From NCBI RefSeq assembly GCF_002150685.1, contig NZ_MSSW01000008.1, positions 1 to 64,000 on the forward strand: 64,000 bases of DNA. Reading direction: 5' to 3'. The position numbers were made by a program, and so were the translations under genes. This document shows, in pieces, positions 1 to 64,000 of the stretch. Position 1 is the stretch's first letter; each line of letters begins with the position of its first letter. The notes under the pieces are model-generated. The model was not told the origin of the DNA. It saw only the letters and a list, made by a program, of their open reading frames with translations, and ran no database searches. The DNA comes from Algoriphagus antarcticus. Its GTDB lineage: Bacteria > Bacteroidota > Bacteroidia > Cytophagales > Cyclobacteriaceae.

Positions 1-2353
1 ATGGATGCTTTTTTGCAACGGTCTCAACTCGATAAGCATAATTTTCCAACCATGCTTTCCCTCCCCAAATGACAGCTGGAACTGCTAAAACTGCTGAAAC
101 TCCAAGAAGGAAAATGTATTCTCTGACCAGCAAGAGCATCAGCTTTCCAACACTTGCTCCAAGGACTTTTCTGATACTAACCTCCTTTGCTCTCAAGATA
201 GCGGTCACCGACACAAGTGCGAAAAGACCTAGGCAAGCAATGATTATGGCTAGGATAGAGAACGCTGAAAAAAGATTAGCGAATTGGATGTCAGCCTGAT
301 ATTGTCTATTGAAGTCTTCGTCAAGGAAGTAATAGTTAAATGGATCTTCGGGAAATGCCGAGTTGTAAGCGGCTTGTATGTGATCCATAGATCCTTGAAT
401 ATCTGATATATCAATTTTCAATGAATAATATGAATTATAAAATTGATTATGAACAAAAACATACGGTGTATATGAGTCCTTCAATGAACTCCAATGAAAG
501 TCCTTCACTACTGCTGATACGGTGATCGTATCCACGCTTCCATAGTCTGCAGCCAATCTTTTTCCTATCGCATTTGCGGGATCTTGTAGGCCAAAGGCTC
601 TAACAGCGGCTTCATTAATAATTACGTCATTAGGTATCCATTTTCCCCTTTCTCTAAAGTCCTCTCCAGACAACAATTCAAAATCATACGTATCAAAGAA
701 ATCGTCATCAATAAAAATGATGCTACTACTTTGCTTTAAACCCATTTCATCAGGAGCATCCAATGCCCACATATCCAATGTCGCACTACTTCCTCTTCCG
801 GGAATAGAACTTGAGCCAGACACTTCAGAAATCGTAAGGTGCTTACTCACCTGCTCCTTAAATACTTGAAATTTTGACTCCTGCGCTAACCTATCCTTTT
901 CCAAAATTCGGCTTGGGCCATCCAGGACAAGGATTTTTTCTATATCAAGGACCAGATCTTGATTTTTCATAAACAGGACTTGTCTATAAATCAAGTAAGT
1001 ACCTGATATCAGCAACATGGAAATGAAAAACTGAAAGATGATCAACCCTTTTCGTAAGGAGAGACCGCCCCTCTGTTTTATCGTATTTGATTTGAGTATG
1101 TTCAAAGGCTTATGCCCGCTTAAGATGAATGCCGAATAGAGCCCGGAAAGCAAAGTTCCGACTACTATCACCAGAGCGAAGCCGCCCAGAAATTTCAAAT
1201 TCGTTATTACATCCAATGAAAGTTTTTGACCTAGAATTTTATTGAGAATGGGAAGCAATAAATAGGCAATGCCAATGGAAAACACCGCGGCTAAAAAATT
1301 GACGAGAAAAGATTCCATTAGAAATTGGCCAATGAGCTGTTTCCTGTCTGCTCCGATGATTTTTTTCACACCGATCTCTTTAGCTCTTCCTAATGCCTGT
1401 ACCGTAGAAAGATTGATGTAATTGGCCCAGGCCATCAACAGAATGACAATTGCTATGATTGAGAAAAAGGTAATATGCTGACTATCTCCATTATTTGCAG
1501 CTATGTCTCCAGCAAATTCAGACTTCAAATGAATATCAACCAGAGGTTGTAATCCTGCTTCCAAAGTGACTTTTTCCTCCTCCAAAATATCTCCAATATG
1601 AGTGGCAAACACTTGGTCAAATTTTTTGGCAACTATTTCAGGATCGCCATTTTTGTCTATCGAAACATAAGTCACAAAGTTAGCCCATTCCCAGCCGTTA
1701 GATTCTGTATAGGTTTTTTCGTTTTCAAGCAAAAACCCCATCGGCAATAGAATATCAAACTGCAAATGGCTGTTACTTGGCAGTTCTTTTAATACTCCAG
1801 CAACTGTAAAATTCCCAACAAGTAAACCTTCATTTACCTGTAGTTCCTTACCCAAACAATTGTTATTTCCAAAGTATTTTTGGGCAATTTCCTCAGTAAT
1901 AACAATGTTGTTCTTAGTGATTAATGCAGAGCGCAAATCTCCATATATAAGTGGGAAATCGAATAGTTGTAAAAAATTACTGTCGACGTACCAACTCCTA
2001 TTTTCCTGAAAATGCAAGTTGTCCTGCTTATTAGAAACAACCATTCTTTCAATTTGTGGCTGTATTCTAACAAACTGCTCGATCTCGGGAATCATCTCTT
2101 TACCACTTGGCCCCAGCGCAAAACCGCTATATGCCGATGAATTCAAGTCTCCTCCTCTCTTACTCGTTACAGTAAGCCGATATATATTCTCTGCATTTGA
2201 ATGAAATCGATCATAGCTTGACTCAAAATAGACGTATTGAAAAATTAATAGAAATACTCCCATCCCCACAGCCAAACCTAAGATATTGATGAATGAAAAA
2301 ATCTTGTTTTTGGCAAGGTTTCGGCTGGCGACTTTGAAATAATGGGTTATCAT
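1..2353 (-). CDS. ABC transporter permease, FtsX/MacB-type, 3'-truncated by window edge
   Basis: The frame is open from an ATG at 2353 to the window edge (784 codons, no stop), so the C-terminal end lies outside. The protein begins MITHYFKVASRNLAKNKIF, followed by a first membrane helix, the classic start of Bacteroidota FtsX-like permeases. After it come a large periplasmic MacB_PCD-type domain (about residues 50-260), three FtsX helices with the motif ALGRAKEIGVKKIIGA (around 330), a second periplasmic domain, and a repeat of the FtsX block with AILRAKEVSIRKVLGA near the edge. This two-repeat form normally works with a LolD/MacB-like ATPase in exporting peptides, antibiotics or lipoproteins; no ATPase gene is visible here. 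The substrate cannot be deduced. Confidence 0.88.
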   Translation of the reverse strand, partial: MITHYFKVASRNLAKNKIFSFINILGLAVGMGVFLLIFQYVYFESSYDRFHSNAENIYRLTVTSKRGGDLNSSAYSGFALGPSGKEMIPEIEQFVRIQPQIERMVVSNKQDNLHFQENRSWYVDSNFLQLFDFPLIYGDLRSALITKNNIVITEEIAQKYFGNNNCLGKELQVNEGLLVGNFTVAGVLKELPSNSHLQFDILLPMGFLLENEKTYTESNGWEWANFVTYVSIDKNGDPEIVAKKFDQVFATHIGDILEEEKVTLEAGLQPLVDIHLKSEFAGDIAANNGDSQHITFFSIIAIVILLMAWANYINLSTVQALGRAKEIGVKKIIGADRKQLIGQFLMESFLVNFLAAVFSIGIAYLLLPILNKILGQKLSLDVITNLKFLGGFALVIVVGTLLSGLYSAFILSGHKPLNILKSNTIKQRGGLSLRKGLIIFQFFISMLLISGTYLIYRQVLFMKNQDLVLDIEKILVLDGPSRILEKDRLAQESKFQVFKEQVSKHLTISEVSGSSSIPGRGSSATLDMWALDAPDEMGLKQSSSIIFIDDDFFDTYDFELLSGEDFRERGKWIPNDVIINEAAVRAFGLQDPANAIGKRLAADYGSVDTITVSAVVKDFHWSSLKDSYTPYVFVHNQFYNSYYSLKIDISDIQGSMDHIQAAYNSAFPEDPFNYYFLDEDFNRQYQADIQFANLFSAFSILAIIIACLGLFALVSVTAILRAKEVSIRKVLGASVGKLMLLLVREYIFLLGVSAVLAVPAVIWGGKAWLENYAYRVETVAKKHP

Positions 2354-2555
2354 TAGGTGTGTATTTTATGTTCAAAAAATCAATCGTCTATGGAGGTGAA
2401 ATATGAATATATTCTTGAGAAATTTTTATTTAATTTTCTTTATTAACCCTAAGATTTACAGTTGCTTAAACCCCAATTATTACATTAGTATAGTTCTTTT
2501 AAAAAAATAAACCAAAAGAGTAGTCTGATTTCTCAGGATTTATACGCCTAGGCTC

Positions 2556-3530
2556 ATGAGCGTAGAAAAAATTAAAGACGTGTATCTTTACCCCATGGCT
2601 CCCGCCGAAAATAACGCTTCCATCATCAAATCCACCGCCAAGCGGCTGGGATTTGACTTTTGTGGGATAGCGAAAGCAGGATTTCTCGAGGAGGAAGCGC
2701 CGAGATTGGAAGACTGGCTAAATCGCAACTACAATGGTGAAATGGGCTATCTCTCCAATCATTTTGACAAGCGACTCGATCCGACCAAACTTGTAGAAGG
2801 AGCAAAAACGGTGGTTTCATTGGTTTACAATTACTATCCTAGTAATGAGTTGCCAGCTGAAAAGTCAGACATCAAACTCGCCAAGTACGCTTACGGAGAG
2901 GATTATCATTTTGTGATTCGTGACAAACTCAATGAATTTTTGGAAATACTCCGAGAAGAAATCGGTGAAATCGACGGGCGTGGTTTTGTGGATTCTGCTC
3001 CGGTCATGGAGCGGCAGTGGGCCCAAAAAGCTGGGTTAGGCTGGCTGGGGAAAAACAGTCTTTTGCTAAACCGGGAGATGGGAAGTTTCTTCTTTCTCTC
3101 CGAACTCATTATCGATCTGGAAGTAGCTCCTGATACTCCTTTGGCTAAAGATTACTGCGGCACCTGCACCGCTTGTATTGATGCCTGTCCTACGGATGCC
3201 ATTGTGGATAACGGAGTGATTGATGCTTCCCGCTGCATTTCTTACCTGACCATTGAGCTAAAAGAAGCCATACCCAATGAGTTCAAAGGAAAAATGGAGA
3301 ATTGGGTTTTTGGTTGCGATATCTGTCAGGATGTGTGTCCTTGGAATAGATTTTCGAAGCCACATCAGGAGCCTCGATTTCAACCCAATGATGAGCTGAA
3401 GGAATTGTCAAAATCTGACTGGCAGGAGATCACCGAGGAAACTTTCGGAAAGGTTTTTAAAAAATCAGCAGTAAAGCGCACTAAACTTGCTGGACTAAAA
3501 AGAAATGTCGACTTTCTTACCTCTAATTAA
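2556..3530 (+). CDS. queG: Epoxyqueuosine reductase QueG
   Basis: Cobalamin- and iron-sulfur-dependent enzyme that reduces epoxyqueuosine to queuosine in the wobble position of tRNAs for Asp, Asn, His and Tyr. The 324-residue length fits the family. Two ferredoxin-like cysteine clusters are visible: [12 protein letters not shown] at about residue 201 and [10 protein letters not shown] at about 255, together supplying two [4Fe-4S] clusters. The [10 protein letters not shown] segment (about 144-153) holds the conserved acidic residue of the active site. A second in-frame ATG lies 13 codons downstream (MAPAENN) and is an equally reasonable start. corA follows 17 bp downstream on the same strand, so they may be cotranscribed. 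Confidence 0.95.
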
Positions 3531-3547
3531 CCTCCTCCGAGATTCAT

Positions 3548-4657
3548 ATGAGCCCTCAAAAACCTAGTCTTAAATCCGTTCAGAAGCTTTTTAAGCCAAA
3601 AAAGAAGAAGAAGATAAATCATAAAGTTGGTTTGGCACCTGGTGCTTTGGTTTATACCGGGGACAAAAAGCTTGATAAAGTATCAATCAACCTAATCACC
3701 TATGATGAAGTTGATTTCTACGAAGAAGCTATTGTACTCGATCAATTGGAAGAGCATCTAAAGATGAGGAAAAAGGTACTTTGGATAGATATCATCGGTT
3801 TACATGATGTGGAGCTATTTGAGAAAATAGGCTTGCTTTTCGGCATACACAAGCTGACAATGGAGGATATTCTAAATGTAGATCAGCGTCCAAAGATGGA
3901 GGCTTTTGATGATTATCTTTTTGCGGCTTTGAAAATGATTCAATGTCCTACCCCAGAGTCTCCTATAGACGACGAGCAGATCAGTTTTGTGCTAAAAGAC
4001 GGTATCCTGCTGACTTTCCAGGAGAAAAAAGGAGACGTATTTGAGTTTGTACGTAGTCGCTTGATAGACCCTAAGCGAGCTATACGCCAGCGAAAAGCAG
4101 ATTATTTGCTTTATGCACTACTCGATGCGGTGATTGATAATTACTTTATCGTAATGGAAAATGTGGGTGAAAGAATAGAAAACCTGGAATCACAGGCTAT
4201 GACTTCTCCCGGTAGTGAAACCCTCAGCGCGCTTTACTTACAAAGACGTGAAATGATGGATCTACGCCGTACTGTCTATCCATTACGTGAAGTAATTGGT
4301 TCTTTCGACAAATACGCAGACGATAAAATCAGTCCTGAGACCAGGCCTTTCATACGGGATCTTTACGAGAATACCGTGCAGGTCATAGAGACCATGGAAG
4401 TGTTCCGAGACATGTCTTCAGGCGTTCTCGATCTCTATATGAATAGCCTTTCCAACCGCATGAATAATATCATGAAAGTGCTGACAATCATCTCCACTAT
4501 CTTTATTCCACTCAGTTTTGTGGCAGGTGTCTATGGGATGAACTTTGACAATATGCCCGAACTGAACTGGAAATATGGTTATTTCTACGTGATCGGGGGA
4601 ATGGGATTGGCAATAATAGGTATGCTAATATATTTCAGAAAAAAAGACTGGATTTAG
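3548..4657 (+). CDS. corA: Magnesium/cobalt transporter CorA
   Basis: Inner-membrane divalent-cation channel of the CorA family, 369 residues. It has a long cytoplasmic alpha/beta N-terminal domain rich in charged residues, then two C-terminal helices. The signature pore motif YGMNF is at residues about 328-332, just after the first helix, and the chain ends in a short basic tail (FRKKDWI), as usual. The N terminus is unusually lysine-rich (KPKKKKK, about residues 16-22). It follows queG by 17 bp and converges with the META-domain lipoprotein gene, with only 2 bp between the stops and no hairpin seen there. Confidence 0.96.
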   Translation: MSPQKPSLKSVQKLFKPKKKKKINHKVGLAPGALVYTGDKKLDKVSINLITYDEVDFYEEAIVLDQLEEHLKMRKKVLWIDIIGLHDVELFEKIGLLFGIHKLTMEDILNVDQRPKMEAFDDYLFAALKMIQCPTPESPIDDEQISFVLKDGILLTFQEKKGDVFEFVRSRLIDPKRAIRQRKADYLLYALLDAVIDNYFIVMENVGERIENLESQAMTSPGSETLSALYLQRREMMDLRRTVYPLREVIGSFDKYADDKISPETRPFIRDLYENTVQVIETMEVFRDMSSGVLDLYMNSLSNRMNNIMKVLTIISTIFIPLSFVAGVYGMNFDNMPELNWKYGYFYVIGGMGLAIIGMLIYFRKKDWI

Positions 4658-4659
4658 AT

Positions 4660-5064
4660 TTACTGCAGTTTCAGAATCACATCTTTTTTGCCGCTTTTCA
4701 GCAACATCATATCCCCTTCGATCTCGTAATACCGAACTTGGTCTAGTAATTCCAAAAATCTGTTTTCAAAAGGCTGACTTTGACAAGTCATTCGCGTAGC
4801 ACCTATTTCTGAAAATCTCATTGATTTTCTTTTATCCAAAGAGAAATCCCCAAAGATCCTGTTACATCCCCCACTCCCATTGATGAGTCCATTTTGAGAA
4901 TTGAAGATTAAATGAGCATCGTTAGGAGAACCTGAAGTTTGCACTGGAGTGCCCATCATCTCTACCACAGCTAAGTGTCTGCCGTACCAATTTTCATTTG
5001 GAAACGAACTGGAACTGCAAGATGCAAAAATAAGTAGGGTAAGTACGAAGAATATATTTTTCAT
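4660..5064 (-). CDS. META-domain lipoprotein (HslJ-like)
   Basis: A 134-residue exported lipoprotein. The signal peptide ends in a lipobox FASC with Cys16 as the likely acylated residue, followed by a serine run. The rest is a single META domain: the conserved GGCNRIFGDF segment (about 65-74) and a second cysteine in TRMTCQS are the typical paired features of HslJ/META proteins. Members are linked to stress tolerance, but no enzymatic activity is known. The gene is monocistronic by appearance and transcribed toward corA. Confidence 0.85.
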   Translation of the reverse strand: MKNIFFVLTLLIFASCSSSSFPNENWYGRHLAVVEMMGTPVQTSGSPNDAHLIFNSQNGLINGSGGCNRIFGDFSLDKRKSMRFSEIGATRMTCQSQPFENRFLELLDQVRYYEIEGDMMLLKSGKKDVILKLQ

Positions 5065-5124
5065 AGTTGGCTAATTTTTCTTTATAAGGCTGAAATCATG
5101 CCAAATTGTTCCGCACTGCTTAGT

Positions 5125-5988
5125 TTACATCGCCTTCAAACTGATATCCATACTTTTCACGGAGTGAGTTAATGCCCCCATAGAAATATAATCCACCCCA
5201 CATTCGGCCACAGCAACTAGGGTGTCTTCGGTGATTCCGCCCGAAGCTTCAGTTTTATATCGATCACCAATCAGGCTTACAGCTTCTCGCATCATGGCAT
5301 AATCCATATTATCGAGCATAATCTGATCTACTCCGCCTACCTTTAGCACCTGCTTTACCTCTTCTAGATTTCTTGTTTCAATCTCTATTTTTAAGTCTAG
5401 ATTATTTGCTTTCAAATAGGATCTTGAAGCTTCTATTGCCTGGCGAATTCCACCTGCAAAATCAACATGATTGTCTTTCAGCATCACCATATCATACAGC
5501 GCAAAACGGTGATTTACGCCTCCGCCGATCAGCACAGCCCACTTTTCCATTAATCGGAAATTAGGAGTTGTCTTCCGAGTATCCATGAGACGAGCTTTGG
5601 TGTGAAGGATCTTCTCAGTCAAGCGATAAGTCAGCGTGGCAATTCCGCTCATCCGCTGCATGCAGTTCAGCACCAACCGTTCGGAGGAAAGAATGGAGGC
5701 AGATGATCCTTTTACTATAAGACCTATATCTCCATACTTCACTTCCTCTCCATCTTTTACAAATAGTTCTACATCGAGCATTGGATCATAAGTCTTAAAA
5801 ATCCGCTCTGCTAACTCGACTCCTGCAATGATTCCATCATCCTTGATCAGCAATTTCGCCTGACCTGTTTTTCCTTCTGGGATAGAGGAAAGAGATGAGT
5901 AATCACCTGGGCCTATATCCTCTACAAAAGCAGCTGATATAAAGGAGGACATGGCTTCTTCGGTCAAATAGGTTGGTTTCATGCCCAA
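5125..5988 (-). CDS. nadC: Nicotinate-nucleotide pyrophosphorylase (carboxylating)
   Basis: Quinolinate phosphoribosyltransferase, converting quinolinate and PRPP to nicotinate mononucleotide in de novo NAD synthesis. The 287-residue length is standard. The family core is plain: TRKTTPNFRLMEKWAV, then GGGVNHRFALYDMVMLKDNH (about residues 137-173), which binds PRPP and quinolinate, and a C-terminal barrel with EIETRNLEE, MLDNMD and EASGGI. An ATG at 5982 (codon 3) is an alternative start. The DUF4783 gene lies upstream on the same strand, separated by a 730-bp repeat-rich gap; nadC-DUF4783 proximity is common in Bacteroidota. Confidence 0.97.
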   Translation of the reverse strand: MGMKPTYLTEEAMSSFISAAFVEDIGPGDYSSLSSIPEGKTGQAKLLIKDDGIIAGVELAERIFKTYDPMLDVELFVKDGEEVKYGDIGLIVKGSSASILSSERLVLNCMQRMSGIATLTYRLTEKILHTKARLMDTRKTTPNFRLMEKWAVLIGGGVNHRFALYDMVMLKDNHVDFAGGIRQAIEASRSYLKANNLDLKIEIETRNLEEVKQVLKVGGVDQIMLDNMDYAMMREAVSLIGDRYKTEASGGITEDTLVAVAECGVDYISMGALTHSVKSMDISLKAM

Positions 5989-6011
5989 AAATAGGCATTC
6001 GGATCTCCCTT

Positions 6012-6135
6012 AATGGCGCTAAGGCGCAAATATCTTTTAATGCTCTAGAGTCTTTGCGTTGATTTGCGGGTCGAAAATTCTCAATGTTCAAGGCTCAAAG
6101 AAAAGGCAGCTCCCGCAACGGCGCAAATTTCCTTT
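6012..6135. repeat. Degenerate 'ggcgctaaggcgcaaa' intergenic repeat
   Basis: Two imperfect copies of a short unit (about 6015-6030 and 6108-6126) containing GGCGCTAAGGCGCAAA or CAACGGCGCAAA. Similar units occur at 46039-46066 and 47629-47645, always outside genes and next to gene ends. The repeat overlaps the spacer upstream of nadC. No coding potential is seen. Confidence 0.55.
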
Positions 6136-6273
6136 TGGAAACTGTAAGATACTTTTACATAGGAACTTTTGATAAGAAATAATTTACAAGACGTTTCTTA
6201 TAAAAAGTCTCAAAGTTTAATAATCATGCTTCGATGACCTCTCCACAACAATTCAATGAATATGTAAAAAGCA

Positions 6274-6350
6274 ACTGAGTCCTCCGCGGAAATCTTTGTG
6301 TACCCCGCGGTTAAAAAAGCGCAATGTTCAAATTCAATGATCAAGGAAAG
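6274..6350. repeat. Dispersed intergenic repeat, family A copy 1
   Basis: Copy of a roughly 40-75 bp element with the core CCTCCGCGGAAATCTTTGTG followed by ACCCCGCGGTTAAAAAA and then CAATGTTCAAATTCAATG. The same core and the same CAATGTTCAAATTCAATGG tail recur at 6596-6676, so the pair shares more than the short core. A shorter, diverged version sits at 6357-6408. Function unknown. Confidence 0.65.
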
Positions 6351-6414
6351 AATAGCCACGTACTTTGCACTTTCTTGGTGCCCCCTGCGGCTAAAAAAAC
6401 ACATTAAGAGGTAG

Positions 6415-6510
6415 AAATTCATAGCGCCGTACCTAAAGGCACGGCTCGAAACAAGCATAACATTCTACCTTTCTACCCATAGTTTGTCCCTAAAGGGACG
6501 CTTAAACTTG
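6415..6510. repeat. Hairpin-rich intergenic repeat
   Basis: Segment with two short inverted repeats, CCGTACCTAAAGGCACGG (6424-6441) and GTCCCTAAAGGGAC (6487-6500), separated by CATTCTACCTTTCTACCC. The layout resembles widespread non-coding repeats of Bacteroidota genomes. It has no start codon-led frame of note. Only one copy was found in this window. Confidence 0.45.
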
Positions 6511-6595
6511 GCTGTCGACTTTGATTACAGACTATTCTCCCGCTCGGAAAAAGATCTTTATATAAGCGATTTTACTAACCTGAACTAGCTGCGCA

Positions 6596-6676
6596 CTCTG
6601 CGTGCCCTCCGCGAAAACCTTTGTGTATTCCGCGGTTGAAAAAGTCACAATGTTCAAATTCAATGGTTTAGGAAAA
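6596..6676. repeat. Dispersed intergenic repeat, family A copy 2
   Basis: Second long copy of family A: CCTCCGCGAAAACCTTTGTG, then TTCCGCGGTTGAAAAAGT and CAATGTTCAAATTCAATGG, in the same orientation as the copy at 6274. A further worn copy (CTCTGTGCAAACC...CTCCGTGGATA) runs at 6685-6718 up to the stop of the DUF4783 gene. Confidence 0.65.
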
Positions 6677-6721
6677 TAATTGCGCTCTCTGTGCAAACCA
6701 TCGTGAGCTCCGTGGATATAA

Positions 6722-7120
6722 TTAGCCTTTGACAAACTCAAGACTGTAAATTTTAAAATCTGAAGCTTGCTGAGACACTTTTATAAAAACTTTAAACAGC
6801 GCCTCAGCGGTCTGGTAATCACCGATATAGGAACTCAAACTCGGGTTGTTTTCACTGTGGAAAACAAGACTGAATCCCAAAGATGGGTTTTTCTTAAAAA
6901 AATCTTTTAAAACAAGTTCTGCTTGATTTTTGGAATAATCTCCCTGCGAACCGTTAACATTTAAGGAAATGCTGGAATCGAAATATTTGGCCAACTCGCT
7001 GCTGGAGCCATTGTCAATGGCAGATATAACCGTGTCGATGGAATTCAGGGAATCAATTTCCATTGCTGGAGATTGAATAAACAAGAAAATTGAAACGATT
7101 AAACTTAATACTGAGGTCAT
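6722..7120 (-). CDS. DUF4783 family exported protein
   Basis: A 132-residue protein with an N-terminal hydrophobic signal segment (about 4-19) and one small alpha/beta domain of the NTF2-like type typical of DUF4783 (segments TVISAIDNGSSSELAKYFD and YIGDYQTAEALFKVF). The biochemical role is unknown. In Bacteroidota this family often lies close to nadC, as here, which suggests a conserved but unexplained association. It is divergent from gpmI with a 137-bp spacer. Confidence 0.8.
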   Translation of the reverse strand: MTSVLSLIVSIFLFIQSPAMEIDSLNSIDTVISAIDNGSSSELAKYFDSSISLNVNGSQGDYSKNQAELVLKDFFKKNPSLGFSLVFHSENNPSLSSYIGDYQTAEALFKVFIKVSQQASDFKIYSLEFVKG

Positions 7121-7245
7121 TGCCCTTGCTAAGCAAATACTAAGCCAAAAAAGGAATCCTGCCCTGCATTTTTATGATTACCAATTGCAGCCCTCCGAAG
7201 TTTTGTCTAATCGGGATTTCGGGGCTACTTTGCCTTGAAATATAA

Positions 7246-7253
7246 TATATTTG
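7246..7253 (+). promoter_or_regulatory. Possible -7 box TATATTTG directly before gpmI
   Basis: TATATTTG fits the Bacteroidota -7 consensus TAnnTTTG and ends only 4 nt before the gpmI ATG; a TTTG lies 13 nt upstream (7229-7232), closer than the usual 19-21. If used, transcription would start at or next to the start codon. This is a motif match only. Confidence 0.3.
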
Positions 7254-7257
7254 CAGT

Positions 7258-8781
7258 ATGGAGAAGAAAGTACTTTTAATGATTTTGGATGGCTGGGGAA
7301 TAGCCACCAACCCTTCTGTTTCTGCTATTGACAAGGCTAAAACGCCTTTTGTTGATAGCCTTTATACCAAATATCCCCATGCTAAATTGGAAGCTTCTGG
7401 TCTTGCTGTTGGTTTGCCAGCTGGCCAAATGGGTAATTCCGAGGTTGGTCACATGAATATTGGTGCTGGTCGTGTAGTCTACCAGGATTTGGTAAAAATC
7501 AATCTTGCGGTAGAAAATAAAGAGTTAAATACCCATCCTGTTTTAGTAAAAGCGTTTGCAAAAGCCAAAGCGAATCACAAAAAGGCTCACTTCATGGGCT
7601 TGCTTTCTGATGGCGGAGTCCATTCGCACATAGAGCACCTGAAAGGACTTTGTGATGCAGCACAATTCAACGGTATGGATAATGTATTTATCCATGCATT
7701 CACCGACGGTAGAGATACGGATCCTAAGGGAGGCATTGGCTATTTAGAAGATCTTCAGCAGCATTTGACTCATTCCTCGGGTAAGATAGCTTCGGTAGTC
7801 GGACGATATTATGCCATGGACAGAGATAATCGCTGGGAGCGGGTAAAACTGGCTTATGATGCATTGGTGAAAGGTCAGGGCGAGAAATCCAAGGATATTA
7901 TTGCCTCCATGCGCAAATCCTATGAAAACAATGTCACTGACGAATTTATCAGACCCATCATCCATGCCGGTGCTGATAACAACCCTTTAGCTATAATAGA
8001 GGAAGGTGATCTCGTGGTCTGCTTCAACTTCCGTACAGACCGTGGTAGAGAAATCACGCAAGTACTTACACAGCGTGATAACGACGATTTCAACATGAAA
8101 AAGTTGAATGTAGAGTACGTCACGTTCACTAGTTATGATGCTACGTTCAAGGCCGTAGAAGTACTATTTGAAAAAGACAACCTGAACGATACACTTGGAG
8201 AAATCTTGGAAAAAGCTGGGAAAAAACAAATCAGAATTGCCGAAACAGAAAAATATCCTCATGTAACGTTCTTTTTTTCCGGAGGAAGGGAACAGGAATT
8301 CATTGGAGAAAGCAGATTACTTTGTCCATCACCGAAAGTGGCTACTTATGACCTAAAGCCTGAGATGAGTGCTTTTGAAATCACTTCCAAAATCAACGGT
8401 GAGCTGAAAAAGAAAAGCGCAGATTTTATTTGTCTCAACTTTGCAAATGCAGATATGGTCGGTCACACGGGTGATTTCGATGCAGCCGTGAAGGCCTGTG
8501 AAGCAGTAGATGCCTGCGCGAATAGTGTGATTACTACAGCTTTGGAAAATGACTACACCATTATTGTCATCGCCGATCACGGCAATAGCGACATGATGAT
8601 TAACGACGACGGCACTCCAAATACAGCCCATACGACCAATTTGGTGCCTTGCATCATGGTTGACAAAAATGATACACTCACCATCAAAGATGGAAAATTA
8701 GGTGATTTAGCACCTACCATTCTCAAGCTGATGGGCATAGAAAAGCCAGAAGTCATGACTGGAAATATTCTGTTGGCTTGA
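7258..8781 (+). CDS. gpmI: 2,3-bisphosphoglycerate-independent phosphoglycerate mutase
   Basis: Manganese-dependent mutase of glycolysis and gluconeogenesis, converting 3-phosphoglycerate to 2-phosphoglycerate in the cytosol. Length 507 is typical. The alkaline-phosphatase-like domain starts with LMILDGWG (metal ligand Asp11) and has the phosphoserine nucleophile in GNSEVGHMNIGAGR (Ser61). The substrate-binding insert carries FTDGRDTDP and the arginine-rich FNFRTDRGRE; the C-terminal metal site has NFANADMVGHTG and IADHGNSDMM. The stop overlaps the start of the next gene by one base (TGATG), implying translational coupling. Confidence 0.97.
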   Translation: MEKKVLLMILDGWGIATNPSVSAIDKAKTPFVDSLYTKYPHAKLEASGLAVGLPAGQMGNSEVGHMNIGAGRVVYQDLVKINLAVENKELNTHPVLVKAFAKAKANHKKAHFMGLLSDGGVHSHIEHLKGLCDAAQFNGMDNVFIHAFTDGRDTDPKGGIGYLEDLQQHLTHSSGKIASVVGRYYAMDRDNRWERVKLAYDALVKGQGEKSKDIIASMRKSYENNVTDEFIRPIIHAGADNNPLAIIEEGDLVVCFNFRTDRGREITQVLTQRDNDDFNMKKLNVEYVTFTSYDATFKAVEVLFEKDNLNDTLGEILEKAGKKQIRIAETEKYPHVTFFFSGGREQEFIGESRLLCPSPKVATYDLKPEMSAFEITSKINGELKKKSADFICLNFANADMVGHTGDFDAAVKACEAVDACANSVITTALENDYTIIVIADHGNSDMMINDDGTPNTAHTTNLVPCIMVDKNDTLTIKDGKLGDLAPTILKLMGIEKPEVMTGNILLA

Positions 8782-9353
8782 TGAAGCATATCAAAAGCTT
8801 TTCATTCGGAATTTTCTTTCTCGCTAGCTTCGGGCTGTGTTCTTGTGTAGATGAATCAACAAAGGGAATTGAAAAAGAACCTTACTTTGACCTAAAAGGA
8901 TTTATCGAAGAGAAAATTCAGGAAATAGATAGCGTGGAAGTGAGCAAAGTTTCTCAGGTTCAAGAAGAAGAAAAACAGGCCACTGTTATCTACACTACCA
9001 AGGATTGGGAGGAGGAATTTGGCATATTCACAGAAGCTGATATCAATAATTCTTCTTCACTTCAATCCTACGAAACTACGTCTTCAGACAGTACGTTGGC
9101 TCATGAACTCTATCCAAATTCAGAAGGAAAAGTGAAGTACATCAAAGTCACTTATTTCGAAGACGAAGTAAGCAGTGTATCCATCAAAATAGCAGATGAT
9201 AATTTGTTTTACTCTACCACTACCCTGGCAGAAATGTATATGAACAAAGCTACCAATCTGATAGACCATTATTCTATCGAGACCACTCAGAAGATTTGGT
9301 TTCTAGATCCAAATGAAATGAAAATCCAAGGAACTATAATTCCGAAATATTAA
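8781..9353 (+). CDS. Putative lipoprotein of unknown function
   Basis: A 190-residue protein beginning MKHIKSFSFGIFFL; the signal peptide ends in GLCSC with the second cysteine as lipidation site. The mature part is acidic, with a predicted alpha/beta fold and no family that I recognise. The ATG at 8781 overlaps the gpmI TGA by one base; a TTG codon at 8778 would add one residue but the ATG is the better start. A strong terminator hairpin follows 30 bp after the stop, so gpmI and this gene probably form a two-gene operon. Confidence 0.8.
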   Translation: MKHIKSFSFGIFFLASFGLCSCVDESTKGIEKEPYFDLKGFIEEKIQEIDSVEVSKVSQVQEEEKQATVIYTTKDWEEEFGIFTEADINNSSSLQSYETTSSDSTLAHELYPNSEGKVKYIKVTYFEDEVSSVSIKIADDNLFYSTTTLAEMYMNKATNLIDHYSIETTQKIWFLDPNEMKIQGTIIPKY

Positions 9354-9382
9354 GGTTTCAAATAGGAAATTTCTAAAGCATA

Positions 9383-9426
9383 AAGGCAAGAATTGAAGCG
9401 TATCTTCAGTCCTTGCCTTTTTTTTA
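9383..9426 (+). terminator. Rho-independent terminator after the gpmI operon
   Basis: Stem AAGGCAAG..TTGAAG pairing with CTTCA..CTTGCCTT across a short loop, followed directly by eight or more T. Located 30 bp after the stop of the lipoprotein gene. Confidence 0.88.
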
Positions 9427-9435
9427 CTGTCTTTC

Positions 9436-9590
9436 TCACCACGAGGTCGCTGAGAAAACCGCAGAGATAAATAGATAGGCTTTATGCACTATTTCTAATA
9501 AATAGGCAATCTGGGTTTTGGGTTTTTGATAGTCCATCAACCCATCTCAGCGACAAAAACTCTGCGTACTTTTCTTTGCGTTAAATATCA
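9436..9590. repeat. Worn copies of repeat family A
   Basis: Two degenerate copies: CACCACGAGGTCGCTGAGAAAACCGCAGAG at 9437-9467 (inverted relative to the copy at 6274) and AGCGACAAAAACTCTGCGTAC...TTTGCGTTAAA at 9550-9585. They fill the spacer between convergent genes. Confidence 0.4.
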
Positions 9591-9644
9591 GTTTCCTTCT
9601 TTTCCATTTGTGAAGTCCCAAATCATAAATGCTTTTTTAACTGA

Positions 9645-11324
9645 CTATTTATCAAACATCGGAGGACGCTTGGCTTGCCAGTCACTAGTATTCTGAATTA
9701 GATGCCCAAGCATCACCAGTTTCTCTTCTTCGAAAAGATTAGCAAGCAAGGTAATGGAAGTAGGATTTCCTTCTTCATTGAAGCCATTTGGAAGGCAAAG
9801 CGCAGGGTGACCTGTCAGGTTGGTGACCTGTAATTGCTGACCACCAAAACTCGGTGTCACTATCACATCATACTCCTTCATGATCTCATGCATCTCTGCT
9901 ATCAGCACAGTTCTCTGCCGAGCTGCCTGCACGTATTCTACTGCCGGAATAAAGCGAGCTGCCCGGAATAGATTTGGCCAGGCATTTTTGTGCTGTGCTA
10001 CCAATTGATCATCCCAACCTAGCCGTGTCAACTCATCAAAAGCTGCTGCGCCTTCCACCATCAACATGAGCCCGATTGAATTAGGATTTACCGACGTCTT
10101 TAACTCCACGGGATGGAGTTCGAAGCCTTGATTTTTCAATAATTCCAGCACCTCATTATTATTTTCACTTCCTGCTCCTTCTCCTTCAAAATAGGATTTG
10201 AAATACCCTACTTTCAGTTTTTTGACGTCAGTTTTACTCGAATAATTAAAAGCTGCCCCAATCGTACTGCGATCCATAGCATCTTCACCGTTTATCACAG
10301 AAAGGATAATCCCATCATCCAAGGCGGATCTTGATATTGGGCCGATCTTGTCCATCGACCAGCTCAAAGCCATAGCTCCATTTTTACTCACTCGTCCGTA
10401 AGTAGGTCTCAAACCGGTGACTCCATTCCGAGTGGAGGGAGAAACTATGGATCCTAGAGTTTCCGTTCCTATAGCAAATGGAACCAATCCTGCACTGACC
10501 GCGGACGCTGATCCAGCAGAAGATCCACTTGAGCCTTGTTTCAAATTCCAGGGGTTTTTAGTCACACCGCCATACCAGACATCACCCATCGCCAAAGCTC
10601 CCAAAGTAAATTTCCCTACTAAAACACCTCCTGCATCAGACAATTTAGTTACAACAGTTGCTGTTTGATCGATTTCCTGATCCTTGTAAGGCATGGCTCC
10701 CCAGGTAGTTTTTGTGCCTTTCACCGCCAAAAGATCTTTGATTCCATAAGGAATCCCATGAAGTGGGCCTCGGTATTTTCCTTCAGAGATCTCTTGATCC
10801 ATGGCTTTAGCCTTTTGCAATGCTGATTCCTCCATGAGCGTGATTAGACATTGAAGGGTGTCCGAGTAAGTCTTGATTCTATCCAAGTAGATCTTGGTCA
10901 AGCGTTCACTGCTTAGTTTCTTTGATTTGATCAAGAATGCCAGCTTATGGACAGGCAGGTAGGCAATGTCTGATTCCTTCTCAGGCAATTCCACCGCAGT
11001 GGGTAATCCCCAATCCAAATCTTTTTGAACCTGATTTGGAGTAAATCCAATGGGAAGCGGATTGAAAATGAGAGATGGAGTTACAGAATTATCTAGCTTA
11101 AATTCGCGAAGCCCTTCATACTTTCTTCGTTGAGATGTGAGTGTGCCAATCATACTATCCTTCTCTGCAGGTGTGAAGCTAAGACCTAACAATTCGGAAG
11201 CTCCCTCAATTGCTACCGGGGTGATTTCACCGTATTTTTTGCCAAACGAAAAGCCTAATGCCAAACAGGCTGCAGCTCCAATAAGGATAAAAACAGGTAA
11301 TCGAACTACATTTTTTGATTCCAT
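9645..11324 (-). CDS. Amidase signature family hydrolase, membrane-anchored or secreted
   Basis: A 559-residue amidase. The Ser-cisSer-Lys triad is recognisable: Lys in the GIPYGIKDLLAVKGT segment, the cis-Ser in the glycine/serine-rich GSSGSSAGSASAVSAG block, and the nucleophile region ETLGSIVSPSTRNGVTGLRP. An N-terminal hydrophobic stretch (VFILIGAAACLALGFSFG, about residues 9-26) acts as signal or anchor, placing it in the envelope. The ATG at 11324 was chosen because it directly precedes the basic-hydrophobic signal; an upstream ATG at 11363 would add 13 residues. The substrate cannot be told; many relatives are annotated as Glu-tRNA amidotransferase-like, but the signal segment argues against that role. 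Confidence 0.9.
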   Translation of the reverse strand: MESKNVVRLPVFILIGAAACLALGFSFGKKYGEITPVAIEGASELLGLSFTPAEKDSMIGTLTSQRRKYEGLREFKLDNSVTPSLIFNPLPIGFTPNQVQKDLDWGLPTAVELPEKESDIAYLPVHKLAFLIKSKKLSSERLTKIYLDRIKTYSDTLQCLITLMEESALQKAKAMDQEISEGKYRGPLHGIPYGIKDLLAVKGTKTTWGAMPYKDQEIDQTATVVTKLSDAGGVLVGKFTLGALAMGDVWYGGVTKNPWNLKQGSSGSSAGSASAVSAGLVPFAIGTETLGSIVSPSTRNGVTGLRPTYGRVSKNGAMALSWSMDKIGPISRSALDDGIILSVINGEDAMDRSTIGAAFNYSSKTDVKKLKVGYFKSYFEGEGAGSENNNEVLELLKNQGFELHPVELKTSVNPNSIGLMLMVEGAAAFDELTRLGWDDQLVAQHKNAWPNLFRAARFIPAVEYVQAARQRTVLIAEMHEIMKEYDVIVTPSFGGQQLQVTNLTGHPALCLPNGFNEEGNPTSITLLANLFEEEKLVMLGHLIQNTSDWQAKRPPMFDK

Positions 11325-11392
11325 TGAATAGTTTTGTAATAATGCGGTACAGAGATTCAACATGAATTCCTTTACCCAAGATAATTAACCTT

Positions 11393-11833
11393 ATGGATCA
11401 AAGTCCTTCCTTTCCTGTATTTCCCATGCATTTTCGGGGAATTCTATTACTTGCCGGAATGTACACAATTGCCTGGTCTGCTATTTACAGGCTAACGGGC
11501 AGTTCTTTATTGACTTGGCTAGCTAATGGAAATGAAGTTAATTCTGACCTTTCCTTAGGATATTATGGAGGTTTTGGGATAGTAATAGGCCTGCTGATCT
11601 TTTTTAGTGCATTCTATCCCATCAGCTGGGTTTACCTGATTATAGCGGGTATTACCGGAAAAATAATTTTAGCTATTTGGTTTGCCTTAGCTTTTCTGCC
11701 GGATTTGGGATGGAGTAAACGGACAGGTTTTCAATTGATTTTTAATGAAATACTTTGGCTTATACCTTTAATCGTGATTTTCTTGCGGGCTATTCAAGTA
11801 AAAAATTACTTGTTTAATAAAACCCCGGAATAA
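11393..11833 (+). CDS. Small integral membrane protein, unknown function
   Basis: A 146-residue protein with four predicted membrane helices (about residues 14-34, 53-75, 80-103 and 117-135). No known domain was recognised. It is divergent from the amidase gene with a 68-bp spacer and appears to be monocistronic. Its hydrophobic pattern and normal codon use support a real gene. Confidence 0.65.
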   Translation: MDQSPSFPVFPMHFRGILLLAGMYTIAWSAIYRLTGSSLLTWLANGNEVNSDLSLGYYGGFGIVIGLLIFFSAFYPISWVYLIIAGITGKIILAIWFALAFLPDLGWSKRTGFQLIFNEILWLIPLIVIFLRAIQVKNYLFNKTPE

Positions 11834-11978
11834 TGTGTTCAACATTTGTCAGATTTAATCTTTGAAACAAAAAAGTTCTATTACACCTACGTTATGGGCA
11901 ATTCCTGAAGAAAATTCAGAATCAAACTATTTCAATATTTAGTCGTAAGTTAAATTTTCAAGATATAAACAGAATACT

Positions 11979-12296
11979 ATGATAGTTCAAGCAACACGTG
12001 AATTACCAAATTTAAACGACCTGCTTCAGGAACTACAAAACGAGTTTTCTGGTCAGTATACCTTTAAGATTTTTGGTCTTGGATCTCAAAAAAGCATTTT
12101 AGTTCGGAAGTCTGCTTGGATTGGTGTTCAAATAACAATACATGGTAATGAAATCAATATAGACGGGTCATTCCCCAACATTATTATTTCATCTTTAATG
12201 ACCTTACTTTCTCAAAGTACAATAGCCCCCGTTAACAAGTGGTTCAAACTTGAAATCAAGATAACAGACTTCTTGAAAAGAAAGTACAACCAGTAA
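11979..12296 (+). CDS. Hypothetical protein
   Basis: A 105-residue protein (MIVQATRELPNLNDLLQELQ...) with an amphipathic N-terminal helix and a later strand-rich part, with no signal peptide. Family not recognised; the fold pattern resembles small alpha/beta proteins encoded near mobile DNA. It sits at the left edge of a gene-poor stretch that carries coding relics, so it may be an accessory gene. Confidence 0.5.
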   Translation: MIVQATRELPNLNDLLQELQNEFSGQYTFKIFGLGSQKSILVRKSAWIGVQITIHGNEINIDGSFPNIIISSLMTLLSQSTIAPVNKWFKLEIKITDFLKRKYNQ

Positions 12297-12642
12297 CTAC
12301 GTTACGTACCATTTAACTGAAAGTATCAACAATCGAGCTGGAATATGGTGAACATAGGATTCTTTCTAAGAACATTACAAGAGCATAAATGACTAAATAA
12401 AGCCCATACAGCATATAATAAGAAGAGTAACTAAAAATAAAATTTCCAAATCTCTATACAATTTGGGTTCTTTTGTTGGAATTTTAACCCAATATTTTTA
12501 CAGTTAGAATTAGGGAATATCAGCCTTGAATTTGTATAGTATCAATTCTTCGAATTTCATTTTAAGAAACTAGGACTTTCAAGAAAAGTTATTGTGATAG
12601 GATTGCTGAGTTTTCCAATACTTGACTTGACCTTCGATATAG
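12297..12642. other. Gene-free AT-rich spacer
   Basis: No open frame, RNA gene or clear repeat recognised. The sequence is AT-rich and without strong hairpins. Together with the relics that follow it forms the longest gene-poor stretch of the window (12297-13241). Confidence 0.5.
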
Positions 12643-12867
12643 CTTTTACGCTTCGAGATAAAATTACAAGGTGAAATAGTCTTTACAGCAATTGATGACA
12701 GTTTCGCTACAACCAAATCAATCAGACAAAAAAACGCAGAATTTAAAGGAGAATATCATTTCTCAATAGCAGCTTTTGGAAAAACTAGAATACAAATTAA
12801 GAATGACTCAATTTTAGTGATGAGCCTAGCATGTAGAGAATATACTGACACTCGACAAAGAAAATAA
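12643..12867 (+). pseudogene. Possible coding relic without start codon
   Basis: A 74-codon open frame between two stops that contains no ATG or GTG near its 5' end. The translation (around FEIKLQGEIVFTAIDDSF and EYHFSIAAFGKTRIQIKND) has protein-like composition. It could be the middle of a decayed gene. The family was not recognised, and chance openness cannot be excluded. Confidence 0.25.
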
Positions 12868-12876
12868 TAGAATCTG

Positions 12877-13008
12877 TATGTACGCTTCTCTGCCAGTAAG
12901 TTCTCTTCCAGTAAGTGAATTCTCTTTGGTCAATGGATTGAAAGACCGATGACCAAAAACCGGAGTAAACCAGAATTCAATGTGTCTTTGGATTTTCTAT
13001 CGTATTAA
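12877..13008 (+). pseudogene. C-terminal coding relic A (matches relic B at 40336)
   Basis: Reads YVRFSASK...[TGA]ILFGQWIERPMTKNRSKPEFNVSLDFLSY and stop. The same frame is found inverted at 40336-40443 as YVRFFACKRILFGQWVVTPI and RSKPEFKVTLNF followed by a stop. The shared frame, shared end and conservative differences show that both derive from the 3' end of a gene family. The parent is not recognised; the final strand ending in F is like an outer-membrane or secreted beta protein, but that is a guess. Confidence 0.5.
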
Positions 13009-13135
13009 TTTCCTCATGGCAACAATGCTTACATTCAAATGAGAATTTAGAAAAGTAACTGACTTACAGACTATTGGACAATAAAATACTCAAATAAATA
13101 TGTTCCTCAAAAGCGTGTAGACAAGAGCAGAAATA

Positions 13136-13176
13136 GCGTCCTCTGCGGAAATCTCTGTGTACACCGTGGTAAAAAA
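13136..13176. repeat. Dispersed intergenic repeat, family A copy
   Basis: GCGTCCTCTGCGGAAATCTC followed by TGTGTACACCGTGGTAAAAAA, the core of the family seen at 6274, 6596, 42203 and 46456. It directly precedes a terminator of the neighbouring minus-strand gene. Confidence 0.6.
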
Positions 13177-13183
13177 CTGTAAG

Positions 13184-13210
13184 AAAAAAGCTGACAAATT
13201 ACTGTCAGCC
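13184..13210 (-). terminator. Terminator of the 104-aa membrane protein gene
   Basis: On the minus strand, GCTGACAG-TAATT-TGTCAGC is followed by a six-T run. Perfect 7-bp stem, 32 bp after the gene stop. Confidence 0.85.
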
Positions 13211-13241
13211 TTTGGATTGGTTGTTAGAAGGTTAAGTTCGC

Positions 13242-13556
13242 TTAGGTCAACAATATCAAAAGAAGCAGAATAATAATTATTGCTCCGACTGAGATGTAAA
13301 TCGCTCCTCCCTCACGCTTAGCTTCTTTCTTCATGTCTTTCAGCTCCATGCGTACATCCTTAATTTCATCTTTGCTCATTTCACTGAAATCCATTGCCTT
13401 GATTTCATCTACTCTTAGTTGGATCTCGGCAAGCCGCTCTTGCTGAGCTTCCGTCAATTCAGTTTTCTCTTTCTTCGAGTTTTCGTCGTTTGCAGGTGCG
13501 GCTACCAACATGTGTGTGGAGAAAACCAATGCGATAATTGCGAATAATTTTTTCAT
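13242..13556 (-). CDS. Small exported protein with coiled coil and C-terminal membrane helix
   Basis: A 104-residue protein starting MKKLFAIIALVFSTHMLVAA, a clear signal peptide cut after about residue 20. It continues with a charged helical region (about 27-82, many E/K, coiled-coil-like) and ends with a very hydrophobic segment AIIIILLLLILL. A longer frame starts at 13622, but the ATG at 13556 directly begins the signal peptide and is preferred. No function is known; related small proteins are common beside housekeeping genes in Bacteroidota. Divergent from polA. Confidence 0.75.
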   Translation of the reverse strand: MKKLFAIIALVFSTHMLVAAPANDENSKKEKTELTEAQQERLAEIQLRVDEIKAMDFSEMSKDEIKDVRMELKDMKKEAKREGGAIYISVGAIIIILLLLILLT

Positions 13557-13715
13557 AAGTAGTTTGCTAATGGTATAATGAAACTTATAATCAAAATTGC
13601 CGCCAAAGACTGTCAAAAGCATGTGGATGAGGTAATCTTTTGAGCCAGCCTACCAGAAAATTTGTAACTTCACAGCCTCAAAATGACCTGCTTTTTATCA
13701 TAAAATCATTCTAAA

Positions 13716-16544
13716 ATGTCCCAAAAACAGCCTTGTAAGCTTTTTTTACTTGATGCAATGGCGCTTATCTATAGAGCGCATTTCGCCTTCAGCAAAAATC
13801 CACGAGTAAACTCCAAAGGACTGAATACCGGAGTGATGCTGGGGTTCACCAATACGTTACTTGAAATAGTTGACAAGGAAAAACCTACCCACATTGGGGT
13901 GGCATTCGATACCCATGCCCCCACTTTCAGGCATGTGCAGTTCGCGGCCTACAAAGCCAATCGTCAAGAGCAACCAGAGGACATAGCCATTGCTATTCCA
14001 TGGGTAAAAGAGATTGTAAAGGCATTTAATATTCCGATTTTGGAATTGGATGGATACGAAGCGGATGATGTGATCGGCACATTGGCTAAGCAAGCAGAGA
14101 AAGAGAATTTCACGGTGTATATGATGACCCCCGACAAGGATTATGGGCAGTTGGTGGACGATCATATTTTCTTGTACAAACCTTCTTTCATGGGCAATGG
14201 AGTTGATATCATGGGGCCAAAAGAGATCTGCGCAAAATGGGATATTGAGCGCGTAGATCAGGTTCGGGATATCTTGGGACTGATGGGAGATGCTGTGGAT
14301 AACATTCCCGGAATACCTGGAATAGGCCAAAAAACAGCTGTAAAACTTCTAAAAACTTACGGTACCGTCGAAGAATTAATAAAGAATACCGCGGATCTGA
14401 AAGGCAAACAAAAAGAGAATGTGGAAAACTTTGCTGCACAGGGTATTCTCTCCAAAGAACTCGCTACGATAAAATGCGACGTGCCTATTACTTATATAAA
14501 AGAAGATCTAAAGTACGAGGGAATTGATGAAGAGAAAGTACGTGCGATTTTTACAGAACTTGAATTTCGAACTCTTGCTTCCCGTGTATTCAAGGGCACT
14601 GATAAAATCGCAGCAGTTCAAAAAAATGACCAATTGGGACTTTTTGGCGAAGCTTCAGCTCCTACTGCTACCATTTCGCCAGAAATAGAATTTGAAGAAG
14701 AATCAGTGAATGTGGCTGAACAGAAAGCACCGGATACTATTCACAGCAATATTCAGAATTATCACAAAGTCAAAGGCGAAACGGAAATCCTTGAATTAGT
14801 CGAATTTCTGGAGATTCAGAAAGAACTTTGCTTTGATACCGAGACCACCTCCGTGAATCCCATGGAAGCCGAGTTGGTTGGAATTTCTTTCGCTTATGTC
14901 ACAGGTGAGGCATATTATATTCCTTGTCCAGAAGACAGGGAAGGAACCTTGGCAATCCTGGAATTACTCAAGCCAGTCTTCGAAAATGAAGCCATCTTGA
15001 AAATAGGCCAGAACATCAAGTACGATATTTTGGTACTGAAAAATTACGATATCGAAGTGAAAGGTGTGCTCTATGATACCATGCTTGCGCACTACCTGAT
15101 CGATGCGGATGGTAAGCATTCTATGGATTGGTTGGCAAAGCAATACCTGAATTATGAGCCGGTTTCGATTATTGAGTTGATCGGAAAAAAAGGCAAGAAT
15201 CAGGGAAGCATGCGTGATGTGGATGAGGACGAGGTGACTGCCTATGCCTCGGAAGATGCAGATATCACGCTTAGATTAAAAGCAGAATTTGATCCGCTTT
15301 TGAAAGAAAATAAGCTGGAAAAGCTTTTTGATGAGGTAGAAAATCCGCTGATCAACGTGCTTGCTGATATGGAGTTTGAAGGCATTCGGATCAATACGGA
15401 TAGCTTGGCTGAGATGTCTGTTTTGCTGGAAAAAGAGAGTAAGGAAATCGAGAACAAAGTCTACGAAATGGCTGGAGTTCGCTTCAATCTGGCTTCGCCA
15501 AAGCAATTGGGTGAAGTACTTTTCGATAAATTGAAACTTGATCCGAAGGCAAAAAAGACCAAAACCGGTCAATACGCAACAGGAGAAGAAGTGCTGAGCA
15601 AACTCGCTCACGAGCATGAAATCATCCAGAACATCTTGGATTTTCGACAGATGGTGAAGCTCAAGTCAACTTACGTGGATGCCTTGCCTACCTTGATCAA
15701 TTCCAAAACTGGTCGAATTCACACTACTTACAATCAGTTTGTGGCGGCTACAGGCAGACTATCCTCTACCAATCCAAACCTTCAAAACATTCCTATCCGA
15801 ACAGAAAGAGGTCGTGAGATCCGTAAGGCTTTTGTCCCAAGAGATGAAAATCATATCCTGCTGGCTGCTGATTATTCTCAGATCGAACTACGGATTATGG
15901 CAGCTTTCTCGGGAGATGAATCTATGATCGAAGCTTTTAAAAATGGCCGTGATATTCATGCGACTACTGCTGCAAAGATCTTTCAAGTACCGCTTGAAGA
16001 AGTGACTTCTGATATGCGTAGAAAAGCCAAGACAGCTAATTTTGGAATTATTTACGGTATTTCTGCCTTTGGGCTTTCTCAGAGATTATCCATTCCACGC
16101 GGTGAGGCTAAGGAGATAATTGATTCTTATTTCAAAGAATTCCCTGCTGTCAAAGAGTACATGGATGGAGCAATCGAAAAAGCCAAAACGCATGAATACG
16201 TGGAAACTATCTTAGGTCGCCGCAGATATCTTCGCGATATCAACAGCCGAAATGCTACCATGCGTGGTTTCGCCGAGCGAAATGCAATCAATGCACCGAT
16301 TCAGGGATCTGCTGCCGATCTGATCAAAGTAGCAATGATCGATGTGCATAAATGGATGAAAAAAGAAGGGCTCAAATCCAAAATGATCCTTCAGGTTCAT
16401 GATGAATTGGTCTTTGATGCGCACATAGATGAAGTGGAAATCCTTAAAGCCAATGTTCCAGGCCTGATGTCAAATGCAATCAAAATGGCTGTTCCGGTAG
16501 AAGTGGAAGTGGGGACAGGCACGGATTGGCTACAGGCGCATTAA
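13716..16544 (+). CDS. polA: DNA polymerase I
   Basis: 942-residue DNA repair and Okazaki-fragment polymerase. Three domains are visible. The 5'-3' exonuclease/flap domain (1-290) has LLDAMALIYRAHFAF and GLMGDAVDNIPGIPGIG. The 3'-5' proofreading domain (about 345-530) has its catalytic DxE (CFDTETTS) and YxxxD (YASEDAD) motifs, so proofreading looks intact. The polymerase domain (about 560-942) has motif A DYSQIELRI, the O-helix RRKAKTANFGIIYG and motif C QVHDELVFD. Length and order match full-length PolA. Its start follows the divergent small gene by about 160 bp. Confidence 0.98.
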   Translation: MSQKQPCKLFLLDAMALIYRAHFAFSKNPRVNSKGLNTGVMLGFTNTLLEIVDKEKPTHIGVAFDTHAPTFRHVQFAAYKANRQEQPEDIAIAIPWVKEIVKAFNIPILELDGYEADDVIGTLAKQAEKENFTVYMMTPDKDYGQLVDDHIFLYKPSFMGNGVDIMGPKEICAKWDIERVDQVRDILGLMGDAVDNIPGIPGIGQKTAVKLLKTYGTVEELIKNTADLKGKQKENVENFAAQGILSKELATIKCDVPITYIKEDLKYEGIDEEKVRAIFTELEFRTLASRVFKGTDKIAAVQKNDQLGLFGEASAPTATISPEIEFEEESVNVAEQKAPDTIHSNIQNYHKVKGETEILELVEFLEIQKELCFDTETTSVNPMEAELVGISFAYVTGEAYYIPCPEDREGTLAILELLKPVFENEAILKIGQNIKYDILVLKNYDIEVKGVLYDTMLAHYLIDADGKHSMDWLAKQYLNYEPVSIIELIGKKGKNQGSMRDVDEDEVTAYASEDADITLRLKAEFDPLLKENKLEKLFDEVENPLINVLADMEFEGIRINTDSLAEMSVLLEKESKEIENKVYEMAGVRFNLASPKQLGEVLFDKLKLDPKAKKTKTGQYATGEEVLSKLAHEHEIIQNILDFRQMVKLKSTYVDALPTLINSKTGRIHTTYNQFVAATGRLSSTNPNLQNIPIRTERGREIRKAFVPRDENHILLAADYSQIELRIMAAFSGDESMIEAFKNGRDIHATTAAKIFQVPLEEVTSDMRRKAKTANFGIIYGISAFGLSQRLSIPRGEAKEIIDSYFKEFPAVKEYMDGAIEKAKTHEYVETILGRRRYLRDINSRNATMRGFAERNAINAPIQGSAADLIKVAMIDVHKWMKKEGLKSKMILQVHDELVFDAHIDEVEILKANVPGLMSNAIKMAVPVEVEVGTGTDWLQAH

Positions 16545-16848
16545 GAATTTAAAATTGAAAAATTTAAAATTGGAAAATTCTTAGTCTCGGAAACGAAGGC
16601 AATTCTTAAGGAGAAAGGTATATCTCGCTCTTTCAGAGCTTTTGTATCCCGATCTTCTATTTATTACCCAGCCGGTAAGGCTGTCCTTTGGTATCTTGGG
16701 CTTTCAGCCCAACTGCATTGTAAATCTATGTTGAGGATCTTGCTGAACTACCTTATAGAATTTTTATAAAGAAAACTTCGGTACTTAATAGAACCTCTGA
16801 AGTTCCGTCAAGCCTCGTAAATCAAAAATCGAAACTCGCAAATCCCCC
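16545..16848. repeat. Repeat-rich spacer between polA and radA
   Basis: Starts with two direct copies of AATTTAAAATTGAAA-like sequence (16547-16577); a similar AT-rich string follows the serine hydrolase gene at 41612-41645. A hairpin-rich stretch at about 16618-16725 contains GCTCTTTCAGAGC and GGGCTTTCAGCCC palindromes typical of dispersed Bacteroidota repeats. No gene is seen. Confidence 0.45.
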
Positions 16849-18222
16849 ATGGCCAAAATAAAAACCACCTTCTTCTGTCAAAACTGTGGCGCACAAAGTC
16901 CAAAATGGCTTGGCAAATGCCCTGCTTGCGGGGAATGGAACACCTACGTGGAAGAAGTAGTCCAAAAAGAGGAATCCGGAAAAGGAAGTTGGAAGTCACC
17001 TTCAACAACTACCAAAAAGGCCAACGTCCCAAAGAAAATCCAAGAGGTCAACTACGAGGAGTCACCAAGATATGTGACAGGAGATGATGAACTCGATCGT
17101 GTTTTGGGCGGAGGGATTGTACCTGGCTCACTCGTATTGATCGGTGGAGAACCCGGGATAGGCAAGTCCACCTTGATGCTTCAGATAGCTTTGATCCTGG
17201 AAGGCAAGAAAATTCTCTATATCTCTGGGGAAGAGAGTGAGGCCCAGATCAAGATGCGTGCAGATCGCATGGCAGCAAAGAATCCAGATTGCTACGTGCT
17301 TTCGGAGACGAATACCCAGCAGATTTTTCAACAGATCGAGGCTCTAAAGCCTGATTTGCTGATTATAGATTCCATACAGACTTTGACAAGTCAATATGTA
17401 GAATCAGCGGCAGGATCTGTTTCTCAAGTGCGGGAGTGCACCGCCGAACTTATGAAATTCGCTAAGGAAACCGGAACGCCAGTTTTCCTGATCGGACATA
17501 TCACCAAAGACGGATCTATCGCCGGACCGAAAGTGCTGGAGCATATGGTAGATACGGTTTTGCAGTTTGAAGGAGATCGGCACATGAGCTATAGAATCCT
17601 GCGAACTTCCAAAAACCGCTTTGGATCTACACACGAACTTGGAATCTACGAGATGCGAGTGGAGGGTCTTCGCCCTGTAGCCAATCCTTCAGAAATCCTT
17701 TTGACCCAAAGAGAAGAAGTGCTAAATGGTGTCGCTATAGGTGCAATGATGGAAGGAAATCGGCCTTTGCTGATTGAAATCCAATCACTGGTCAGCCCTG
17801 CTACTTATGGCACACCACAGCGAAGTAGTACAGGACATGATGCCAAGCGATTGAATATGCTTTTGGCCGTGTTGGAAAAGCGGGGAGGAATGAAACTTGG
17901 TCAGCAGGATGTATTCTTGAACGTGGCGGGAGGAATACGCGTGGATGATCCGGCATTGGATCTTGCCGTTTGTGCTTCTTTGATTTCCAGCTATGAGGAC
18001 ACGCCTGTTTCAGAGCAGATTTGCTTTGCGGCGGAAGTGGGCTTGGGAGGAGAGATACGTGCTGTTCATCGCATCGAAAACCGAATAGCTGAGGCCGAGA
18101 AACTGGGTTTCAAAAAGATCATCGTCTCCAAATACGCCGTGAAAGGCCTCGATCTTGACAAATACAAAATTGATGTGATGCCGGTAAGTAAGCTGGAGGA
18201 AGTATATCAAAAGATTTTTTGA
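16849..18222 (+). CDS. radA: DNA repair protein RadA (Sms)
   Basis: Branch-migration ATPase of recombinational repair, 457 residues. The N-terminal C4 zinc finger has Cys10, Cys13, Cys24 and Cys27. A RecA-like ATPase follows with Walker A GGEPGIGKST (about 99-108), the RadA-specific KNRFGS motif (255-260), and a C-terminal Lon-protease-like domain (about 280-457, including LAVLEKRGGMKLGQQDVFLN). Family length and motif order are complete. It lies downstream of polA but is separated by 304 bp of repeats, so it is probably transcribed on its own. Confidence 0.97.
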   Translation: MAKIKTTFFCQNCGAQSPKWLGKCPACGEWNTYVEEVVQKEESGKGSWKSPSTTTKKANVPKKIQEVNYEESPRYVTGDDELDRVLGGGIVPGSLVLIGGEPGIGKSTLMLQIALILEGKKILYISGEESEAQIKMRADRMAAKNPDCYVLSETNTQQIFQQIEALKPDLLIIDSIQTLTSQYVESAAGSVSQVRECTAELMKFAKETGTPVFLIGHITKDGSIAGPKVLEHMVDTVLQFEGDRHMSYRILRTSKNRFGSTHELGIYEMRVEGLRPVANPSEILLTQREEVLNGVAIGAMMEGNRPLLIEIQSLVSPATYGTPQRSSTGHDAKRLNMLLAVLEKRGGMKLGQQDVFLNVAGGIRVDDPALDLAVCASLISSYEDTPVSEQICFAAEVGLGGEIRAVHRIENRIAEAEKLGFKKIIVSKYAVKGLDLDKYKIDVMPVSKLEEVYQKIF

Positions 18223-18374
18223 GAGAGTTTAATGAGTTAATAGGACTGTGGAGACACAGGATACGGTGAAGGAATCAATAGTGGAAACTAATCAGTCCTT
18301 CGGGCAGATTAGTCATATAGGAAATACAGTAACACCGAATATAATAGATTACCCTATAGTTAAAAAATATTTAT

Positions 18375-18860
18375 ATGGACATTAGAGTAATAGAAACAAT
18401 AATTGCGATTGCTTCCTTCTTTATACTAAGATTTGCAACTGTAAAATTTCTTACAAAAATTCAGAATAAATATAGCTATTCAAAATATAGAATTCGCCCA
18501 ATTTTAAAGTTTATAAATTTGCTTATTTTTATTACTCTTTTAATTGTATTAATAGCAATTTGGGGAGTTGAACAGTCAAGACTCTTGACTTTTATAACTT
18601 CTGCACTGACGATAATTGGTATAGCTTTAGTTGCTCAGTGGTCAATACTTTCAAACATATCTTCTGCTTTAATCATATTTATTAGCCATCCTGTTAAATT
18701 AGGAGAGTCAGTTACAATCCTTGATAAGGAATTTGATATTGAAGGCCAAGTATCCGACATAGGATTGTTTTATGTAATTTTGAAAACAGATAAAAATGAA
18801 AAAATTATGATCCCTAATAATGTATTTTTACAAAAAGCAACAAAGATTAATATAGAATAG
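18375..18860 (+). CDS. Small MscS-type mechanosensitive channel protein
   Basis: A 161-residue membrane protein with about three helices and an MscS-like pore and beta domain: the third helix SALTIIGIALVAQWSILSNISSALIIFISHPVKLGESVTI matches in spirit the pore helix and its junction with the beta domain, then GQVSDIGLFYVILKTDKNEKIMIPNN is the standard MscS beta-domain pattern. It ends right after the beta domain, lacking the C-terminal alpha/beta vestibule, so it is a minimal member or a truncated one. Base composition is more AT-rich than that of its neighbours. Confidence 0.8.
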   Translation: MDIRVIETIIAIASFFILRFATVKFLTKIQNKYSYSKYRIRPILKFINLLIFITLLIVLIAIWGVEQSRLLTFITSALTIIGIALVAQWSILSNISSALIIFISHPVKLGESVTILDKEFDIEGQVSDIGLFYVILKTDKNEKIMIPNNVFLQKATKINIE

Positions 18861-18935
18861 ATAATTCGATTTCCTTTTAGAAAAGGCTGCCAACTTACCG
18901 GAGGAGATTTGAGGAACTTTAAATTATGAAGAAAA

Positions 18936-19346
18936 ATGAAAGTGCATACAACAAACTACTTTGACACATTCATAGAAGTTGCGGACGACACAAAAGCTAT
19001 CTTCGGGACACAGCCAGAGTCAAAGAATAAAAAAACGGTTGCCGAAATGCAGTACGAATTGATTTCTAAAAATCCCTATAAGTACACTTCGGACGACATA
19101 TTTTTTCAGGTGTTTGCCAACAGAAATGACTTGACCAAAGCAGAATACAAACAAGCAAGGGAACAATTCTTCTCAAAAGGACAACCTTGCTTTCGTGCTT
19201 CTCCACTGACTAAAACATATGGTTTTGGTATTCATAGCGACAGAAATGGGAAGATTGCACTTTACGGAAGGGAAACAGACCAATACCAAAAATTAGTAGC
19301 CGAACCAAATGTCAAAAAAGTGAAGGCAATGAAATCGAGCAAATAA
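18936..19346 (+). CDS. DUF6157 family protein
   Basis: A 136-residue cytoplasmic protein with the DUF6157 pattern: MKVHTTNYFDTFIEVADD at the N terminus, KTVAEMQYELISKNPYKYTSDD in the middle, and CFRASPLTKTYGFGIHSD...GKIALYGRETDQYQ near the end. The function is unknown. It stands alone, 75 bp after the MscS-like gene. Length matches the family. Confidence 0.8.
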   Translation: MKVHTTNYFDTFIEVADDTKAIFGTQPESKNKKTVAEMQYELISKNPYKYTSDDIFFQVFANRNDLTKAEYKQAREQFFSKGQPCFRASPLTKTYGFGIHSDRNGKIALYGRETDQYQKLVAEPNVKKVKAMKSSK

Positions 19347-19650
19347 GAAAATATGGGTATCCTCTCGAATGCACAAACAGAATTAAACTTGGTTTGAGGG
19401 TTGGAAAATCCACCTATCCCCTTTTGATCCGGGTAGCTCGGGAGGAGGAATTTCCATAATTGAACTTCATCATTGATTCCAAGAAGCTACGTGTAGATAA
19501 GCGGATACGCATATTCCTTTACAAAACCTCTAAGGTAGACTTCCCTCCAAAGTAGACCTCTTCTCTTTCTTGTCCATTTTTCAAATTCCCCGGTCAGATC
19601 CCTCAGCGACTCCTCATTTTCATTTAAATTGAGACAAGAACTTTCAAAAC
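19347..19650. other. Gene-free spacer before the carbohydrate cluster
   Basis: No open frame, RNA gene or clear promoter box was seen. It would contain the promoter of the GH43 operon, but no convincing TTTG/TAnnTTTG pair was found. Confidence 0.5.
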
Positions 19651-20697
19651 ATGAATATTGCCCTTGTCCTTACCCTACTGAGTATTGCTTGTAATTCTTT
19701 CCCATCTGCAAAGGTTGACAATAATTTTGCGCAGCAAATAAGCGACACGCTCAGATACACCAACCCCGTTTTTGAACCTGTGCTGGCAGATCCTACAGTC
19801 GTGCTAGTCGGTGATGAATTCTATGCCTATGGCACGGAAGACAATTGGGGCGAAGAGGGCGGCTACCACTTGGTGCCCGTGATCAAATCCAAAAATCTGG
19901 TGAATTGGGAATTAGTTGGAAATTCCATGGCCAAAAAGCCAAACTGGAAAGAGCGAGGTGGAATCTGGGCTCCGGATGTCACTCAGGTAGGAGCACAGTT
20001 TTACATGTACTATTCCTTCTCCACTTGGGGCGATTCTAATCCGGGGATCGGGCTGGCAATTGCCGATAAGCCAGAAGGACCATTTGTAGATCAGGGGAAA
20101 GTTTTTGACTCTGAAGAAATCGGTGTGGCCAATTCCATTGATCCATTTTATGTGGAAAAGGATGGGAAGAAGTACCTGATCTGGGGAAGTTTCCATGGAC
20201 TATTTCTTACCGAACTGGCTGCAGATGGTAAAAAGCCAATTGGCGAAAAAATCCAAGTGGCCGGCAATCATCTGGAAGCTGTATATGTCTATGAAAAGGA
20301 CGGCTATTATTACCTCTTTGGATCTGCAGGGACTTGCTGCGAGGGAGCCAATAGCACATACAGAGTACTGGTAGGTAGATCTGAGAAGTTGGAAGGACCA
20401 TATTTGGATAAGGAAGGCAAAAGTATGTTGGACGCCGACTCGGGGACTTTAGTCGTCGGGACAAACACAGGTGAAAATGGCTATGCTGGTCCAGGACACA
20501 ACGCTGAGATAGTTACTGATACCGAAGGGCAGGATTTTCTGCTTTATCATGGTATGAACAAGCAAAAGCCCCTACTTACTAATGGCACAAATCGTCGGGT
20601 TTTGCTTTTGGATAAGATAATTTGGTTAAATGGCTGGCCGAGGATCGCTGGTCGAGAACCCAGCACGAGTTCTCAGACTTCACCAATTTTGGAATAG
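19651..20697 (+). CDS. Glycoside hydrolase family 43 lipoprotein
   Basis: Exported five-bladed beta-propeller glycosidase, 348 residues, probably acting on alpha-L-arabinofuranosyl or related linkages. The signal peptide ends in the lipobox LSIAC (Cys14). The three GH43 carboxylates are in place: Asp47 in ADPTVV (general base), Asp164 in NSIDPF (pKa modulator) and Glu209 in HLEAVYVY (general acid). First gene of a cluster with GH127, GH2 and an epimerase. The tail (REPSTSSQTSPILE) is short and polar, with no extra binding module. Arabinan is the most likely target from context, but GH43 specificity cannot be read from motifs. Confidence 0.92.
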   Translation: MNIALVLTLLSIACNSFPSAKVDNNFAQQISDTLRYTNPVFEPVLADPTVVLVGDEFYAYGTEDNWGEEGGYHLVPVIKSKNLVNWELVGNSMAKKPNWKERGGIWAPDVTQVGAQFYMYYSFSTWGDSNPGIGLAIADKPEGPFVDQGKVFDSEEIGVANSIDPFYVEKDGKKYLIWGSFHGLFLTELAADGKKPIGEKIQVAGNHLEAVYVYEKDGYYYLFGSAGTCCEGANSTYRVLVGRSEKLEGPYLDKEGKSMLDADSGTLVVGTNTGENGYAGPGHNAEIVTDTEGQDFLLYHGMNKQKPLLTNGTNRRVLLLDKIIWLNGWPRIAGREPSTSSQTSPILE

Positions 20698-20855
20698 CTC
20701 CATACAAGAATCTGAAAAAGAACGATATAAATAATAATGAGAGGAATTGAAAACATTAGTGTATTGCCTTAGATAATCAGGGTCTTTTTAGATTTTCATT
20801 GTTAACTTGGGATTTAAACTCATTGTTTTTTCATCAACATTAATCTAAACCTATC

Positions 20856-20975
20856 ATGAAAAAGACTTACACTAGAAACACTACGAAGATTAAGCCCAGT
20901 CTGAAACAGGGGGTTGCAATTTCAGGGACCTTCATAATCCCAAAACCTGTAATAAATGTTAAAAAACCGCTTTAA
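20856..20975 (+). CDS. Candidate 39-aa leader peptide overlapping the GH127 start
   Basis: ATG at 20856 opens a 39-codon frame (MKKTYTRNTTKIKPSLKQGV...), very basic, whose stop at 20973-20975 lies 20 bp inside the GH127 gene in another frame. The overlap could couple translation of GH127. There is no homolog I recognise and it may be fortuitous. Confidence 0.25.
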   Translation: MKKTYTRNTTKIKPSLKQGVAISGTFIIPKPVINVKKPL

Positions 20976-23100
20976 ATCAACTCTGGCACTAGGTGTTTGT
21001 GCCGGGCTGGTTTCTTGTAATTCTGGAAATAATTCCAATAATTCGGTCACATTAGTTGACCGAATCCCCACCGAAAATACAAATGAATTCTACATCAGCA
21101 ACCGGGCGCCTTTGGTGCCCAGTGCGCTGATCAAGCTTCCCGTAGGTGCGGTGAAGCCGGAGGGATTCCTCAAAGAATATCTGATTCGTCAGAAAAACGG
21201 CCTAACGGGAAATCTAGGTGAGATCTCTGCTTGGCTTCAAAAAGACAACAATGCTTGGCTTTCCAAGGATGGTACAGGAGAATGGGGCTGGGAAGAAGTC
21301 CCCTATTGGCTAAAGGGATATGCCAATATCGGGTATATCATGAATGATCAGCCCATGATCGACGAGGCTAAGATCTGGCTGGAAAGTGTACTGAATAGTC
21401 AGCGGGAAAATGGAGACTTTGGGCCAAAAGTGATGGATGGCGATCATCCTGATTTCTGGGCGAAGATGATCATGCTTTATTGCCTTCAGTCCTATTACGA
21501 GTATTCTCAGGATCAGCGTGTCATCGAGTTGATGACCGATTATTTCAACTATGAGTTGACTGTTCATGACGAGGAATTTTTAGAAGGATACTGGCAGCGA
21601 CTTCGCGGAGGAGACAATCTTCACAGCGTGATCTGGCTATACAATCGTACAGGAGATGCTTTTTTGCTGGAATTAGCAGAGAAAATCCATCAGAACACCT
21701 CGGACTGGCGAGGTAGAGATTTGCCTATAGCCCAAGTGAAAAATCACTACGAAGTCCGTGATGGAGGAGCAGTTCCTGACTGGTATCGGGATCAGGTGGA
21801 TTGGCACAATGTGAACCATGCACAGGCATTTCGCGAACCAGCTCAGTATTACTTGCTGAGCAAAGACGAAAAAGACCTGAAGGCGACCTATGAAAACTTT
21901 AGTATTATCCGCGAGCATTTCGGTCAGGTTCCTGGCGGAATGTTCGGCTCGGATGAAAATGCCCGTCCAGGCTATGCGGATCCGCGTCAAGGAGTAGAAA
22001 CCTGCGGTATAGTCGAGCAGATGAATTCCGATGAGCATTTATTGAGAATCACCGGAGATCCATTCTGGGCAGATCATGCGGAGGAAGTTGCATTCAACAC
22101 CTACCCCGCTGCCGTGATGCCGGATTTTAAATCCCTTCACTACATCACCTCTCCAAATATGGCTTTGCTGGATGCTGAAAATCATGCTCCCGGGATCGCC
22201 AACAATGGCCCATTTCTGATGATGAATCCATTCTCTTCTCGTTGCTGCCAACATAACCATTCTCAGGGCTGGCCATATTTCATCGAAAATCTCTGGATGG
22301 CTACACCTGACAATGGCGTAGTTGCGGCAATGTATGGAGCGAGTAATGTGGAAGTGAAAGTTGGAGACGGGACACTAGTCAACATAGAAGAAACGACTCA
22401 TTATCCGTTTGAAGAGGAAATCAAGTTTGCAGTGAGCACAGAAAAGTCCGTTGATTTTCCACTTTATCTGAGGATTCCAGCTTGGACAAAAGGAGCTTCC
22501 ATCACCGTGAATGGTGAGGTAATAAAGGATAATATTTCTGGAATTGGCTATGCGAAGATTAGCAGAACTTGGGCAACTGGTGATCAGATTACACTTACCC
22601 TTCCCATGGAAATCCAGACCAAAACATGGGAAAAAAACAGCAATAGCCTAAGCGTGAGCCGGGGGCCATTGACTTATTCCCTCAAGATCAGAGAGAAGTA
22701 TTTCAAAAAAGAAAGTGATGAGACTGCGATTTGGGATTCCAAATGGCAGAAAGGCGCTGATACGAAGAAATGGCCTTCTTGGGAGATTCATCCGGTGACA
22801 GACTGGAACTACAGTTTGGTCGTGGACGAAAATGATCCCGCTTCCTCTTTTGAGGTAATGAAGGGACAGTGGCCGAAGTCTGATTTCCCGTTCACGCTAG
22901 AGGAAGTTCCTATTAAAATCGTGGCTAAAGCGCGTCAGATTCCAGAATGGCAATTGGATCAGTACGGCTTGGTGGGAGAATTGAAAGACCTTCCCAAGAC
23001 TTCCGATCAGCCTATAGTCGATGTTACCTTGATCCCCATGGGAGCTGCAAGACTGAGAATTACTGCTTTTCCAGAACTGATAAGTAACAATAAACCATAA
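20956..23100 (+). CDS. Glycoside hydrolase family 127-like beta-L-arabinofuranosidase lipoprotein
   Basis: A 714-residue exported enzyme with lipobox LVSC (Cys21). The (alpha/alpha)6 barrel occupies about residues 60-440. The hallmark zinc-thiolate site of GH127/146 is present: Glu and Cys in the VETCGIVE segment (around 347-350) and a Cys pair in SRCCQHN (about 429-430), one of which is the known catalytic nucleophile in this clan. C-terminal beta domains follow. Known members remove beta-L-arabinofuranose from plant arabinooligosaccharides (extensin, arabinan side chains). It lies between GH43 and GH2 on the same strand, 10 bp upstream of the GH2 gene. The assignment to family is firm; exact linkage is inferred. 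Confidence 0.9.
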   Translation: MLKNRFKSTLALGVCAGLVSCNSGNNSNNSVTLVDRIPTENTNEFYISNRAPLVPSALIKLPVGAVKPEGFLKEYLIRQKNGLTGNLGEISAWLQKDNNAWLSKDGTGEWGWEEVPYWLKGYANIGYIMNDQPMIDEAKIWLESVLNSQRENGDFGPKVMDGDHPDFWAKMIMLYCLQSYYEYSQDQRVIELMTDYFNYELTVHDEEFLEGYWQRLRGGDNLHSVIWLYNRTGDAFLLELAEKIHQNTSDWRGRDLPIAQVKNHYEVRDGGAVPDWYRDQVDWHNVNHAQAFREPAQYYLLSKDEKDLKATYENFSIIREHFGQVPGGMFGSDENARPGYADPRQGVETCGIVEQMNSDEHLLRITGDPFWADHAEEVAFNTYPAAVMPDFKSLHYITSPNMALLDAENHAPGIANNGPFLMMNPFSSRCCQHNHSQGWPYFIENLWMATPDNGVVAAMYGASNVEVKVGDGTLVNIEETTHYPFEEEIKFAVSTEKSVDFPLYLRIPAWTKGASITVNGEVIKDNISGIGYAKISRTWATGDQITLTLPMEIQTKTWEKNSNSLSVSRGPLTYSLKIREKYFKKESDETAIWDSKWQKGADTKKWPSWEIHPVTDWNYSLVVDENDPASSFEVMKGQWPKSDFPFTLEEVPIKIVAKARQIPEWQLDQYGLVGELKDLPKTSDQPIVDVTLIPMGAARLRITAFPELISNNKP

Positions 23101-23110
23101 ACCTATACTT

Positions 23111-24955
23111 ATGAAGAACATATTGATTTTTGGCATATGCCTGCTTTTTGCGCAGCAGATCGCGACAGCACAAACGAGTGCTTACAAACCTGTAGAGGGA
23201 AAAATAATCACGGAATGGGCAGCTAAGGTTACTCCTGAAAACGTCCATCAGGAATATCCCAGACCTCAGATGACCCGTGAAAATTGGGTAAACCTGAACG
23301 GACTATGGGACTATGCGATCAAACCAAAAGGTCAGGCTGTTCCGTCTGCGTTTGATGGGGAAATTCTAGTGCCTTTCCCAATAGAATCAGCTCTTTCTGG
23401 CGTAGGTAAAACTGTGGGGAAAGACAATGAACTTTGGTATAATACCACTTTTTCTACCCCAAAGAAATCAAGTAAAGATCGCGCTTTACTTCATTTTGGA
23501 GCCTCTGACTGGGAAACTGAAGTTTATGTAAATGGTCAAAGTGTAGGAATACATAAGGGAGGTTATGATCCTTTTGATTTTGATATTACAGAGCATTTGA
23601 AATCTGGCAAAACTCAGAATCTGCAAGTGCGCGTCTGGGATCCAAGTGATGATGGCCCTCAGCCACGTGGCAAGCAGGTAAAGAATCCAAATAGTATTTG
23701 GTACACTCCCGTGACTGGAATCTGGCAAACGGTATGGTTGGAAACAGTGCCTGCTTCGTACATTTCCGGTTTGAGAAACGCCTCTGATATTCAATCCAAG
23801 CAAATTTTGGTAACACCAGAAGTAGCTGGAGCTACCTCTGGTCAGCAAATAAAAGTTTCTGCTTGGAAAGACGGGGCAATGCTCGACGAGCAAACTATAA
23901 GCCCATCTGAAACAGCCAAATTGACGATCAAAGACGCTGAACTTTGGGCTCCGGGGAATCCTGTTTTGTATGATCTGAAAGTAGAACTTGTTGATGGCAA
24001 AAAAGTAGTGGACGCTGTAGGAAGCTATGGGGCTTTGAGAGAAATCAGCATGGCTCCAGACAAAAACGGTATTCAGAGAATGATGCTTAATGGCAAATTT
24101 TTATTCCAATATGGCCCGCTTGATCAAGGCTGGTTTCCAGACGGATTGTACACCGCGCCTAGCCATGAAGCAATGGTTTTTGACATCCAAAAGACTCAAG
24201 AAATGGGTTTCAACATGATTAGAAAGCACGTCAAAGTGGAGCCGGCTACCTGGTATCATGCATGCGACAAGATGGGCATGCTAGTCTGGCAAGATATGCC
24301 GAGTGGTGATATGGGAAATGGCTGGGAGATGAAGCTGGGAGTTTTGGGAAGTGGATCAGACCGTGATCGAACTCCTGAGTCGGAGGCGATTTACAGAGAA
24401 GAATGGAAAGAGATCATGGATGATTTCTATAACTTCCCCTCAATCGTAGTTTGGGTGCCTTTCAACGAGGCTTGGGGCCAGTTTAAAACCATGGAAATCA
24501 CCGAATGGACCAAAGATCACGATCCTTCAAGATTGGTGAATAGTGCCAGTGGAGGAAACTTTGAAATGGACGGAACCAAAATCACTGGAGACATCATCGA
24601 TCTGCACAATTATCCAGATGCCAAAATGCCAGCTCCGGGAATTTACGGTAAAGAAAATATCCTTGTACTGGGTGAATTTGGTGGCTTGGGACTTCCAGTG
24701 GATGGACACGTTTGGCAGCAGAAAGACAACTGGGGCTATCAGAGTTTCAAAAATCAGGAGGAGTTATACAACCGATATGCTGGGCTGATGAGTAAACTAG
24801 AAGAATTGATTGACGCTGGCCTTTCAGCCGCAGTGTATACGCAGACTACCGATGTGGAAATAGAGACGAATGGGCTGATGACTTATGATAGAAAGGTCAT
24901 CAAATTCGATGTATCTAAGATGAAAAGTATTCATGCACCTTTATATAATAAATGA
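23111..24955 (+). CDS. Glycoside hydrolase family 2 protein
   Basis: A 614-residue secreted glycosidase with signal peptide (MKNILIFGICLLFAQQIATAQ). Domain order is jelly-roll sugar-binding (about 55-215), immunoglobulin-like (about 215-320) and TIM barrel (about 325-610). The acid/base Glu453 is in PFNEAWG and the nucleophile Glu522 in VLGEFGGLG, both as in GH2. The family covers beta-galactosidases, beta-glucuronidases and others; the short three-domain form common in Bacteroidota PULs does not allow a substrate call. It overlaps the epimerase gene by 4 bp (ATGA), so they are cotranslated. Confidence 0.92.
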   Translation: MKNILIFGICLLFAQQIATAQTSAYKPVEGKIITEWAAKVTPENVHQEYPRPQMTRENWVNLNGLWDYAIKPKGQAVPSAFDGEILVPFPIESALSGVGKTVGKDNELWYNTTFSTPKKSSKDRALLHFGASDWETEVYVNGQSVGIHKGGYDPFDFDITEHLKSGKTQNLQVRVWDPSDDGPQPRGKQVKNPNSIWYTPVTGIWQTVWLETVPASYISGLRNASDIQSKQILVTPEVAGATSGQQIKVSAWKDGAMLDEQTISPSETAKLTIKDAELWAPGNPVLYDLKVELVDGKKVVDAVGSYGALREISMAPDKNGIQRMMLNGKFLFQYGPLDQGWFPDGLYTAPSHEAMVFDIQKTQEMGFNMIRKHVKVEPATWYHACDKMGMLVWQDMPSGDMGNGWEMKLGVLGSGSDRDRTPESEAIYREEWKEIMDDFYNFPSIVVWVPFNEAWGQFKTMEITEWTKDHDPSRLVNSASGGNFEMDGTKITGDIIDLHNYPDAKMPAPGIYGKENILVLGEFGGLGLPVDGHVWQQKDNWGYQSFKNQEELYNRYAGLMSKLEELIDAGLSAAVYTQTTDVEIETNGLMTYDRKVIKFDVSKMKSIHAPLYNK

Positions 24956-26109
24956 GCAGAATGAAGAATCATTTCAATAAAATCCTTGGTGCAGTAGCGC
25001 TGGGGATTGTACTATATAGCTGCGAAAGCAAACCAAAAGAAGAATCAAAAGCTGAGGAGCCTGAGCAAGAGCAGGTTTTTGGCACAACATTTCAAAATAA
25101 AAAAGTGGAAACATACGAGATCAAAAATGTCAACGGCCTGAAAATGAACGTCACCAACTTCGGCGCAAGAGTTACCCAACTTTGGGTTCCGGACAAAGAT
25201 GGAAATCTGGTGGATGTCGTTTTGGGTTTTGAAACCCTTGACGAATACCTCAACAGTGGAGAGAAATACTTCGGTGCAGCTATTGGTCGCTATGGCAACC
25301 GAATTGCAAATGGGAAATTCACGCTGGATGGTGAAGAATACACATTGCCAACCAACAATAATGGACAAACGCTACACGGCGGACCGGGTGGATTTGACTA
25401 TGTGATTTGGGATGTAGAGAAGTCGGGAGAAAATGGCCTGATCTTCACATACACTTCGCCAGATGGAGAAGAAGGTTTCCCTGGAGAACTGAAAGTGAAA
25501 ATGATCTATACGCTCACTGACGACAATGAATTTAAAGTCACTTACGAAGCTGAAACTGACAAGGCAACACCAGTTAATCTGACTCATCACTCATTTTTCA
25601 ACTTAAATGGAGCAGGAAATGGAACTGTGCTGAACCACACGCTTAAATTGAATGCCAGCAAATACACTCCAGTGAATGAAGTACTGATCCCGACAGGTGA
25701 GACTCCAGCTGTGAAGGGAACTCCTTTCGACTTTACTACCGCTACCACAATCGGAGCGAGAATCGATCAGGAAAATGAGCAGTTGACCTTCGGTGGAGGT
25801 TATGACCACAACTGGGTATTGGACAAAACAGGAAATGACTTGACCCAAGCTGCTGTGATCTCATCGCCACAGACTGGAATCGAGATGGAAGTTTGGACTA
25901 CCGAACCAGCTATACAGTTTTACAGCGGCAATTTCCTAGATGGAAGTACCACAGGAAAAGGCGGTAAGGTCTATGCGCTGAGATCTGCATTTTGCTTGGA
26001 AACACAGCATTATCCAGATTCACCGAATCAGCCGAATTTCCCTTCTACGGTCTTGAAGCCAGGCGAGAGATACAAACAGACCTGTGTGTATAAGTTTGGG
26101 CTAAATTAA
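24952..26109 (+). CDS. Aldose 1-epimerase, lipoprotein form
   Basis: A 385-residue GalM-type mutarotase interconverting alpha and beta anomers of free sugars. Conserved blocks: GRYGNRIANGKF (substrate Arg), NGQTLHGGPGGFD (catalytic His region), NLTHHSFFNLNG, and the end motif LETQHYPDSPNQPNFP with the catalytic Glu. A lipobox-like LYSCES near the N terminus indicates export, unusual for cytosolic GalM but usual in Bacteroidota. The start at 24952 overlaps the GH2 stop; a second ATG three codons later (24961) is possible. It would process sugars released by the three glycosidases upstream. Confidence 0.93.
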   Translation: MSRMKNHFNKILGAVALGIVLYSCESKPKEESKAEEPEQEQVFGTTFQNKKVETYEIKNVNGLKMNVTNFGARVTQLWVPDKDGNLVDVVLGFETLDEYLNSGEKYFGAAIGRYGNRIANGKFTLDGEEYTLPTNNNGQTLHGGPGGFDYVIWDVEKSGENGLIFTYTSPDGEEGFPGELKVKMIYTLTDDNEFKVTYEAETDKATPVNLTHHSFFNLNGAGNGTVLNHTLKLNASKYTPVNEVLIPTGETPAVKGTPFDFTTATTIGARIDQENEQLTFGGGYDHNWVLDKTGNDLTQAAVISSPQTGIEMEVWTTEPAIQFYSGNFLDGSTTGKGGKVYALRSAFCLETQHYPDSPNQPNFPSTVLKPGERYKQTCVYKFGLN

Positions 26110-26119
26110 ATCTATTCTT

Positions 26120-26168
26120 AAAGCCTTTATGTTCAGCCATTTTGCAGAACATAAAAGGCTGTTTCTTA
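26120..26168 (+). terminator. Terminator of the glycosidase operon
   Basis: Long stem AGCCTTTATGTTC pairing with GAACATAAAAGGCT over an 11-nt loop, followed by a T-rich run, 11 bp after the epimerase stop. Confidence 0.85.
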
Positions 26169-26397
26169 AAATAGTAAAATCTCACTTCGATTAACAGAAC
26201 ATTTAGGTTTAAATAATTGTGTCAAAAAGCCAATAGCAATTCGTCAAGTTCTAATTGGATTATATCCAGAATAAAATCATTTTTTTGGCTAAAAGGCCTT
26301 GCAAAGTGTTTTTTTTTATACTTTTCTGAACCCATCAAGGGTTTGATTGAGAAAGAAACCAAAGATTTCAATCAAATTTATTTTGAAACTTTCGCTT

Positions 26398-29300
26398 ATG
26401 TCACTTCCAAAAAAAGAAAATTCAAATAACATATGCCCAACTTCATTTTCTTATATGAATTTGAGTGAAAGTGGAAAAGGGATATTTGAATTAATTGAAA
26501 ATATATCTGGGATTGGGTTTTGGAAAGTCAATTTACAAACAGGAGAAAATCAATGGTCTGATAAATTTTATAAGATCTGTGGATTGGATCGCAAAAAAAA
26601 TCCTCCAAGCACTGACCTTGGTATTTCCGTCATACATCCAGAGGATAGAAATAATGTCAGAGAAGCTTTAGAAGAAAGTATTGAAAAAGGGATTCCATAT
26701 CAAGTGGAAAAAAGAATCTTATGGCCTTCGGGAGAAATTAGGCATGTGCTTTCGGAAGGGGTTATTGAATATGATGAAAAAGGGAAGCCTCATTTCTTAA
26801 TAGGGACATTTAAAGATATTACTAATCTCAAAGGTAGGGAAAGCCAGTATGTTACTACATCCAGCGAGCTGGGTGATATATTAGATTACTCAATTGACCT
26901 GATTTTCTTGTTTGATGCCAATGGACTTATAGCTAAAGTTTCTGAAAGCGTACTAGAGACATTAGGATATTCTAAAAAGGAATTATTAGGAAAGCATTAT
27001 GTAGATTTTTTGTATCCTCCAGATTTGGAAAAAACCAACGTCGCGTTTAAAAGCGTATTACAGGGTGAGAAAATCAGAAATTTCGAAATACGATTGATTG
27101 CCTCAAGTGGTAATCTCATCCACCTTAATTGGTCTGGTAATATAAAGCAAGGTACTAATCAGGTTTTGGGGATAGCGCGGGATGTTACTGAACTGGTAGA
27201 ATTGAGAAAAAAACAGATAGAGGAAAAATTCAGAATTCAAACTATCCTAAACTCCTCTCCAGATTTAATTTGGAGCTTAGATAGAGATTTCAAGCTAGTT
27301 ACTGCCAACAATGCTTTTTTTAAAAACATGCAAAAAGCATTGCATTGGGATATCAAATCTGGTGAAAATCTTTTATCCAATGAATTTTATGAACCTAAGC
27401 AGATCGAATTTTGGAAGTTCAATTATGAAAAAGCCCTAAAAGGTAAGAATGTAAAAATTGAGGTGAAAGAAGAATCAAAGCACCAAGATTTCTCTACATT
27501 CTTTGAAACAAAAATAACTCCTATAGAGGTAAATGGTGAGATTGTAGGTTTGGCTTGTTTTTCTAGAGATGTAACTGAAAAAAGAATTGCATCTGAAAAA
27601 ATTAAAGTTGAAATCATGCAACTTCATAAAGGCCAAGAAATATCTAAAATTGGCTATTGGGAAAGTGATTTGGATACCAAAAGGGTTTTTTGGTCTGATG
27701 AGATGTATAAAATATGGGAGGTCAAAAAGAGTTCTCAGAATTTAGACTTTGATTTTTTCTTTCAGTCAATACATCCTGAAGACCGAAAGGAGTTTCTATA
27801 TCATAAAAACAGGGCTTTGATTCAGGAAAAGAAATTGGATGTTGTTTATAGAATTATTCTTGAGGGGAATAGATTTAAATACATTCATGAAAAAGGAGAA
27901 ATAATTCAAGATAAAAATGGAAAAATAAATTTATTCAGAGGAACTGCCCAGGAAATCACCAAAGAAAAAGAAATTGAAATTGAGCTCAGGGATAGAAATT
28001 TTTTTATAGAATCTACTCTCAACAATATCCCTATGGGAATAGCCGTCAACAAAATCAGTGATGGGGAAGCCACTTATATGAATAAAGCCTTTGAAGATAT
28101 TTACGGATGGCCAAAATCCGAACTAGTTAGTGTAAATGATTTTTTTGAAAATGTCTATCCCAATCCAGAATACCGCAACTGGATAAAAACAAAGATTTCT
28201 GAGGATGTAAAAAGCGGGGTTCCAGAAAGGATGTCTTGGAAAGGAATAAAAATCAACACGAAGGACGGAAAGGAAAAAATAGTAAATGCAAAAAATATTC
28301 CTGTACCGGACTTGAATTTGATGATTTCAACTGTGTCTGATGACACTGACAGGTATTTGGCAGAGCAAGCTTTGAAAGTCAGCAATGATCGCTTTACACT
28401 AGCTTCAGAAGCGGTTTCAGATGCAATTTGGGATTGGGATTTGGAGAAAGACACCATCTTTTTAGGTCAGGGTTTTCAGAGACTTTTTGGATATCCAGTA
28501 AATCAAAATCAGGTTGATGGGAAATTATGGTCAAATAATATTCACCCAGATAATTTTGAAGAAATCCAAACTAGTATCCAGAAAGCGATACAAGATGCAT
28601 CTCAGAAATATTGGTCAGGGGAATATCGCTTTAGAAAGAATGATGGTTTTTATGCTTTTGTAATTGAAAAGTCGATTATCATAAGAAACAAAAAAGGAGT
28701 AGCGGTCAGAATAGTTGGTGCAATTCAAGATATTACTCAAGAGAAGGAGAGAGAAAAGCATCTTAACCTTTTAGAATCAGTGGTTACAAATACGACAGAT
28801 TCCATATTGATCACCAAAGCAGAACCAAGTGAAAAAGGTCATGAGATCATCTATTGTAATAAGGCATTTATAGAAATGACAGGATATCAACCGGAGGAGG
28901 TATTGGGTAAGACACCTAAAATTCTTCACGGTATAGGTTCAGACCAAGATGCCCTCAAGCGATTAGGCAAAAACCTGAGAAATTGGGAGAGTACTTCTGT
29001 AGAGGTGATTAATTATAGAAAAGATGGAACCCCATTTTGGGTCAATATAACAGTGATTCCTGTGGCAGATGAGAAAGGGTGGTACACGCACTGGATAGGT
29101 ATACAGAGAGATGTTACTGAGCGTAAGAAAAAAGAACAGGAAGTCGAACTGACGAATGAAAACCTCAAGAAAGCAAATAGAGAATTACTGCTATCTAATC
29201 AAGATCTGGAGCAGTTTGCCTATGTGGCTTCTCATGATTTGCAAGAACCTCTTCGGATGATAAGCAGTTTCTTGGGTTTGATAGAAAAGCGCTACGATGC

Positions 29301-29877
29301 TGTTCTGGATGAGAAAGGGAAAAAATACATTCACTTTGCAATAGATGGTGCGAATAGAATGCGTGAGATAATTTTAGACCTATTGGAATTTTCTAAACTA
29401 GATAGTTTTAAAGAAGCTAAATCATGGGTTGAGTCAAAAGAAATCCTAGATACCTCTCTGCTTTTTTTGAAAAAAAATATTGATAAAACTGGACCTGTTT
29501 TTCATCTAGAGCACCTTCCAAAAGTCTATGGACACAAAAGTACTTTAATACAATTGTTCCAAAACATAATCTCAAATGCCATCAAATATCAGCCCGAGGG
29601 TCAAAAGCCGGAAATATGGATTACTGGCATTGAGTGCGATAATGAATGGGAGTTTTCGATCAAAGACAATGGCATTGGAATAGAACAAGAATACTTGGAA
29701 AAGATCTTTGTGATTTTTCAAAGATTGCATGTAAAAGGTACTTACACTGGGACAGGCATAGGCTTAGCTATCAGTAAGAAAATAATAGACCTTCACGAAG
29801 GTAGAATCTGGGCAGAATCTGAGCTGGGAGAGGGTACTAATTTTTACTTCACTTTGAAAAAACCAGCTAGTTCATGA
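26398..29877 (+). CDS. Seven-PAS soluble sensor histidine kinase
   Basis: A 1159-residue cytoplasmic kinase without membrane segments. Seven consecutive PAS domains with PAC tails can be traced (ends marked by FKDITN, ARDVTE, SRDVTE, AQEITK, SDDTDR, IQDITQ and QRDVTE). The last resembles a LOV domain (GKTPKILHG) but has no photoactive cysteine. DHp: SHDLQEPLR with phospho-acceptor His946; ATPase: NIISNAIKYQ, DNGIGIEQEY and GTGIGLAI. The ATG at 26398 is preferred to the TTG at 26347; another ATG lies at 26455. Its stop overlaps the next kinase by 4 bp. The sensed signal is unknown. Confidence 0.92.
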   Translation: MSLPKKENSNNICPTSFSYMNLSESGKGIFELIENISGIGFWKVNLQTGENQWSDKFYKICGLDRKKNPPSTDLGISVIHPEDRNNVREALEESIEKGIPYQVEKRILWPSGEIRHVLSEGVIEYDEKGKPHFLIGTFKDITNLKGRESQYVTTSSELGDILDYSIDLIFLFDANGLIAKVSESVLETLGYSKKELLGKHYVDFLYPPDLEKTNVAFKSVLQGEKIRNFEIRLIASSGNLIHLNWSGNIKQGTNQVLGIARDVTELVELRKKQIEEKFRIQTILNSSPDLIWSLDRDFKLVTANNAFFKNMQKALHWDIKSGENLLSNEFYEPKQIEFWKFNYEKALKGKNVKIEVKEESKHQDFSTFFETKITPIEVNGEIVGLACFSRDVTEKRIASEKIKVEIMQLHKGQEISKIGYWESDLDTKRVFWSDEMYKIWEVKKSSQNLDFDFFFQSIHPEDRKEFLYHKNRALIQEKKLDVVYRIILEGNRFKYIHEKGEIIQDKNGKINLFRGTAQEITKEKEIEIELRDRNFFIESTLNNIPMGIAVNKISDGEATYMNKAFEDIYGWPKSELVSVNDFFENVYPNPEYRNWIKTKISEDVKSGVPERMSWKGIKINTKDGKEKIVNAKNIPVPDLNLMISTVSDDTDRYLAEQALKVSNDRFTLASEAVSDAIWDWDLEKDTIFLGQGFQRLFGYPVNQNQVDGKLWSNNIHPDNFEEIQTSIQKAIQDASQKYWSGEYRFRKNDGFYAFVIEKSIIIRNKKGVAVRIVGAIQDITQEKEREKHLNLLESVVTNTTDSILITKAEPSEKGHEIIYCNKAFIEMTGYQPEEVLGKTPKILHGIGSDQDALKRLGKNLRNWESTSVEVINYRKDGTPFWVNITVIPVADEKGWYTHWIGIQRDVTERKKKEQEVELTNENLKKANRELLLSNQDLEQFAYVASHDLQEPLRMISSFLGLIEKRYDAVLDEKGKKYIHFAIDGANRMREIILDLLEFSKLDSFKEAKSWVESKEILDTSLLFLKKNIDKTGPVFHLEHLPKVYGHKSTLIQLFQNIISNAIKYQPEGQKPEIWITGIECDNEWEFSIKDNGIGIEQEYLEKIFVIFQRLHVKGTYTGTGIGLAISKKIIDLHEGRIWAESELGEGTNFYFTLKKPASS

Positions 29878-32243
29878 AGAGAATAAAAATGTTGTTATTT
29901 AAATCCCCGGCAATTCTTGGGTTTTTAGTGTTTTTTGTCCTCTTGTGGTTTGGGTTTTTTCTTTCTCTAAGAGATTATCAAATAAACCAACTCGATGAAA
30001 ATAATAAGGTAGCACAGGCTGCGGAACTCATTGAAAATAGGATACAAAGTGTAATATCTACGTCCAATACCTCAGTAAATATTTTGGCATATTTGGTTCA
30101 AACGAATAAGATTGAGCAAAACTTCGTTGAAATAGGCAAGAGCATCATAGATAATATTGAAATAATTGACCAAATACAATATTTAGATAGCGGGGTCATA
30201 GTGGCTACTTACCCATTAACTGGCAATGAATCCGTTATTGGATTTGATATCTTAGCTGATTCTGCCTCGTCTGAAGAGGCTACCATAGCAATAGAAAAAA
30301 AACAAATATTCTTTGCAGGCCCCGTTGCTTTAAAACAAGGCGGAGAAGCCATCATAGCGAGGCAGCCAATATTTGAAGACAATAATTTCATTGGATTTGC
30401 AGTAGTTATAATTAATTGGCAAAAATTCATAGACGAAGTTTTCAATGGCTTGCACAGTAATCCAGAATTTACAGTTGATTTATTCAAGCTTTCCCCTACT
30501 GGTGCAGTTGATAAATCTTTGCTCTTAAGTGATTTTACTTTAGCTAATGGCCCTATAAAGGAAATCAAAATCCCTGAAGGAAACTGGATTATTCATGTAC
30601 AGCTCAACTCAAGCAAAGCGCTAAGTTCTATAGGCTTCCTTATTCTGCTGAGAGTATTGCTTGCCCTATTGCTTGGCTATTTAATATTTAATTTAGCTAA
30701 CCAACCCAAAAAACTAGCTAAAAAAGTAAAGGAAACTACACGCAAGCTCAGGCTGAGTAATCAACGATTTAAACTGGCTACAAAAGCAACTTCAGAGGTG
30801 ATTTGGGATTGGGATCTTGAGAAGAGTTATACTTTTCGTAGTGATAACTTCGATAAGCTTCTTGGATATTCGAGAAATGAAGATGTAACTAAAGATGAGT
30901 TTTGGAAATCAAAAATTCATCCAGAAGATCTAGCTACTGTTGAGAAGAATTTAAAAGATACCCTTTTGGGAAAGGAGGATAAATGGTCTCAAGAATTCAG
31001 ATTTAAAAAAGCAGATGGAGAAGTACTTTATGTAATTGATAATGGGCTGATAATTCGGGATAAGGATGGTAAAGCAATCAGAATGATTGGCTCAACTCAA
31101 AACATTACAAAAAGAAAAAATGCAGAAATCGATCTTTACAACCAGAAGCAGAGGCTTTCTAATCTAATAGAAGGGACACAGGCTGGTACATGGGAATGGA
31201 ATGTACAAACAGGTGAAACCATTCTAAATGAAACTTGGGCAAATATCATTGGGTATACTTTGAAAGAATTAGAACCAATCAGCATCCAAACTTGGATTGA
31301 TTATTCTAATGCAGAGGACATGAAAGAATCCAATAAACTATTAAAAGATTATTTTGCCGGCAAAAGTAACTCCTACGAAGCTGAGTGCCGAATGAGGCAT
31401 AAAAATGGAAATTGGGTTTGGGTATTAGATCGAGGAAAAGTTTTCTCTTGGACCCCGGATGGAAAGCCACTAATGATGTTTGGAACACATGTAGACATCA
31501 CCGAGAAAAAACTGAGGGAAGAAGAAATCAAAACTGCAAACCTGAAACTACAATCGGCTAACGAAGAGCTAAAATCTTTTGCATCCGTGGCTTCTCATGA
31601 TATGAAAGAACCATTGAGGATGATTAGTTCTTTCCTTCAGCTTTTGGAGAAAAAATATACACCAGTTTTGGATGAAAAGGGTCTCCAATACATCAATTTC
31701 GCAGTTAGTGGAGCAAAAAGACTGAGCTTTCTAATTGACGATATACTGGAGTATTCCCGTATTGGTTTTGATGCAAGTAAATTAGATCGAGTAAATCTCA
31801 CTAGGTTGGTAGAAGAAGTAATTGTGCTCAAGAAGGATTTAATTGATGAAAAAAGGGCACAAATAAATGTGGGGGATTTACCGGAAATTTCAGGAATGGT
31901 GACACCTATTAAAAGTGTCTTTATCAACTTGATTTCCAATGCACTGAAATATCAAGAAAAAGGAAATATTCCAATAATTTCCATCTATTCTAAAAGTGTG
32001 GAAGGTTTCTGCCAAATCACTGTTGAAGACAATGGAATAGGAATTGATGAAGTATACTTTGATAAGGTTTTCAATGTATTCAGTCGCTTGCATGGTAAGG
32101 ATGAATATTCTGGAACAGGAATTGGGCTTGCTGTATGCAAAAAAATAATAAGCCAGCATGGAGGGGAAATCTGGATAGAGTCTCCAGACAAAGGCTGTAA
32201 GTTTCATTTTACTCTCAAAGGATATGGCAATTCAACCAATTAA
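29874..32243 (+). CDS. CHASE-domain sensor histidine kinase
   Basis: A 789-residue membrane kinase. A helix (about 14-31) leads to a periplasmic CHASE domain (about 45-235; YPLTGNESVIGFD and FAGPVALKQGGEAIIARQPIF are the family pattern), a second helix (about 253-274), two PAS domains, then DHp with SHDMKEPLR (His575) and an ATPase with NLISNALKYQ, DNGIGIDE and GTGIGLAV. CHASE domains bind small extracellular ligands, for example adenine derivatives in plants; no ligand can be inferred here. It overlaps the upstream kinase by 4 bp and the downstream response regulator by 20 bp. Confidence 0.93.
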   Translation: MKRIKMLLFKSPAILGFLVFFVLLWFGFFLSLRDYQINQLDENNKVAQAAELIENRIQSVISTSNTSVNILAYLVQTNKIEQNFVEIGKSIIDNIEIIDQIQYLDSGVIVATYPLTGNESVIGFDILADSASSEEATIAIEKKQIFFAGPVALKQGGEAIIARQPIFEDNNFIGFAVVIINWQKFIDEVFNGLHSNPEFTVDLFKLSPTGAVDKSLLLSDFTLANGPIKEIKIPEGNWIIHVQLNSSKALSSIGFLILLRVLLALLLGYLIFNLANQPKKLAKKVKETTRKLRLSNQRFKLATKATSEVIWDWDLEKSYTFRSDNFDKLLGYSRNEDVTKDEFWKSKIHPEDLATVEKNLKDTLLGKEDKWSQEFRFKKADGEVLYVIDNGLIIRDKDGKAIRMIGSTQNITKRKNAEIDLYNQKQRLSNLIEGTQAGTWEWNVQTGETILNETWANIIGYTLKELEPISIQTWIDYSNAEDMKESNKLLKDYFAGKSNSYEAECRMRHKNGNWVWVLDRGKVFSWTPDGKPLMMFGTHVDITEKKLREEEIKTANLKLQSANEELKSFASVASHDMKEPLRMISSFLQLLEKKYTPVLDEKGLQYINFAVSGAKRLSFLIDDILEYSRIGFDASKLDRVNLTRLVEEVIVLKKDLIDEKRAQINVGDLPEISGMVTPIKSVFINLISNALKYQEKGNIPIISIYSKSVEGFCQITVEDNGIGIDEVYFDKVFNVFSRLHGKDEYSGTGIGLAVCKKIISQHGGEIWIESPDKGCKFHFTLKGYGNSTN

Positions 32244-32676
32244 TCTTTTGCTAGTTGAGGACAATGAAGGAGACATCGTGTTATTAACTGAAGCGTTGAG
32301 CGATGCCAAAATTGTACATAAGATCGATATAGCAAGAGACGGGGCCGAAGCAATAAATTTACTTAATAGGCTTGCTAAAACTAATTCTGATGATCTACCA
32401 GATTTGATTTTATTAGACATTAATCTTCCTAAAAAAAATGGGTACGAGGTAATCCCTTCTCTAAAAGAAAACTCTGCGTTGGGTAAAATCCCTTTGATTA
32501 TTTTTACTACATCTTCTTCAGAGTTGGATATTATTAAAGCCAAAAATCTGGAAGCTTATTGCTATATTATCAAGCCCATCGAAATTGAGGAGTACGTGAA
32601 AGTGGTCAGTAAAATTGTGGAGTTTTGGTTATCAACACTTAAACTTCCAAATGAAGAGCGCAATGGCAAAAGATGA
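32224..32676 (+). CDS. Single-domain response regulator
   Basis: A 150-residue stand-alone REC domain of the Rcp1/CheY-like type often paired with PAS- or phytochrome-type kinases. Acidic pocket VEDNEGD, phospho-acceptor Asp65 in LLDINLPKKNG, conserved Thr in IFTTSS, and Lys in IIKPI. There is no output domain, so it probably shuttles phosphate or binds a partner. The gene starts inside the 3' end of the CHASE kinase gene and overlaps the next gene by 14 bp. Confidence 0.95.
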   Translation: MAIQPINLLLVEDNEGDIVLLTEALSDAKIVHKIDIARDGAEAINLLNRLAKTNSDDLPDLILLDINLPKKNGYEVIPSLKENSALGKIPLIIFTTSSSELDIIKAKNLEAYCYIIKPIEIEEYVKVVSKIVEFWLSTLKLPNEERNGKR

Positions 32677-33679
32677 AGAGCATTACCATATTTTAGTAGT
32701 TGAGGACAACATTGGAGATTTTGTGCTGATAGAGGAATATCTCTTTGATTCACTTCTTAATTTAAACACCAAACATGCCGAAAGCTTCAAAGCTGCCAGC
32801 AATTATTTGGAAAATGCTGAATATCAATTTGACATTGTATTTCTCGATCTTTCACTTCCTGATAAATCTGGAGAAGAATTAGTGTTGGATATCATCAACA
32901 GAGCTGTAGGAATTCCAGTGGTAGTTTTGACAGGCTTTTCCAATTTGGAATTTGGAATCCGGTCTTTAGCATTGGGGGCTTCAGATTATTTGCTCAAAGA
33001 TGATTTGTCTCCTGCGATCCTTTATAAAAGCTTGCTCTACAATATTCAACGGGTCAAATTTATTTCTGAACTGAAAGAATCCAGAAGTAAATTCTCCGAC
33101 CTCTTCCAATTAAATCCCTCTCCCATTATTGTATATGATTTGGAAACTTTAAAAGTCTTAGATGTAAATCAAGCTACAATTTCAAAATATGGCTACACGA
33201 GGGAGGAATTATTATCCAAGAACTTATTTGATTTTCGCCCAAAAGAAGAAGCCGATAAATTACCACAAGCTGAAGAGGGGTTCTGGGAAAAAAATATTTC
33301 AAATGATCAGCGGATAACAAGACATATAAAAAAAAACGGAGAGATCATAGATGTAGAAATTAATCCTGCCATAGTCAAAATCAACAGCAAAGATGCCGGC
33401 TTAGTTTTAGTAAATGATATCACCGAAAATCTTAAATATATCAGGAAAATTGAAGAGCAAAATGACGCCTTTAAAGAGATAGCTTGGGTGCAATCACACG
33501 TGGTGAGAGCTCCCTTGGCAAGGCTGCTGGGATTGGTAAATCTATTGGAGGTTTCAGAAGATGAAGGTGAAAGTGAAACCAACGACCTACTTGAATACAT
33601 CCAAGCTGCTGCTTTAGAATTAGATAAAATCGTCAGAGATATCAACGCGAAGGCAGAAAAGATTTCCAGTCGAGAATAG
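32663..33679 (+). CDS. REC-PAS protein ending in a DHp-like histidine region without ATPase
   Basis: A 338-residue protein: REC domain (about 1-125; VVEDNIGD, Asp62 in FLDLSLPDKSG, Lys in YLLKDDLSP), PAS domain (about 145-260), then a coiled region with SHVVRAPLARLLGLVNLL (His279), which imitates a histidine-kinase dimerisation/phosphotransfer helix. The protein stops about 45 residues later, with no HATPase domain. It may receive phosphate on Asp or His from the two kinases upstream. The ATG at 32663 was taken because it directly precedes the REC fold; 32651 is an alternative. Last gene of the operon. Confidence 0.88.
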   Translation: MAKDEEHYHILVVEDNIGDFVLIEEYLFDSLLNLNTKHAESFKAASNYLENAEYQFDIVFLDLSLPDKSGEELVLDIINRAVGIPVVVLTGFSNLEFGIRSLALGASDYLLKDDLSPAILYKSLLYNIQRVKFISELKESRSKFSDLFQLNPSPIIVYDLETLKVLDVNQATISKYGYTREELLSKNLFDFRPKEEADKLPQAEEGFWEKNISNDQRITRHIKKNGEIIDVEINPAIVKINSKDAGLVLVNDITENLKYIRKIEEQNDAFKEIAWVQSHVVRAPLARLLGLVNLLEVSEDEGESETNDLLEYIQAAALELDKIVRDINAKAEKISSRE

Positions 33680-33771
33680 TCAAATAATGTGAGACTACTT
33701 CAAATTTAATTTATCACTCATCCTCCCCACCATATCTTCATAAACTGTCTCTGACCCTTCCAATTTGGTTT

Positions 33772-34395
33772 CTACGGATAGTTTGACTTTCTCCTAAGTA
33801 AGCTATCTCCTTTTTTATGAAATACTTTCTTATTGATAAAATAGCAGAGATATGCACTACCGGCACCGACCACAGCACCCACCAGTACATCACTGGGATA
33901 ATGCACCCCCAAATCCATTCTTGAATATCCCACTGTCGAAGCCCACAAGAATGAAGGGGCGATAATGTACCATTTGGGATAACTGAGACTCAAAGTGGTA
34001 GCTGTGGCAAATGCCGCTGAGGTATGGCCAGAGGGAAAAGAGGGTGTATCGGGATCAAGCACATTCTCTATGAAAATATAAGTTTCGTAGGGTCTGGGTC
34101 TATTTACGCTGTATTTAAATGCGGTGTTGATAAAGGTGGAAACGAGGAGAGTTTCTGCAATAAATAAACCTTTTTGAGTGGTTTCTTTATTTTTTTCCAA
34201 GAGCCCTACAGATAGGATAATAACAGGCGTAGCTATGCTGATAGGAGTGACAGTGTTGCTGATAAATTGAAAAGAAGGATCCAGGTTCTCATTTCTGTTT
34301 AGATTGATATTTTTTAAAATATCGATATCAAGATTCTGAGAAAAGCCTGGAACTGAAACCGAAAGGAAGAGCAGTAAACTGATTAATTTTTTCAT
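33772..34395 (-). CDS. PAP2-family membrane phosphatase
   Basis: A 207-residue protein with a signal peptide and four or five membrane segments. All three phosphatidic-acid-phosphatase motifs are present: KYSVNRPRP, PSFPSGHTSAAF and SRMDLGVHYPSDV, giving the catalytic His pair and Arg. It probably removes phosphate from a lipid phosphate such as undecaprenyl diphosphate or phosphatidate, with the active site facing the periplasm. The short basic tail is cytoplasmic. It is convergent with the signalling operon and lies 58 bp downstream of a serine hydrolase gene on the same strand. Confidence 0.9.
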   Translation of the reverse strand: MKKLISLLLFLSVSVPGFSQNLDIDILKNINLNRNENLDPSFQFISNTVTPISIATPVIILSVGLLEKNKETTQKGLFIAETLLVSTFINTAFKYSVNRPRPYETYIFIENVLDPDTPSFPSGHTSAAFATATTLSLSYPKWYIIAPSFLWASTVGYSRMDLGVHYPSDVLVGAVVGAGSAYLCYFINKKVFHKKGDSLLRRKSNYP

Positions 34396-34453
34396 AGCTT
34401 TTTAGCAAAATCCCCTCCCAAGTAAAACTGAATAGTTGACAATTGTGATAGTA

Positions 34454-35365
34454 TTACTTCTCTTCAGAGCTCATCATATACTCATACACAGTCTTAGATA
34501 TTCCAGCTAATTGCTCCGTTCCGGTATCATAATCTTTTAGATTTTTGGAAAGTAAAACCAACACATATGAGCGACCATCTGGCAAATAGACGATCCCCGC
34601 ATCATGGTGTAAGGCTGTGATTGCACCGGTTTTGTGAGCCACTTTAACGTTTTCAGGAAGATAAAAAGGGATGATCGTATTGAACTGCTGGTCCTTCATG
34701 ATAGCAATCATCTGTTCACAATCAGTTTCGGTTCCAGCCGTTTTATCAGCGATAGCTTTCATTATGATCATGAGATCCTTGGCAGTTGTGGAGTTGCTCA
34801 ATCCTAATTCATACGCTTTGGTATCCTCGACTCCTCTCAGAACTTCGATTTTGTCAGCGCCCAACTCCCGCATGGTTGCAGTTACATTTTTGGCTCCAAC
34901 TAACTCTATCAATACATTGGTGACCAAATTGCTACTCACCGTAATCATGCTGTACATCAAGTCTCTCAGGGCTACCGTAGTACCGATCTTGCTATAAATC
35001 ACATCGTCGCTATCCATTCCAATGTCCATGCTGTAAAGACTACTATCGACTATACTTTTGAATTCATTTTTCAGCAGAATCGAATCGTCGAGATTTATTT
35101 TTCCTTCCTTGGCTTGCTTGAAGAGCTCGATCATTACCGGCACTTTCATCGTGCTAGCGGCATGCAATTCCTCGCCTGCTTTGATCAGCAAACTGTCATT
35201 AGGTTCTGACAAATTGTAAAAAGCTACCGCTACATCTCCTTGGATTGAATCCATTTGCGACTGGACGGTGGTTTGCAAATCGGCTATTCTGGTGGATTTT
35301 TCTTGGCAAGAAAACAGAAAAGCAAAAGCAATTAAAAGGGAAATGATAGTCTTGATTGGATGCAT
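34454..35365 (-). CDS. Class A beta-lactamase-like serine hydrolase lipoprotein
   Basis: A 303-residue exported lipoprotein (lipobox LFSC, Cys20) with the class A beta-lactamase fold. Motifs: STMK (SxxK nucleophile), VSSNLVTN (at the position of SDN), a Glu in RGVEDTKAYE in the omega-loop zone, and HKTGAIT (KTG). The SSN instead of SDN and the environmental context make real beta-lactam hydrolysis uncertain; many Bacteroidota members of this group are uncharacterised peptidases. Upstream of the PAP2 gene on the same strand, possibly cotranscribed. Confidence 0.85.
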   Translation of the reverse strand: MHPIKTIISLLIAFAFLFSCQEKSTRIADLQTTVQSQMDSIQGDVAVAFYNLSEPNDSLLIKAGEELHAASTMKVPVMIELFKQAKEGKINLDDSILLKNEFKSIVDSSLYSMDIGMDSDDVIYSKIGTTVALRDLMYSMITVSSNLVTNVLIELVGAKNVTATMRELGADKIEVLRGVEDTKAYELGLSNSTTAKDLMIIMKAIADKTAGTETDCEQMIAIMKDQQFNTIIPFYLPENVKVAHKTGAITALHHDAGIVYLPDGRSYVLVLLSKNLKDYDTGTEQLAGISKTVYEYMMSSEEK

Positions 35366-35464
35366 ATTAATGAGCTTGAGAGTCTATGGAATTGCTTTCC
35401 TGTCAAGGTTAGCATTAAAGTCTGAAAAATCGAAGTATTCAATTCTAATTAAACCTCTGTTTTA

Positions 35465-35830
35465 CTAAATTTCTAAAAGCACTAGTTCTAGTTCTTTTAT
35501 TTTTGCGAAGCCCTTATCTGCTGTAACTCGAGGTATTTCATATAATAAGGAAGTCGAAGCAATGATAGCATCTGGTAATTTGATGTTATAATTTCGTTTC
35601 AGATGAATTGTAAGATCATTGATTCTAGCTTTTCATTTCACTAGAAAGCAATCTTTTACTAAGGCATTAAGCAAAATTTCTTCCGTCTCCAAAATTCCTT
35701 TATATCCTAGTAACTCAACTTCTGAAATAAATGAAATGCCAAAATTGTATTCTAAAAATGGCTTTACAAACTCATTTCCTTCATGGATATAAATCAAAAA
35801 ATTGGTTTCAGCAATAAAATCAAACTTCAC
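35465..35830 (-). pseudogene. PIN-domain toxin interrupted by one in-frame TGA
   Basis: From a GTG at 35830 the frame reads MKFDFIAETNFLIYIHEG and continues to FLVK, where TGA (35633-35635) stops it after 65 codons. Reading on in the same frame gives another 55 codons of clean PIN sequence (KLPDAIIASTSLLYEI, VTADKGFAKIKELELV) to a TAG at 35465. The broken codon stands at a position where Trp (TGG) is expected. The first acidic residue of the PIN site is Glu rather than Asp (AETN for DTN). The GTG overlaps the 3' end of an antitoxin relic. A ribonuclease toxin in its intact form; probably dead, unless the stop is read through. Confidence 0.8.
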
Positions 35831-35990
35831 TTTCTCTTACTTCCAATTGATATTCCAACCCATCCAGATCACGCTTGAGCTTCCCAAAATGCTTTGAGAG
35901 ATTGCCAGATTAGGGCGATTTCTTCAGTTTCTTTTGAAGAATTTCTGCAATATTTTTTGCATTTGACTTGTCAATGGATCCTCCACTTCC
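35820..35990 (-). pseudogene. Decayed antitoxin paired with the PIN toxin
   Basis: The frame reads SNAKNIAEILQKKLKKSP, then TAA, then SGNLSKHFGKLKRDLDGLEY...VRESEV and a stop at 35820, which overlaps the toxin start by 11 bp, the usual antitoxin-toxin arrangement. The HFGKLKRDLDGLEYQ tail is typical of antitoxins beside this PIN type. There is no start codon in a sensible place, so the 5' end is missing or shifted. Bounds are approximate. Confidence 0.45.
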
Positions 35991-36214
35991 ACTTCGAATT
36001 GTTGACTTCAAGCCTCGGAAATTGATGCATTGGTTTTCAAGGGAATTTAATGGATACTTCCCATTTGAGATTAGTTTACCAAGAGTAAGGTGGCTTGAAA
36101 ATCTACAGAGAGGAAGAAATTCTTTGTTTCCAGAAGCTTTTTTGATTTTTAGCCAGCAAATCCAATCAATCCTCACCATTTTTACTTTACTCAAACTAAA
36201 AACCACCACTAAAA

Positions 36215-37039
36215 ATGAAATCCAAATTTCCCTTCTTACTAGCACTTGCTTTTTTCTGCTTGATTTCCCTTCATGCGCTGGCAAGCGTGGACACAGTCGC
36301 AACTTTCAGCTCAGCTATGCAAAAAGAAATCAAGGCAGTGGTAATTACGCCCAAAGATTATAGCGAATCCAAGGATTACCCGGTGGTTTATTTGCTCCAT
36401 GGCTATTCGGGAGACTACAAGGCGTGGCTAGGCCAAGTTCCACTATTAGAGTCTTACGCAGATCAGTATGGGATGATCATCGTGACGCCTGACGGAAACT
36501 TTGGAAGCTGGTACTGGGACAGTCCGGAAGTTGAGAATTCCAAGTATGAGACCTATGTAGGAAAAGAATTGATAGAATTTGTCGACAAAGAATACAGCAC
36601 TATTCAGAGTCGAGAAGGTAGGGCGATTACCGGCTTAAGTATGGGCGGACATGGTGCGCTTTATCTCGCATTTCGCCATCAAGATACTTTTGGAACTGCC
36701 GGAAGTCTGAGTGGCGGTGTGGATATCGGACCATTTCCAGAAAACTGGGAGATGAAAAAGTACCTAGGCACCAAAGCCCAAAATCCCGAGCGCTGGGAAG
36801 AATACTCAGTGATGTATCAAAGCAATAGATTAATCCCAAATAGATTAGCACTGATCATCAGTTGCGGCACAGAGGACTTCTTCTACGACGTCAATGTGAA
36901 GCTCCACGAAAAACTAGCCTATAACAACATCCCTCATTCATTTATGAGTGGTCCGGGAGGTCATACTTGGGAGTATTGGGCTGACGCGGTGCAGTATCAA
37001 CTATTGTTTTTTCATCAATATTTTGAAAAAGGGAAATAG
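36215..37039 (+). CDS. Esterase of the esterase D/feruloyl esterase type
   Basis: A 274-residue secreted alpha/beta hydrolase with signal peptide (FPFLLALAFFCLISLHALA). Catalytic Ser142 lies in GLSMGG, the acid in CGTEDFF and the His in GPGGHTWEYW. The oxyanion segment is VVYLLHGYSGD. It belongs to the putative esterase family (PF00756), which includes feruloyl/acetyl-xylan esterases and S-formylglutathione hydrolase; the export signal favours a polysaccharide-ester role. The 5' end overlaps no other real gene, though an antisense frame exists. Confidence 0.88.
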   Translation: MKSKFPFLLALAFFCLISLHALASVDTVATFSSAMQKEIKAVVITPKDYSESKDYPVVYLLHGYSGDYKAWLGQVPLLESYADQYGMIIVTPDGNFGSWYWDSPEVENSKYETYVGKELIEFVDKEYSTIQSREGRAITGLSMGGHGALYLAFRHQDTFGTAGSLSGGVDIGPFPENWEMKKYLGTKAQNPERWEEYSVMYQSNRLIPNRLALIISCGTEDFFYDVNVKLHEKLAYNNIPHSFMSGPGGHTWEYWADAVQYQLLFFHQYFEKGK

Positions 37040-37215
37040 CATCTTCCATGCTCTGGGTCTGTAAATGATTTTAGTATCCTATCTATGAGATAGATTCAAA
37101 ATTGCTTCGTGGCTTTAAAGCTCCTTTTGATGGTTCAATTTGTATCTTTAAAAACAACTCAGAAGTTAGCTAGCCTGAAAACGCTGAGTTTTCAACTTAA
37201 ACCTAACCTTACACA

Positions 37216-38115
37216 ATGCTTCACCGCCGAGATTTCATAAAGCAGACTGGACTTGCCGTCTCAGCTGCCAGTTTTGGACTAGCTAGTTTCAATGTCCCCA
37301 AGGCAAAAAATTACAAAATGGGACTTCAGCTTTATACTATTAGAGCCCCCATGGCTGAGGACCCTATAAAAGCGCTGAAAACTATTGCAGGTTTTGGCTA
37401 TCAGGACACCGAAACTTACGGATATGATGGGCAATCACAGCAATTCTATGGAATGCCTGCGGCAGATTTCAAGAAAGTTTTGGAGGACAATTCGCTGGAA
37501 AGTACCAGCGGTCATTATGACTTTACCAAGTATTTCAACGGATCTAATGAAGAGCTTTTGCGGTACACAGATCAAAGCATAGCCGGAGCTCATGCTCTTG
37601 GTCAAAAATACATTACTTGGCCTTGGCTAGATCCTGAGTCTCGCTCTATTGAAAAGTTTAAATCCTTAGTAGATAAGCTAAATATAATCGGCGAGCGTGT
37701 GAATAAAGCCGGACTTGGTTTTGCATACCACAACCATGATTTTGAGTTTATTGATCACAATGGAGAGATTGGCTATGACATCATTTTGCAGAATACAGAT
37801 CCAGAATTAGTCAAACTTCAAATAGATCTCTACTGGATAGCACATAGCTCTCCATATACTGCGCATGAGCTTTTCCTGAAATCTCCCGGCAGATTTGTGA
37901 TGTGGCATATCAAAGACATGGATAAAATTAGCAGAGACTACACGGAAATGGGAAATGGATCAATCGATTATACTAAAATCATCCCAGACGCTTCTCTCTC
38001 TGGAATGGAATATTACTACATCGAACAGGGTGGCAATTTTGCCCAAAACCCTATCCAAAGTGTAAAAGAAAGTGCTGAATACTTCAAAAAGAACTTGATC
38101 CATTTGTTTGCCTAA
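37216..38115 (+). CDS. Sugar phosphate isomerase/epimerase-like TIM-barrel protein
   Basis: A 299-residue protein of the xylose-isomerase-like TIM-barrel family. The N terminus HRRDFIKQTGLAVSAASFGLA is a Tat signal, so it is exported folded. Metal and substrate residues are suggested by TETYGYDG, AYHNHDFEF, QIDLYWIAHS, WHIKDMDK and YIEQGG. Members act on sugars such as 3-keto-glycosides or inosose in Bacteroidota. It stands alone, 176 bp after the esterase gene. Confidence 0.88.
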   Translation: MLHRRDFIKQTGLAVSAASFGLASFNVPKAKNYKMGLQLYTIRAPMAEDPIKALKTIAGFGYQDTETYGYDGQSQQFYGMPAADFKKVLEDNSLESTSGHYDFTKYFNGSNEELLRYTDQSIAGAHALGQKYITWPWLDPESRSIEKFKSLVDKLNIIGERVNKAGLGFAYHNHDFEFIDHNGEIGYDIILQNTDPELVKLQIDLYWIAHSSPYTAHELFLKSPGRFVMWHIKDMDKISRDYTEMGNGSIDYTKIIPDASLSGMEYYYIEQGGNFAQNPIQSVKESAEYFKKNLIHLFA

Positions 38116-38266
38116 TCAACTTAGCAAACATTTCTCCAGTGATAACCAGTCCTAGTAGTTGACACTTCACTTTGTGGAAACAACACCCTAGCATAGCACA
38201 CTAATCCACCAACGGTGCGGAAATCACAGTTCTAAGCAATAATTTTAAATACTAAATAAACCAAAT

Positions 38267-39808
38267 ATGAAAAAGAGATACTTATTAGGCATGGGTCTGA
38301 TGCTGCTTTTCGGCAGCAATGTCCAAGCTCAAGATGAGGTGATTGATAAGATCATTAAAGAAGAAACTGAGAACTCACAGCTGAAGCAGATCGGACATGA
38401 ATTGATGGATGGTATCGGGCCGAGATTGGTTGGGACTCCTCAAATGAAGAAAGCGCACGATTGGGCCGTAGCCAAATATAAAGGTTGGGGAATCGAAGCT
38501 CGCAATGAGCAATGGGGCGAATGGAGAGGCTGGGAAAGAGGAATCACGCACATCGATATGGTGGCTCCTTGGACTAGATCTCTTGCAGGCATGCAACTCG
38601 CTTGGAGCCCTTCTTCACCAAAAGGCGGAGCTCAAGGTGAAGTCGTTATGATTCCTGAGTTGGCAGATTCTGCTGCTTTCGCAAAATGGCTTCCCTCTGT
38701 AAAAGGCAAGTATGTAATGATTTCAGCTCCTCAGGTGACTGGTCGACCAGATTACAATTGGGAGGAATTCGCTACAGAAGAGTCTTTCTCAAAAATGAAA
38801 GAAGAGCGTACGGCTTCTGGCAGAGCTTGGAATGAAAGACTTCAGAAAACAGGTAAAGGACGTAGAGATTTACCAACAGCTCTGGAAGATGCAGGCGCTC
38901 TAGGAATCATTACTTCTTACTGGTCTCAAGGATTCGGAGCTAACAAGATTTTCTCTGCATCTACCAAAAAAGTACCAACTGTAGATCTTTCACTAGAGGA
39001 CTACGGATTACTTTTCAGATTGGTTGAAGGTGGTGAGAAGCCGGTGATCAACCTAAATGCACAATCCAAGGAGAATGGCATGGTGCCAACATTCAATACC
39101 ATCGCTGAAATAAAAGGAACTGAGAAGCCTGATGAATATGTGGTGCTATCTGCACACTTCGATTCTTGGGATGGCGGTACTGGTGCAACTGACAACGGCA
39201 CAGGTACCATCATGATGATGGAAGTGATGCGCGTTTTGAAAGAAGTATATCCAAATCCAAAGAGAACAATCTTGGTAGGACACTGGGGTTCTGAAGAGCA
39301 AGGATTGAATGGTTCTAGAGCATTCGTAGAAGATCATCCAGAAATGATGCCTAAGATTCAAGCCCTTTTCAACCAGGACAACGGAACTGGTCGTGTAGCC
39401 AATGTATCAGGACAGGGCTTCGTGGATAGCTACGAATATCTAGGCAGATGGATGTCTAAAGTTCCTCGTGAAATCACCAAAGACATCGAAACCAGCTTCC
39501 CTGGCAATCCAGGAGGTGGTGGATCTGACTATGCTTCCTTCGTAGCAGCTGGCGTCCCTGCATTTTCTTTGAGCTCATTGAGCTGGTCTTACTATAACTA
39601 TACTTGGCACACCAACTTGGATACGTATGACAAAATCATCTTTGACGATGTACAAAACAATGTGATCATGGCAGCTATTATGGTGTACATGGCAAGTGAA
39701 GAAGAAGGAATGGTTTCTAAGGAAGTAAGAATTCCTATCGGAAGAAATGGCGAGCCTACAGAATGGCCTGCTGTACGCTCTCCTACTAGAAAAGGTGGCG
39801 TAGAGTAA
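38267..39808 (+). CDS. M28-family zinc peptidase
   Basis: A 513-residue exported aminopeptidase or carboxypeptidase with signal peptide (LLGMGLMLLFGSNVQAQ). An inserted PA domain (about residues 120-255) precedes the M28 core, which has its two-zinc ligands: SAHFDSW, GATDNGTG, WGSEEQG, NQDNGTG and TWHTNLDT. Likely function: release of single amino acids or dipeptides from the N or C terminus of peptides in the periplasm. A strong terminator follows 25 bp later. Confidence 0.94.
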   Translation: MKKRYLLGMGLMLLFGSNVQAQDEVIDKIIKEETENSQLKQIGHELMDGIGPRLVGTPQMKKAHDWAVAKYKGWGIEARNEQWGEWRGWERGITHIDMVAPWTRSLAGMQLAWSPSSPKGGAQGEVVMIPELADSAAFAKWLPSVKGKYVMISAPQVTGRPDYNWEEFATEESFSKMKEERTASGRAWNERLQKTGKGRRDLPTALEDAGALGIITSYWSQGFGANKIFSASTKKVPTVDLSLEDYGLLFRLVEGGEKPVINLNAQSKENGMVPTFNTIAEIKGTEKPDEYVVLSAHFDSWDGGTGATDNGTGTIMMMEVMRVLKEVYPNPKRTILVGHWGSEEQGLNGSRAFVEDHPEMMPKIQALFNQDNGTGRVANVSGQGFVDSYEYLGRWMSKVPREITKDIETSFPGNPGGGGSDYASFVAAGVPAFSLSSLSWSYYNYTWHTNLDTYDKIIFDDVQNNVIMAAIMVYMASEEEGMVSKEVRIPIGRNGEPTEWPAVRSPTRKGGVE

Positions 39809-39832
39809 TCATATGCCTCATGCTATATTATC

Positions 39833-39864
39833 AAAGCCACGGGGAAAATTCCGTGGCTTTTTTT
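39833..39864 (+). terminator. Terminator after the M28 peptidase gene
   Basis: AAAGCCACGG-GGAAAATT-CCGTGGCTTTTTTT: perfect 9-10 bp stem and a seven-T run. Confidence 0.93.
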
Positions 39865-39936
39865 CATTTGAACATTTTTTGAATCAACACGTCGCTTACA
39901 TTGCGTGAATAATCACGCCAAACAGCATCATAAATA

Positions 39937-40134
39937 ATGAGAACAACTTTAGATATTCCATCTGAATTACTAGACGAAATAATGGAGCTAACAGGAGCAG
40001 CTACAAAAAACCAAGCCGTCAGAGAAGTACTGGAAGAGCAGATTAAATTGATCAAACGAAAACGGCTCCTGAGTATGAAAGGGACTATCGACTTGGATTT
40101 AGATCTTGATAGGTTAAGAGAGAGGGATTCATGA
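39937..40134 (+). CDS. VapB-type antitoxin
   Basis: A 65-residue ribbon-helix-helix antitoxin (MRTTLDIPSELLDEIMELTGA...TKNQAVREVLEE), the DNA-binding N-terminal half of a VapB/DUF2191 protein, followed by an acidic tail IDLDLDLDRLRERDS that would hold the toxin. The stop overlaps the toxin ATG by 4 bp (ATGA). It looks intact although the partner toxin is broken. Confidence 0.85.
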   Translation: MRTTLDIPSELLDEIMELTGAATKNQAVREVLEEQIKLIKRKRLLSMKGTIDLDLDLDRLRERDS

Positions 40135-40271
40135 ACAAATATCGAGTACTAGTAGATAGTTCAGTATGAATTCAATATTTCAAGTTTGGTAATATTGAGT
40201 ATCTAGATAACCTTATTAAAAATGATGTATTCTGCACCAGGTTTTTGAAATATGAATTAATCCAGCCTTAA
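40131..40271 (+). pseudogene. VapC-type PIN toxin, stopped by TGA at codon 13 and truncated
   Basis: ATG at 40131 gives MNKYRVLVDSSV, then TGA (40167-40169), then IQYFKFGNIEYLDNLIKNDV and on to ELIQP and a stop at 40271. The motif VDSSVWI of VapC proteins shows that the TGA replaces a Trp codon. The catalytic Asp of VDSS and the later acidic Glu are still present, but the C-terminal half of the PIN domain (second acidic cluster) is missing. Clearly non-functional unless the rest was lost later. Confidence 0.78.
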
Positions 40272-40335
40272 TCCCACAGCTATTTTTTTAATTATTGTGA
40301 TTATACGGAATCTTGCCAGTTGAAAATTTAAAGGG

Positions 40336-40443
40336 TTAAAAATTCAAAGTCACCTTGAATTCTGGTTTACTTCGATCATCGGTAATCGGAGTTACAACCC
40401 ATTGACCAAAGAGAATTCGCTTACAGGCAAAAAAGCGTACATA
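40336..40443 (-). pseudogene. C-terminal coding relic B (matches relic A at 12877)
   Basis: On the minus strand the frame reads YVRFFACKRILFGQWVVTPI, then TDDRSKPEFKVTLNF and TAA. It shares the frame, the order of residues and the end with relic A 27 kb away, in the opposite orientation. Only 35 codons remain; it directly follows the broken vapC. Otherwise the spacer 40272-40523 is gene-free. Confidence 0.5.
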
Positions 40444-40523
40444 CATAATAATTATAAAGCACTTTGCCCTCTCATTAGTGCAATAGCTAAAGGTTTCGTA
40501 AATTCCTGACAAATCCCCTTGTC

Positions 40524-41609
40524 ATGTACAGATTCCTCACACTCTTACTTTTGGCTTTTGTTTCCTTCCAGACCAACATAATTGCCCAGCAGAAGATACT
40601 CAAAGAAGCGTTTGAGAGAGCCGAAAAAGAAGGGTTTTCTGGGGTGATTCTCGTTGCAGAAAATGGAAAAATACTCTTCGAAGAAGCAATAGGAATGCGG
40701 ACATACGAAAACCGCATTTTGCTGCATGAAGATGATATCTTCGAATTAGCATCAGTTTCTAAGCAATTCACTGCCATGATGGTGATGATGTGCGAGGAAA
40801 AAGGGCTATTGAATTTTGACGAGCCACTTTCAAAATACATAGAAACTCCCTACCCGGGAATCACAATTCGAAATCTGCTCACCCATACTAGTGGTCTTCC
40901 AGATTATCAGGCCGTCATGGACGAGCATTGGGACAAAAGCAAAGTGGCAGGGAATCCGGATATTCTCGAATACCTGAGAGAATATGCTCCTGTCAAATCA
41001 TTTGAACCAGGCGACCAATACGAATACAGCAATACTGGCTATGTTTTGCTTGCTAGCATTGTGGAAAAAGCCACTGGAAAAGATTTTGTAGATCTGATTC
41101 GGGAATGGATATTTCACCCATTGAAAATGAAAAGTACAGACATTCGATCCTTGGAGGAAAAAGCGAAGGTTCAGACTTTTGCCGCAGGCCACCTAAAAGA
41201 TGAAAATGGCAAGTATGTCAATGCCAATACTTTCCACTCTTCTGATTACACCGTATGGCTGGGCAACAGAAAAGGCCCGGGAAGAGTCAGCAGCAATGCC
41301 GAAGATCTGCTGAAATGGGATCAGGCTCTTTACTCCAACAAATTGGTCTCAAAGGAAACACTAGATGAGGCTTTTACACCTTTTAGGCTGAATGATGAAA
41401 GAAGAAGCTACTATGGATTTGGCTGGGAGATCGAGCCCAAAAGTCCCTTCGGAAAAATGGTCATGCATACCGGTGATAATCCCGGCTACAAAACCATCAT
41501 CGTTCGCTTCATCGAAGAAAACAAAACGATCATTATCCTGAATAACAATGCTCATCCAGACCTGATGAGAATCGTAGAGGCGGCCACTCTTTCGTTGGGA
41601 AAATGGTAA
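40524..41609 (+). CDS. Class C beta-lactamase-family serine hydrolase
   Basis: A 361-residue secreted serine hydrolase with signal peptide (LTLLLLAFVSFQTNIIAQ). The penicillin-binding-like triad is SVSK (Ser77-Lys80), YSN in YEYSNTGYVLL, and HTG in MHTGDNPGY. This broad family (PF00144) includes D-aminopeptidases, esterases and AmpC-like enzymes; the substrate is not readable here. An AT-rich direct-repeat string follows the stop. Single-gene unit. Confidence 0.9.
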   Translation: MYRFLTLLLLAFVSFQTNIIAQQKILKEAFERAEKEGFSGVILVAENGKILFEEAIGMRTYENRILLHEDDIFELASVSKQFTAMMVMMCEEKGLLNFDEPLSKYIETPYPGITIRNLLTHTSGLPDYQAVMDEHWDKSKVAGNPDILEYLREYAPVKSFEPGDQYEYSNTGYVLLASIVEKATGKDFVDLIREWIFHPLKMKSTDIRSLEEKAKVQTFAAGHLKDENGKYVNANTFHSSDYTVWLGNRKGPGRVSSNAEDLLKWDQALYSNKLVSKETLDEAFTPFRLNDERRSYYGFGWEIEPKSPFGKMVMHTGDNPGYKTIIVRFIEENKTIIILNNNAHPDLMRIVEAATLSLGKW

Positions 41610-41656
41610 AGAGATTTGAAATTGGAAGATTTCAAAATTGACAAAATTAAAGAAAT

Positions 41657-42184
41657 CTAAGCCTCAAGTTGATTTATAACCTCCACAGCTGTCTCTAGCC
41701 TTTTCTTTCGATCTCCGCAAATAATCGAGTACGGAAAGTCGCTATCCTTTGCTAATTGAAGGTACTTTTTGAAAAAATACTGTCGCATCTCCAACTCGGG
41801 ATATTCTCGTTGAGGATCTGGCGCCCAAGGCAAATCTGTATTCGTAAGCAAGATCAAATCATAGGTCCTTTTGCCTATTTGTTCCATTACCCAAGGATCT
41901 GTTTTCCCAAATCTATGCTCTGACCAAATGTGGATAACTCGCAGATCTGTGTCGCAAAAAAGATAATTGTTCGCATTTTCAGCGATAGCATCTTCCAAAG
42001 CAACCTGTCCTTTCCCGATTTCGATCATATCCTCATAGCGGTATTCTCTACCCAAATTCTCAAGGTACTCTCTCGCATACTCAGGCACCCAAGGCTCTCC
42101 AAAATATTTGGCTAGATCTTCGGCTAAGGTACTTTTCCCTGTGGATTCTGGGCCAAGGATTAAAATTCGTTTTGGGTTTGACAT
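41657..42184 (-). CDS. NadR-like nicotinamide riboside kinase/ATPase
   Basis: A 175-residue P-loop protein equal to the C-terminal kinase domain of NadR: Walker A GPESTGKST at residues about 11-19, WVPEYAREYL (NR-binding segment), FCDTDLRVIHIWSE, and LLTNTDLPWAPDPQREYP. It phosphorylates nicotinamide riboside to NMN. The N-terminal adenylyltransferase part of full NadR is absent. Immediately downstream of pnuC on the same strand, so the pair forms an uptake-and-phosphorylation route to NAD. Confidence 0.87.
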   Translation of the reverse strand: MSNPKRILILGPESTGKSTLAEDLAKYFGEPWVPEYAREYLENLGREYRYEDMIEIGKGQVALEDAIAENANNYLFCDTDLRVIHIWSEHRFGKTDPWVMEQIGKRTYDLILLTNTDLPWAPDPQREYPELEMRQYFFKKYLQLAKDSDFPYSIICGDRKKRLETAVEVINQLEA

Positions 42185-42202
42185 TTTTTATTAATTCGGT
42201 TT

Positions 42203-42249
42203 TAACCACAGAGGCCACAGAGATTATCGCGGAGGAACACAGAGTGATA
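42203..42249. repeat. Dispersed intergenic repeat, family A copy (inverted)
   Basis: TTAACCACAGAGGCCACAGAG then ATTATCGCGGAGGAACACAG: reverse complement of the cores at 6274, 13136 and 46456. It lies in the spacer between pnuC and the NR kinase gene. Confidence 0.65.
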
Positions 42250-42371
42250 TTTCAATTATGTTAGTGAACAAAGATTGAAGTTCAATTTCGTTTATTCGTC
42301 GTTAAGTGTCAGGCTGAGCGTCCCATATAGCTATCGGGATCGAAGCCCTACTTACTGCTCTTCGTTCAACT

Positions 42372-43001
42372 CTATACTAATACCACTTCATGTTTATTTT
42401 TCCTCGCTGATTTGATCCATGCAATTAATCCCATAATTGCTAAAATAGTGAAGAATAGGTACTGAAAAGATGTCAATACTAACCCTTTGTAAAAATAGAG
42501 TGGTACAGCTACTACATCCGTCAAAATCCAGAATATCCAGTTTTCCACTTTCTTTTTAGCCATCAGCCACATTCCTACAAATGCTGAAGCTGTCGTAAAC
42601 GAATCCCAATAAGGCACATCGCTATCCGTGAAATTGACCAGCACGTAAGACAAAATAATGTAGGATGCGACGAAAATACCGATAGATACTGCCCAGCCAC
42701 TCGCCTTCAGCCAGGTGACAGGTAATTCAGCTTTCCCTTCTTTGGGATGAGTCCACACATACCAGCCATAAATCGACATACTGAAGTAGTAGGCGTTAAT
42801 CCCCATATCCGCGTAAAGCTTGTATTGTAGACAAATCCAAACGTAAATCAGTGTGGAAATAATCCCGGTGGGATACACCCAGATATTTTCCCTCATGGAA
42901 TAAAACACCGATGCAATTCCTAAAAATACCGCGAAAGCCTCTAGCCAAGTCATATTCTGAAGGCCTTCAGCCAATCCGTCTAGCAGGTATTGTAATTCCA
43001 T
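42372..43001 (-). CDS. pnuC: Nicotinamide riboside transporter PnuC
   Basis: A 209-residue membrane protein with about seven helices. The PnuC signature SIYGWYVWTHPKEGK and the first-helix pattern LEAFAVFLGIASVFYSMRENIWVYPTGIIST are clear. It moves nicotinamide riboside by facilitated diffusion, with the kinase gene downstream trapping it inside. The frame is open up to 43154, but the ATG at 43001 (MELQYLLDG) begins at the conserved N terminus; the extra 51 residues are polar and untypical. PnuT (thiamine) is the alternative, disfavoured by the NR-kinase neighbour. Confidence 0.92.
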   Translation of the reverse strand: MELQYLLDGLAEGLQNMTWLEAFAVFLGIASVFYSMRENIWVYPTGIISTLIYVWICLQYKLYADMGINAYYFSMSIYGWYVWTHPKEGKAELPVTWLKASGWAVSIGIFVASYIILSYVLVNFTDSDVPYWDSFTTASAFVGMWLMAKKKVENWIFWILTDVVAVPLYFYKGLVLTSFQYLFFTILAIMGLIAWIKSARKNKHEVVLV

Positions 43002-43203
43002 ATTGCGAAGAAAAGAATTAAAATTGAAAGTACTTGTCCGCGGTTGCGAATTGGAAAATCTGCGTATATCAAGGTTCTCATGATTGCCTTGTATTCTCGA
43101 AATTCGACTACACAAAGGAACCTTTCGAACGAAAATAGGAGAACCTGACAACATTAAATAAACAACCTTACCAACTTTTTCCAGACTTTGGCTGTTCCTT
43201 TCG

Positions 43204-43211
43204 TAACTTTG
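43204..43211 (+). promoter_or_regulatory. Possible -7 box TAACTTTG directly before uvrA
   Basis: TAACTTTG matches TAnnTTTG and ends 6 nt before the ATG; TTTG lies 13 nt upstream (43187-43190). Same spacing as before gpmI. Motif match only. Confidence 0.3.
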
Positions 43212-43217
43212 CCAGCT

Positions 43218-46034
43218 ATGACTTTGAGCACTTTATCCGCTAAAACAGACATCGACTCCCTCGATCCCAAGGAATACATTATCATCAAAAATGCCCGGGT
43301 GAATAACCTAAAAAGCCTGAGCGTCGCGATTCCCCGAAATAAATTTGTAGTGATTACCGGACTTTCAGGTTCTGGTAAATCTTCTCTTGCATTCGATACA
43401 CTTTTCGCCGAAGGCCAACGGATGTATGTGGAAAGCCTCAGTTCCTATGCACGGCAGTTCCTCGGCAGGATGGAAAAACCTGACGTAGAATACATCAAAG
43501 GCGTGGCTCCGGCGATCGCAATCCAGCAAAAAGTCAACACCAAAAATCCTAGATCAACAGTCGGAACGACCACAGAGATCTATGATTACCTGAAGCTACT
43601 TTTCTCCAGAGTGGGGAAAACCATCTCGCCAATTTCTGGCAAGGAGGTAAAACACCATACTGTCACAGACATCGTGGACTACGTCCAGTCTTTTGAAGAA
43701 GGATCAAAAGTCATGATTTCTTGTCCCTTGCAAATCGAGCGTGGAAGGAAGATCAATCAGGAGCTTGAATTGCTTTTGCAAAAGGGCTATACCCGGATTT
43801 TGATCGATGATGAAGCATACTTTGTAGAAGATTTGCTGCAGGAAAAAAAGATCCCAAAAGGGCACTATGAGATCCTAATCGACCGCGTTGCAGTTCACAA
43901 AGAAGATGAGGACAATCAGTTCCGAATTGCCGATTCCGTGCAAACGGCACTTTTCGAAGGTCACGGAGATTGCAAAATCACCATACCCGAAAAAGAAACC
44001 AAGAGTTTTTCTGATCGCTTCGAACTCGATGGCATGCAATTCGAAATTCCCACTGTCAACTTTTTCTCGTTCAACAATCCATACGGTGCTTGCCGAACCT
44101 GCGAAGGCTTTGGAAATGTGCTTGGAATAGACCCTGATCTGGTCATTCCTGAAAAAGATCTTTCAGTTTACGAAGGAGCAATTGCTCCTTGGCGGGGAGA
44201 ATCTTCCCGCAGCTGGTTGGAGCCTTTGTTGAAAAAAGGAATAGAGTTTGACTTTCCAATTCACAGAGCTTACGAGGATCTGAATGAAAAGGAAAAAGCA
44301 CTCCTTTGGACTGGGAATAAATATTTCAAAGGCTTGGAGGCTTTTTTCCAAGATCTGGAAAGCAAAACATATAAGATTCAATATCGCGTGATGCTCTCAC
44401 GTTTTCGTGGTCGCACGACTTGCCCGGATTGTAAGGGAACACGCTTACGCAAAGATGCCTCATACGTCAAAATTGCCGACAAATCCGTCATTGACATTGT
44501 ATTGATGCCGATTGATGAAGCTTTGCCATTTTTCAATACGCTGGAACTTCCTCCACATCAGGCAAAAATTGCTAATCGACTGCTGAAAGAAGTCCAGAGT
44601 CGTTTGGAATATATGGATCAGGTTGGCTTGGGTTATTTGACCTTAAATCGCTTGACTTCCTCACTTTCCGGAGGAGAATTTCAGCGAATTAAATTGGCTA
44701 CTTCTTTGGGTTCGGCGCTGGTAGGTTCCATGTATATTCTGGATGAGCCAAGTATTGGTCTTCACCCTAGAGATACGGATCGATTGGTGGATGTGCTGAA
44801 ATCTCTTCGTGACATGGGCAACACCGTGATCGTAGTAGAGCACGAGGAAAAAGTGATGAAAGCTGCCGATCAGATCATCGACATTGGGCCGGATGCAGGT
44901 GTTCATGGCGGAGAATTACTTTTCCAAGGTTCTATTGAAGAACTGATGACTTCAGCACAGACTCACACTGCCAAATATTTGCGAGGTGAAGAGTTGATTT
45001 TCAAAAAAGATGGAAATCGAAAGTGGAAAGACGCTATCAAAGTCAAAGGTGCTAGAGAAAACAACCTGAAAAATATTTCTGTCAAATTCCCACTGAACAC
45101 ACTTACAGTTGTGACTGGTGTTTCAGGTTCTGGAAAGTCAACGTTGATCAAGAAAGTGCTTTATCCAGCTTTGGGCAAAATGCTGGGAACGGTCATCGAT
45201 GAAAGCGGAAAATATGACAAGATCGAAGGTGACTATAAATCTATCTCTCAGGTGGAATTTGTAGATCAAAACCCTATCGGAAAGTCTTCCCGCTCCAATC
45301 CTGTCACGTATGTGAAGGCTTATGATGCGATCAGAACGCTTTTCTCTGAGCAAACAATATCTAAGCAGCGAGGCTACAAACCAGCGTTTTTCTCATTTAA
45401 CGTGGACGGAGGCCGATGTGAAAACTGTGCCGGCGAGGGAATCACGACTGTAGAGATGCAGTTCATGGCAGATATCCACCTGACTTGTGAATCCTGCAAA
45501 GGCAAGCGATTCAAGAACGAGATTCTGGATGTGAAGTATAAGGACAAAGATATCTCGGATGTGTTGCATATGACCATCGATGAAGCGTTGGATTTCTTTA
45601 AAGGAAAAACTCAAATCATCAATAAACTACAACCCCTTCAGGAAGTAGGCTTGGGCTATATTGGCATGGGTCAAAGCTCCAATACGCTTTCTGGCGGTGA
45701 GGCACAGCGAGTGAAACTGGCTTCCTTCTTAGGAAAAGGCGGTACCAAACACGGTGATCACATTCTCTTTATCTTCGATGAACCTACCACCGGACTTCAC
45801 TTCCACGACATCAAAAAACTCCTCCACTCCATCAATGCGCTGATCGATCAAGGTCACTCAGTAATTATCATCGAGCATAATACCGAAGTGATCAAATCTG
45901 CAGATTGGGTGATAGACTTAGGACCTGAAGGCGGAAATAAAGGCGGTTATCTGACTTTCGAAGGTACCCCAGAGGATATGATGAAGGAAGAGGGGAATTA
46001 TACTGCGAAGTACTTGAGGGAGGCTTTTGTGTAA
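43218..46034 (+). CDS. uvrA: Excinuclease ABC subunit A
   Basis: DNA-damage recognition ATPase of nucleotide excision repair, 938 residues. Two ABC modules: first Walker [10 protein letters not shown] and signature [12 protein letters not shown]; second Walker [10 protein letters not shown] and signature [12 protein letters not shown]. Zinc-binding CxxC pairs are at CRTCEGFG with CPDCKGTRL and at CENCAGEG with [13 protein letters not shown] start at 43188 would add 10 residues; the ATG at 43218 ([11 protein letters not shown]) is preferred. Divergent from pnuC. Confidence 0.98.
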
Positions 46035-46038
46035 GTCT

Positions 46039-46066
46039 CTCGCCAAGGCGCAACGGCGCAAAGGTT
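46039..46066. repeat. 'aaggcgcaacggcgcaaag' repeat after uvrA
   Basis: CTCGCCAAGGCGCAACGGCG then CAAAGG: a copy of the short unit seen at 6015 and 47629. It starts a few bases after the uvrA stop. The rest of 46067-46250 holds no gene. Confidence 0.5.
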
Positions 46067-46251
46067 CATCGTCATTGCGAGTCTTGAAAATTCAGAAAAT
46101 ATACAAAAAGGAGATGACAGGGTTACTGTTTTAGCTATGGTTTTCAGAATTAAATGCTGAAATTTTTCAAATCTCAAAATATAATACACTCTGTCATAGG
46201 TAGCAAAGCGAAGCAATCTGTTTGTGGAGAAAGCTTTTATCAATTCATATT

Positions 46252-46300
46252 AGCGCAAGTCTTCTGACTTGTGCTAACTACATTGCAGTCTTCAGACTGC
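46252..46300. repeat. Tandem REP-like hairpins
   Basis: AGCGCAAGTC-TTCT-GACTTGTGCT (10-bp arms with one G-T pair) is followed by a 9-nt spacer (AACTACATT) and the palindrome GCAGTCTTCAGACTGC, then TTTTT. A related GCAGTCTGAAGAC string lies at 46386-46398, followed by the palindrome TCCGCGGA. The paired-hairpin layout is that of REP/BIME elements; no RAYT transposase gene is in the window. Confidence 0.6.
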
Positions 46301-46455
46301 TTTTTCTAGTAAGGCTTTATTAAACCCCTCATGCCGAAGACTTGATTTGTCTTGGATATAATCATTTTTCTGAGTTAGAGATTAGCAGTCTGAAGACCTT
46401 TCCGCGGAAGGCAGTCTTGAACCAGAACGGGTACTGATCTTAGGAATCTTTACTA

Positions 46456-46502
46456 ACTGCGTCCTCTGTGAAAACCTCCGCGTCCACCGTGGTTAAAAAA
46501 GA
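46456..46502. repeat. Dispersed intergenic repeat, family A copy
   Basis: ACTGCGTCCTCTGTGAAAAC, CTCCGCGTCCACCGTGG, TTAAAAAAG: the core of family A, in the same orientation as 6274. It lies 57 bp before the HEPN-like gene. Confidence 0.65.
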
Positions 46503-46559
46503 CTTTAAGAAAAAATAAACACCTATTTTAGCTTGAACCGTAGAAAGACCCATTACACA

Positions 46560-46970
46560 ATGTCTAACGAAGATATACGCTGGAAACAGCGCTTTACTAA
46601 TTTCAGCAAAGCAATGAGCCATTTGGAAAATGCATTTCAAATTCCCAATCCTGACATTGTCCAAAAAGCAGGGATAATTCAATTTTTTGAAATGAGTTTT
46701 GAATTAGCCTGGAATATGGTGAAGGATTACTTGGAGGAGCAAGGTTTTGTAGACATCAAATCACCTAGAAGTGCGCTAAAGAAAGCTTTCGAGATGGGAA
46801 TGCTTGAAAATGGTCATGATTGGATGGATCTATTACAGGATAGAAACTTGACTGCACATACCTACGATGAGCAAAAAGCTACTGATATGGAGCAATTGAT
46901 TAGCAATAAATATTTTCCACTATTGAACGCCTTGCGAAACAGTTTCAAACAAAAACTAGATGAAAAATAA
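46560..46970 (+). CDS. HEPN-like nucleotidyltransferase partner (HI0074 family)
   Basis: A 136-residue helical protein of the HI0074/HEPN type. The helical bundle signature FFEMSFELAWNMVKDYLEEQG and the RNLTAHTYDE motif (R-x4-H of HEPN RNases) are present. It pairs with the MNT gene downstream by an 11-bp overlap. The HEPN part is the proposed toxic RNase and the MNT protein the antitoxin that modifies it. The ATG at 46560 (MSNEDIRW) is taken; an upstream start at 46533 lies in repeat-flanking sequence. Confidence 0.88.
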   Translation: MSNEDIRWKQRFTNFSKAMSHLENAFQIPNPDIVQKAGIIQFFEMSFELAWNMVKDYLEEQGFVDIKSPRSALKKAFEMGMLENGHDWMDLLQDRNLTAHTYDEQKATDMEQLISNKYFPLLNALRNSFKQKLDEK

Positions 46971-47277
46971 ATTCGGACTTTTGGATGCAGATGTAGAAGC
47001 AATTTCAGGCGTGCTAAGCAATCATCCTAAAGTTGAAAAGGCTTACATTTTTGGGAGTCGCGCCAAGGGAAATTTCAAAAATGGAAGTGATGTGGATATC
47101 GCACTTAAAGGTGATAAGATGGATTTTGACACTGTAAGCCAAATCAGCTATTTGCTGAACGAAGAAACTAATATGCCATATAAGTTTGATGTGCTGAACT
47201 ACAACGCTGTCAAAGAATCCGATTTACTGGTGCATATAGATCGAGTTGGAATTGAGGTTTATAGTCGGAGTTCTTAA
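46960..47277 (+). CDS. MntA-type minimal nucleotidyltransferase (HI0073 family)
   Basis: A 105-residue minimal nucleotidyltransferase. The motif GSRAKGNFKNGSDVDIAL supplies the GS and the DxD metal-binding pair; a third acid is in KFDVLNY. In characterised HEPN-MNT systems this protein adds AMP to the HEPN toxin and silences it. It overlaps the HEPN gene by 11 bp, in the order HEPN-MNT. Confidence 0.9.
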   Translation: MKNKFGLLDADVEAISGVLSNHPKVEKAYIFGSRAKGNFKNGSDVDIALKGDKMDFDTVSQISYLLNEETNMPYKFDVLNYNAVKESDLLVHIDRVGIEVYSRSS

Positions 47278-47539
47278 TAAAATGAGGTGAAATCTACCGG
47301 ATCAATTTCACCTACCCATAGTATTGGATTTATTCAGACATTTCAGTAAGTCAAATTCATAAGATATACCTACTGCAGGCAGGCTTGAATCAGTCGGCCT
47401 ATTTGAGAAACTTTACCATGAGAATCAAACATTTGATTTCCATGATAAAGTAGGTTTAATTCATCTTCCAAGAAATATCAAACTTGGTGTATTGCGCTTG
47501 ATTTCCCCATCCAATTTTTCATATCTTCGAATCGTTAAT

Positions 47540-47614
47540 GGAATCTTAGCTCAGTTGGTTTAGAGCGCTGCTTTGACAGAGCAGAGGTCGGGGGTTCGAA
47601 TCCCTCAGGTTCCA
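47540..47614 (+). tRNA. tRNA-Val (anticodon GAC)
   Basis: A 75-nt cloverleaf. Acceptor arms GGAATCT and AGGTTCC pair fully; D-arm GCTC/GAGC; anticodon stem CTGCT/AGCAG with loop TTGACAG, giving anticodon GAC (Val). The T-arm has the canonical TTCGAAT loop. Discriminator A; the 3' CCA is not encoded. Confidence 0.95.
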
Positions 47615-47628
47615 CAAGAATTATCACG

Positions 47629-47669
47629 AAGGCGCTAAGGCACAAATGTTTTCGCGCCTTTTCTTTTTT
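47629..47669 (+). terminator. Probable terminator after tRNA-Val
   Basis: AAGGCGC (47629) pairs with GCGCCTT (47654) over an 18-nt loop, followed by TTTTCTTTTTT. The stem coincides with a copy of the AAGGCGC repeat unit, so a repeat may have been recruited as terminator. Confidence 0.55.
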
Positions 47670-47680
47670 AACTTATTGCT

Positions 47681-48838
47681 TCACTGTCTTTGTGGCCTTC
47701 TTCCCAAAAACTCCCACAACCCCACCGCCCTCACCTTTTCCGATAGCGGATAGCCCTGATCGATTCTACAGATCACAAATCCCCCTTCCGCTCCCGTATC
47801 TTCCATGGTGATTTGAAGACCCTTCGTGAGTTTAGGGGAAAGTGTATTCTTGATTTCAATAGCCGTCTTGACTACCCCGTTTTTCACCAAAAGCAGATCA
47901 CATTCCGCTCCCTGATGCGTACGGTAGAAATAGTATTCGTATGCTGCTCCGAAAGTTGCTGTAATCTGCTCAATCACAAATCCCTCCCAAGAAGCACCAA
48001 TTAAGACCTGATTTTTCAAGGCATCCATCGAATCCACTCCTGCCAACGAATGCAACAAACCCGCATCACGGATAAAAACCTTGGGAGATTTTACGAGGCG
48101 CTTTTTGATATTGTGATGAAATGGCGGTAGCACCCGCACCATAAAAGAGCCTTCCAGATATTCCAGAAAGCGATTAACGGTCGGACGTGTGATTCCCAGC
48201 GCACGTGCGAAACTTTCACCATTCCAGATTCCTCCCTGAGCATTGGCAAGCATCATCCAAAAACGCTCTACCAGCCTAGGATCAGTACTCAATCCTATCT
48301 GCGCCAAGTCTCTTTCTAGATAAGTCTTGATAAAGTTCTGTCTCCAAAGCTGGGATTCTCTCTCGCTTTTTGCCAAAAATGACAGTGGAAAACCACCTCT
48401 CATCCAGAGCTTTTCAAGTTCGCTAGCATCTACTTCTCCCAAGTAAAAAGGTGTTAGCTCCAAGTATCCAATTCTGCCAGCCAGCGAATCCGCACTTTTT
48501 CGAATCAAATCAGGCGAAGCTGAACCCAAGAGAATAAATCTCCCCGGCTCACGCTGCTCATCTATCAGGCTTCGGAGCTCTGCAAACAATTCGGGCATTA
48601 GCTGAATTTCATCCAAGATCACCGTTTTGTCAGCATGATCTTTAAGAAAAAGCTCAGCATCCTTCAGCTTCGCGCGATCAGAAGCTTTTTCCAGATCGAG
48701 ATAAATACTATCTCTATCCAAAGCCAGATTCCTGACTAGCGTAGTTTTCCCCACCTGTCTTGGTCCCAAAAGCCCAACAGCAGGAAAAATCGAGAGATAT
48801 TCCTGAAGAAGTGGAAGTATTCGCCTATCCATTACCAT
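47681..48838 (-). CDS. DUF4143-type AAA ATPase
   Basis: A 385-residue P-loop ATPase: Walker A GPRQVGKTT (about 25-33), Walker B VILDEIQ (about 72-78), a sensor-like LLGSASPDL, a winged-helix region (ALGITRPTVNRFLEYLEG), then the C-terminal DUF4143 nuclease-like domain with EGFVIEQ and the ECDLLLVKNGVVKTAIEIK motif (D/E-x-K). Function unknown; the family is abundant and variable in prokaryotes. The start codon is inside one arm of a long inverted repeat, with a second copy upstream, suggesting self-repression through the HTH. A second ATG is two codons later. Confidence 0.92.
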   Translation of the reverse strand: MVMDRRILPLLQEYLSIFPAVGLLGPRQVGKTTLVRNLALDRDSIYLDLEKASDRAKLKDAELFLKDHADKTVILDEIQLMPELFAELRSLIDEQREPGRFILLGSASPDLIRKSADSLAGRIGYLELTPFYLGEVDASELEKLWMRGGFPLSFLAKSERESQLWRQNFIKTYLERDLAQIGLSTDPRLVERFWMMLANAQGGIWNGESFARALGITRPTVNRFLEYLEGSFMVRVLPPFHHNIKKRLVKSPKVFIRDAGLLHSLAGVDSMDALKNQVLIGASWEGFVIEQITATFGAAYEYYFYRTHQGAECDLLLVKNGVVKTAIEIKNTLSPKLTKGLQITMEDTGAEGGFVICRIDQGYPLSEKVRAVGLWEFLGRRPQRQ

Positions 48839-48874
48839 GAAAATCGAAAGTTTGATTTACGGATTTCATGGTAA
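48832..48874. promoter_or_regulatory. Inverted repeat (operator candidate 1) over the DUF4143 start codon
   Basis: TTACCATGAAAATC pairs with GGATTTCATGGTAA (one mismatch) across a central gap. The ATG of the ATPase gene (48836-48838, minus strand) is inside the proximal arm. Similar in sequence to the element at 48904. Confidence 0.7.
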
Positions 48875-48903
48875 ATATAAAATTTTATTTCATATCAGAA
48901 ATA

Positions 48904-48951
48904 TTTTACCGTGAAAATCGAAAGGTTAGATTTACGATTTTCATGGTAAAA
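48904..48951. promoter_or_regulatory. Inverted repeat (operator candidate 2) upstream of DUF4143
   Basis: TTTACCGTGAAAATCG pairs with CGATTTTCATGGTAAA (one mismatch) around a 14-nt centre. It shares nearly all its bases with the element at 48832; the centres are about 75 bp apart, near seven helical turns. Confidence 0.7.
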
Positions 48952-49311
48952 TTATATGACTGTTCGCTATGGTGCACAAAAATGTTTGGAATCAATGTTT
49001 GAGGATAAGTTTCGGCTACTCCCCCTTTCCAAAGGGGCTAGGGGTAATTTTACATGTGAAAACCAAATATATTATTGATACGTGCAAGATCACGGATACT
49101 CATTTAAAATTATTTAAGCCAATTCAACTTTAGCGAAAGTCTCATTATTTGTGCTTTTTATATTGCAACTATAAGAATGCGTTTCTGTAAGTCTACGTCC
49201 GAAGAATTCAACTACAGAAGATAGAATGGACTAGTCCTCTCTACTAGGAAAAAAGTAAGCTGTGATTAACTAGGCTTTAGATAGAAAACGATAGTTCGGC
49301 TATAGAAAACT
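48952..49311. other. Gene-free spacer with one hairpin repeat
   Basis: No gene. A hairpin-forming CCCCCTTTCCAAAGGGG string lies at about 49020-49037, of the type dispersed in Bacteroidota genomes. The rest is AT-rich and without recognised features. Confidence 0.45.
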
Positions 49312-49521
49312 CTATGAGCTGGCCTTTTTGCAAGTACTAATCCCAAATGGCAAATACAAAGGGCAAAAGCTCATAAATGAGGTGGCCACAAAAACGACAG
49401 CCAACACACCTAATACTATGGCCAAAGTGCCAGAAATTGTACCTGTGAAATACAACACAGCTACACCTACTGCAAGTAACAAGCGAATAATTTTGTCCGC
49501 GGAACCCATGTTCTTTTTCAT
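49312..49521 (-). CDS. DUF2892 (YgaP-like) small membrane protein
   Basis: A 69-residue protein MKKNMGSADKIIRLLLAVGV... with two hydrophobic helices and CPLYLPFGISTCKK, the typical end of the YgaP/DUF2892 transmembrane domain. This domain is commonly fused to, or encoded beside, rhodanese in sulfur-handling clusters. Here it stands on the same strand as the rhodanese and CstB-like genes, separated from them only by the broken methyltransferase. Confidence 0.88.
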   Translation of the reverse strand: MKKNMGSADKIIRLLLAVGVAVLYFTGTISGTLAIVLGVLAVVFVATSFMSFCPLYLPFGISTCKKASS

Positions 49522-49591
49522 AGTTTTTTAAGTTTATTTATTTAAAATCTAATTGTTTGCTCTGTTGATAAAGTCCACTAAGTATATTTTC

Positions 49592-49916
49592 CTATTTTTT
49601 GACTGCAAAAATCCGGATTACAGAAGCAGTGCCCACATGATATTTACCTTCCTCTAAATTGGTGTCTGTTTCATATGCCTCAATAAAGTCAAAATCCGCA
49701 AAATCCTCTTTGATTTCTTCCAAATCAAAAAGCATACTCACATCTTTTGGTCCGCCTGCATTCGGATTATGTTTCTGAAAATTTAGATGGTTTTTACTAA
49801 AACACTCCAAAATTAGAATTCCGCCTTCGATAAGGAGCGCACTTAATTTTTGATGATAAAGACGTCTTTTGGCTTCAGGAAAGTAGGTATGGAAAAATGC
49901 GATGGCATCAAAGTAT
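49592..49916 (-). pseudogene. SAM-dependent methyltransferase, 3' fragment
   Basis: From about 49916 the minus-strand frame reads YFDAIAFFHTYFPEAKRRLY, then ...EGGILILECFSKNHLNFQ and on to AVKK at the stop. It is the second half of a class I methyltransferase (FDAI... motif III region and the central strand). The first half is found 1.56 kb away at 51476-51727 on the same strand, so one gene was split. Confidence 0.82.
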
Positions 49917-50460
49917 CTGGTTGGATATGGTTTACACCGATATTGAAGTTAAAGACGCCAGTGATCCGTTTGCTCACTTTATATCACTGAAGTCATTGTA
50001 TGTGGCTGAAAGTAGAGAAAAAGCAGGTTTGGTGATGGTAAGTGATGGAAACATTACTTCTGTCCCTGTTACAATGTCTGAGGACATTATCAGTTTCCCG
50101 CCGTTTAACTTTAAAGCGAAAGACAAGGAAGGAAATCTTCTCCCTGATTCTGTGAATCTGATAGATAATAATTACGAAATAAAGGACATGTTGGGTGAGT
50201 TGGCTGAGAAAAAAGTAGCTTTACCAATAACCACAAAAATAAAACCAGATATGAATCCTAACGAAAACGATCCTGAGAACAATGAAATTCTTCCTGTAGG
50301 ACCTGATACAGGAAAAGCTGATACACTGACACCAGAAGGAAAAGTAGCTGCTGGAGCCTCTGTTTTAACGGGAATGGAAGCGATGATAGCAGTAGCAGAT
50401 ATGGACTTATCTTCATTCGACATGGATTCAGATGTCACTTTTGAGAACATTTGTAATTAA
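49913..50460 (+). CDS. Hypothetical protein, 5'-truncated, inside the insert
   Basis: Genuine protein sequence starts around WLDMVYTDIEVKDASDPFAHF and ends at FENICN (about 181 residues). The open frame reaches back to an ATG at 49897, but these codons are antisense to the methyltransferase, so the native N terminus is lost. The second half is acidic and low in complexity (NPNENDPENNEILPVG), ending with AGASVLTGMEAMIAVADMDL. No family recognised; it looks like a virion or structural protein, but this is only an impression. Confidence 0.5.
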
Positions 50461-50480
50461 GCTTTAATGAAGCAACAGGG

Positions 50481-50510
50481 AAGCCATTCTTAACGGGATG
50501 GCTTTTTTTG
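50481..50510 (+). terminator. Terminator inside the insert
   Basis: AAGCCAT-N10-ATGGCTT perfect 7-bp stem with a seven-T run, 20 bp after the first insert gene. Confidence 0.88.
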
Positions 50511-50566
50511 TTTGTTTAATATCTGTTATCATTATAATATAATCAGAAAATATACTTATTCAATAT

Positions 50567-51592
50567 ATGGGAGCTATATCCACCTGCCGACTTCTCGGTG
50601 AAGATCATTTCATTAAATTAGTACAGTTAGCAATCGGTCAACAGATCAGCAAAGGGATAGTAGACCCTAAAGAAATGGTCGCTGACCTTTGGAGAAAGCT
50701 AATGAATCAAGGAGTGAATTACGAAAGCGCCTTGGTTTATATTGGTAACTACATGCGATTCCTTCCTGTTTTAATATCCAAATACAAAGGTTCTGGAGTT
50801 CAGGAAAAGATAGATATTGTTAAAAACATCAGTGCGGATTCGTTCTCGAATTTCATGTTTGAAATGGATATCAAGATTGGAGATCAAGCCAATCCTATTG
50901 ATACAATTGAGAAGCTTGATGCTTATATCCAGAGGACTTTTGTGGAGCCAGTTCTTGGAAAGAGAGAAGAAGAACTTCCGGAAGAAAATAAAAAAGGCAA
51001 TGTAGATCCTGAGATTGAAGAAGAGATTGAGCCGGAACCTGATTTGCTTTTTGAAGAAGAAATCGAGAATGAGGTTGAGGTTACTGAAACAGTTTCAAAC
51101 CATGTGGTAAACAATGAAGTCGGACTTAGATACATTGCTTCCAGAATGGCTAAGCAAAGCTATATCGCTGTAGAGAAATTCGGTCAGATAGTCGCGTTCC
51201 ATTACGATTCATCTACACAGACTTTTCAGGAAATATCCGCTGATCTTCAAAGGACTGATATCATAGGAAACGAGCTATCGCTTAATGAATTCATGGATTC
51301 TTATGTAGGATCCCCTATGGTAAGCTTACCTACAATCATTGAGAAAAATCGTCAGGATAAGGAAAGCAGAAACTCTAACCTGAGAGATTATTATGGCAGG
51401 ATTATTCAACGGTTCAAGGATTCCAAAAGCATTGTAACATTTTTTGGTAATGCGATTAAAGCCAAGAGCAGAGAACACTCGATAATCGATACAGACTCCA
51501 TTTTTCAACGCCAATATTTTTGCCTTCTTTTCTCCTTCTACACTACTATCAAAAGCAAATACATCCCATCCCAATTTGGCAGCAAAGACTGA
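50567..51592 (+). CDS. Hypothetical protein, 3' end fused to host antisense sequence
   Basis: ATG at 50567; the protein reads [20 protein letters not shown], helical and well composed, with a long acidic linker (about residues 125-175, rich in Glu) and a C-terminal part ...[19 protein letters not shown]. Authentic sequence ends near SREHSII (about 51480-51490); the remaining 35 codons are antisense to the methyltransferase N terminus, so the true C terminus is missing. No family recognised. Confidence 0.55.
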
Positions 51593-51727
51593 ATTTCTTC
51601 CCTCTCCCTCTGCAGGAAACAAAATTCTCCCTGGTTTGAGCCCTGCTAATTTCGACTTCAAATATTCATTTGGCTTTTCGCCGTAAGCAAAATCTGGTTG
51701 ACTGTATCGCTGATCCCAAAAGTCCAT
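51476..51727 (-). pseudogene. SAM-dependent methyltransferase, 5' fragment
   Basis: ATG at 51727: [20 protein letters not shown], then the SAM-binding motif [17 protein letters not shown] and the acidic end of strand 2 (FAFDSS). Methyltransferase sequence stops after NGVCIDY at about 51480, where the foreign insert begins. The reading frame continues by chance to 51326. Together with the 3' part it gives about 200 residues, the usual size. Related TehB-like methyltransferases occur in sulfur/tellurite clusters. Confidence 0.82.
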
Positions 51728-51784
51728 TTTATTATGATTTAAAATAAAAATGGAGAGCCGTATGACTCTCCCTTAAAGTCTATT

Positions 51785-52096
51785 TTATCCTACACATTGG
51801 TTGACATTGCTCCAAGAGCCCCCGTTGATGACATTTTGAACGCCATTTTTCTCCAAAATGCTCTTCGCCTGTCCGCTGCGGTTGCCACTTTGGCAGAACA
51901 CAACGATGTTTTTCTTGCCTTTGAACTTTGCCAATTGGCTTCCAATTCTATCCAAGGGAATATTTATCGCCCCTTTGACACTGCCTGAAGCAAACTCACC
52001 TGAGGAGCGCACATCAACTAGAAATGCTCCATCTTCTATTACCTCTTTCAATTGACTGTTGTCTTTACTTCCGAAAATTGCTGATAAAAAGCCCAT
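51785..52096 (-). CDS. Single-domain rhodanese
   Basis: A 103-residue rhodanese (thiosulfate or persulfide sulfurtransferase). DVRSSGEFASGSVKGAINIPL is the entry motif; the active-site loop CQSGNRS holds the catalytic Cys; NVINGGSW closes the fold. The N terminus (MGFLSAIFGSKDN) is not a strong signal peptide, so it is probably cytoplasmic. It lies 11 bp after the CstB-like gene on the same strand, in one operon with it. Confidence 0.94.
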   Translation of the reverse strand: MGFLSAIFGSKDNSQLKEVIEDGAFLVDVRSSGEFASGSVKGAINIPLDRIGSQLAKFKGKKNIVVFCQSGNRSGQAKSILEKNGVQNVINGGSWSNVNQCVG

Positions 52097-52107
52097 AGTA
52101 TGATTGT

Positions 52108-53502
52108 TTAATTTTTAACTGTTTCATTTCCTTTTTCCTGCCACTCTTTCATTCCTCCAGAGTAGTTTTTCAAATTATCGAATCCATTTCTTCGCAGAAG
52201 GGAATAAGCAATAGCTGCTCTATCCCCACTTTGGCAGTGAATTACAACCTGTTTGTCCTTATTTATTTTATCCAGATTATCTTGCAAAGTCCCTACAAAC
52301 ACGTGGTCTGCACCATTCACATGACCGGAAGCATATTCTGTCGTATTTCTTACATCGACTACCTGCACATCATCTTTTCCAACCAAAGATTTGAACTCTT
52401 CGATATCAATCACATCTGCAGACTCAAGCTCCACCTCTACGTCACTGACATCATCAATGAATCCATAGATATTGTCAAGACCAATGCGCATGAGTTTACG
52501 TGTCAGATCTTCCATCTGATCTTCCTCTGCTACAAGTACAAATTGTTCTTGATAGTTAAGCAGCCAACCCGCCCAGGTCGAAAAGGAATTATTGCCTTGG
52601 ATATTGATGCTGTTTGGCAAAAAGCCTTTTGCAAAATCCACTTTATCTCTAGTGTCTATAACTTTCAACCCATCCTTGTACGCAGATAGAAATTGATCTT
52701 TGCCAAGCTTTGGATGCTTGGGAACTTCTACCAATAAAGGTCTATCCACCTTATTCAAGTGCTTCATCATCGCAAAATACTTCGGTGGTTCTGGCTGCCC
52801 CTCCAATAAATAATCCACAAACCCCTCCTCATCGGAAGCGTATTGGAATGCCCAGTTTCGTATCTTCTCATAACCTACAGTTGAGCTAGGAACGGCGCCT
52901 AGGGCTTTGCCGCATGCTGATCCAGCTCCATGCCCAGGCCAAACCTGAACGTAATCTGGAAGTTCTGCAAACCGCTGAACTGACTCATACATCTGTTGTG
53001 CTCCTTTCTCTTGAGTTCCTATTAATCCAGCAGCCTTTTCCAGCAAATCTGGCCTTCCTATATCTCCTACAAATACAAAGTCCCCTGTGAAAATCATAAC
53101 TGGTTTGTCTGTGGCAGGATGATCTGTCAATAGAAAACTAATACTCTCCGGAGTGTGACCTGGAGTGTAAAGCACTTCTAAACTAAGGTTTCCGACTTTA
53201 AGAGTATCGCCATGATGAAGGCCTTCGTGATCAAACTCATATTGCCATTCTTTTGGGCCCTCGCCTGATAGATACATTTTTGCACCAGTCACAGAAGCCA
53301 ATTCTCTAGAACCACTCAAGAAATCTGCGTGAATATGTGTCTCAGCAATGTGCGTTATCTTCATGTTGTTTTGCTCGGCTATCTTCAAGTAAACATCCAT
53401 GTCCCGCTGGGCATCAATTACAATTGCTTCACCTTTTGCCTGGCAACCTATGAAGTAACTTGCTTGTGCCAGGGATTTGTCATATACATGTTGGAAATAC
53501 AT
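52108..53502 (-). CDS. CstB-like persulfide dioxygenase-rhodanese fusion
   Basis: 464 residues in three parts: metallo-beta-lactamase persulfide dioxygenase (1-250), pseudo-rhodanese (about 270-355) and rhodanese (about 365-464). Iron ligands are in the ETHIHADF stretch (His56, His58, Asp60), YTPGHTPES, FTGDFVF and WPGHGAGS; Phe61 replaces the second-metal His, as in this iron class. The middle rhodanese lacks Cys (VLVAEEDQ); the last has CQSGDRA. The same layout as S. aureus CstB, which turns glutathione or other persulfides to thiosulfate and protects against sulfide. Upstream of rhodanese and DUF2892. Confidence 0.93.
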   Translation of the reverse strand: MYFQHVYDKSLAQASYFIGCQAKGEAIVIDAQRDMDVYLKIAEQNNMKITHIAETHIHADFLSGSRELASVTGAKMYLSGEGPKEWQYEFDHEGLHHGDTLKVGNLSLEVLYTPGHTPESISFLLTDHPATDKPVMIFTGDFVFVGDIGRPDLLEKAAGLIGTQEKGAQQMYESVQRFAELPDYVQVWPGHGAGSACGKALGAVPSSTVGYEKIRNWAFQYASDEEGFVDYLLEGQPEPPKYFAMMKHLNKVDRPLLVEVPKHPKLGKDQFLSAYKDGLKVIDTRDKVDFAKGFLPNSINIQGNNSFSTWAGWLLNYQEQFVLVAEEDQMEDLTRKLMRIGLDNIYGFIDDVSDVEVELESADVIDIEEFKSLVGKDDVQVVDVRNTTEYASGHVNGADHVFVGTLQDNLDKINKDKQVVIHCQSGDRAAIAYSLLRRNGFDNLKNYSGGMKEWQEKGNETVKN

Positions 53503-53803
53503 ACCTATATTTATTTTGATTCAACTTCTATTTAATACTGCAAAGAACTGGCTTTTCATTTTGTCGTTCAGCAACTTTTGTCACATTGCCCATTTACTTT
53601 CATAATGTTGAATTTGGGTTTTTCTTTAATGAACTATCCAACTGGAATTGGACAATCCGAAGACTGAAATTCTATAAGTCCATATGTGAAGACGCTAACA
53701 ACTTCAAGCTGGAACTTGATCTTTCACCGAGCTTTTTTTAATCGGTGGTACAACAAAAGACAAATCCTTTTAAATTCAGGCTATTATTCTATACCTCCAC
53801 TTT
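53503..53803. other. Divergent intergenic spacer
   Basis: Between the CstB-like gene and the M14 peptidase gene. Contains AGCTTTTTTTAAT near 53730 and no clear promoter box or operator. Must hold both promoters. Confidence 0.4.
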
Positions 53804-56335
53804 ATGAAAAAACTCTTACTCTTATCACTATTCGTTTTTTCGATCACTGTTTGTTCTTGGGCTCAGATCCAAACTCCTGAGCAGTTTTTGGGCTACAAAC
53901 CCGGTGATCGATTCACTCCGCATCACCGCATGGTCGATTACTTCGAGCATGTAGCGGCCAATAATCCAAATGTCAAACTAATCCAATACGGAGAAACCAA
54001 CGAAAAACGCCCACTGATTGTCGCTATTCTTTCCAGCCCGGAAAACATGGCTAATCTGGAGCAAATCCGTACTGACAATCTCAAGAGAGCAGGCATGATG
54101 GACGGAGATCCATCGACTTCTGTTCCGATCAACTGGATGTCTTTCAATGTCCATGGAAATGAATCTGTGGGTATGGAAGCTGCGATTTCTTCCTTCTATA
54201 CGTTGGCAAATCCTGAAAACGCGAAGTCTCAAGAATGGCTTAAAAATCAAATCGTCATCATCGATCCTGCGATCAATCCTGACGGCCGTGATCGATACTC
54301 GAATTGGTATAATCAGAAAATGAATACAACGCTTCAGCCAGATTTGCAATCCGTGGAGCACAATGAGCCATGGCCAGGTGGCCGTGCAAATCACTATTTA
54401 TTTGATCTGAACCGCGATTGGGCTTGGCAAGTACAGGTAGAATCACAGGCTAGAATGAAGCTTTATCATAAGTGGATGCCTCAGCTTCACTTGGATTTCC
54501 ACGAGCAGGGCATCAACAATCCTTTTTACATGGCTCCAGCTGCAGAACCTCTACATGAGCAATTGACTCCATGGCAGCATGAGTTTCAGGATACTTTCGG
54601 AAGAAACACTGCCAAATACTTCGATGAAGCTGGAAGATTCTACTTTACCAAGGAGCGCTTCGACCTACTTTATCCTTCCTATGGAGATTCGTACCCGATG
54701 TTCAACGGCGCGATCGGCATGACTATCGAGCAAGGTGGTGGAGGTCAAGCAGGTGTTGGTGGATTTAATGCAGTGGGCGACACTGTTTCGTTGAGCTACA
54801 GAATTCAAGGGCATTATACAGCAGCGATGTCAGCTGCTGAAGTGACCAGCAAAAACGCTGAAAAACTGCTTTCCGAGTTCGAGAAATTTTTTGATGAAAA
54901 CTCCACTTCTCCAAAAGGCCAATACAAAAGCTTTGTGATCAAAGGAGAAAGCAATCCCGCTCAGGTAGCTAAATTGCTTGAACTTCTGGATAAAAATGGA
55001 ATCAGATACGGTAAAGCAGGAGCAAAATCAGGTTTGAAAGGTTTTTCTTATGGATCGGGAAAAAGTGAGTCTTTCTCCACCAGTGAGGAGGATATTATCA
55101 TAAATGCTTACCAGCCAAAGTCGGTTTTGACACAGGTTTTATTTGAGCCAAATCCTGCTTTGAATGACAGCATCACTTACGATATCACGAGTTGGTCTAT
55201 GCCGTATGCATACGGTTTGGAAGCTTATGCACTAGAAAGCCGTATAAATGCAACTGGAGCTTATGAGAAACAAGCGTTTGCGCCGAATGTCGCTGACAAA
55301 ACTCCAGTAGCCTACCTAGCCCCGTGGGAAGGAACCCGCGATGCAGCATTTCTTTCAGCTTTGCTTACTGCGGATATTCGTGTCAAATTCAATGAATTTC
55401 CTTTTGAAGTGGAGGGGAATAGCTTTCCTGCCGGATCCCTGATGATCACCAAAGGCGGAAATGAGTATGTTCCGAATTTTGATCAGAAGGTAGTCGAGAT
55501 CGCCAATAAATTTGGAGTGACCCTAGCGACTACTATGAGTGGCTATGTCGACAAAGGCAAGGATTTTGGATCACCAAATATCCGAGTGATCCAAGCACCA
55601 AAAGTGGCACTAGTTGGTGGAGAAGGCACAAATTCGTTAAACTATGGAGCTATTTGGCACTTCTTCGAAAAAGATCTGAATTATCCTCTTGTGAACTTGG
55701 AGCTGGATAATATGGCTCGTTATGACCTGAGCAAATACACTGTCATTATCATGCCTTCCATGCGTGGTGCAGGCCTGAGCAAACCTGCCGAGGAAAGTCT
55801 GCTGGAATGGGTTCGTGCTGGCGGAAAACTAATTGCAATAGAAGGTGCAGTAGATTTATTTGCCAATAAGGAAGGCTTTAACCTGAAGACATTTGATACA
55901 GAAGACGAAGAAAAAGCATCTAAGGAAATGCTGGATTCCTTGGCAAAAGTCGAGCGAATCCTTCCGTATCAAGAAGGAGAGCGTTTGGAGATTTCCTCAG
56001 GTGCAGCTGGCGCGATCTATCAAGTGACGATGGACGAAACTCACCCACTCGGCTACGGAACTGGTGGAAAATACTATACGCTAAAAAATAATTCGAACAA
56101 ATTCGCATTCCTCAGCAAAGGCACAAATGCAGGAATAATTGCCAACAATGATGCCTACAGAACTGGATATATCGGTTTTAAAATCAAATCAACAATGGGT
56201 GAATCCATGGTGATTGGAGTAGAAAATGCCGGCAGAGGTGAGATCGTTTACTTTGTAGATGATCCGATTTTCAGAGGATTTTGGGAGTCTGGTAAACTCG
56301 TGTTGAGCAATGCCATCTTTATGGTAGGGCAATAA
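53804..56335 (+). CDS. M14-family zinc carboxypeptidase, large secreted form
   Basis: An 843-residue secreted metallopeptidase with signal peptide (LLLLSLFVFSITVCSWAQ). The M14 domain (about 25-360) has the zinc ligands His and Glu in NVHGNESVG and the third His in HLDFHEQG; the catalytic Glu is in TIEQGG. The second half (about 370-843) is an accessory region with a DJ-1/glutamine-amidotransferase-like fold (VIIMPSMRGAGLSKPAEESLLEWV). Members degrade peptides at the C terminus outside the cell. A diverged relic of its 3' end is found at 58016. Confidence 0.9.
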   Translation: MKKLLLLSLFVFSITVCSWAQIQTPEQFLGYKPGDRFTPHHRMVDYFEHVAANNPNVKLIQYGETNEKRPLIVAILSSPENMANLEQIRTDNLKRAGMMDGDPSTSVPINWMSFNVHGNESVGMEAAISSFYTLANPENAKSQEWLKNQIVIIDPAINPDGRDRYSNWYNQKMNTTLQPDLQSVEHNEPWPGGRANHYLFDLNRDWAWQVQVESQARMKLYHKWMPQLHLDFHEQGINNPFYMAPAAEPLHEQLTPWQHEFQDTFGRNTAKYFDEAGRFYFTKERFDLLYPSYGDSYPMFNGAIGMTIEQGGGGQAGVGGFNAVGDTVSLSYRIQGHYTAAMSAAEVTSKNAEKLLSEFEKFFDENSTSPKGQYKSFVIKGESNPAQVAKLLELLDKNGIRYGKAGAKSGLKGFSYGSGKSESFSTSEEDIIINAYQPKSVLTQVLFEPNPALNDSITYDITSWSMPYAYGLEAYALESRINATGAYEKQAFAPNVADKTPVAYLAPWEGTRDAAFLSALLTADIRVKFNEFPFEVEGNSFPAGSLMITKGGNEYVPNFDQKVVEIANKFGVTLATTMSGYVDKGKDFGSPNIRVIQAPKVALVGGEGTNSLNYGAIWHFFEKDLNYPLVNLELDNMARYDLSKYTVIIMPSMRGAGLSKPAEESLLEWVRAGGKLIAIEGAVDLFANKEGFNLKTFDTEDEEKASKEMLDSLAKVERILPYQEGERLEISSGAAGAIYQVTMDETHPLGYGTGGKYYTLKNNSNKFAFLSKGTNAGIIANNDAYRTGYIGFKIKSTMGESMVIGVENAGRGEIVYFVDDPIFRGFWESGKLVLSNAIFMVGQ

Positions 56336-56363
56336 GAGACGCTAGAAGTTAGACTTAAGTATT

Positions 56364-56395
56364 AAGACCGGCTACTGAAAATTAGCCGGTCTTTA
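56364..56395 (+). terminator. Terminator of the M14 peptidase gene
   Basis: AAGACCGGCTA-CTGAAAAT-TAGCCGGTCTT, an 11-bp perfect stem followed by TATGGTTTT. It is symmetric enough to work for the opposing gene too. Confidence 0.85.
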
Positions 56396-56432
56396 TGGTT
56401 TTAAAAGAAGGATATATTGAGAAAATAGATAG

Positions 56433-57581
56433 TTAATTCAATTGATAAACATAGAATTTCCGAAAGGTATCTTGATTTTCATCCTCTCTGATCGAGATTC
56501 CACCCACAACTAATTTATTTTCCTGAAAAACAAAATTCCTGGCGATGGGCATCTCATAATAGTTGATGGATTTGTCTTCTGGATTATACTCTATCATGGT
56601 AACCCCACGAAGATCTCTTCTGATAATATCAATTGGTGTCAGTTCTCTTGAGTTTTCATTTTTAAGATGAGATACGAGGCGATATACTTTTCCATTATGG
56701 GTTTTGGCAAACTCATAGTTCTTTTCCTTTACTACATATTCCCTACTTACTTCTTTATCTGGAACATGATCGAGGAACTTGGTTTTGTGTCCATTTTCAA
56801 TTCCACAGTAAAATGCATCAATAGATTTATTCTCAAAACTATAGATATACAGACTATCAGAAAATGGATAATTAATCAGCGCAGTCTTACTGTCATAGCT
56901 GGAAATTTGTCCACCTGAGAGATTTGAGGGCAAAAATTTCCCTCCTACAAATTCAGGATATATTACTTGATCTGTAAATTTCCTTGAGGTGAAATCATAT
57001 TTCTGAAAAGGAATTACTTTTTCAAAATAGTCTCTATCGTCGAAACGGGTATCATTAATAGTAGGCAACATTATTTCGCCTTGATTATAAAAGATATCTG
57101 AGTAAAACCCACTTATATAAAATCTAGTATAATCACCGTCGTTATAATTGTATTTTTCTACTAATTTTCCTAATGAGTTATATAAATAGAACTTGTCCGT
57201 TGCCGAAGGAAAAACATAGATTAAATCTTGCCCTTGATAAGAAATAAAAAGATCTGTGGCGTTAAAACCATCTGGTCCTTCTCTTGGTATATAAATCGGC
57301 TCCAAATATTCGCCTCTCTCAAAATTCAGGCGCAAGACCAGCAAATCCCCCTTTGCATCCATTCCATAGTCAATCAAAAGAGTCTGCGAAGAATCACTAA
57401 ATGTTTGCCACTTTGAAATAGGCACAAATTGTATAGGAAGTTTTACTTCTATACTGTCAATCAGTACTAAGTTTGAATATTCAAAGATGTCGGAATCTGT
57501 CTTAGAAGAACAGCTGATTGAAAAAAAAGCAAGAGCCACTATGAATAGGTAGCTCCTGCAATTTAAAATAGAATAATTCAC
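56433..57581 (-). CDS. DUF4221-like lipoprotein
   Basis: A 382-residue exported lipoprotein with signal peptide ending in FFSISCSS (lipobox Cys). The mature part is beta-rich, consistent with a six-bladed propeller of the DUF4221/BF3164-like kind: repeated segments such as DLIYVFPSATDKFYLYN, DSLYIYSFENKSI and KFYVYQLN. No catalytic motif. It follows the small cysteine peptide gene by 9 bp. In Bacteroidota such propeller lipoproteins are repeatedly encoded next to small secreted peptides of the NVEALA kind, so the two are likely functional partners. Confidence 0.65.
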   Translation of the reverse strand: MNYSILNCRSYLFIVALAFFSISCSSKTDSDIFEYSNLVLIDSIEVKLPIQFVPISKWQTFSDSSQTLLIDYGMDAKGDLLVLRLNFERGEYLEPIYIPREGPDGFNATDLFISYQGQDLIYVFPSATDKFYLYNSLGKLVEKYNYNDGDYTRFYISGFYSDIFYNQGEIMLPTINDTRFDDRDYFEKVIPFQKYDFTSRKFTDQVIYPEFVGGKFLPSNLSGGQISSYDSKTALINYPFSDSLYIYSFENKSIDAFYCGIENGHKTKFLDHVPDKEVSREYVVKEKNYEFAKTHNGKVYRLVSHLKNENSRELTPIDIIRRDLRGVTMIEYNPEDKSINYYEMPIARNFVFQENKLVVGGISIREDENQDTFRKFYVYQLN

Positions 57582-57590
57582 GTTAGAAAT

Positions 57591-57824
57591 TTATTCTGGA
57601 ATATTAGGTAATTCAATTCGAGTAGATGAACCTGGGGTTGTACAATCATCACCAGGTTTATCTTCGCAGTGAGAAACTAAATATGTTCTGCCATCCATTC
57701 TATCAATATCCTCAACTGATTTGTAATCCCAGCCAGTTTCTTCTAATGCGTAAGAATTAATGGAACCAAACGAAATAATGCCGACTAACAGGCACGAAAA
57801 TGTAAAAACAAATTTCTTTTTCAT
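57591..57824 (-). CDS. Small exported two-cysteine peptide, NVEALA-like by context
   Basis: A 77-residue precursor: signal peptide MKKKFVFTFSCLLVGIISFG...SYA, then a mature peptide of about 51 residues with two cysteines in SHCEDKPGDDCTT, likely disulfide-bonded, and an acidic composition. It does not carry the NVEALA motif itself. It has its own strong promoter 60 bp upstream and is the first gene of a two-gene operon with the DUF4221-like lipoprotein. Role unknown: a secreted signal, toxin or envelope peptide are possible. Confidence 0.7.
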   Translation of the reverse strand: MKKKFVFTFSCLLVGIISFGSINSYALEETGWDYKSVEDIDRMDGRTYLVSHCEDKPGDDCTTPGSSTRIELPNIPE

Positions 57825-57884
57825 AATAATTAAATATAAAATGTTAAAACAATAAAACGTCTAAAAATGGCCATTAGAGACGTA

Positions 57885-57915
57885 CAAATCTATTTAAAAG
57901 AAAGAAACTTCCAAA
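57885..57915 (-). promoter_or_regulatory. Bacteroidota-type promoter of the peptide-lipoprotein operon
   Basis: TTTG (57912-57915, minus strand) and TAGATTTG (57885-57892) are separated by exactly 19 nt, a perfect match to the -33/-7 consensus TTTG-N19-TAnnTTTG. The predicted start, near 57878, leaves a leader of about 55 nt that contains the arms ACGTCT and AGACGT, able to form a hairpin just upstream of the start codon. Confidence 0.72.
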
Positions 57916-58015
57916 TACCTAGTTTCAAAAAAATTGATTTAGTTTTATTTCTGAGTAAATAATAAACCTAACTCGTTAATTATCAAATGGATTAAATTTT
58001 AATTTTTTTTATGGT

Positions 58016-58082
58016 GACCCGATCCTCAGAGGCTTCTAGAAATCTGGTAAGACCGGTCGCAGAGAAGTGGCCGGTTTTTTAT
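58016..58082 (+). pseudogene. Relic of an M14 peptidase 3' end, with terminator
   Basis: GACCCGATCCTCAGAGGCTT and the following 15 bases match the M14 gene at 56262-56296 in 27 of 35 positions and in frame (DPILRGF-[TAG]-KSGK against DPIFRGFWESGK). A terminator-like stem ACCGG-CCGGT with six T (58052-58080) follows directly. The relic lies on the far side of the peptide-lipoprotein pair. Confidence 0.5.
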
Positions 58083-58208
58083 TTAGCAACTAACACAAAG
58101 TACCGCAAAGGATAGGATTCACTCTACAAGATTTGTTGTCTTGCTTCTCTAGAAGCAGGACTAGCATTCGTGATTAATTTGCAAAGCGCTTGATTAATTA
58201 AGTCATTT

Positions 58209-58258
58209 TGCACAAATGAATGTGCAATTTTAGCAGAAACTGCACATTTGAAAGTGCA
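58209..58258. promoter_or_regulatory. Pair of TGCACA-N6-TGTGCA palindromes
   Basis: TGCACAAATGAATGTGCA (58209-58226) and TGCACATTTGAAAGTGCA (58241-58258). Their centres are 32 bp apart, about three helical turns, on the same DNA face. They lie about 100-150 bp upstream of the phosphorylase-like gene. The rest of 57825-58355 is gene-free. Confidence 0.55.
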
Positions 58259-58355
58259 TTTATCTATTACCGCTCCTTCTTTACAATTCTCTAATCCTAT
58301 TCTTGCTTCACATTTCTGAATTCAATTATCTTAGGATTTTCTTAGCTATCCTCTC

Positions 58356-60014
58356 ATGACCGATTTTAAAAATTACACTGTCCCCTATCCTCCTACTCAG
58401 GAATTCTCCAAGCCAGTGGCCTATTTCTCTATGGAATTTGCCATTCACCAACCGCTCAAAATTTACTCTGGCGGGCTAGGATTTCTTTCAGGGTCACATT
58501 TGCGAAGCGCCTACGAACTCAAGCAAAACCTAATCGGTATCGGTATCCTTTGGAAGTACGGCTACTATGATCAAGGTAGAAATCAGGATCAGACCCTAAA
58601 GGCTGAATGGTATGAAAAGACCTATAGCTTTTTGGAGGATACTGGGATAAAATATCAGATAACAATTCATGGAAACCCTGTTTGGGTGAAAGCTTGGTAT
58701 CTACCTCCTACCACCTTTAATAGTGCTCCGCTCTTCTTGTTGAGTACAGACTTACCAGAAAACGACTACCTCAGTCAGACCATCACGCATCGACTGTACG
58801 ATTCTGATTCGGCAGCAAAAGTGGCGCAGTTTATACTGTTGGGGATCGGAGGAGCTAGGCTGCTGGATGAACTGAATTTCAACCCGGAAGTCTATCATCT
58901 CAATGAGGCACATGGAGTCAGCGCAGTTTTCCATTTGATGCGGAAATTCGGGTCGAAAGAGGAAGTAAAAAAGCGACTAGTATTCACCACACATACGCCC
59001 GAAGAAGCTGGCAATGAAAAGCATGACATCTACCTCTGCGAGAAAATGGGGTATTTCAATGGGTATCCATTAGACGAAGTGAGATGGCTGACTGGCATGG
59101 AAGGAAATCTATTTAATCACAGCTTAGCGGCATTTCGATTTGCTAGAAAAGCCAATGGGGTCAGTAAACTTCACGGCGAGGTAAGCAGAGATATGTGGAG
59201 CAAATATTCAGATATTCCTGAAATCACCTCGATCACCAACTCTCAAAACTATAGCTACTGGGCAGATAAGCAGCTGTATCATTTCATGAGTACAGATGAT
59301 AAATCCGGATTTGAGGACAGGAAGCATTATTTGAAAAAAAGAGCTTTCGAATTGGTGGCAGATCAGACTGGGAAATTACTTGATCCAAATGTATTAACCA
59401 TAGTTTGGGCAAGACGCTTTGCAGGATACAAAAGGCCAGATTTGATCACAAGAGATCTCGCTAGGTTTGAAGCCCTAATCAATAATCCAGAACGTCCGGT
59501 TCAGGTTATTTGGGCTGGGAAGCCATATCCATCTGACTATGGGGCTATTTCTACATTCAATCAACTGGTGCATCTAAGCAAAAAATATCCGAATGTGGCT
59601 GTATGTGTGGATTATGAATTGACCTTAAGTAAGCGGCTCAAGCAGGCGGCAGATGTATGGCTAAATAATCCGCGTGTTCCCCGAGAAGCAAGTGGGACTT
59701 CCGGCATGACAGCAGCGATGAACGGGGCTGTGAATTTCAGCACCTTTGACGGTTGGATATGTGAATTTGCCGAGCATGGTGAAAATAGTTTCATTGTCCC
59801 TACGGCTGATTATCAAAATATGAGCATACCGGAACAGGATCACTTTGATCTAGAAAACATCTTTCAAGTGCTAGAAAATGAGATTGTCCCAACTTATTAT
59901 GAGAACAAAAATACTTGGGATGACATCGTAGAAAAAGGCATGAAAGATGTGATAGAGCGCTTTGAAAGCAATAGAATGGCCACAGAATATTACGAAATTA
60001 TGTACAAATCATAA
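58356..60014 (+). CDS. Alpha-glucan phosphorylase-like glycosyltransferase lacking the PLP lysine
   Basis: A 552-residue member of the GT35/TIGR02094-like group: FSMEFAIHQPLKIYSGGLGFLSG at the N terminus, HLNEAHGVSAVFHL, WARRFAGYKRPDL, and the C-terminal REASGTSGMTAAMNGAVN. In phosphorylases the latter reads EASGTSGMKxxxNG, with Lys binding pyridoxal phosphate; here the position is Thr452. Length is about 550 rather than the usual 700-850. Whether it is still a phosphorylase or works as a retaining glycosyltransferase is unknown. A terminator follows. Start by ATG at 58356. Confidence 0.82.
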   Translation: MTDFKNYTVPYPPTQEFSKPVAYFSMEFAIHQPLKIYSGGLGFLSGSHLRSAYELKQNLIGIGILWKYGYYDQGRNQDQTLKAEWYEKTYSFLEDTGIKYQITIHGNPVWVKAWYLPPTTFNSAPLFLLSTDLPENDYLSQTITHRLYDSDSAAKVAQFILLGIGGARLLDELNFNPEVYHLNEAHGVSAVFHLMRKFGSKEEVKKRLVFTTHTPEEAGNEKHDIYLCEKMGYFNGYPLDEVRWLTGMEGNLFNHSLAAFRFARKANGVSKLHGEVSRDMWSKYSDIPEITSITNSQNYSYWADKQLYHFMSTDDKSGFEDRKHYLKKRAFELVADQTGKLLDPNVLTIVWARRFAGYKRPDLITRDLARFEALINNPERPVQVIWAGKPYPSDYGAISTFNQLVHLSKKYPNVAVCVDYELTLSKRLKQAADVWLNNPRVPREASGTSGMTAAMNGAVNFSTFDGWICEFAEHGENSFIVPTADYQNMSIPEQDHFDLENIFQVLENEIVPTYYENKNTWDDIVEKGMKDVIERFESNRMATEYYEIMYKS

Positions 60015-60034
60015 TTCCTTTCCTCCTTAAATGA

Positions 60035-60070
60035 AAGCCTGAGTTTGTATTTCAAACTTGGGCTTTTTTG
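60035..60070 (+). terminator. Terminator of the phosphorylase-like gene
   Basis: AAGCCTGAGTTTG-TATTT-CAAACTTGGGCTTTTTTG: long stem with one G-T pair and a six-T run. Confidence 0.85.
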
Positions 60071-60097
60071 TACTTTGGGGAAAATAAGTCTTTCAAA

Positions 60098-60796
60098 ATG
60101 GCGATTTCACATATTAGCAACCAAACTATTCCAGCTGGCGAAAGTGTAAAATTTGAGGAGATTCGTGAAGGAATTCAAGCGCTGATCAATTTGAATTTCC
60201 CAGATTTCGGATCAGGCAAGTTTATTTCTTTAGATGAACTAAATCAATATCGAAGAAAATACCTCACCTCCTTGATCCTAGAGGAGCGCGGAGAACTTGC
60301 CCAGATCGATTTAGACGTAATGCAGGCTATCCAGTCAAATTCGATTCTGTCCGAAAATGTTCAAGAAGATCTGGAGGAGAATATTAGTCCTGGCGATAAG
60401 CTTGCCGATCAAATTGCCTCATTCGGGGGTAGCTGGACCTTTATCATCTTTTTCTTTAGTTTCATATTGATTTGGATTGGCACCAATATTTTCCTTTTGG
60501 TCACCAAAGCCTTCGATCCTTTTCCATTCATTTTGTTGAATTTGATTCTCTCCTGTCTCGCGGCGATTCAAGCGCCTATAATCATGATGAGTCAAAATAG
60601 GCAAGAATCCAAGGATCGACGCCGAAGTGAGCACGATTACAAAATCAATCTCAAGGCTGAACTTGAAATTAAATTGCTAAGTGAAAAAGTAGATCATTTA
60701 CTCGTTCATCAGAATAAGAAACTTTTAGAAATTCAAGAAGTCCAGACAGACTATTTAGATGATCTGATCAAAGCGATAAGAAAAGGAGAGAAATAA
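60098..60796 (+). CDS. DUF1003 family membrane protein
   Basis: A 232-residue protein with a soluble N-terminal region (about 1-110), then the DUF1003 core: GDKLADQIASFGGSWTFI, two membrane helices (about 118-137 and 151-172) and PIIMMSQNRQESKDR, with a C-terminal coiled coil. The function is unknown. The frame is open from a TTG at 60068 inside the upstream terminator; the ATG at 60098 is the better start. Confidence 0.88.
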   Translation: MAISHISNQTIPAGESVKFEEIREGIQALINLNFPDFGSGKFISLDELNQYRRKYLTSLILEERGELAQIDLDVMQAIQSNSILSENVQEDLEENISPGDKLADQIASFGGSWTFIIFFFSFILIWIGTNIFLLVTKAFDPFPFILLNLILSCLAAIQAPIIMMSQNRQESKDRRRSEHDYKINLKAELEIKLLSEKVDHLLVHQNKKLLEIQEVQTDYLDDLIKAIRKGEK

Positions 60797-60850
60797 AACC
60801 TTAAATCCAACAATCCCAAAGCACCACCTAATCCCAATAAAAACCACCCC

Positions 60851-62650
60851 ATGAAATTCAAAAAAGCTTTTCCTCTCAATTTGTTATTAATCTTCTCTTC
60901 ATTGCAGATTTTAGCTCAGGAAATTATGCCTCCTCTACTTCCTTGGGATGGAAAAAGTAAAGAATTGCTAGTGGAAAAGTCTAATAAATGGATTACCCCA
61001 TTTGAGCTTTCGGATGGACTGGAATCACCAACCTATAAAGAAACGATGGCTTGGATAGACAAATTAGCCAAGAATTCAGACTACCTCGAAATAAATTCAA
61101 TCGGGCTTAGCGAGCAGGGAAGACCGATACAAATGGTAATTGCATCTAAGGATCAGGATTTTACTTCTGAAGAATTATCCACCTCTAAAAAGCCCCTGAT
61201 CCTATTCCAGGCTGGAATACATGCCGGGGAAATAGACGGTAAAGATGCAGGAATGATGCTGCTACGGGATATCAGTCAGGGGGATAAATTAGATCTTCTG
61301 GAGTATGCTAATCTACTTTTCATCCCAATCCTCAATACAGACGGCCATGAGCGAAGAAGTGAATATGGAAGAGTAAATCAACGTGGTCCGAAAGAGATGG
61401 GCTGGAGAACCAATGCACTAAATCTTAATTTAAACAGAGATTACACCAAACTAGAGACTGCAGGAATCTCAGCGATGGCAAGGGTTATCAACAGCTACGA
61501 TCCTGACTTGTATATTGATATTCACGTCACCGATGGAGCCGACTATCAGTACGACATTACGTATGGCTATGTAGCGACTGGAGGCTATTCACCACAAATC
61601 TCAAGTTGGCTTTCTACTTATTTTCAACCAGAAGTAGATCAGGCTTTGAAAGACCAAGGGCACATTCCTGGACCATTGCTTTTCGCCGCCAACAACGAAG
61701 ACTTTACAGAGGGAAACATTGCCTTTTCATTTAGCCCGCGCTTTTCACATACCTATGGAGATATTCGGCATTTGCCTTCTATTTTGATAGAAAACCACTC
61801 TTTAAAGCCTTTTGAACAACGAGTTTTGGGTACTTACATTTTTCTGGAGCAAGCTATAAAATCTGTTGGAACCCACTTTTCTGAGCTGCAGTCTGCGGTG
61901 AAAGCAGACAAAAATCAAGAGAAAGAAGCTGTAATTGTCAAATATCAATTCCGGGATACTCCTGCCGACTCTATGGAGTTTTTGGGAATTGCTTCCAAAA
62001 AAGTAACCTCCAAAATCACAGGCAATGAATATGTGGATTGGGAAGGAAAGGCCATCACCCAGCTTGTGCCAAGCATTTTGATGGACAAACCCGCTGCTTC
62101 AGTTCCAGTTCCGAAGGCTTATTGGATTCCTGTAGAATGGTCAGAAATTATCGATAAACTGAAAACTCATGGCTTCGAAATGGACATTCTCAAAGAAGCG
62201 AAGGAAGTAAACATGGAATTTTCCACAATTTCCGAGTACAAGCTCAGCAATCAGCCTTACGAAGGGAGATTCAGATTTCAATCATTTGAATTGGAAAAAG
62301 AAAACAGCAAGGTGATGCTCAATCCTGGTTCTGTTCGAGTGAAAACCGATCAACCCCTGGGAGAACTTTTGGTGATTTTGATGGAGCCAGAATCGGTGGA
62401 TAGCTTTTTCCAATGGGGATATTTTCACTCCATTCTTTCGCAGACCGAATACATGGAAACCTACATCATGGAACCTATGATTGCCAAAATGCTGTATGAG
62501 GATGCAGATTTGAAAACGAGATTTGAGGCGAAAAAGAAGACAGAAGCTAATTTTGCAAAATCTCCCAGAGCAATCTATCAATGGTTTTATGCACAGACTC
62601 CTTACTACGATCAGAATTGGAAGGTGATTCCGGTGGGGAGGGAGTGGTGA
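60851..62650 (+). CDS. M14-family metallopeptidase
   Basis: A 599-residue secreted zinc carboxypeptidase with signal peptide (LNLLLIFSSLQILAQ). M14 zinc site: His and Glu in GIHAGEIDGKD and His in YIDIHVTDG; catalytic Glu in LIENHSLKPFEQR. It is a different subfamily from the 843-residue M14 protein at 53804, without the DJ-1-like second half. Begins 54 bp after the DUF1003 gene. Confidence 0.9.
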   Translation: MKFKKAFPLNLLLIFSSLQILAQEIMPPLLPWDGKSKELLVEKSNKWITPFELSDGLESPTYKETMAWIDKLAKNSDYLEINSIGLSEQGRPIQMVIASKDQDFTSEELSTSKKPLILFQAGIHAGEIDGKDAGMMLLRDISQGDKLDLLEYANLLFIPILNTDGHERRSEYGRVNQRGPKEMGWRTNALNLNLNRDYTKLETAGISAMARVINSYDPDLYIDIHVTDGADYQYDITYGYVATGGYSPQISSWLSTYFQPEVDQALKDQGHIPGPLLFAANNEDFTEGNIAFSFSPRFSHTYGDIRHLPSILIENHSLKPFEQRVLGTYIFLEQAIKSVGTHFSELQSAVKADKNQEKEAVIVKYQFRDTPADSMEFLGIASKKVTSKITGNEYVDWEGKAITQLVPSILMDKPAASVPVPKAYWIPVEWSEIIDKLKTHGFEMDILKEAKEVNMEFSTISEYKLSNQPYEGRFRFQSFELEKENSKVMLNPGSVRVKTDQPLGELLVILMEPESVDSFFQWGYFHSILSQTEYMETYIMEPMIAKMLYEDADLKTRFEAKKKTEANFAKSPRAIYQWFYAQTPYYDQNWKVIPVGREW

Positions 62651-62703
62651 GGGGTGACGATTAGTATAATAGGGTATTTTCAGTAACTGTAAGTCTCAGA
62701 GGT

Positions 62704-63567
62704 TTATTGTTCAGATTTAATATGAATCAAAATCTCCTGATCCAAACCTTTTCTAAGTTTGTGAATAGTGTCAATAAGTGTTAAAAGATTTCCTTCATCG
62801 ATTAAATCCACTTCAAAGTTTATTCTTTGATCATTATATCGTTTTCTATTTCCATAGTCGACAATTAACTTGTCAATATTTTGCGGAATATAAAACGATG
62901 CTTTGTTCCCAAGATGCTTTTTGAACTCATTCAAATAGATGCCAATTCCCGCAAAGTCATAATCACCAAAATGCAAATAACTATTTGGTATGAATTGAAG
63001 CCACTTGATTAAGTCCTTACTTTGGTTTTGAGGGTAACGACTTATAAACAATGGTTTAATGTCAGAGAACAAATACTTCTGATTGTCAATGTGCCGAAAG
63101 TTTTCTGGATTTTCGATTCCTACCAATGTAATGTCTTGTGGTAATATAAATTTTTCAAATTCATAGATGAACTGAAAAGTTCCTACAACTGGGTTGAGTA
63201 TAATTTGATTTCCGTTTAGCGTTGCCTGAATTGGGAAGTAGCAGTTAACCAAAAATCCCTTGAAAGTTCTTACACCAATCAACTTGGATTCGGCTGAAAC
63301 AGCTACGAGTTCGCTACGCGTTACGCCTTCCTTTTTAAATACATCAATGTATCGTTGAAGGCTATTGATTGAATAATTGTTTTGTAAATAAGTGTGTAAT
63401 GCTTTTTTATCAGAAAGCATCAGAGATTTTTGAATTCTTCCTTTTCGTTCGATGATTCCTTCTAGAACTAAATCATCAATCAAAAAATGCTTTGCCGAAC
63501 TTGAAGGAATGCTTTCGCCATGAGATAGACGCAGTAGTTTTTCTGCGATATGAACAGGAACTTTCAT
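62704..63567 (-). CDS. TOPRIM-domain protein, JetD-like (probable defence nuclease)
   Basis: A 287-residue protein. The N-terminal part (about 1-75) looks like a winged helix (VPVHIAEKLLRLSHGESI...LVLEGIIERKGR). The C-terminal part has a TOPRIM arrangement: Glu in GIENPENFRHI (resembling the ENxxNF of JetD/DUF2220) and the DxD in LHFGDYDFAGIGIYL. In Wadjet systems JetD is the DNA-cleaving subunit and is encoded after the SMC-like JetC; the gene here starts on the stop of an SMC-like ATPase gene (TAATG). A Wadjet-like or related SMC-TOPRIM anti-plasmid system is the best reading. Family not confirmed by search. Confidence 0.7.
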   Translation of the reverse strand: MKVPVHIAEKLLRLSHGESIPSSSAKHFLIDDLVLEGIIERKGRIQKSLMLSDKKALHTYLQNNYSINSLQRYIDVFKKEGVTRSELVAVSAESKLIGVRTFKGFLVNCYFPIQATLNGNQIILNPVVGTFQFIYEFEKFILPQDITLVGIENPENFRHIDNQKYLFSDIKPLFISRYPQNQSKDLIKWLQFIPNSYLHFGDYDFAGIGIYLNEFKKHLGNKASFYIPQNIDKLIVDYGNRKRYNDQRINFEVDLIDEGNLLTLIDTIHKLRKGLDQEILIHIKSEQ

Positions 63568-64000
63568 TAGGCTTCGGTCTTAATTACGGACTCAACTGCT
63601 AGAATTTTCCTTACCAGCCGTTTTATGCTTGTTACATTCTTAGCATCCTTGGCTAACAGATATGTGTAACGATAATCGGTTGCGTTATATGAAGTTGGTG
63701 AGCTGTTTATTAATAAAATATTTCTGTCGTTTGCAAACTTCAAAATCCCTTTCACATTATTTGGATGTAGCTTCCCAATTTCATCCATCATACAATGCAA
63801 CCGAAAATTATCTTTATATTTCTTAGCTGCTCTCTCTTTAAAAACATTCAGCAGCATAATATTTATCATTGCTTTTACAAGGACATCTGTTCCCTCTGAA
63901 CCAACATTTGTAAGTTTCTCAACCCATCCCGAATCATTATCATTTTCTACAATTCTAAATTCCAATTCAAAAGAATCTGAAAGATTAATTTCCTTCTCCT
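63567..64000 (-). CDS. SMC/DUF3584-like ATPase, 3' end (5' part beyond window)
   Basis: The frame is open to the window edge; 144 codons are visible. The sequence has the terminal ABC-ATPase features of SMC-like proteins: the TNVGSEGTDVLVKAMINIML signature helix, the hydrophobic strand and Walker B CMMDEIGKLHPNNVKGILKFAN, and a switch-like ILLINSSPTS. This arrangement fits JetC/MukB-like or DUF3584 proteins. It overlaps the TOPRIM gene by one base, so the two are in an operon; any further subunits would lie upstream at higher coordinates, outside the window. Confidence 0.72.
   Translation of the reverse strand, partial: EKEINLSDSFELEFRIVENDNDSGWVEKLTNVGSEGTDVLVKAMINIMLLNVFKERAAKKYKDNFRLHCMMDEIGKLHPNNVKGILKFANDRNILLINSSPTSYNATDYRYTYLLAKDAKNVTSIKRLVRKILAVESVIKTEA

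Follow-up and report, generated by a model that had tools for sequence, protein, structure and literature searches.

A probable divergent Wadjet-like operon with a compact TOPRIM protein in Algoriphagus antarcticus, its jetB gene split by an IS66 element

Gene content and layout of the operon

We analysed a stretch of DNA (the window) that makes up the first 64,000 bases of contig C113 of Algoriphagus antarcticus, which is 175,937 bp long. The right end of the window falls inside a four-gene operon on the minus strand (Table 1). From the letters of the window, the original prediction had described the end of an SMC-like ATPase and a following gene, overlapping it by one base, with an N-terminal winged helix and a TOPRIM site, and had taken the pair as the end of a Wadjet-like or still unnamed SMC-TOPRIM system. 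Both genes were recovered. The open frame of the ATPase contains CMMDEIGK and GSEGTD and, as a fragment, already matches PF12128 (DUF3584, E 5.7e-11) above the curated cut-off of Pfam. The following ORF encodes 287 aa with the motifs IENPENF and GDYDFAG and does share a single base with the ATPase gene.

It had been proposed to extend the sequence past position 64000 and to look there for kleisin- and KITE-like genes, and both were found, namely a 400-aa kleisin-like gene and an MksE gene. Read in the direction of transcription, the contig has an HNH gene, a methyltransferase-HIT gene, the 400-aa jetA, a split MksE/KITE gene (jetB), the 1,235-aa SMC gene (jetC) and the TOPRIM gene (jetD). A co-directional series kleisin-KITE-SMC-TOPRIM is the order JetA-B-C-D, with which this genome agrees, its jetB being split by an IS66 element. 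Thus, with kleisin-like and KITE genes upstream, the pair in the window is the end of a Wadjet-like arrangement, as had been predicted.

Table 1. Features of the operon and its surroundings; positions beyond 64,000 are contig coordinates, which continue the numbering of the window
Feature	Position	Strand	Remarks
jetD-like gene	62704-63567	-	287 aa; winged helix about 1-80 and TOPRIM about 100-287; probable nuclease
jetC-like SMC gene, C-terminal end in the window	63567-64000	-	signature helix, Walker B; frame open 63567-63998
Whole jetC, past the window	63567-67274	-	1,235-aa SMC
jetB/mksE, 3' part	67258-67716	-	PF21980
IS66 element	67717-70043		8-bp target duplication
jetB, 5' part	70044-70165	-	40 codons and 2 nt
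jetA, kleisin-like gene	70174-71376	-	400 aa
Accessory methyltransferase-HIT and HNH genes	71373-73345

The SMC, KITE and kleisin-like proteins

Regarding the ATPase, PF12128 covers residues 19-1194 of the whole protein with an E-value of 1.3e-50, and the PADLOC models of JetC and JetD match weakly; the suggestion that this ATPase is more like DUF3584 than like JetC, and the system therefore a variant, was borne out. The Walker A of the protein is GTQGVGKST. Among 95 full-length SMCs of the family the Walker A pattern is present in 93 (GTQGVGKS in 89), the signature GS[ED]GT in 85, and the Walker B is mostly HCMMDEIG[KRT] (84 proteins: HCMMDEIGK in 59, HCMMDEIGR in 17 and HCMMDEIGT in 8). Heptad periodicity and high charge extend over about residues 200-530 and 590-860, many of the scanned segments not being significant, and such a pattern would fit two arms with a hinge between them. 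The part of the SMC that lies past the window has its Walker A and charged, partly heptad-periodic stretches suggestive of arms.

The KITE fragment matches PF21980 (MksE) with an E-value of 3.8e-36 and 125.3 bits against a cut-off of 27. No Pfam family was found above the cut-off in the 400-aa JetA; many kleisins of the family have 395-399 aa. A homologue of JetA, from locus L045, was modelled from 49 sequences (pLDDT 78.4, pTM 0.41), and its best Foldseek match was JetA 8q72_E, a weak one (E 5.7e-4), with MukF chains coming next. On realignment MukF scored Z 13.1 against a high background of unrelated helical bundles (STAT 12.5, CorA 12.2). A kleisin fold of JetA is supported by the model, although not proved.

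The TOPRIM protein

The 287-aa JetD matches PF23947 (DUF7281) with an E-value of 9.7e-08, above the curated cut-off of Pfam, and no other Pfam family was found in it at E<=1, DUF3322 and JetD_C being absent. A literature search on 'DUF7281' found no paper. The AlphaFold2 model built from 81 sequences (mean pLDDT 89.7, pTM 0.67) has both the N-terminal winged helix and the TOPRIM domain that had been expected of this protein. Residues 1-80 resemble generic winged helices on structure realignment.

The top Foldseek rows for the model were Spo11 and topoisomerase VI-A, with E-values of about 1e-5 to 1e-3. MksG and JetD were not among the 50 best rows and appear only on realignment, which covered the 1000 best Foldseek matches. 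There MksG 8b7f came first (Z 12.1, 155 residues, 3.6 A), tied with topoisomerase VI-A 9o0g (Z 11.5), and JetD 7til had Z 10.9; the rows of other kinds were far lower, at Z 5.9 and below.

Six residues (E152, Y178, D202, D204, Q277, E278) do not vary in any of the 105 JetD sequences. By order and spacing, rather than by a residue-level structural alignment, they could correspond to E236, Y258, D279 and E349/E351, which PMC10123090 gives for MksG. We also considered Y73 as a catalytic tyrosine of the winged helix; it was invariant in the 81 sequences, but it is a tyrosine in only 87 of the 105 (7 gaps, 5 W) and was discarded. Since no tyrosine is invariant in the winged helix across the 105 sequences, hydrolysis can be argued for rather than a topoisomerase-like reaction. 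Sequence and model together make JetD a probable nuclease.

Relatives and distribution

A scan with the TOPRIM alignment found at least 349 genome-contig stretches that encode a relative, and the observation is therefore not due to chance. The best 80 of these at least 349 relatives have 48-74% identity and nearly all are labelled Bacteroidota; the exceptions are single records of Nitrospirae, Desulfuromonadales, Altiarchaeales, Melioribacter and a Bathymodiolus endosymbiont, and these bins may be contaminated. A tblastn search against plasmids (PLSDB) gave 4 records. Of the 72 loci with all four genes, L062, L080, L106 and L112 were set aside because they are incomplete; the 68 complete operons that remain are 64 of the best 80 loci and the 4 plasmid records. 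The order A-B-C-D is kept in 68 of 68. The overlap between jetB and jetC is 17 nt in 57 of these operons, and that between jetC and jetD is 4 nt in 30 and 1 nt in 21. Most of the other twelve of the best 80 loci start right at the end of a contig or close to it; L049, inside a long contig, is without jetA and jetB, and L061 is decayed, as is L062.

Extra genes stand between the jet genes in four loci. We take them to be GxxExxY-like (L046, L059), HicAB-like and GNAT-like (L052) and YhcG-N-like (L069). The best 80 loci gave 131 immediate neighbours, one for each side on which there was one; they are varied and of modest defence content, with raw counts of 5 for RhuM, 3 for Schlafen AlbA and 3 for HIT.

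Regarding the plasmid records, pPP6 of Persicobacter psychrovividus, the only annotated one of the four, carries four adjacent genes of 396, 179, 1,233 and 285 aa, and the two Persicobacter replicons with the operon measure 157 kb and 1.58 Mb. The PLSDB records L041 and L042, of Phocaeicola massiliensis, are near-identical to a 3.1-Mb contig of genome G507 (L042 to L178 and L041 to L182) and, to judge by this identity, these 'plasmid' records may be chromosomal pieces. Carriage of the operon by phages was considered and rejected, no relative having been found in the phage records or viral contigs searched.

The family is rare in an even sample of the phylum. Among the 395 genomes of this sample the TOPRIM search gave 4 matches, which are the window's own genome and three distant ones (G363, G398, G241) in other kinds of operon, so that the family itself was found in 1 of 395 genomes by TOPRIM, and DUF7281 was found in the own genome only. 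Among near relatives the distribution is sporadic: the operon is in 1 of 58 genomes, that of the window, and the TOPRIM gene is absent from 57 of the 57 others (E<=0.001). The family KITE is present in 21 of the 121 genomes of one family (f29).

The island and the interrupted copy of A. antarcticus

The operon lies within a defence island of about 19 kb, from 62,651 to about 81,567 of the contig, which also holds AbiEi/AbiEii, a YhcG-type gene, a helicase matching DpdF, presumably RecQ-like, and a PDC-S04 gene. We take the flanks of the island to be a peptidase-like gene and a YceI-like gene. In the stretches read from the sister genomes G009, G017 and G015 the island genes are absent at that site, and in G017 just 13 bp separate the two flanks. 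A 12-bp direct repeat, GTGATTCCGGTG, stands at both ends of the island, one copy being at the 3' end of the peptidase gene. The G+C content is mostly below that of the left flank, the insertion sequence excepted, and a scan of three stretches gave no tRNA gene.

The HNH and methyltransferase-HIT genes were evaluated as core members of the operon and rejected, because L068 and L079 are the only other loci with the pair next to jetA, directly upstream of it. It also lies near the operon in L089, on the opposite strand, where the likeness of the HNH gene is weak. Perhaps the pair is a separate small defence module.

The IS66 element is 2,327 bp long, with perfect terminal inverted repeats of 13 bp and the direct duplication GAACAAAC, and it interrupts jetB after codon 40, the two jetB flanks being in frame with each other. 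A piece of PF21980 (positions 2-34) is found upstream of the IS66 transposase cluster. The remaining jetB ORF has 157 aa from a TTG start and is without the conserved N-terminal stretch (IFxxLSKGQFIxSNS-like). Of 96 relatives, 59 follow a strict pattern of this stretch, and most of the misses listed differ from it only slightly. Besides one full copy of the element, the assembly holds a piece of 431 bp (97%) and two matches that are short and weaker. A second IS66 transposase gene beside this type of operon was seen in L043, at 944-2419 of a 3.5-kb contig and directly upstream of jetD.

Because the element splits jetB, the copy of A. antarcticus is probably inactive, and plasmid restriction by it is probably off. 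We lean towards the view that the locus in this genome is a decaying, functionless remnant, which is compatible with a Wadjet-like role of the family. Besides the cut in jetB, loci that look damaged or reduced occur elsewhere: the loss of jetA and jetB in L049, the broken L061 and L062, the split jetC of L106 and split jetA of L080, and L043, where no jetC was found on the short contig beside the IS66 gene and jetD. Nevertheless, jetA, jetC and jetD are uninterrupted and of full length in the window genome, and the dN/dS of its operon against L044/L045 is 0.06-0.16, a value that mostly reflects the time before the insertion.

JetABC operons without JetD

Family f29 is taken as Bacteroidaceae, and its genus g68 as Phocaeicola, because the operons of G507 are near-identical to the Phocaeicola massiliensis records. 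We read 23 operons of this family, and the TOPRIM gene adjoins the SMC gene in 20. Three operons (L126, L177 and L179), all of g68, are without JetD. Between L177 and L178 the upstream regions are syntenic and JetA, JetB and JetC are 95-98% identical, yet jetD is only in L178. Furthermore, genome G405 has no TOPRIM of this kind, G542 has only two partial TOPRIM matches on another contig, one of them with a stop, and the one TOPRIM of G486 is from a second operon. A quick tree of the SMC heads (SH-aLRT only) requires two changes: jetD was either lost twice or lost once and regained. Between L126 and L179 the dN/dS was low, with 0.093 for JetA, 0.057 for JetB and 0.109 for JetC, at a dS of 1.6-2.5, near saturation; between L177 and L178 it was 0.01-0.05, which covers the time before the change too.

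A search limited to ScpB gave no match in 6 of the 6 f29 genomes tested, and ScpB was found in the window genome and in 11 of 14 control genomes. G405 and G542 have one MksE-type KITE each, so that there is no second one in two of the three JetD-less cases.

As JetABC persists without JetD in three operons, the SMC core may have another role. A Hi-C study (PMC10197239) gives no known condensin homologue for B. caecimuris and proposes unidentified SMC complexes for Bacteroides. It is a possible reading, though in our opinion a rather doubtful one, that in g68 the Wadjet-like SMC core parted with its nuclease on one occasion or more, probably on two, and was kept for chromosome folding in bacteria that otherwise show no ScpB and, for two of the three, no further MksE; it would then be one of those complexes.

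We consider still less likely the alternative that the SMC core is mainly chromosome-organising (a condensin, MksBEF-like), JetD being optional and plasmid cutting secondary. The three JetD-less operons with their two changes on the quick tree, the dN/dS of 0.06-0.11 between two of them (dS near saturation), the unmatched ScpB in the f29 genomes and the missing second KITE in two of the three JetD-less genomes would fit it. However, JetD is present in 20 of the 23 f29 operons and its site is invariant in all 105 JetD sequences, the distribution among near relatives (1 of 58) is sporadic, the absence of the family KITE from 100 of the 121 f29 genomes speaks against an essential role, and the window genome has ScpB.

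Proposed mechanism and its meaning

With four genes in this order and with these overlaps, motor motifs and a putative nuclease site, an operon of the family probably draws in small circles of DNA and cuts them, as Wadjet does, whose type I is the model from which we take extrusion, size sensing and cleavage. In type I Wadjet, according to a review (PMC10586767), JetABC extrudes DNA and small, fully extruded circles come to JetD for cutting; sharply bent DNA at JetD is described in PMC13040014. By analogy, two JetC SMC dimers, joined by the JetA kleisin and the JetB KITE, would load on DNA, and the loaded complex would extrude it with ATP, in a small circle to completion. The bent leftover DNA would then be handed to a JetD TOPRIM dimer and both strands would be cut, with which small plasmids would be lost. 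In the compact JetD a single winged helix takes the place of the long DUF3322 region of type I.

PADLOC barely recognises this probable plasmid-defence family of at least 349 loci, and therefore the plasmid barriers of Bacteroidota may be under-counted, above all in lineages that often carry it (21 of the 121 genomes of one family have the KITE), the family being rare in the phylum sample (1 of 395 by TOPRIM). Moreover, with the compact JetD as a minimal nuclease one can ask what restrains TOPRIM cutting when the long N-terminal region of type I is missing, and the syntenic L178, with JetD, and L177, without it, offer a natural test of a possible passage from defence SMC to chromosome-folding complexes.

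Comparison with known systems

In the window genome PADLOC gave JetD at E 0.0013 and JetC at E 5.3e-6 over 56 residues, and no Jet model matched JetA or JetB at E<=1. The JetD1 model matches 59 of 81 TOPRIM relatives at E<=1e-3, with a best value of 6.7e-10. By contrast, type I controls of the same phylum reached 1e-148 and 6e-122 for JetD and, in one case, E 0 for JetC; the type I controls L128 and L129 carry DUF3322 and JetD_C. Thus the family does not give the strong match to a JetC or JetD model of Wadjet types I-III, and, with matches so weak against such huge control scores, we regard it as homologous to JetD and JetC but outside the modelled types I-III. The HMM searches that the original prediction had called for, against JetC, JetD and DUF3584, hence ended in a DUF3584 match, weak JetC and JetD matches and no DUF3322 in JetD. 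Profile-profile comparisons with type I JetA, JetB, JetC and JetD gave none that was significant (JetD E 0.0014, JetC E 0.0024, the others weaker). The four family profiles were also run against the PDB sequences, and among the matches listed there was no chain of JetABCD or MksBEFG; apolipoprotein, PsaD, primase and others that were listed look like chance and were set aside.

Our main reading, to which we give a probability of roughly 80%, is that the operon belongs to the Wadjet (JetABCD) / MksBEFG group as a divergent subtype, with a compact JetD of about 285 aa that lacks DUF3322. That it is another ATPase-TOPRIM defence (PARIS AriA/AriB, Gabija, OLD) and no SMC complex is very improbable, since the weak PADLOC match to AriA (E 3.5e-5) and the AriA matches of 2 of 5 SMC members stand against a full-length SMC with long charged arms, conserved kleisin-like and MksE genes in the same operon and a TOPRIM nearest to MksG, topoisomerase VI-A and JetD. 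Regarding Lamassu, which has an LmuB-type SMC with LmuA/LmuC, none of the Lmu sequence models had a match among the four jet proteins at E<=1.

A survey of the Wadjet group from 2025 (PMC7617805) describes a diverse group with several nuclease-less members and uses an MksF filter of 400-1200 aa, and many kleisins of the present family (395-399 aa) would fall just under it. The survey may already list family members. A literature search on 'Wadjet type IV' found no paper.

Five loci of the phylum (L123, L124, L125, L127 and L132) represent further kinds of SMC operon that PADLOC barely recognises. In L123/L124 and in L125, which are small-TOPRIM operons, JetD is profile-related to that of the present family (E 1.4e-8 and 2.4e-7), as are the SMC heads (JetC E 3.2e-14 and 7.3e-11), whereas their SMC ORFs are shorter (887-962 aa) and the order in L125 is SMC-TOPRIM-kleisin-KITE, its kleisin called by size and place. 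The last gene of L127/L132 has a weak JetD_C match in L132 and none in L127, and the SMC of L127 is MukB-like. Regarding the MksE matches in the phylum sample, 44 of the 60 genomes belong to family f36, whose operons L128, L137 and L138 look type I-like by size, as does the JetD of L128 by PADLOC.

Topoisomerase VI A and Spo11 share with the present family the winged helix followed by TOPRIM (Z 9.9-11.5), but the family has no invariant tyrosine in its winged helix. MukBEF and MksBEF are alike in the MksE-type KITE and in that some members of the family are nuclease-less, and the kleisin model resembles MukF; they differ in that here JetD is usually present, its gene overlapping or abutting that of the SMC. 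Compared with type I Wadjet and MksBEFG (C. glutamicum, P. aeruginosa, E. coli), JetD has 287 aa here and 380-403 aa in nine type I-like comparison proteins, type I JetD carries DUF3322/JetD_C whereas the 287-aa protein matches neither, and the SMC is of the DUF3584 type with 1,235 aa against 1,124-1,137 in type I. Nevertheless, these systems have the same order kleisin-KITE-SMC-TOPRIM and, likewise, the MksE Pfam family, a TOPRIM nuclease fold with an acidic site and a winged helix without an invariant tyrosine.
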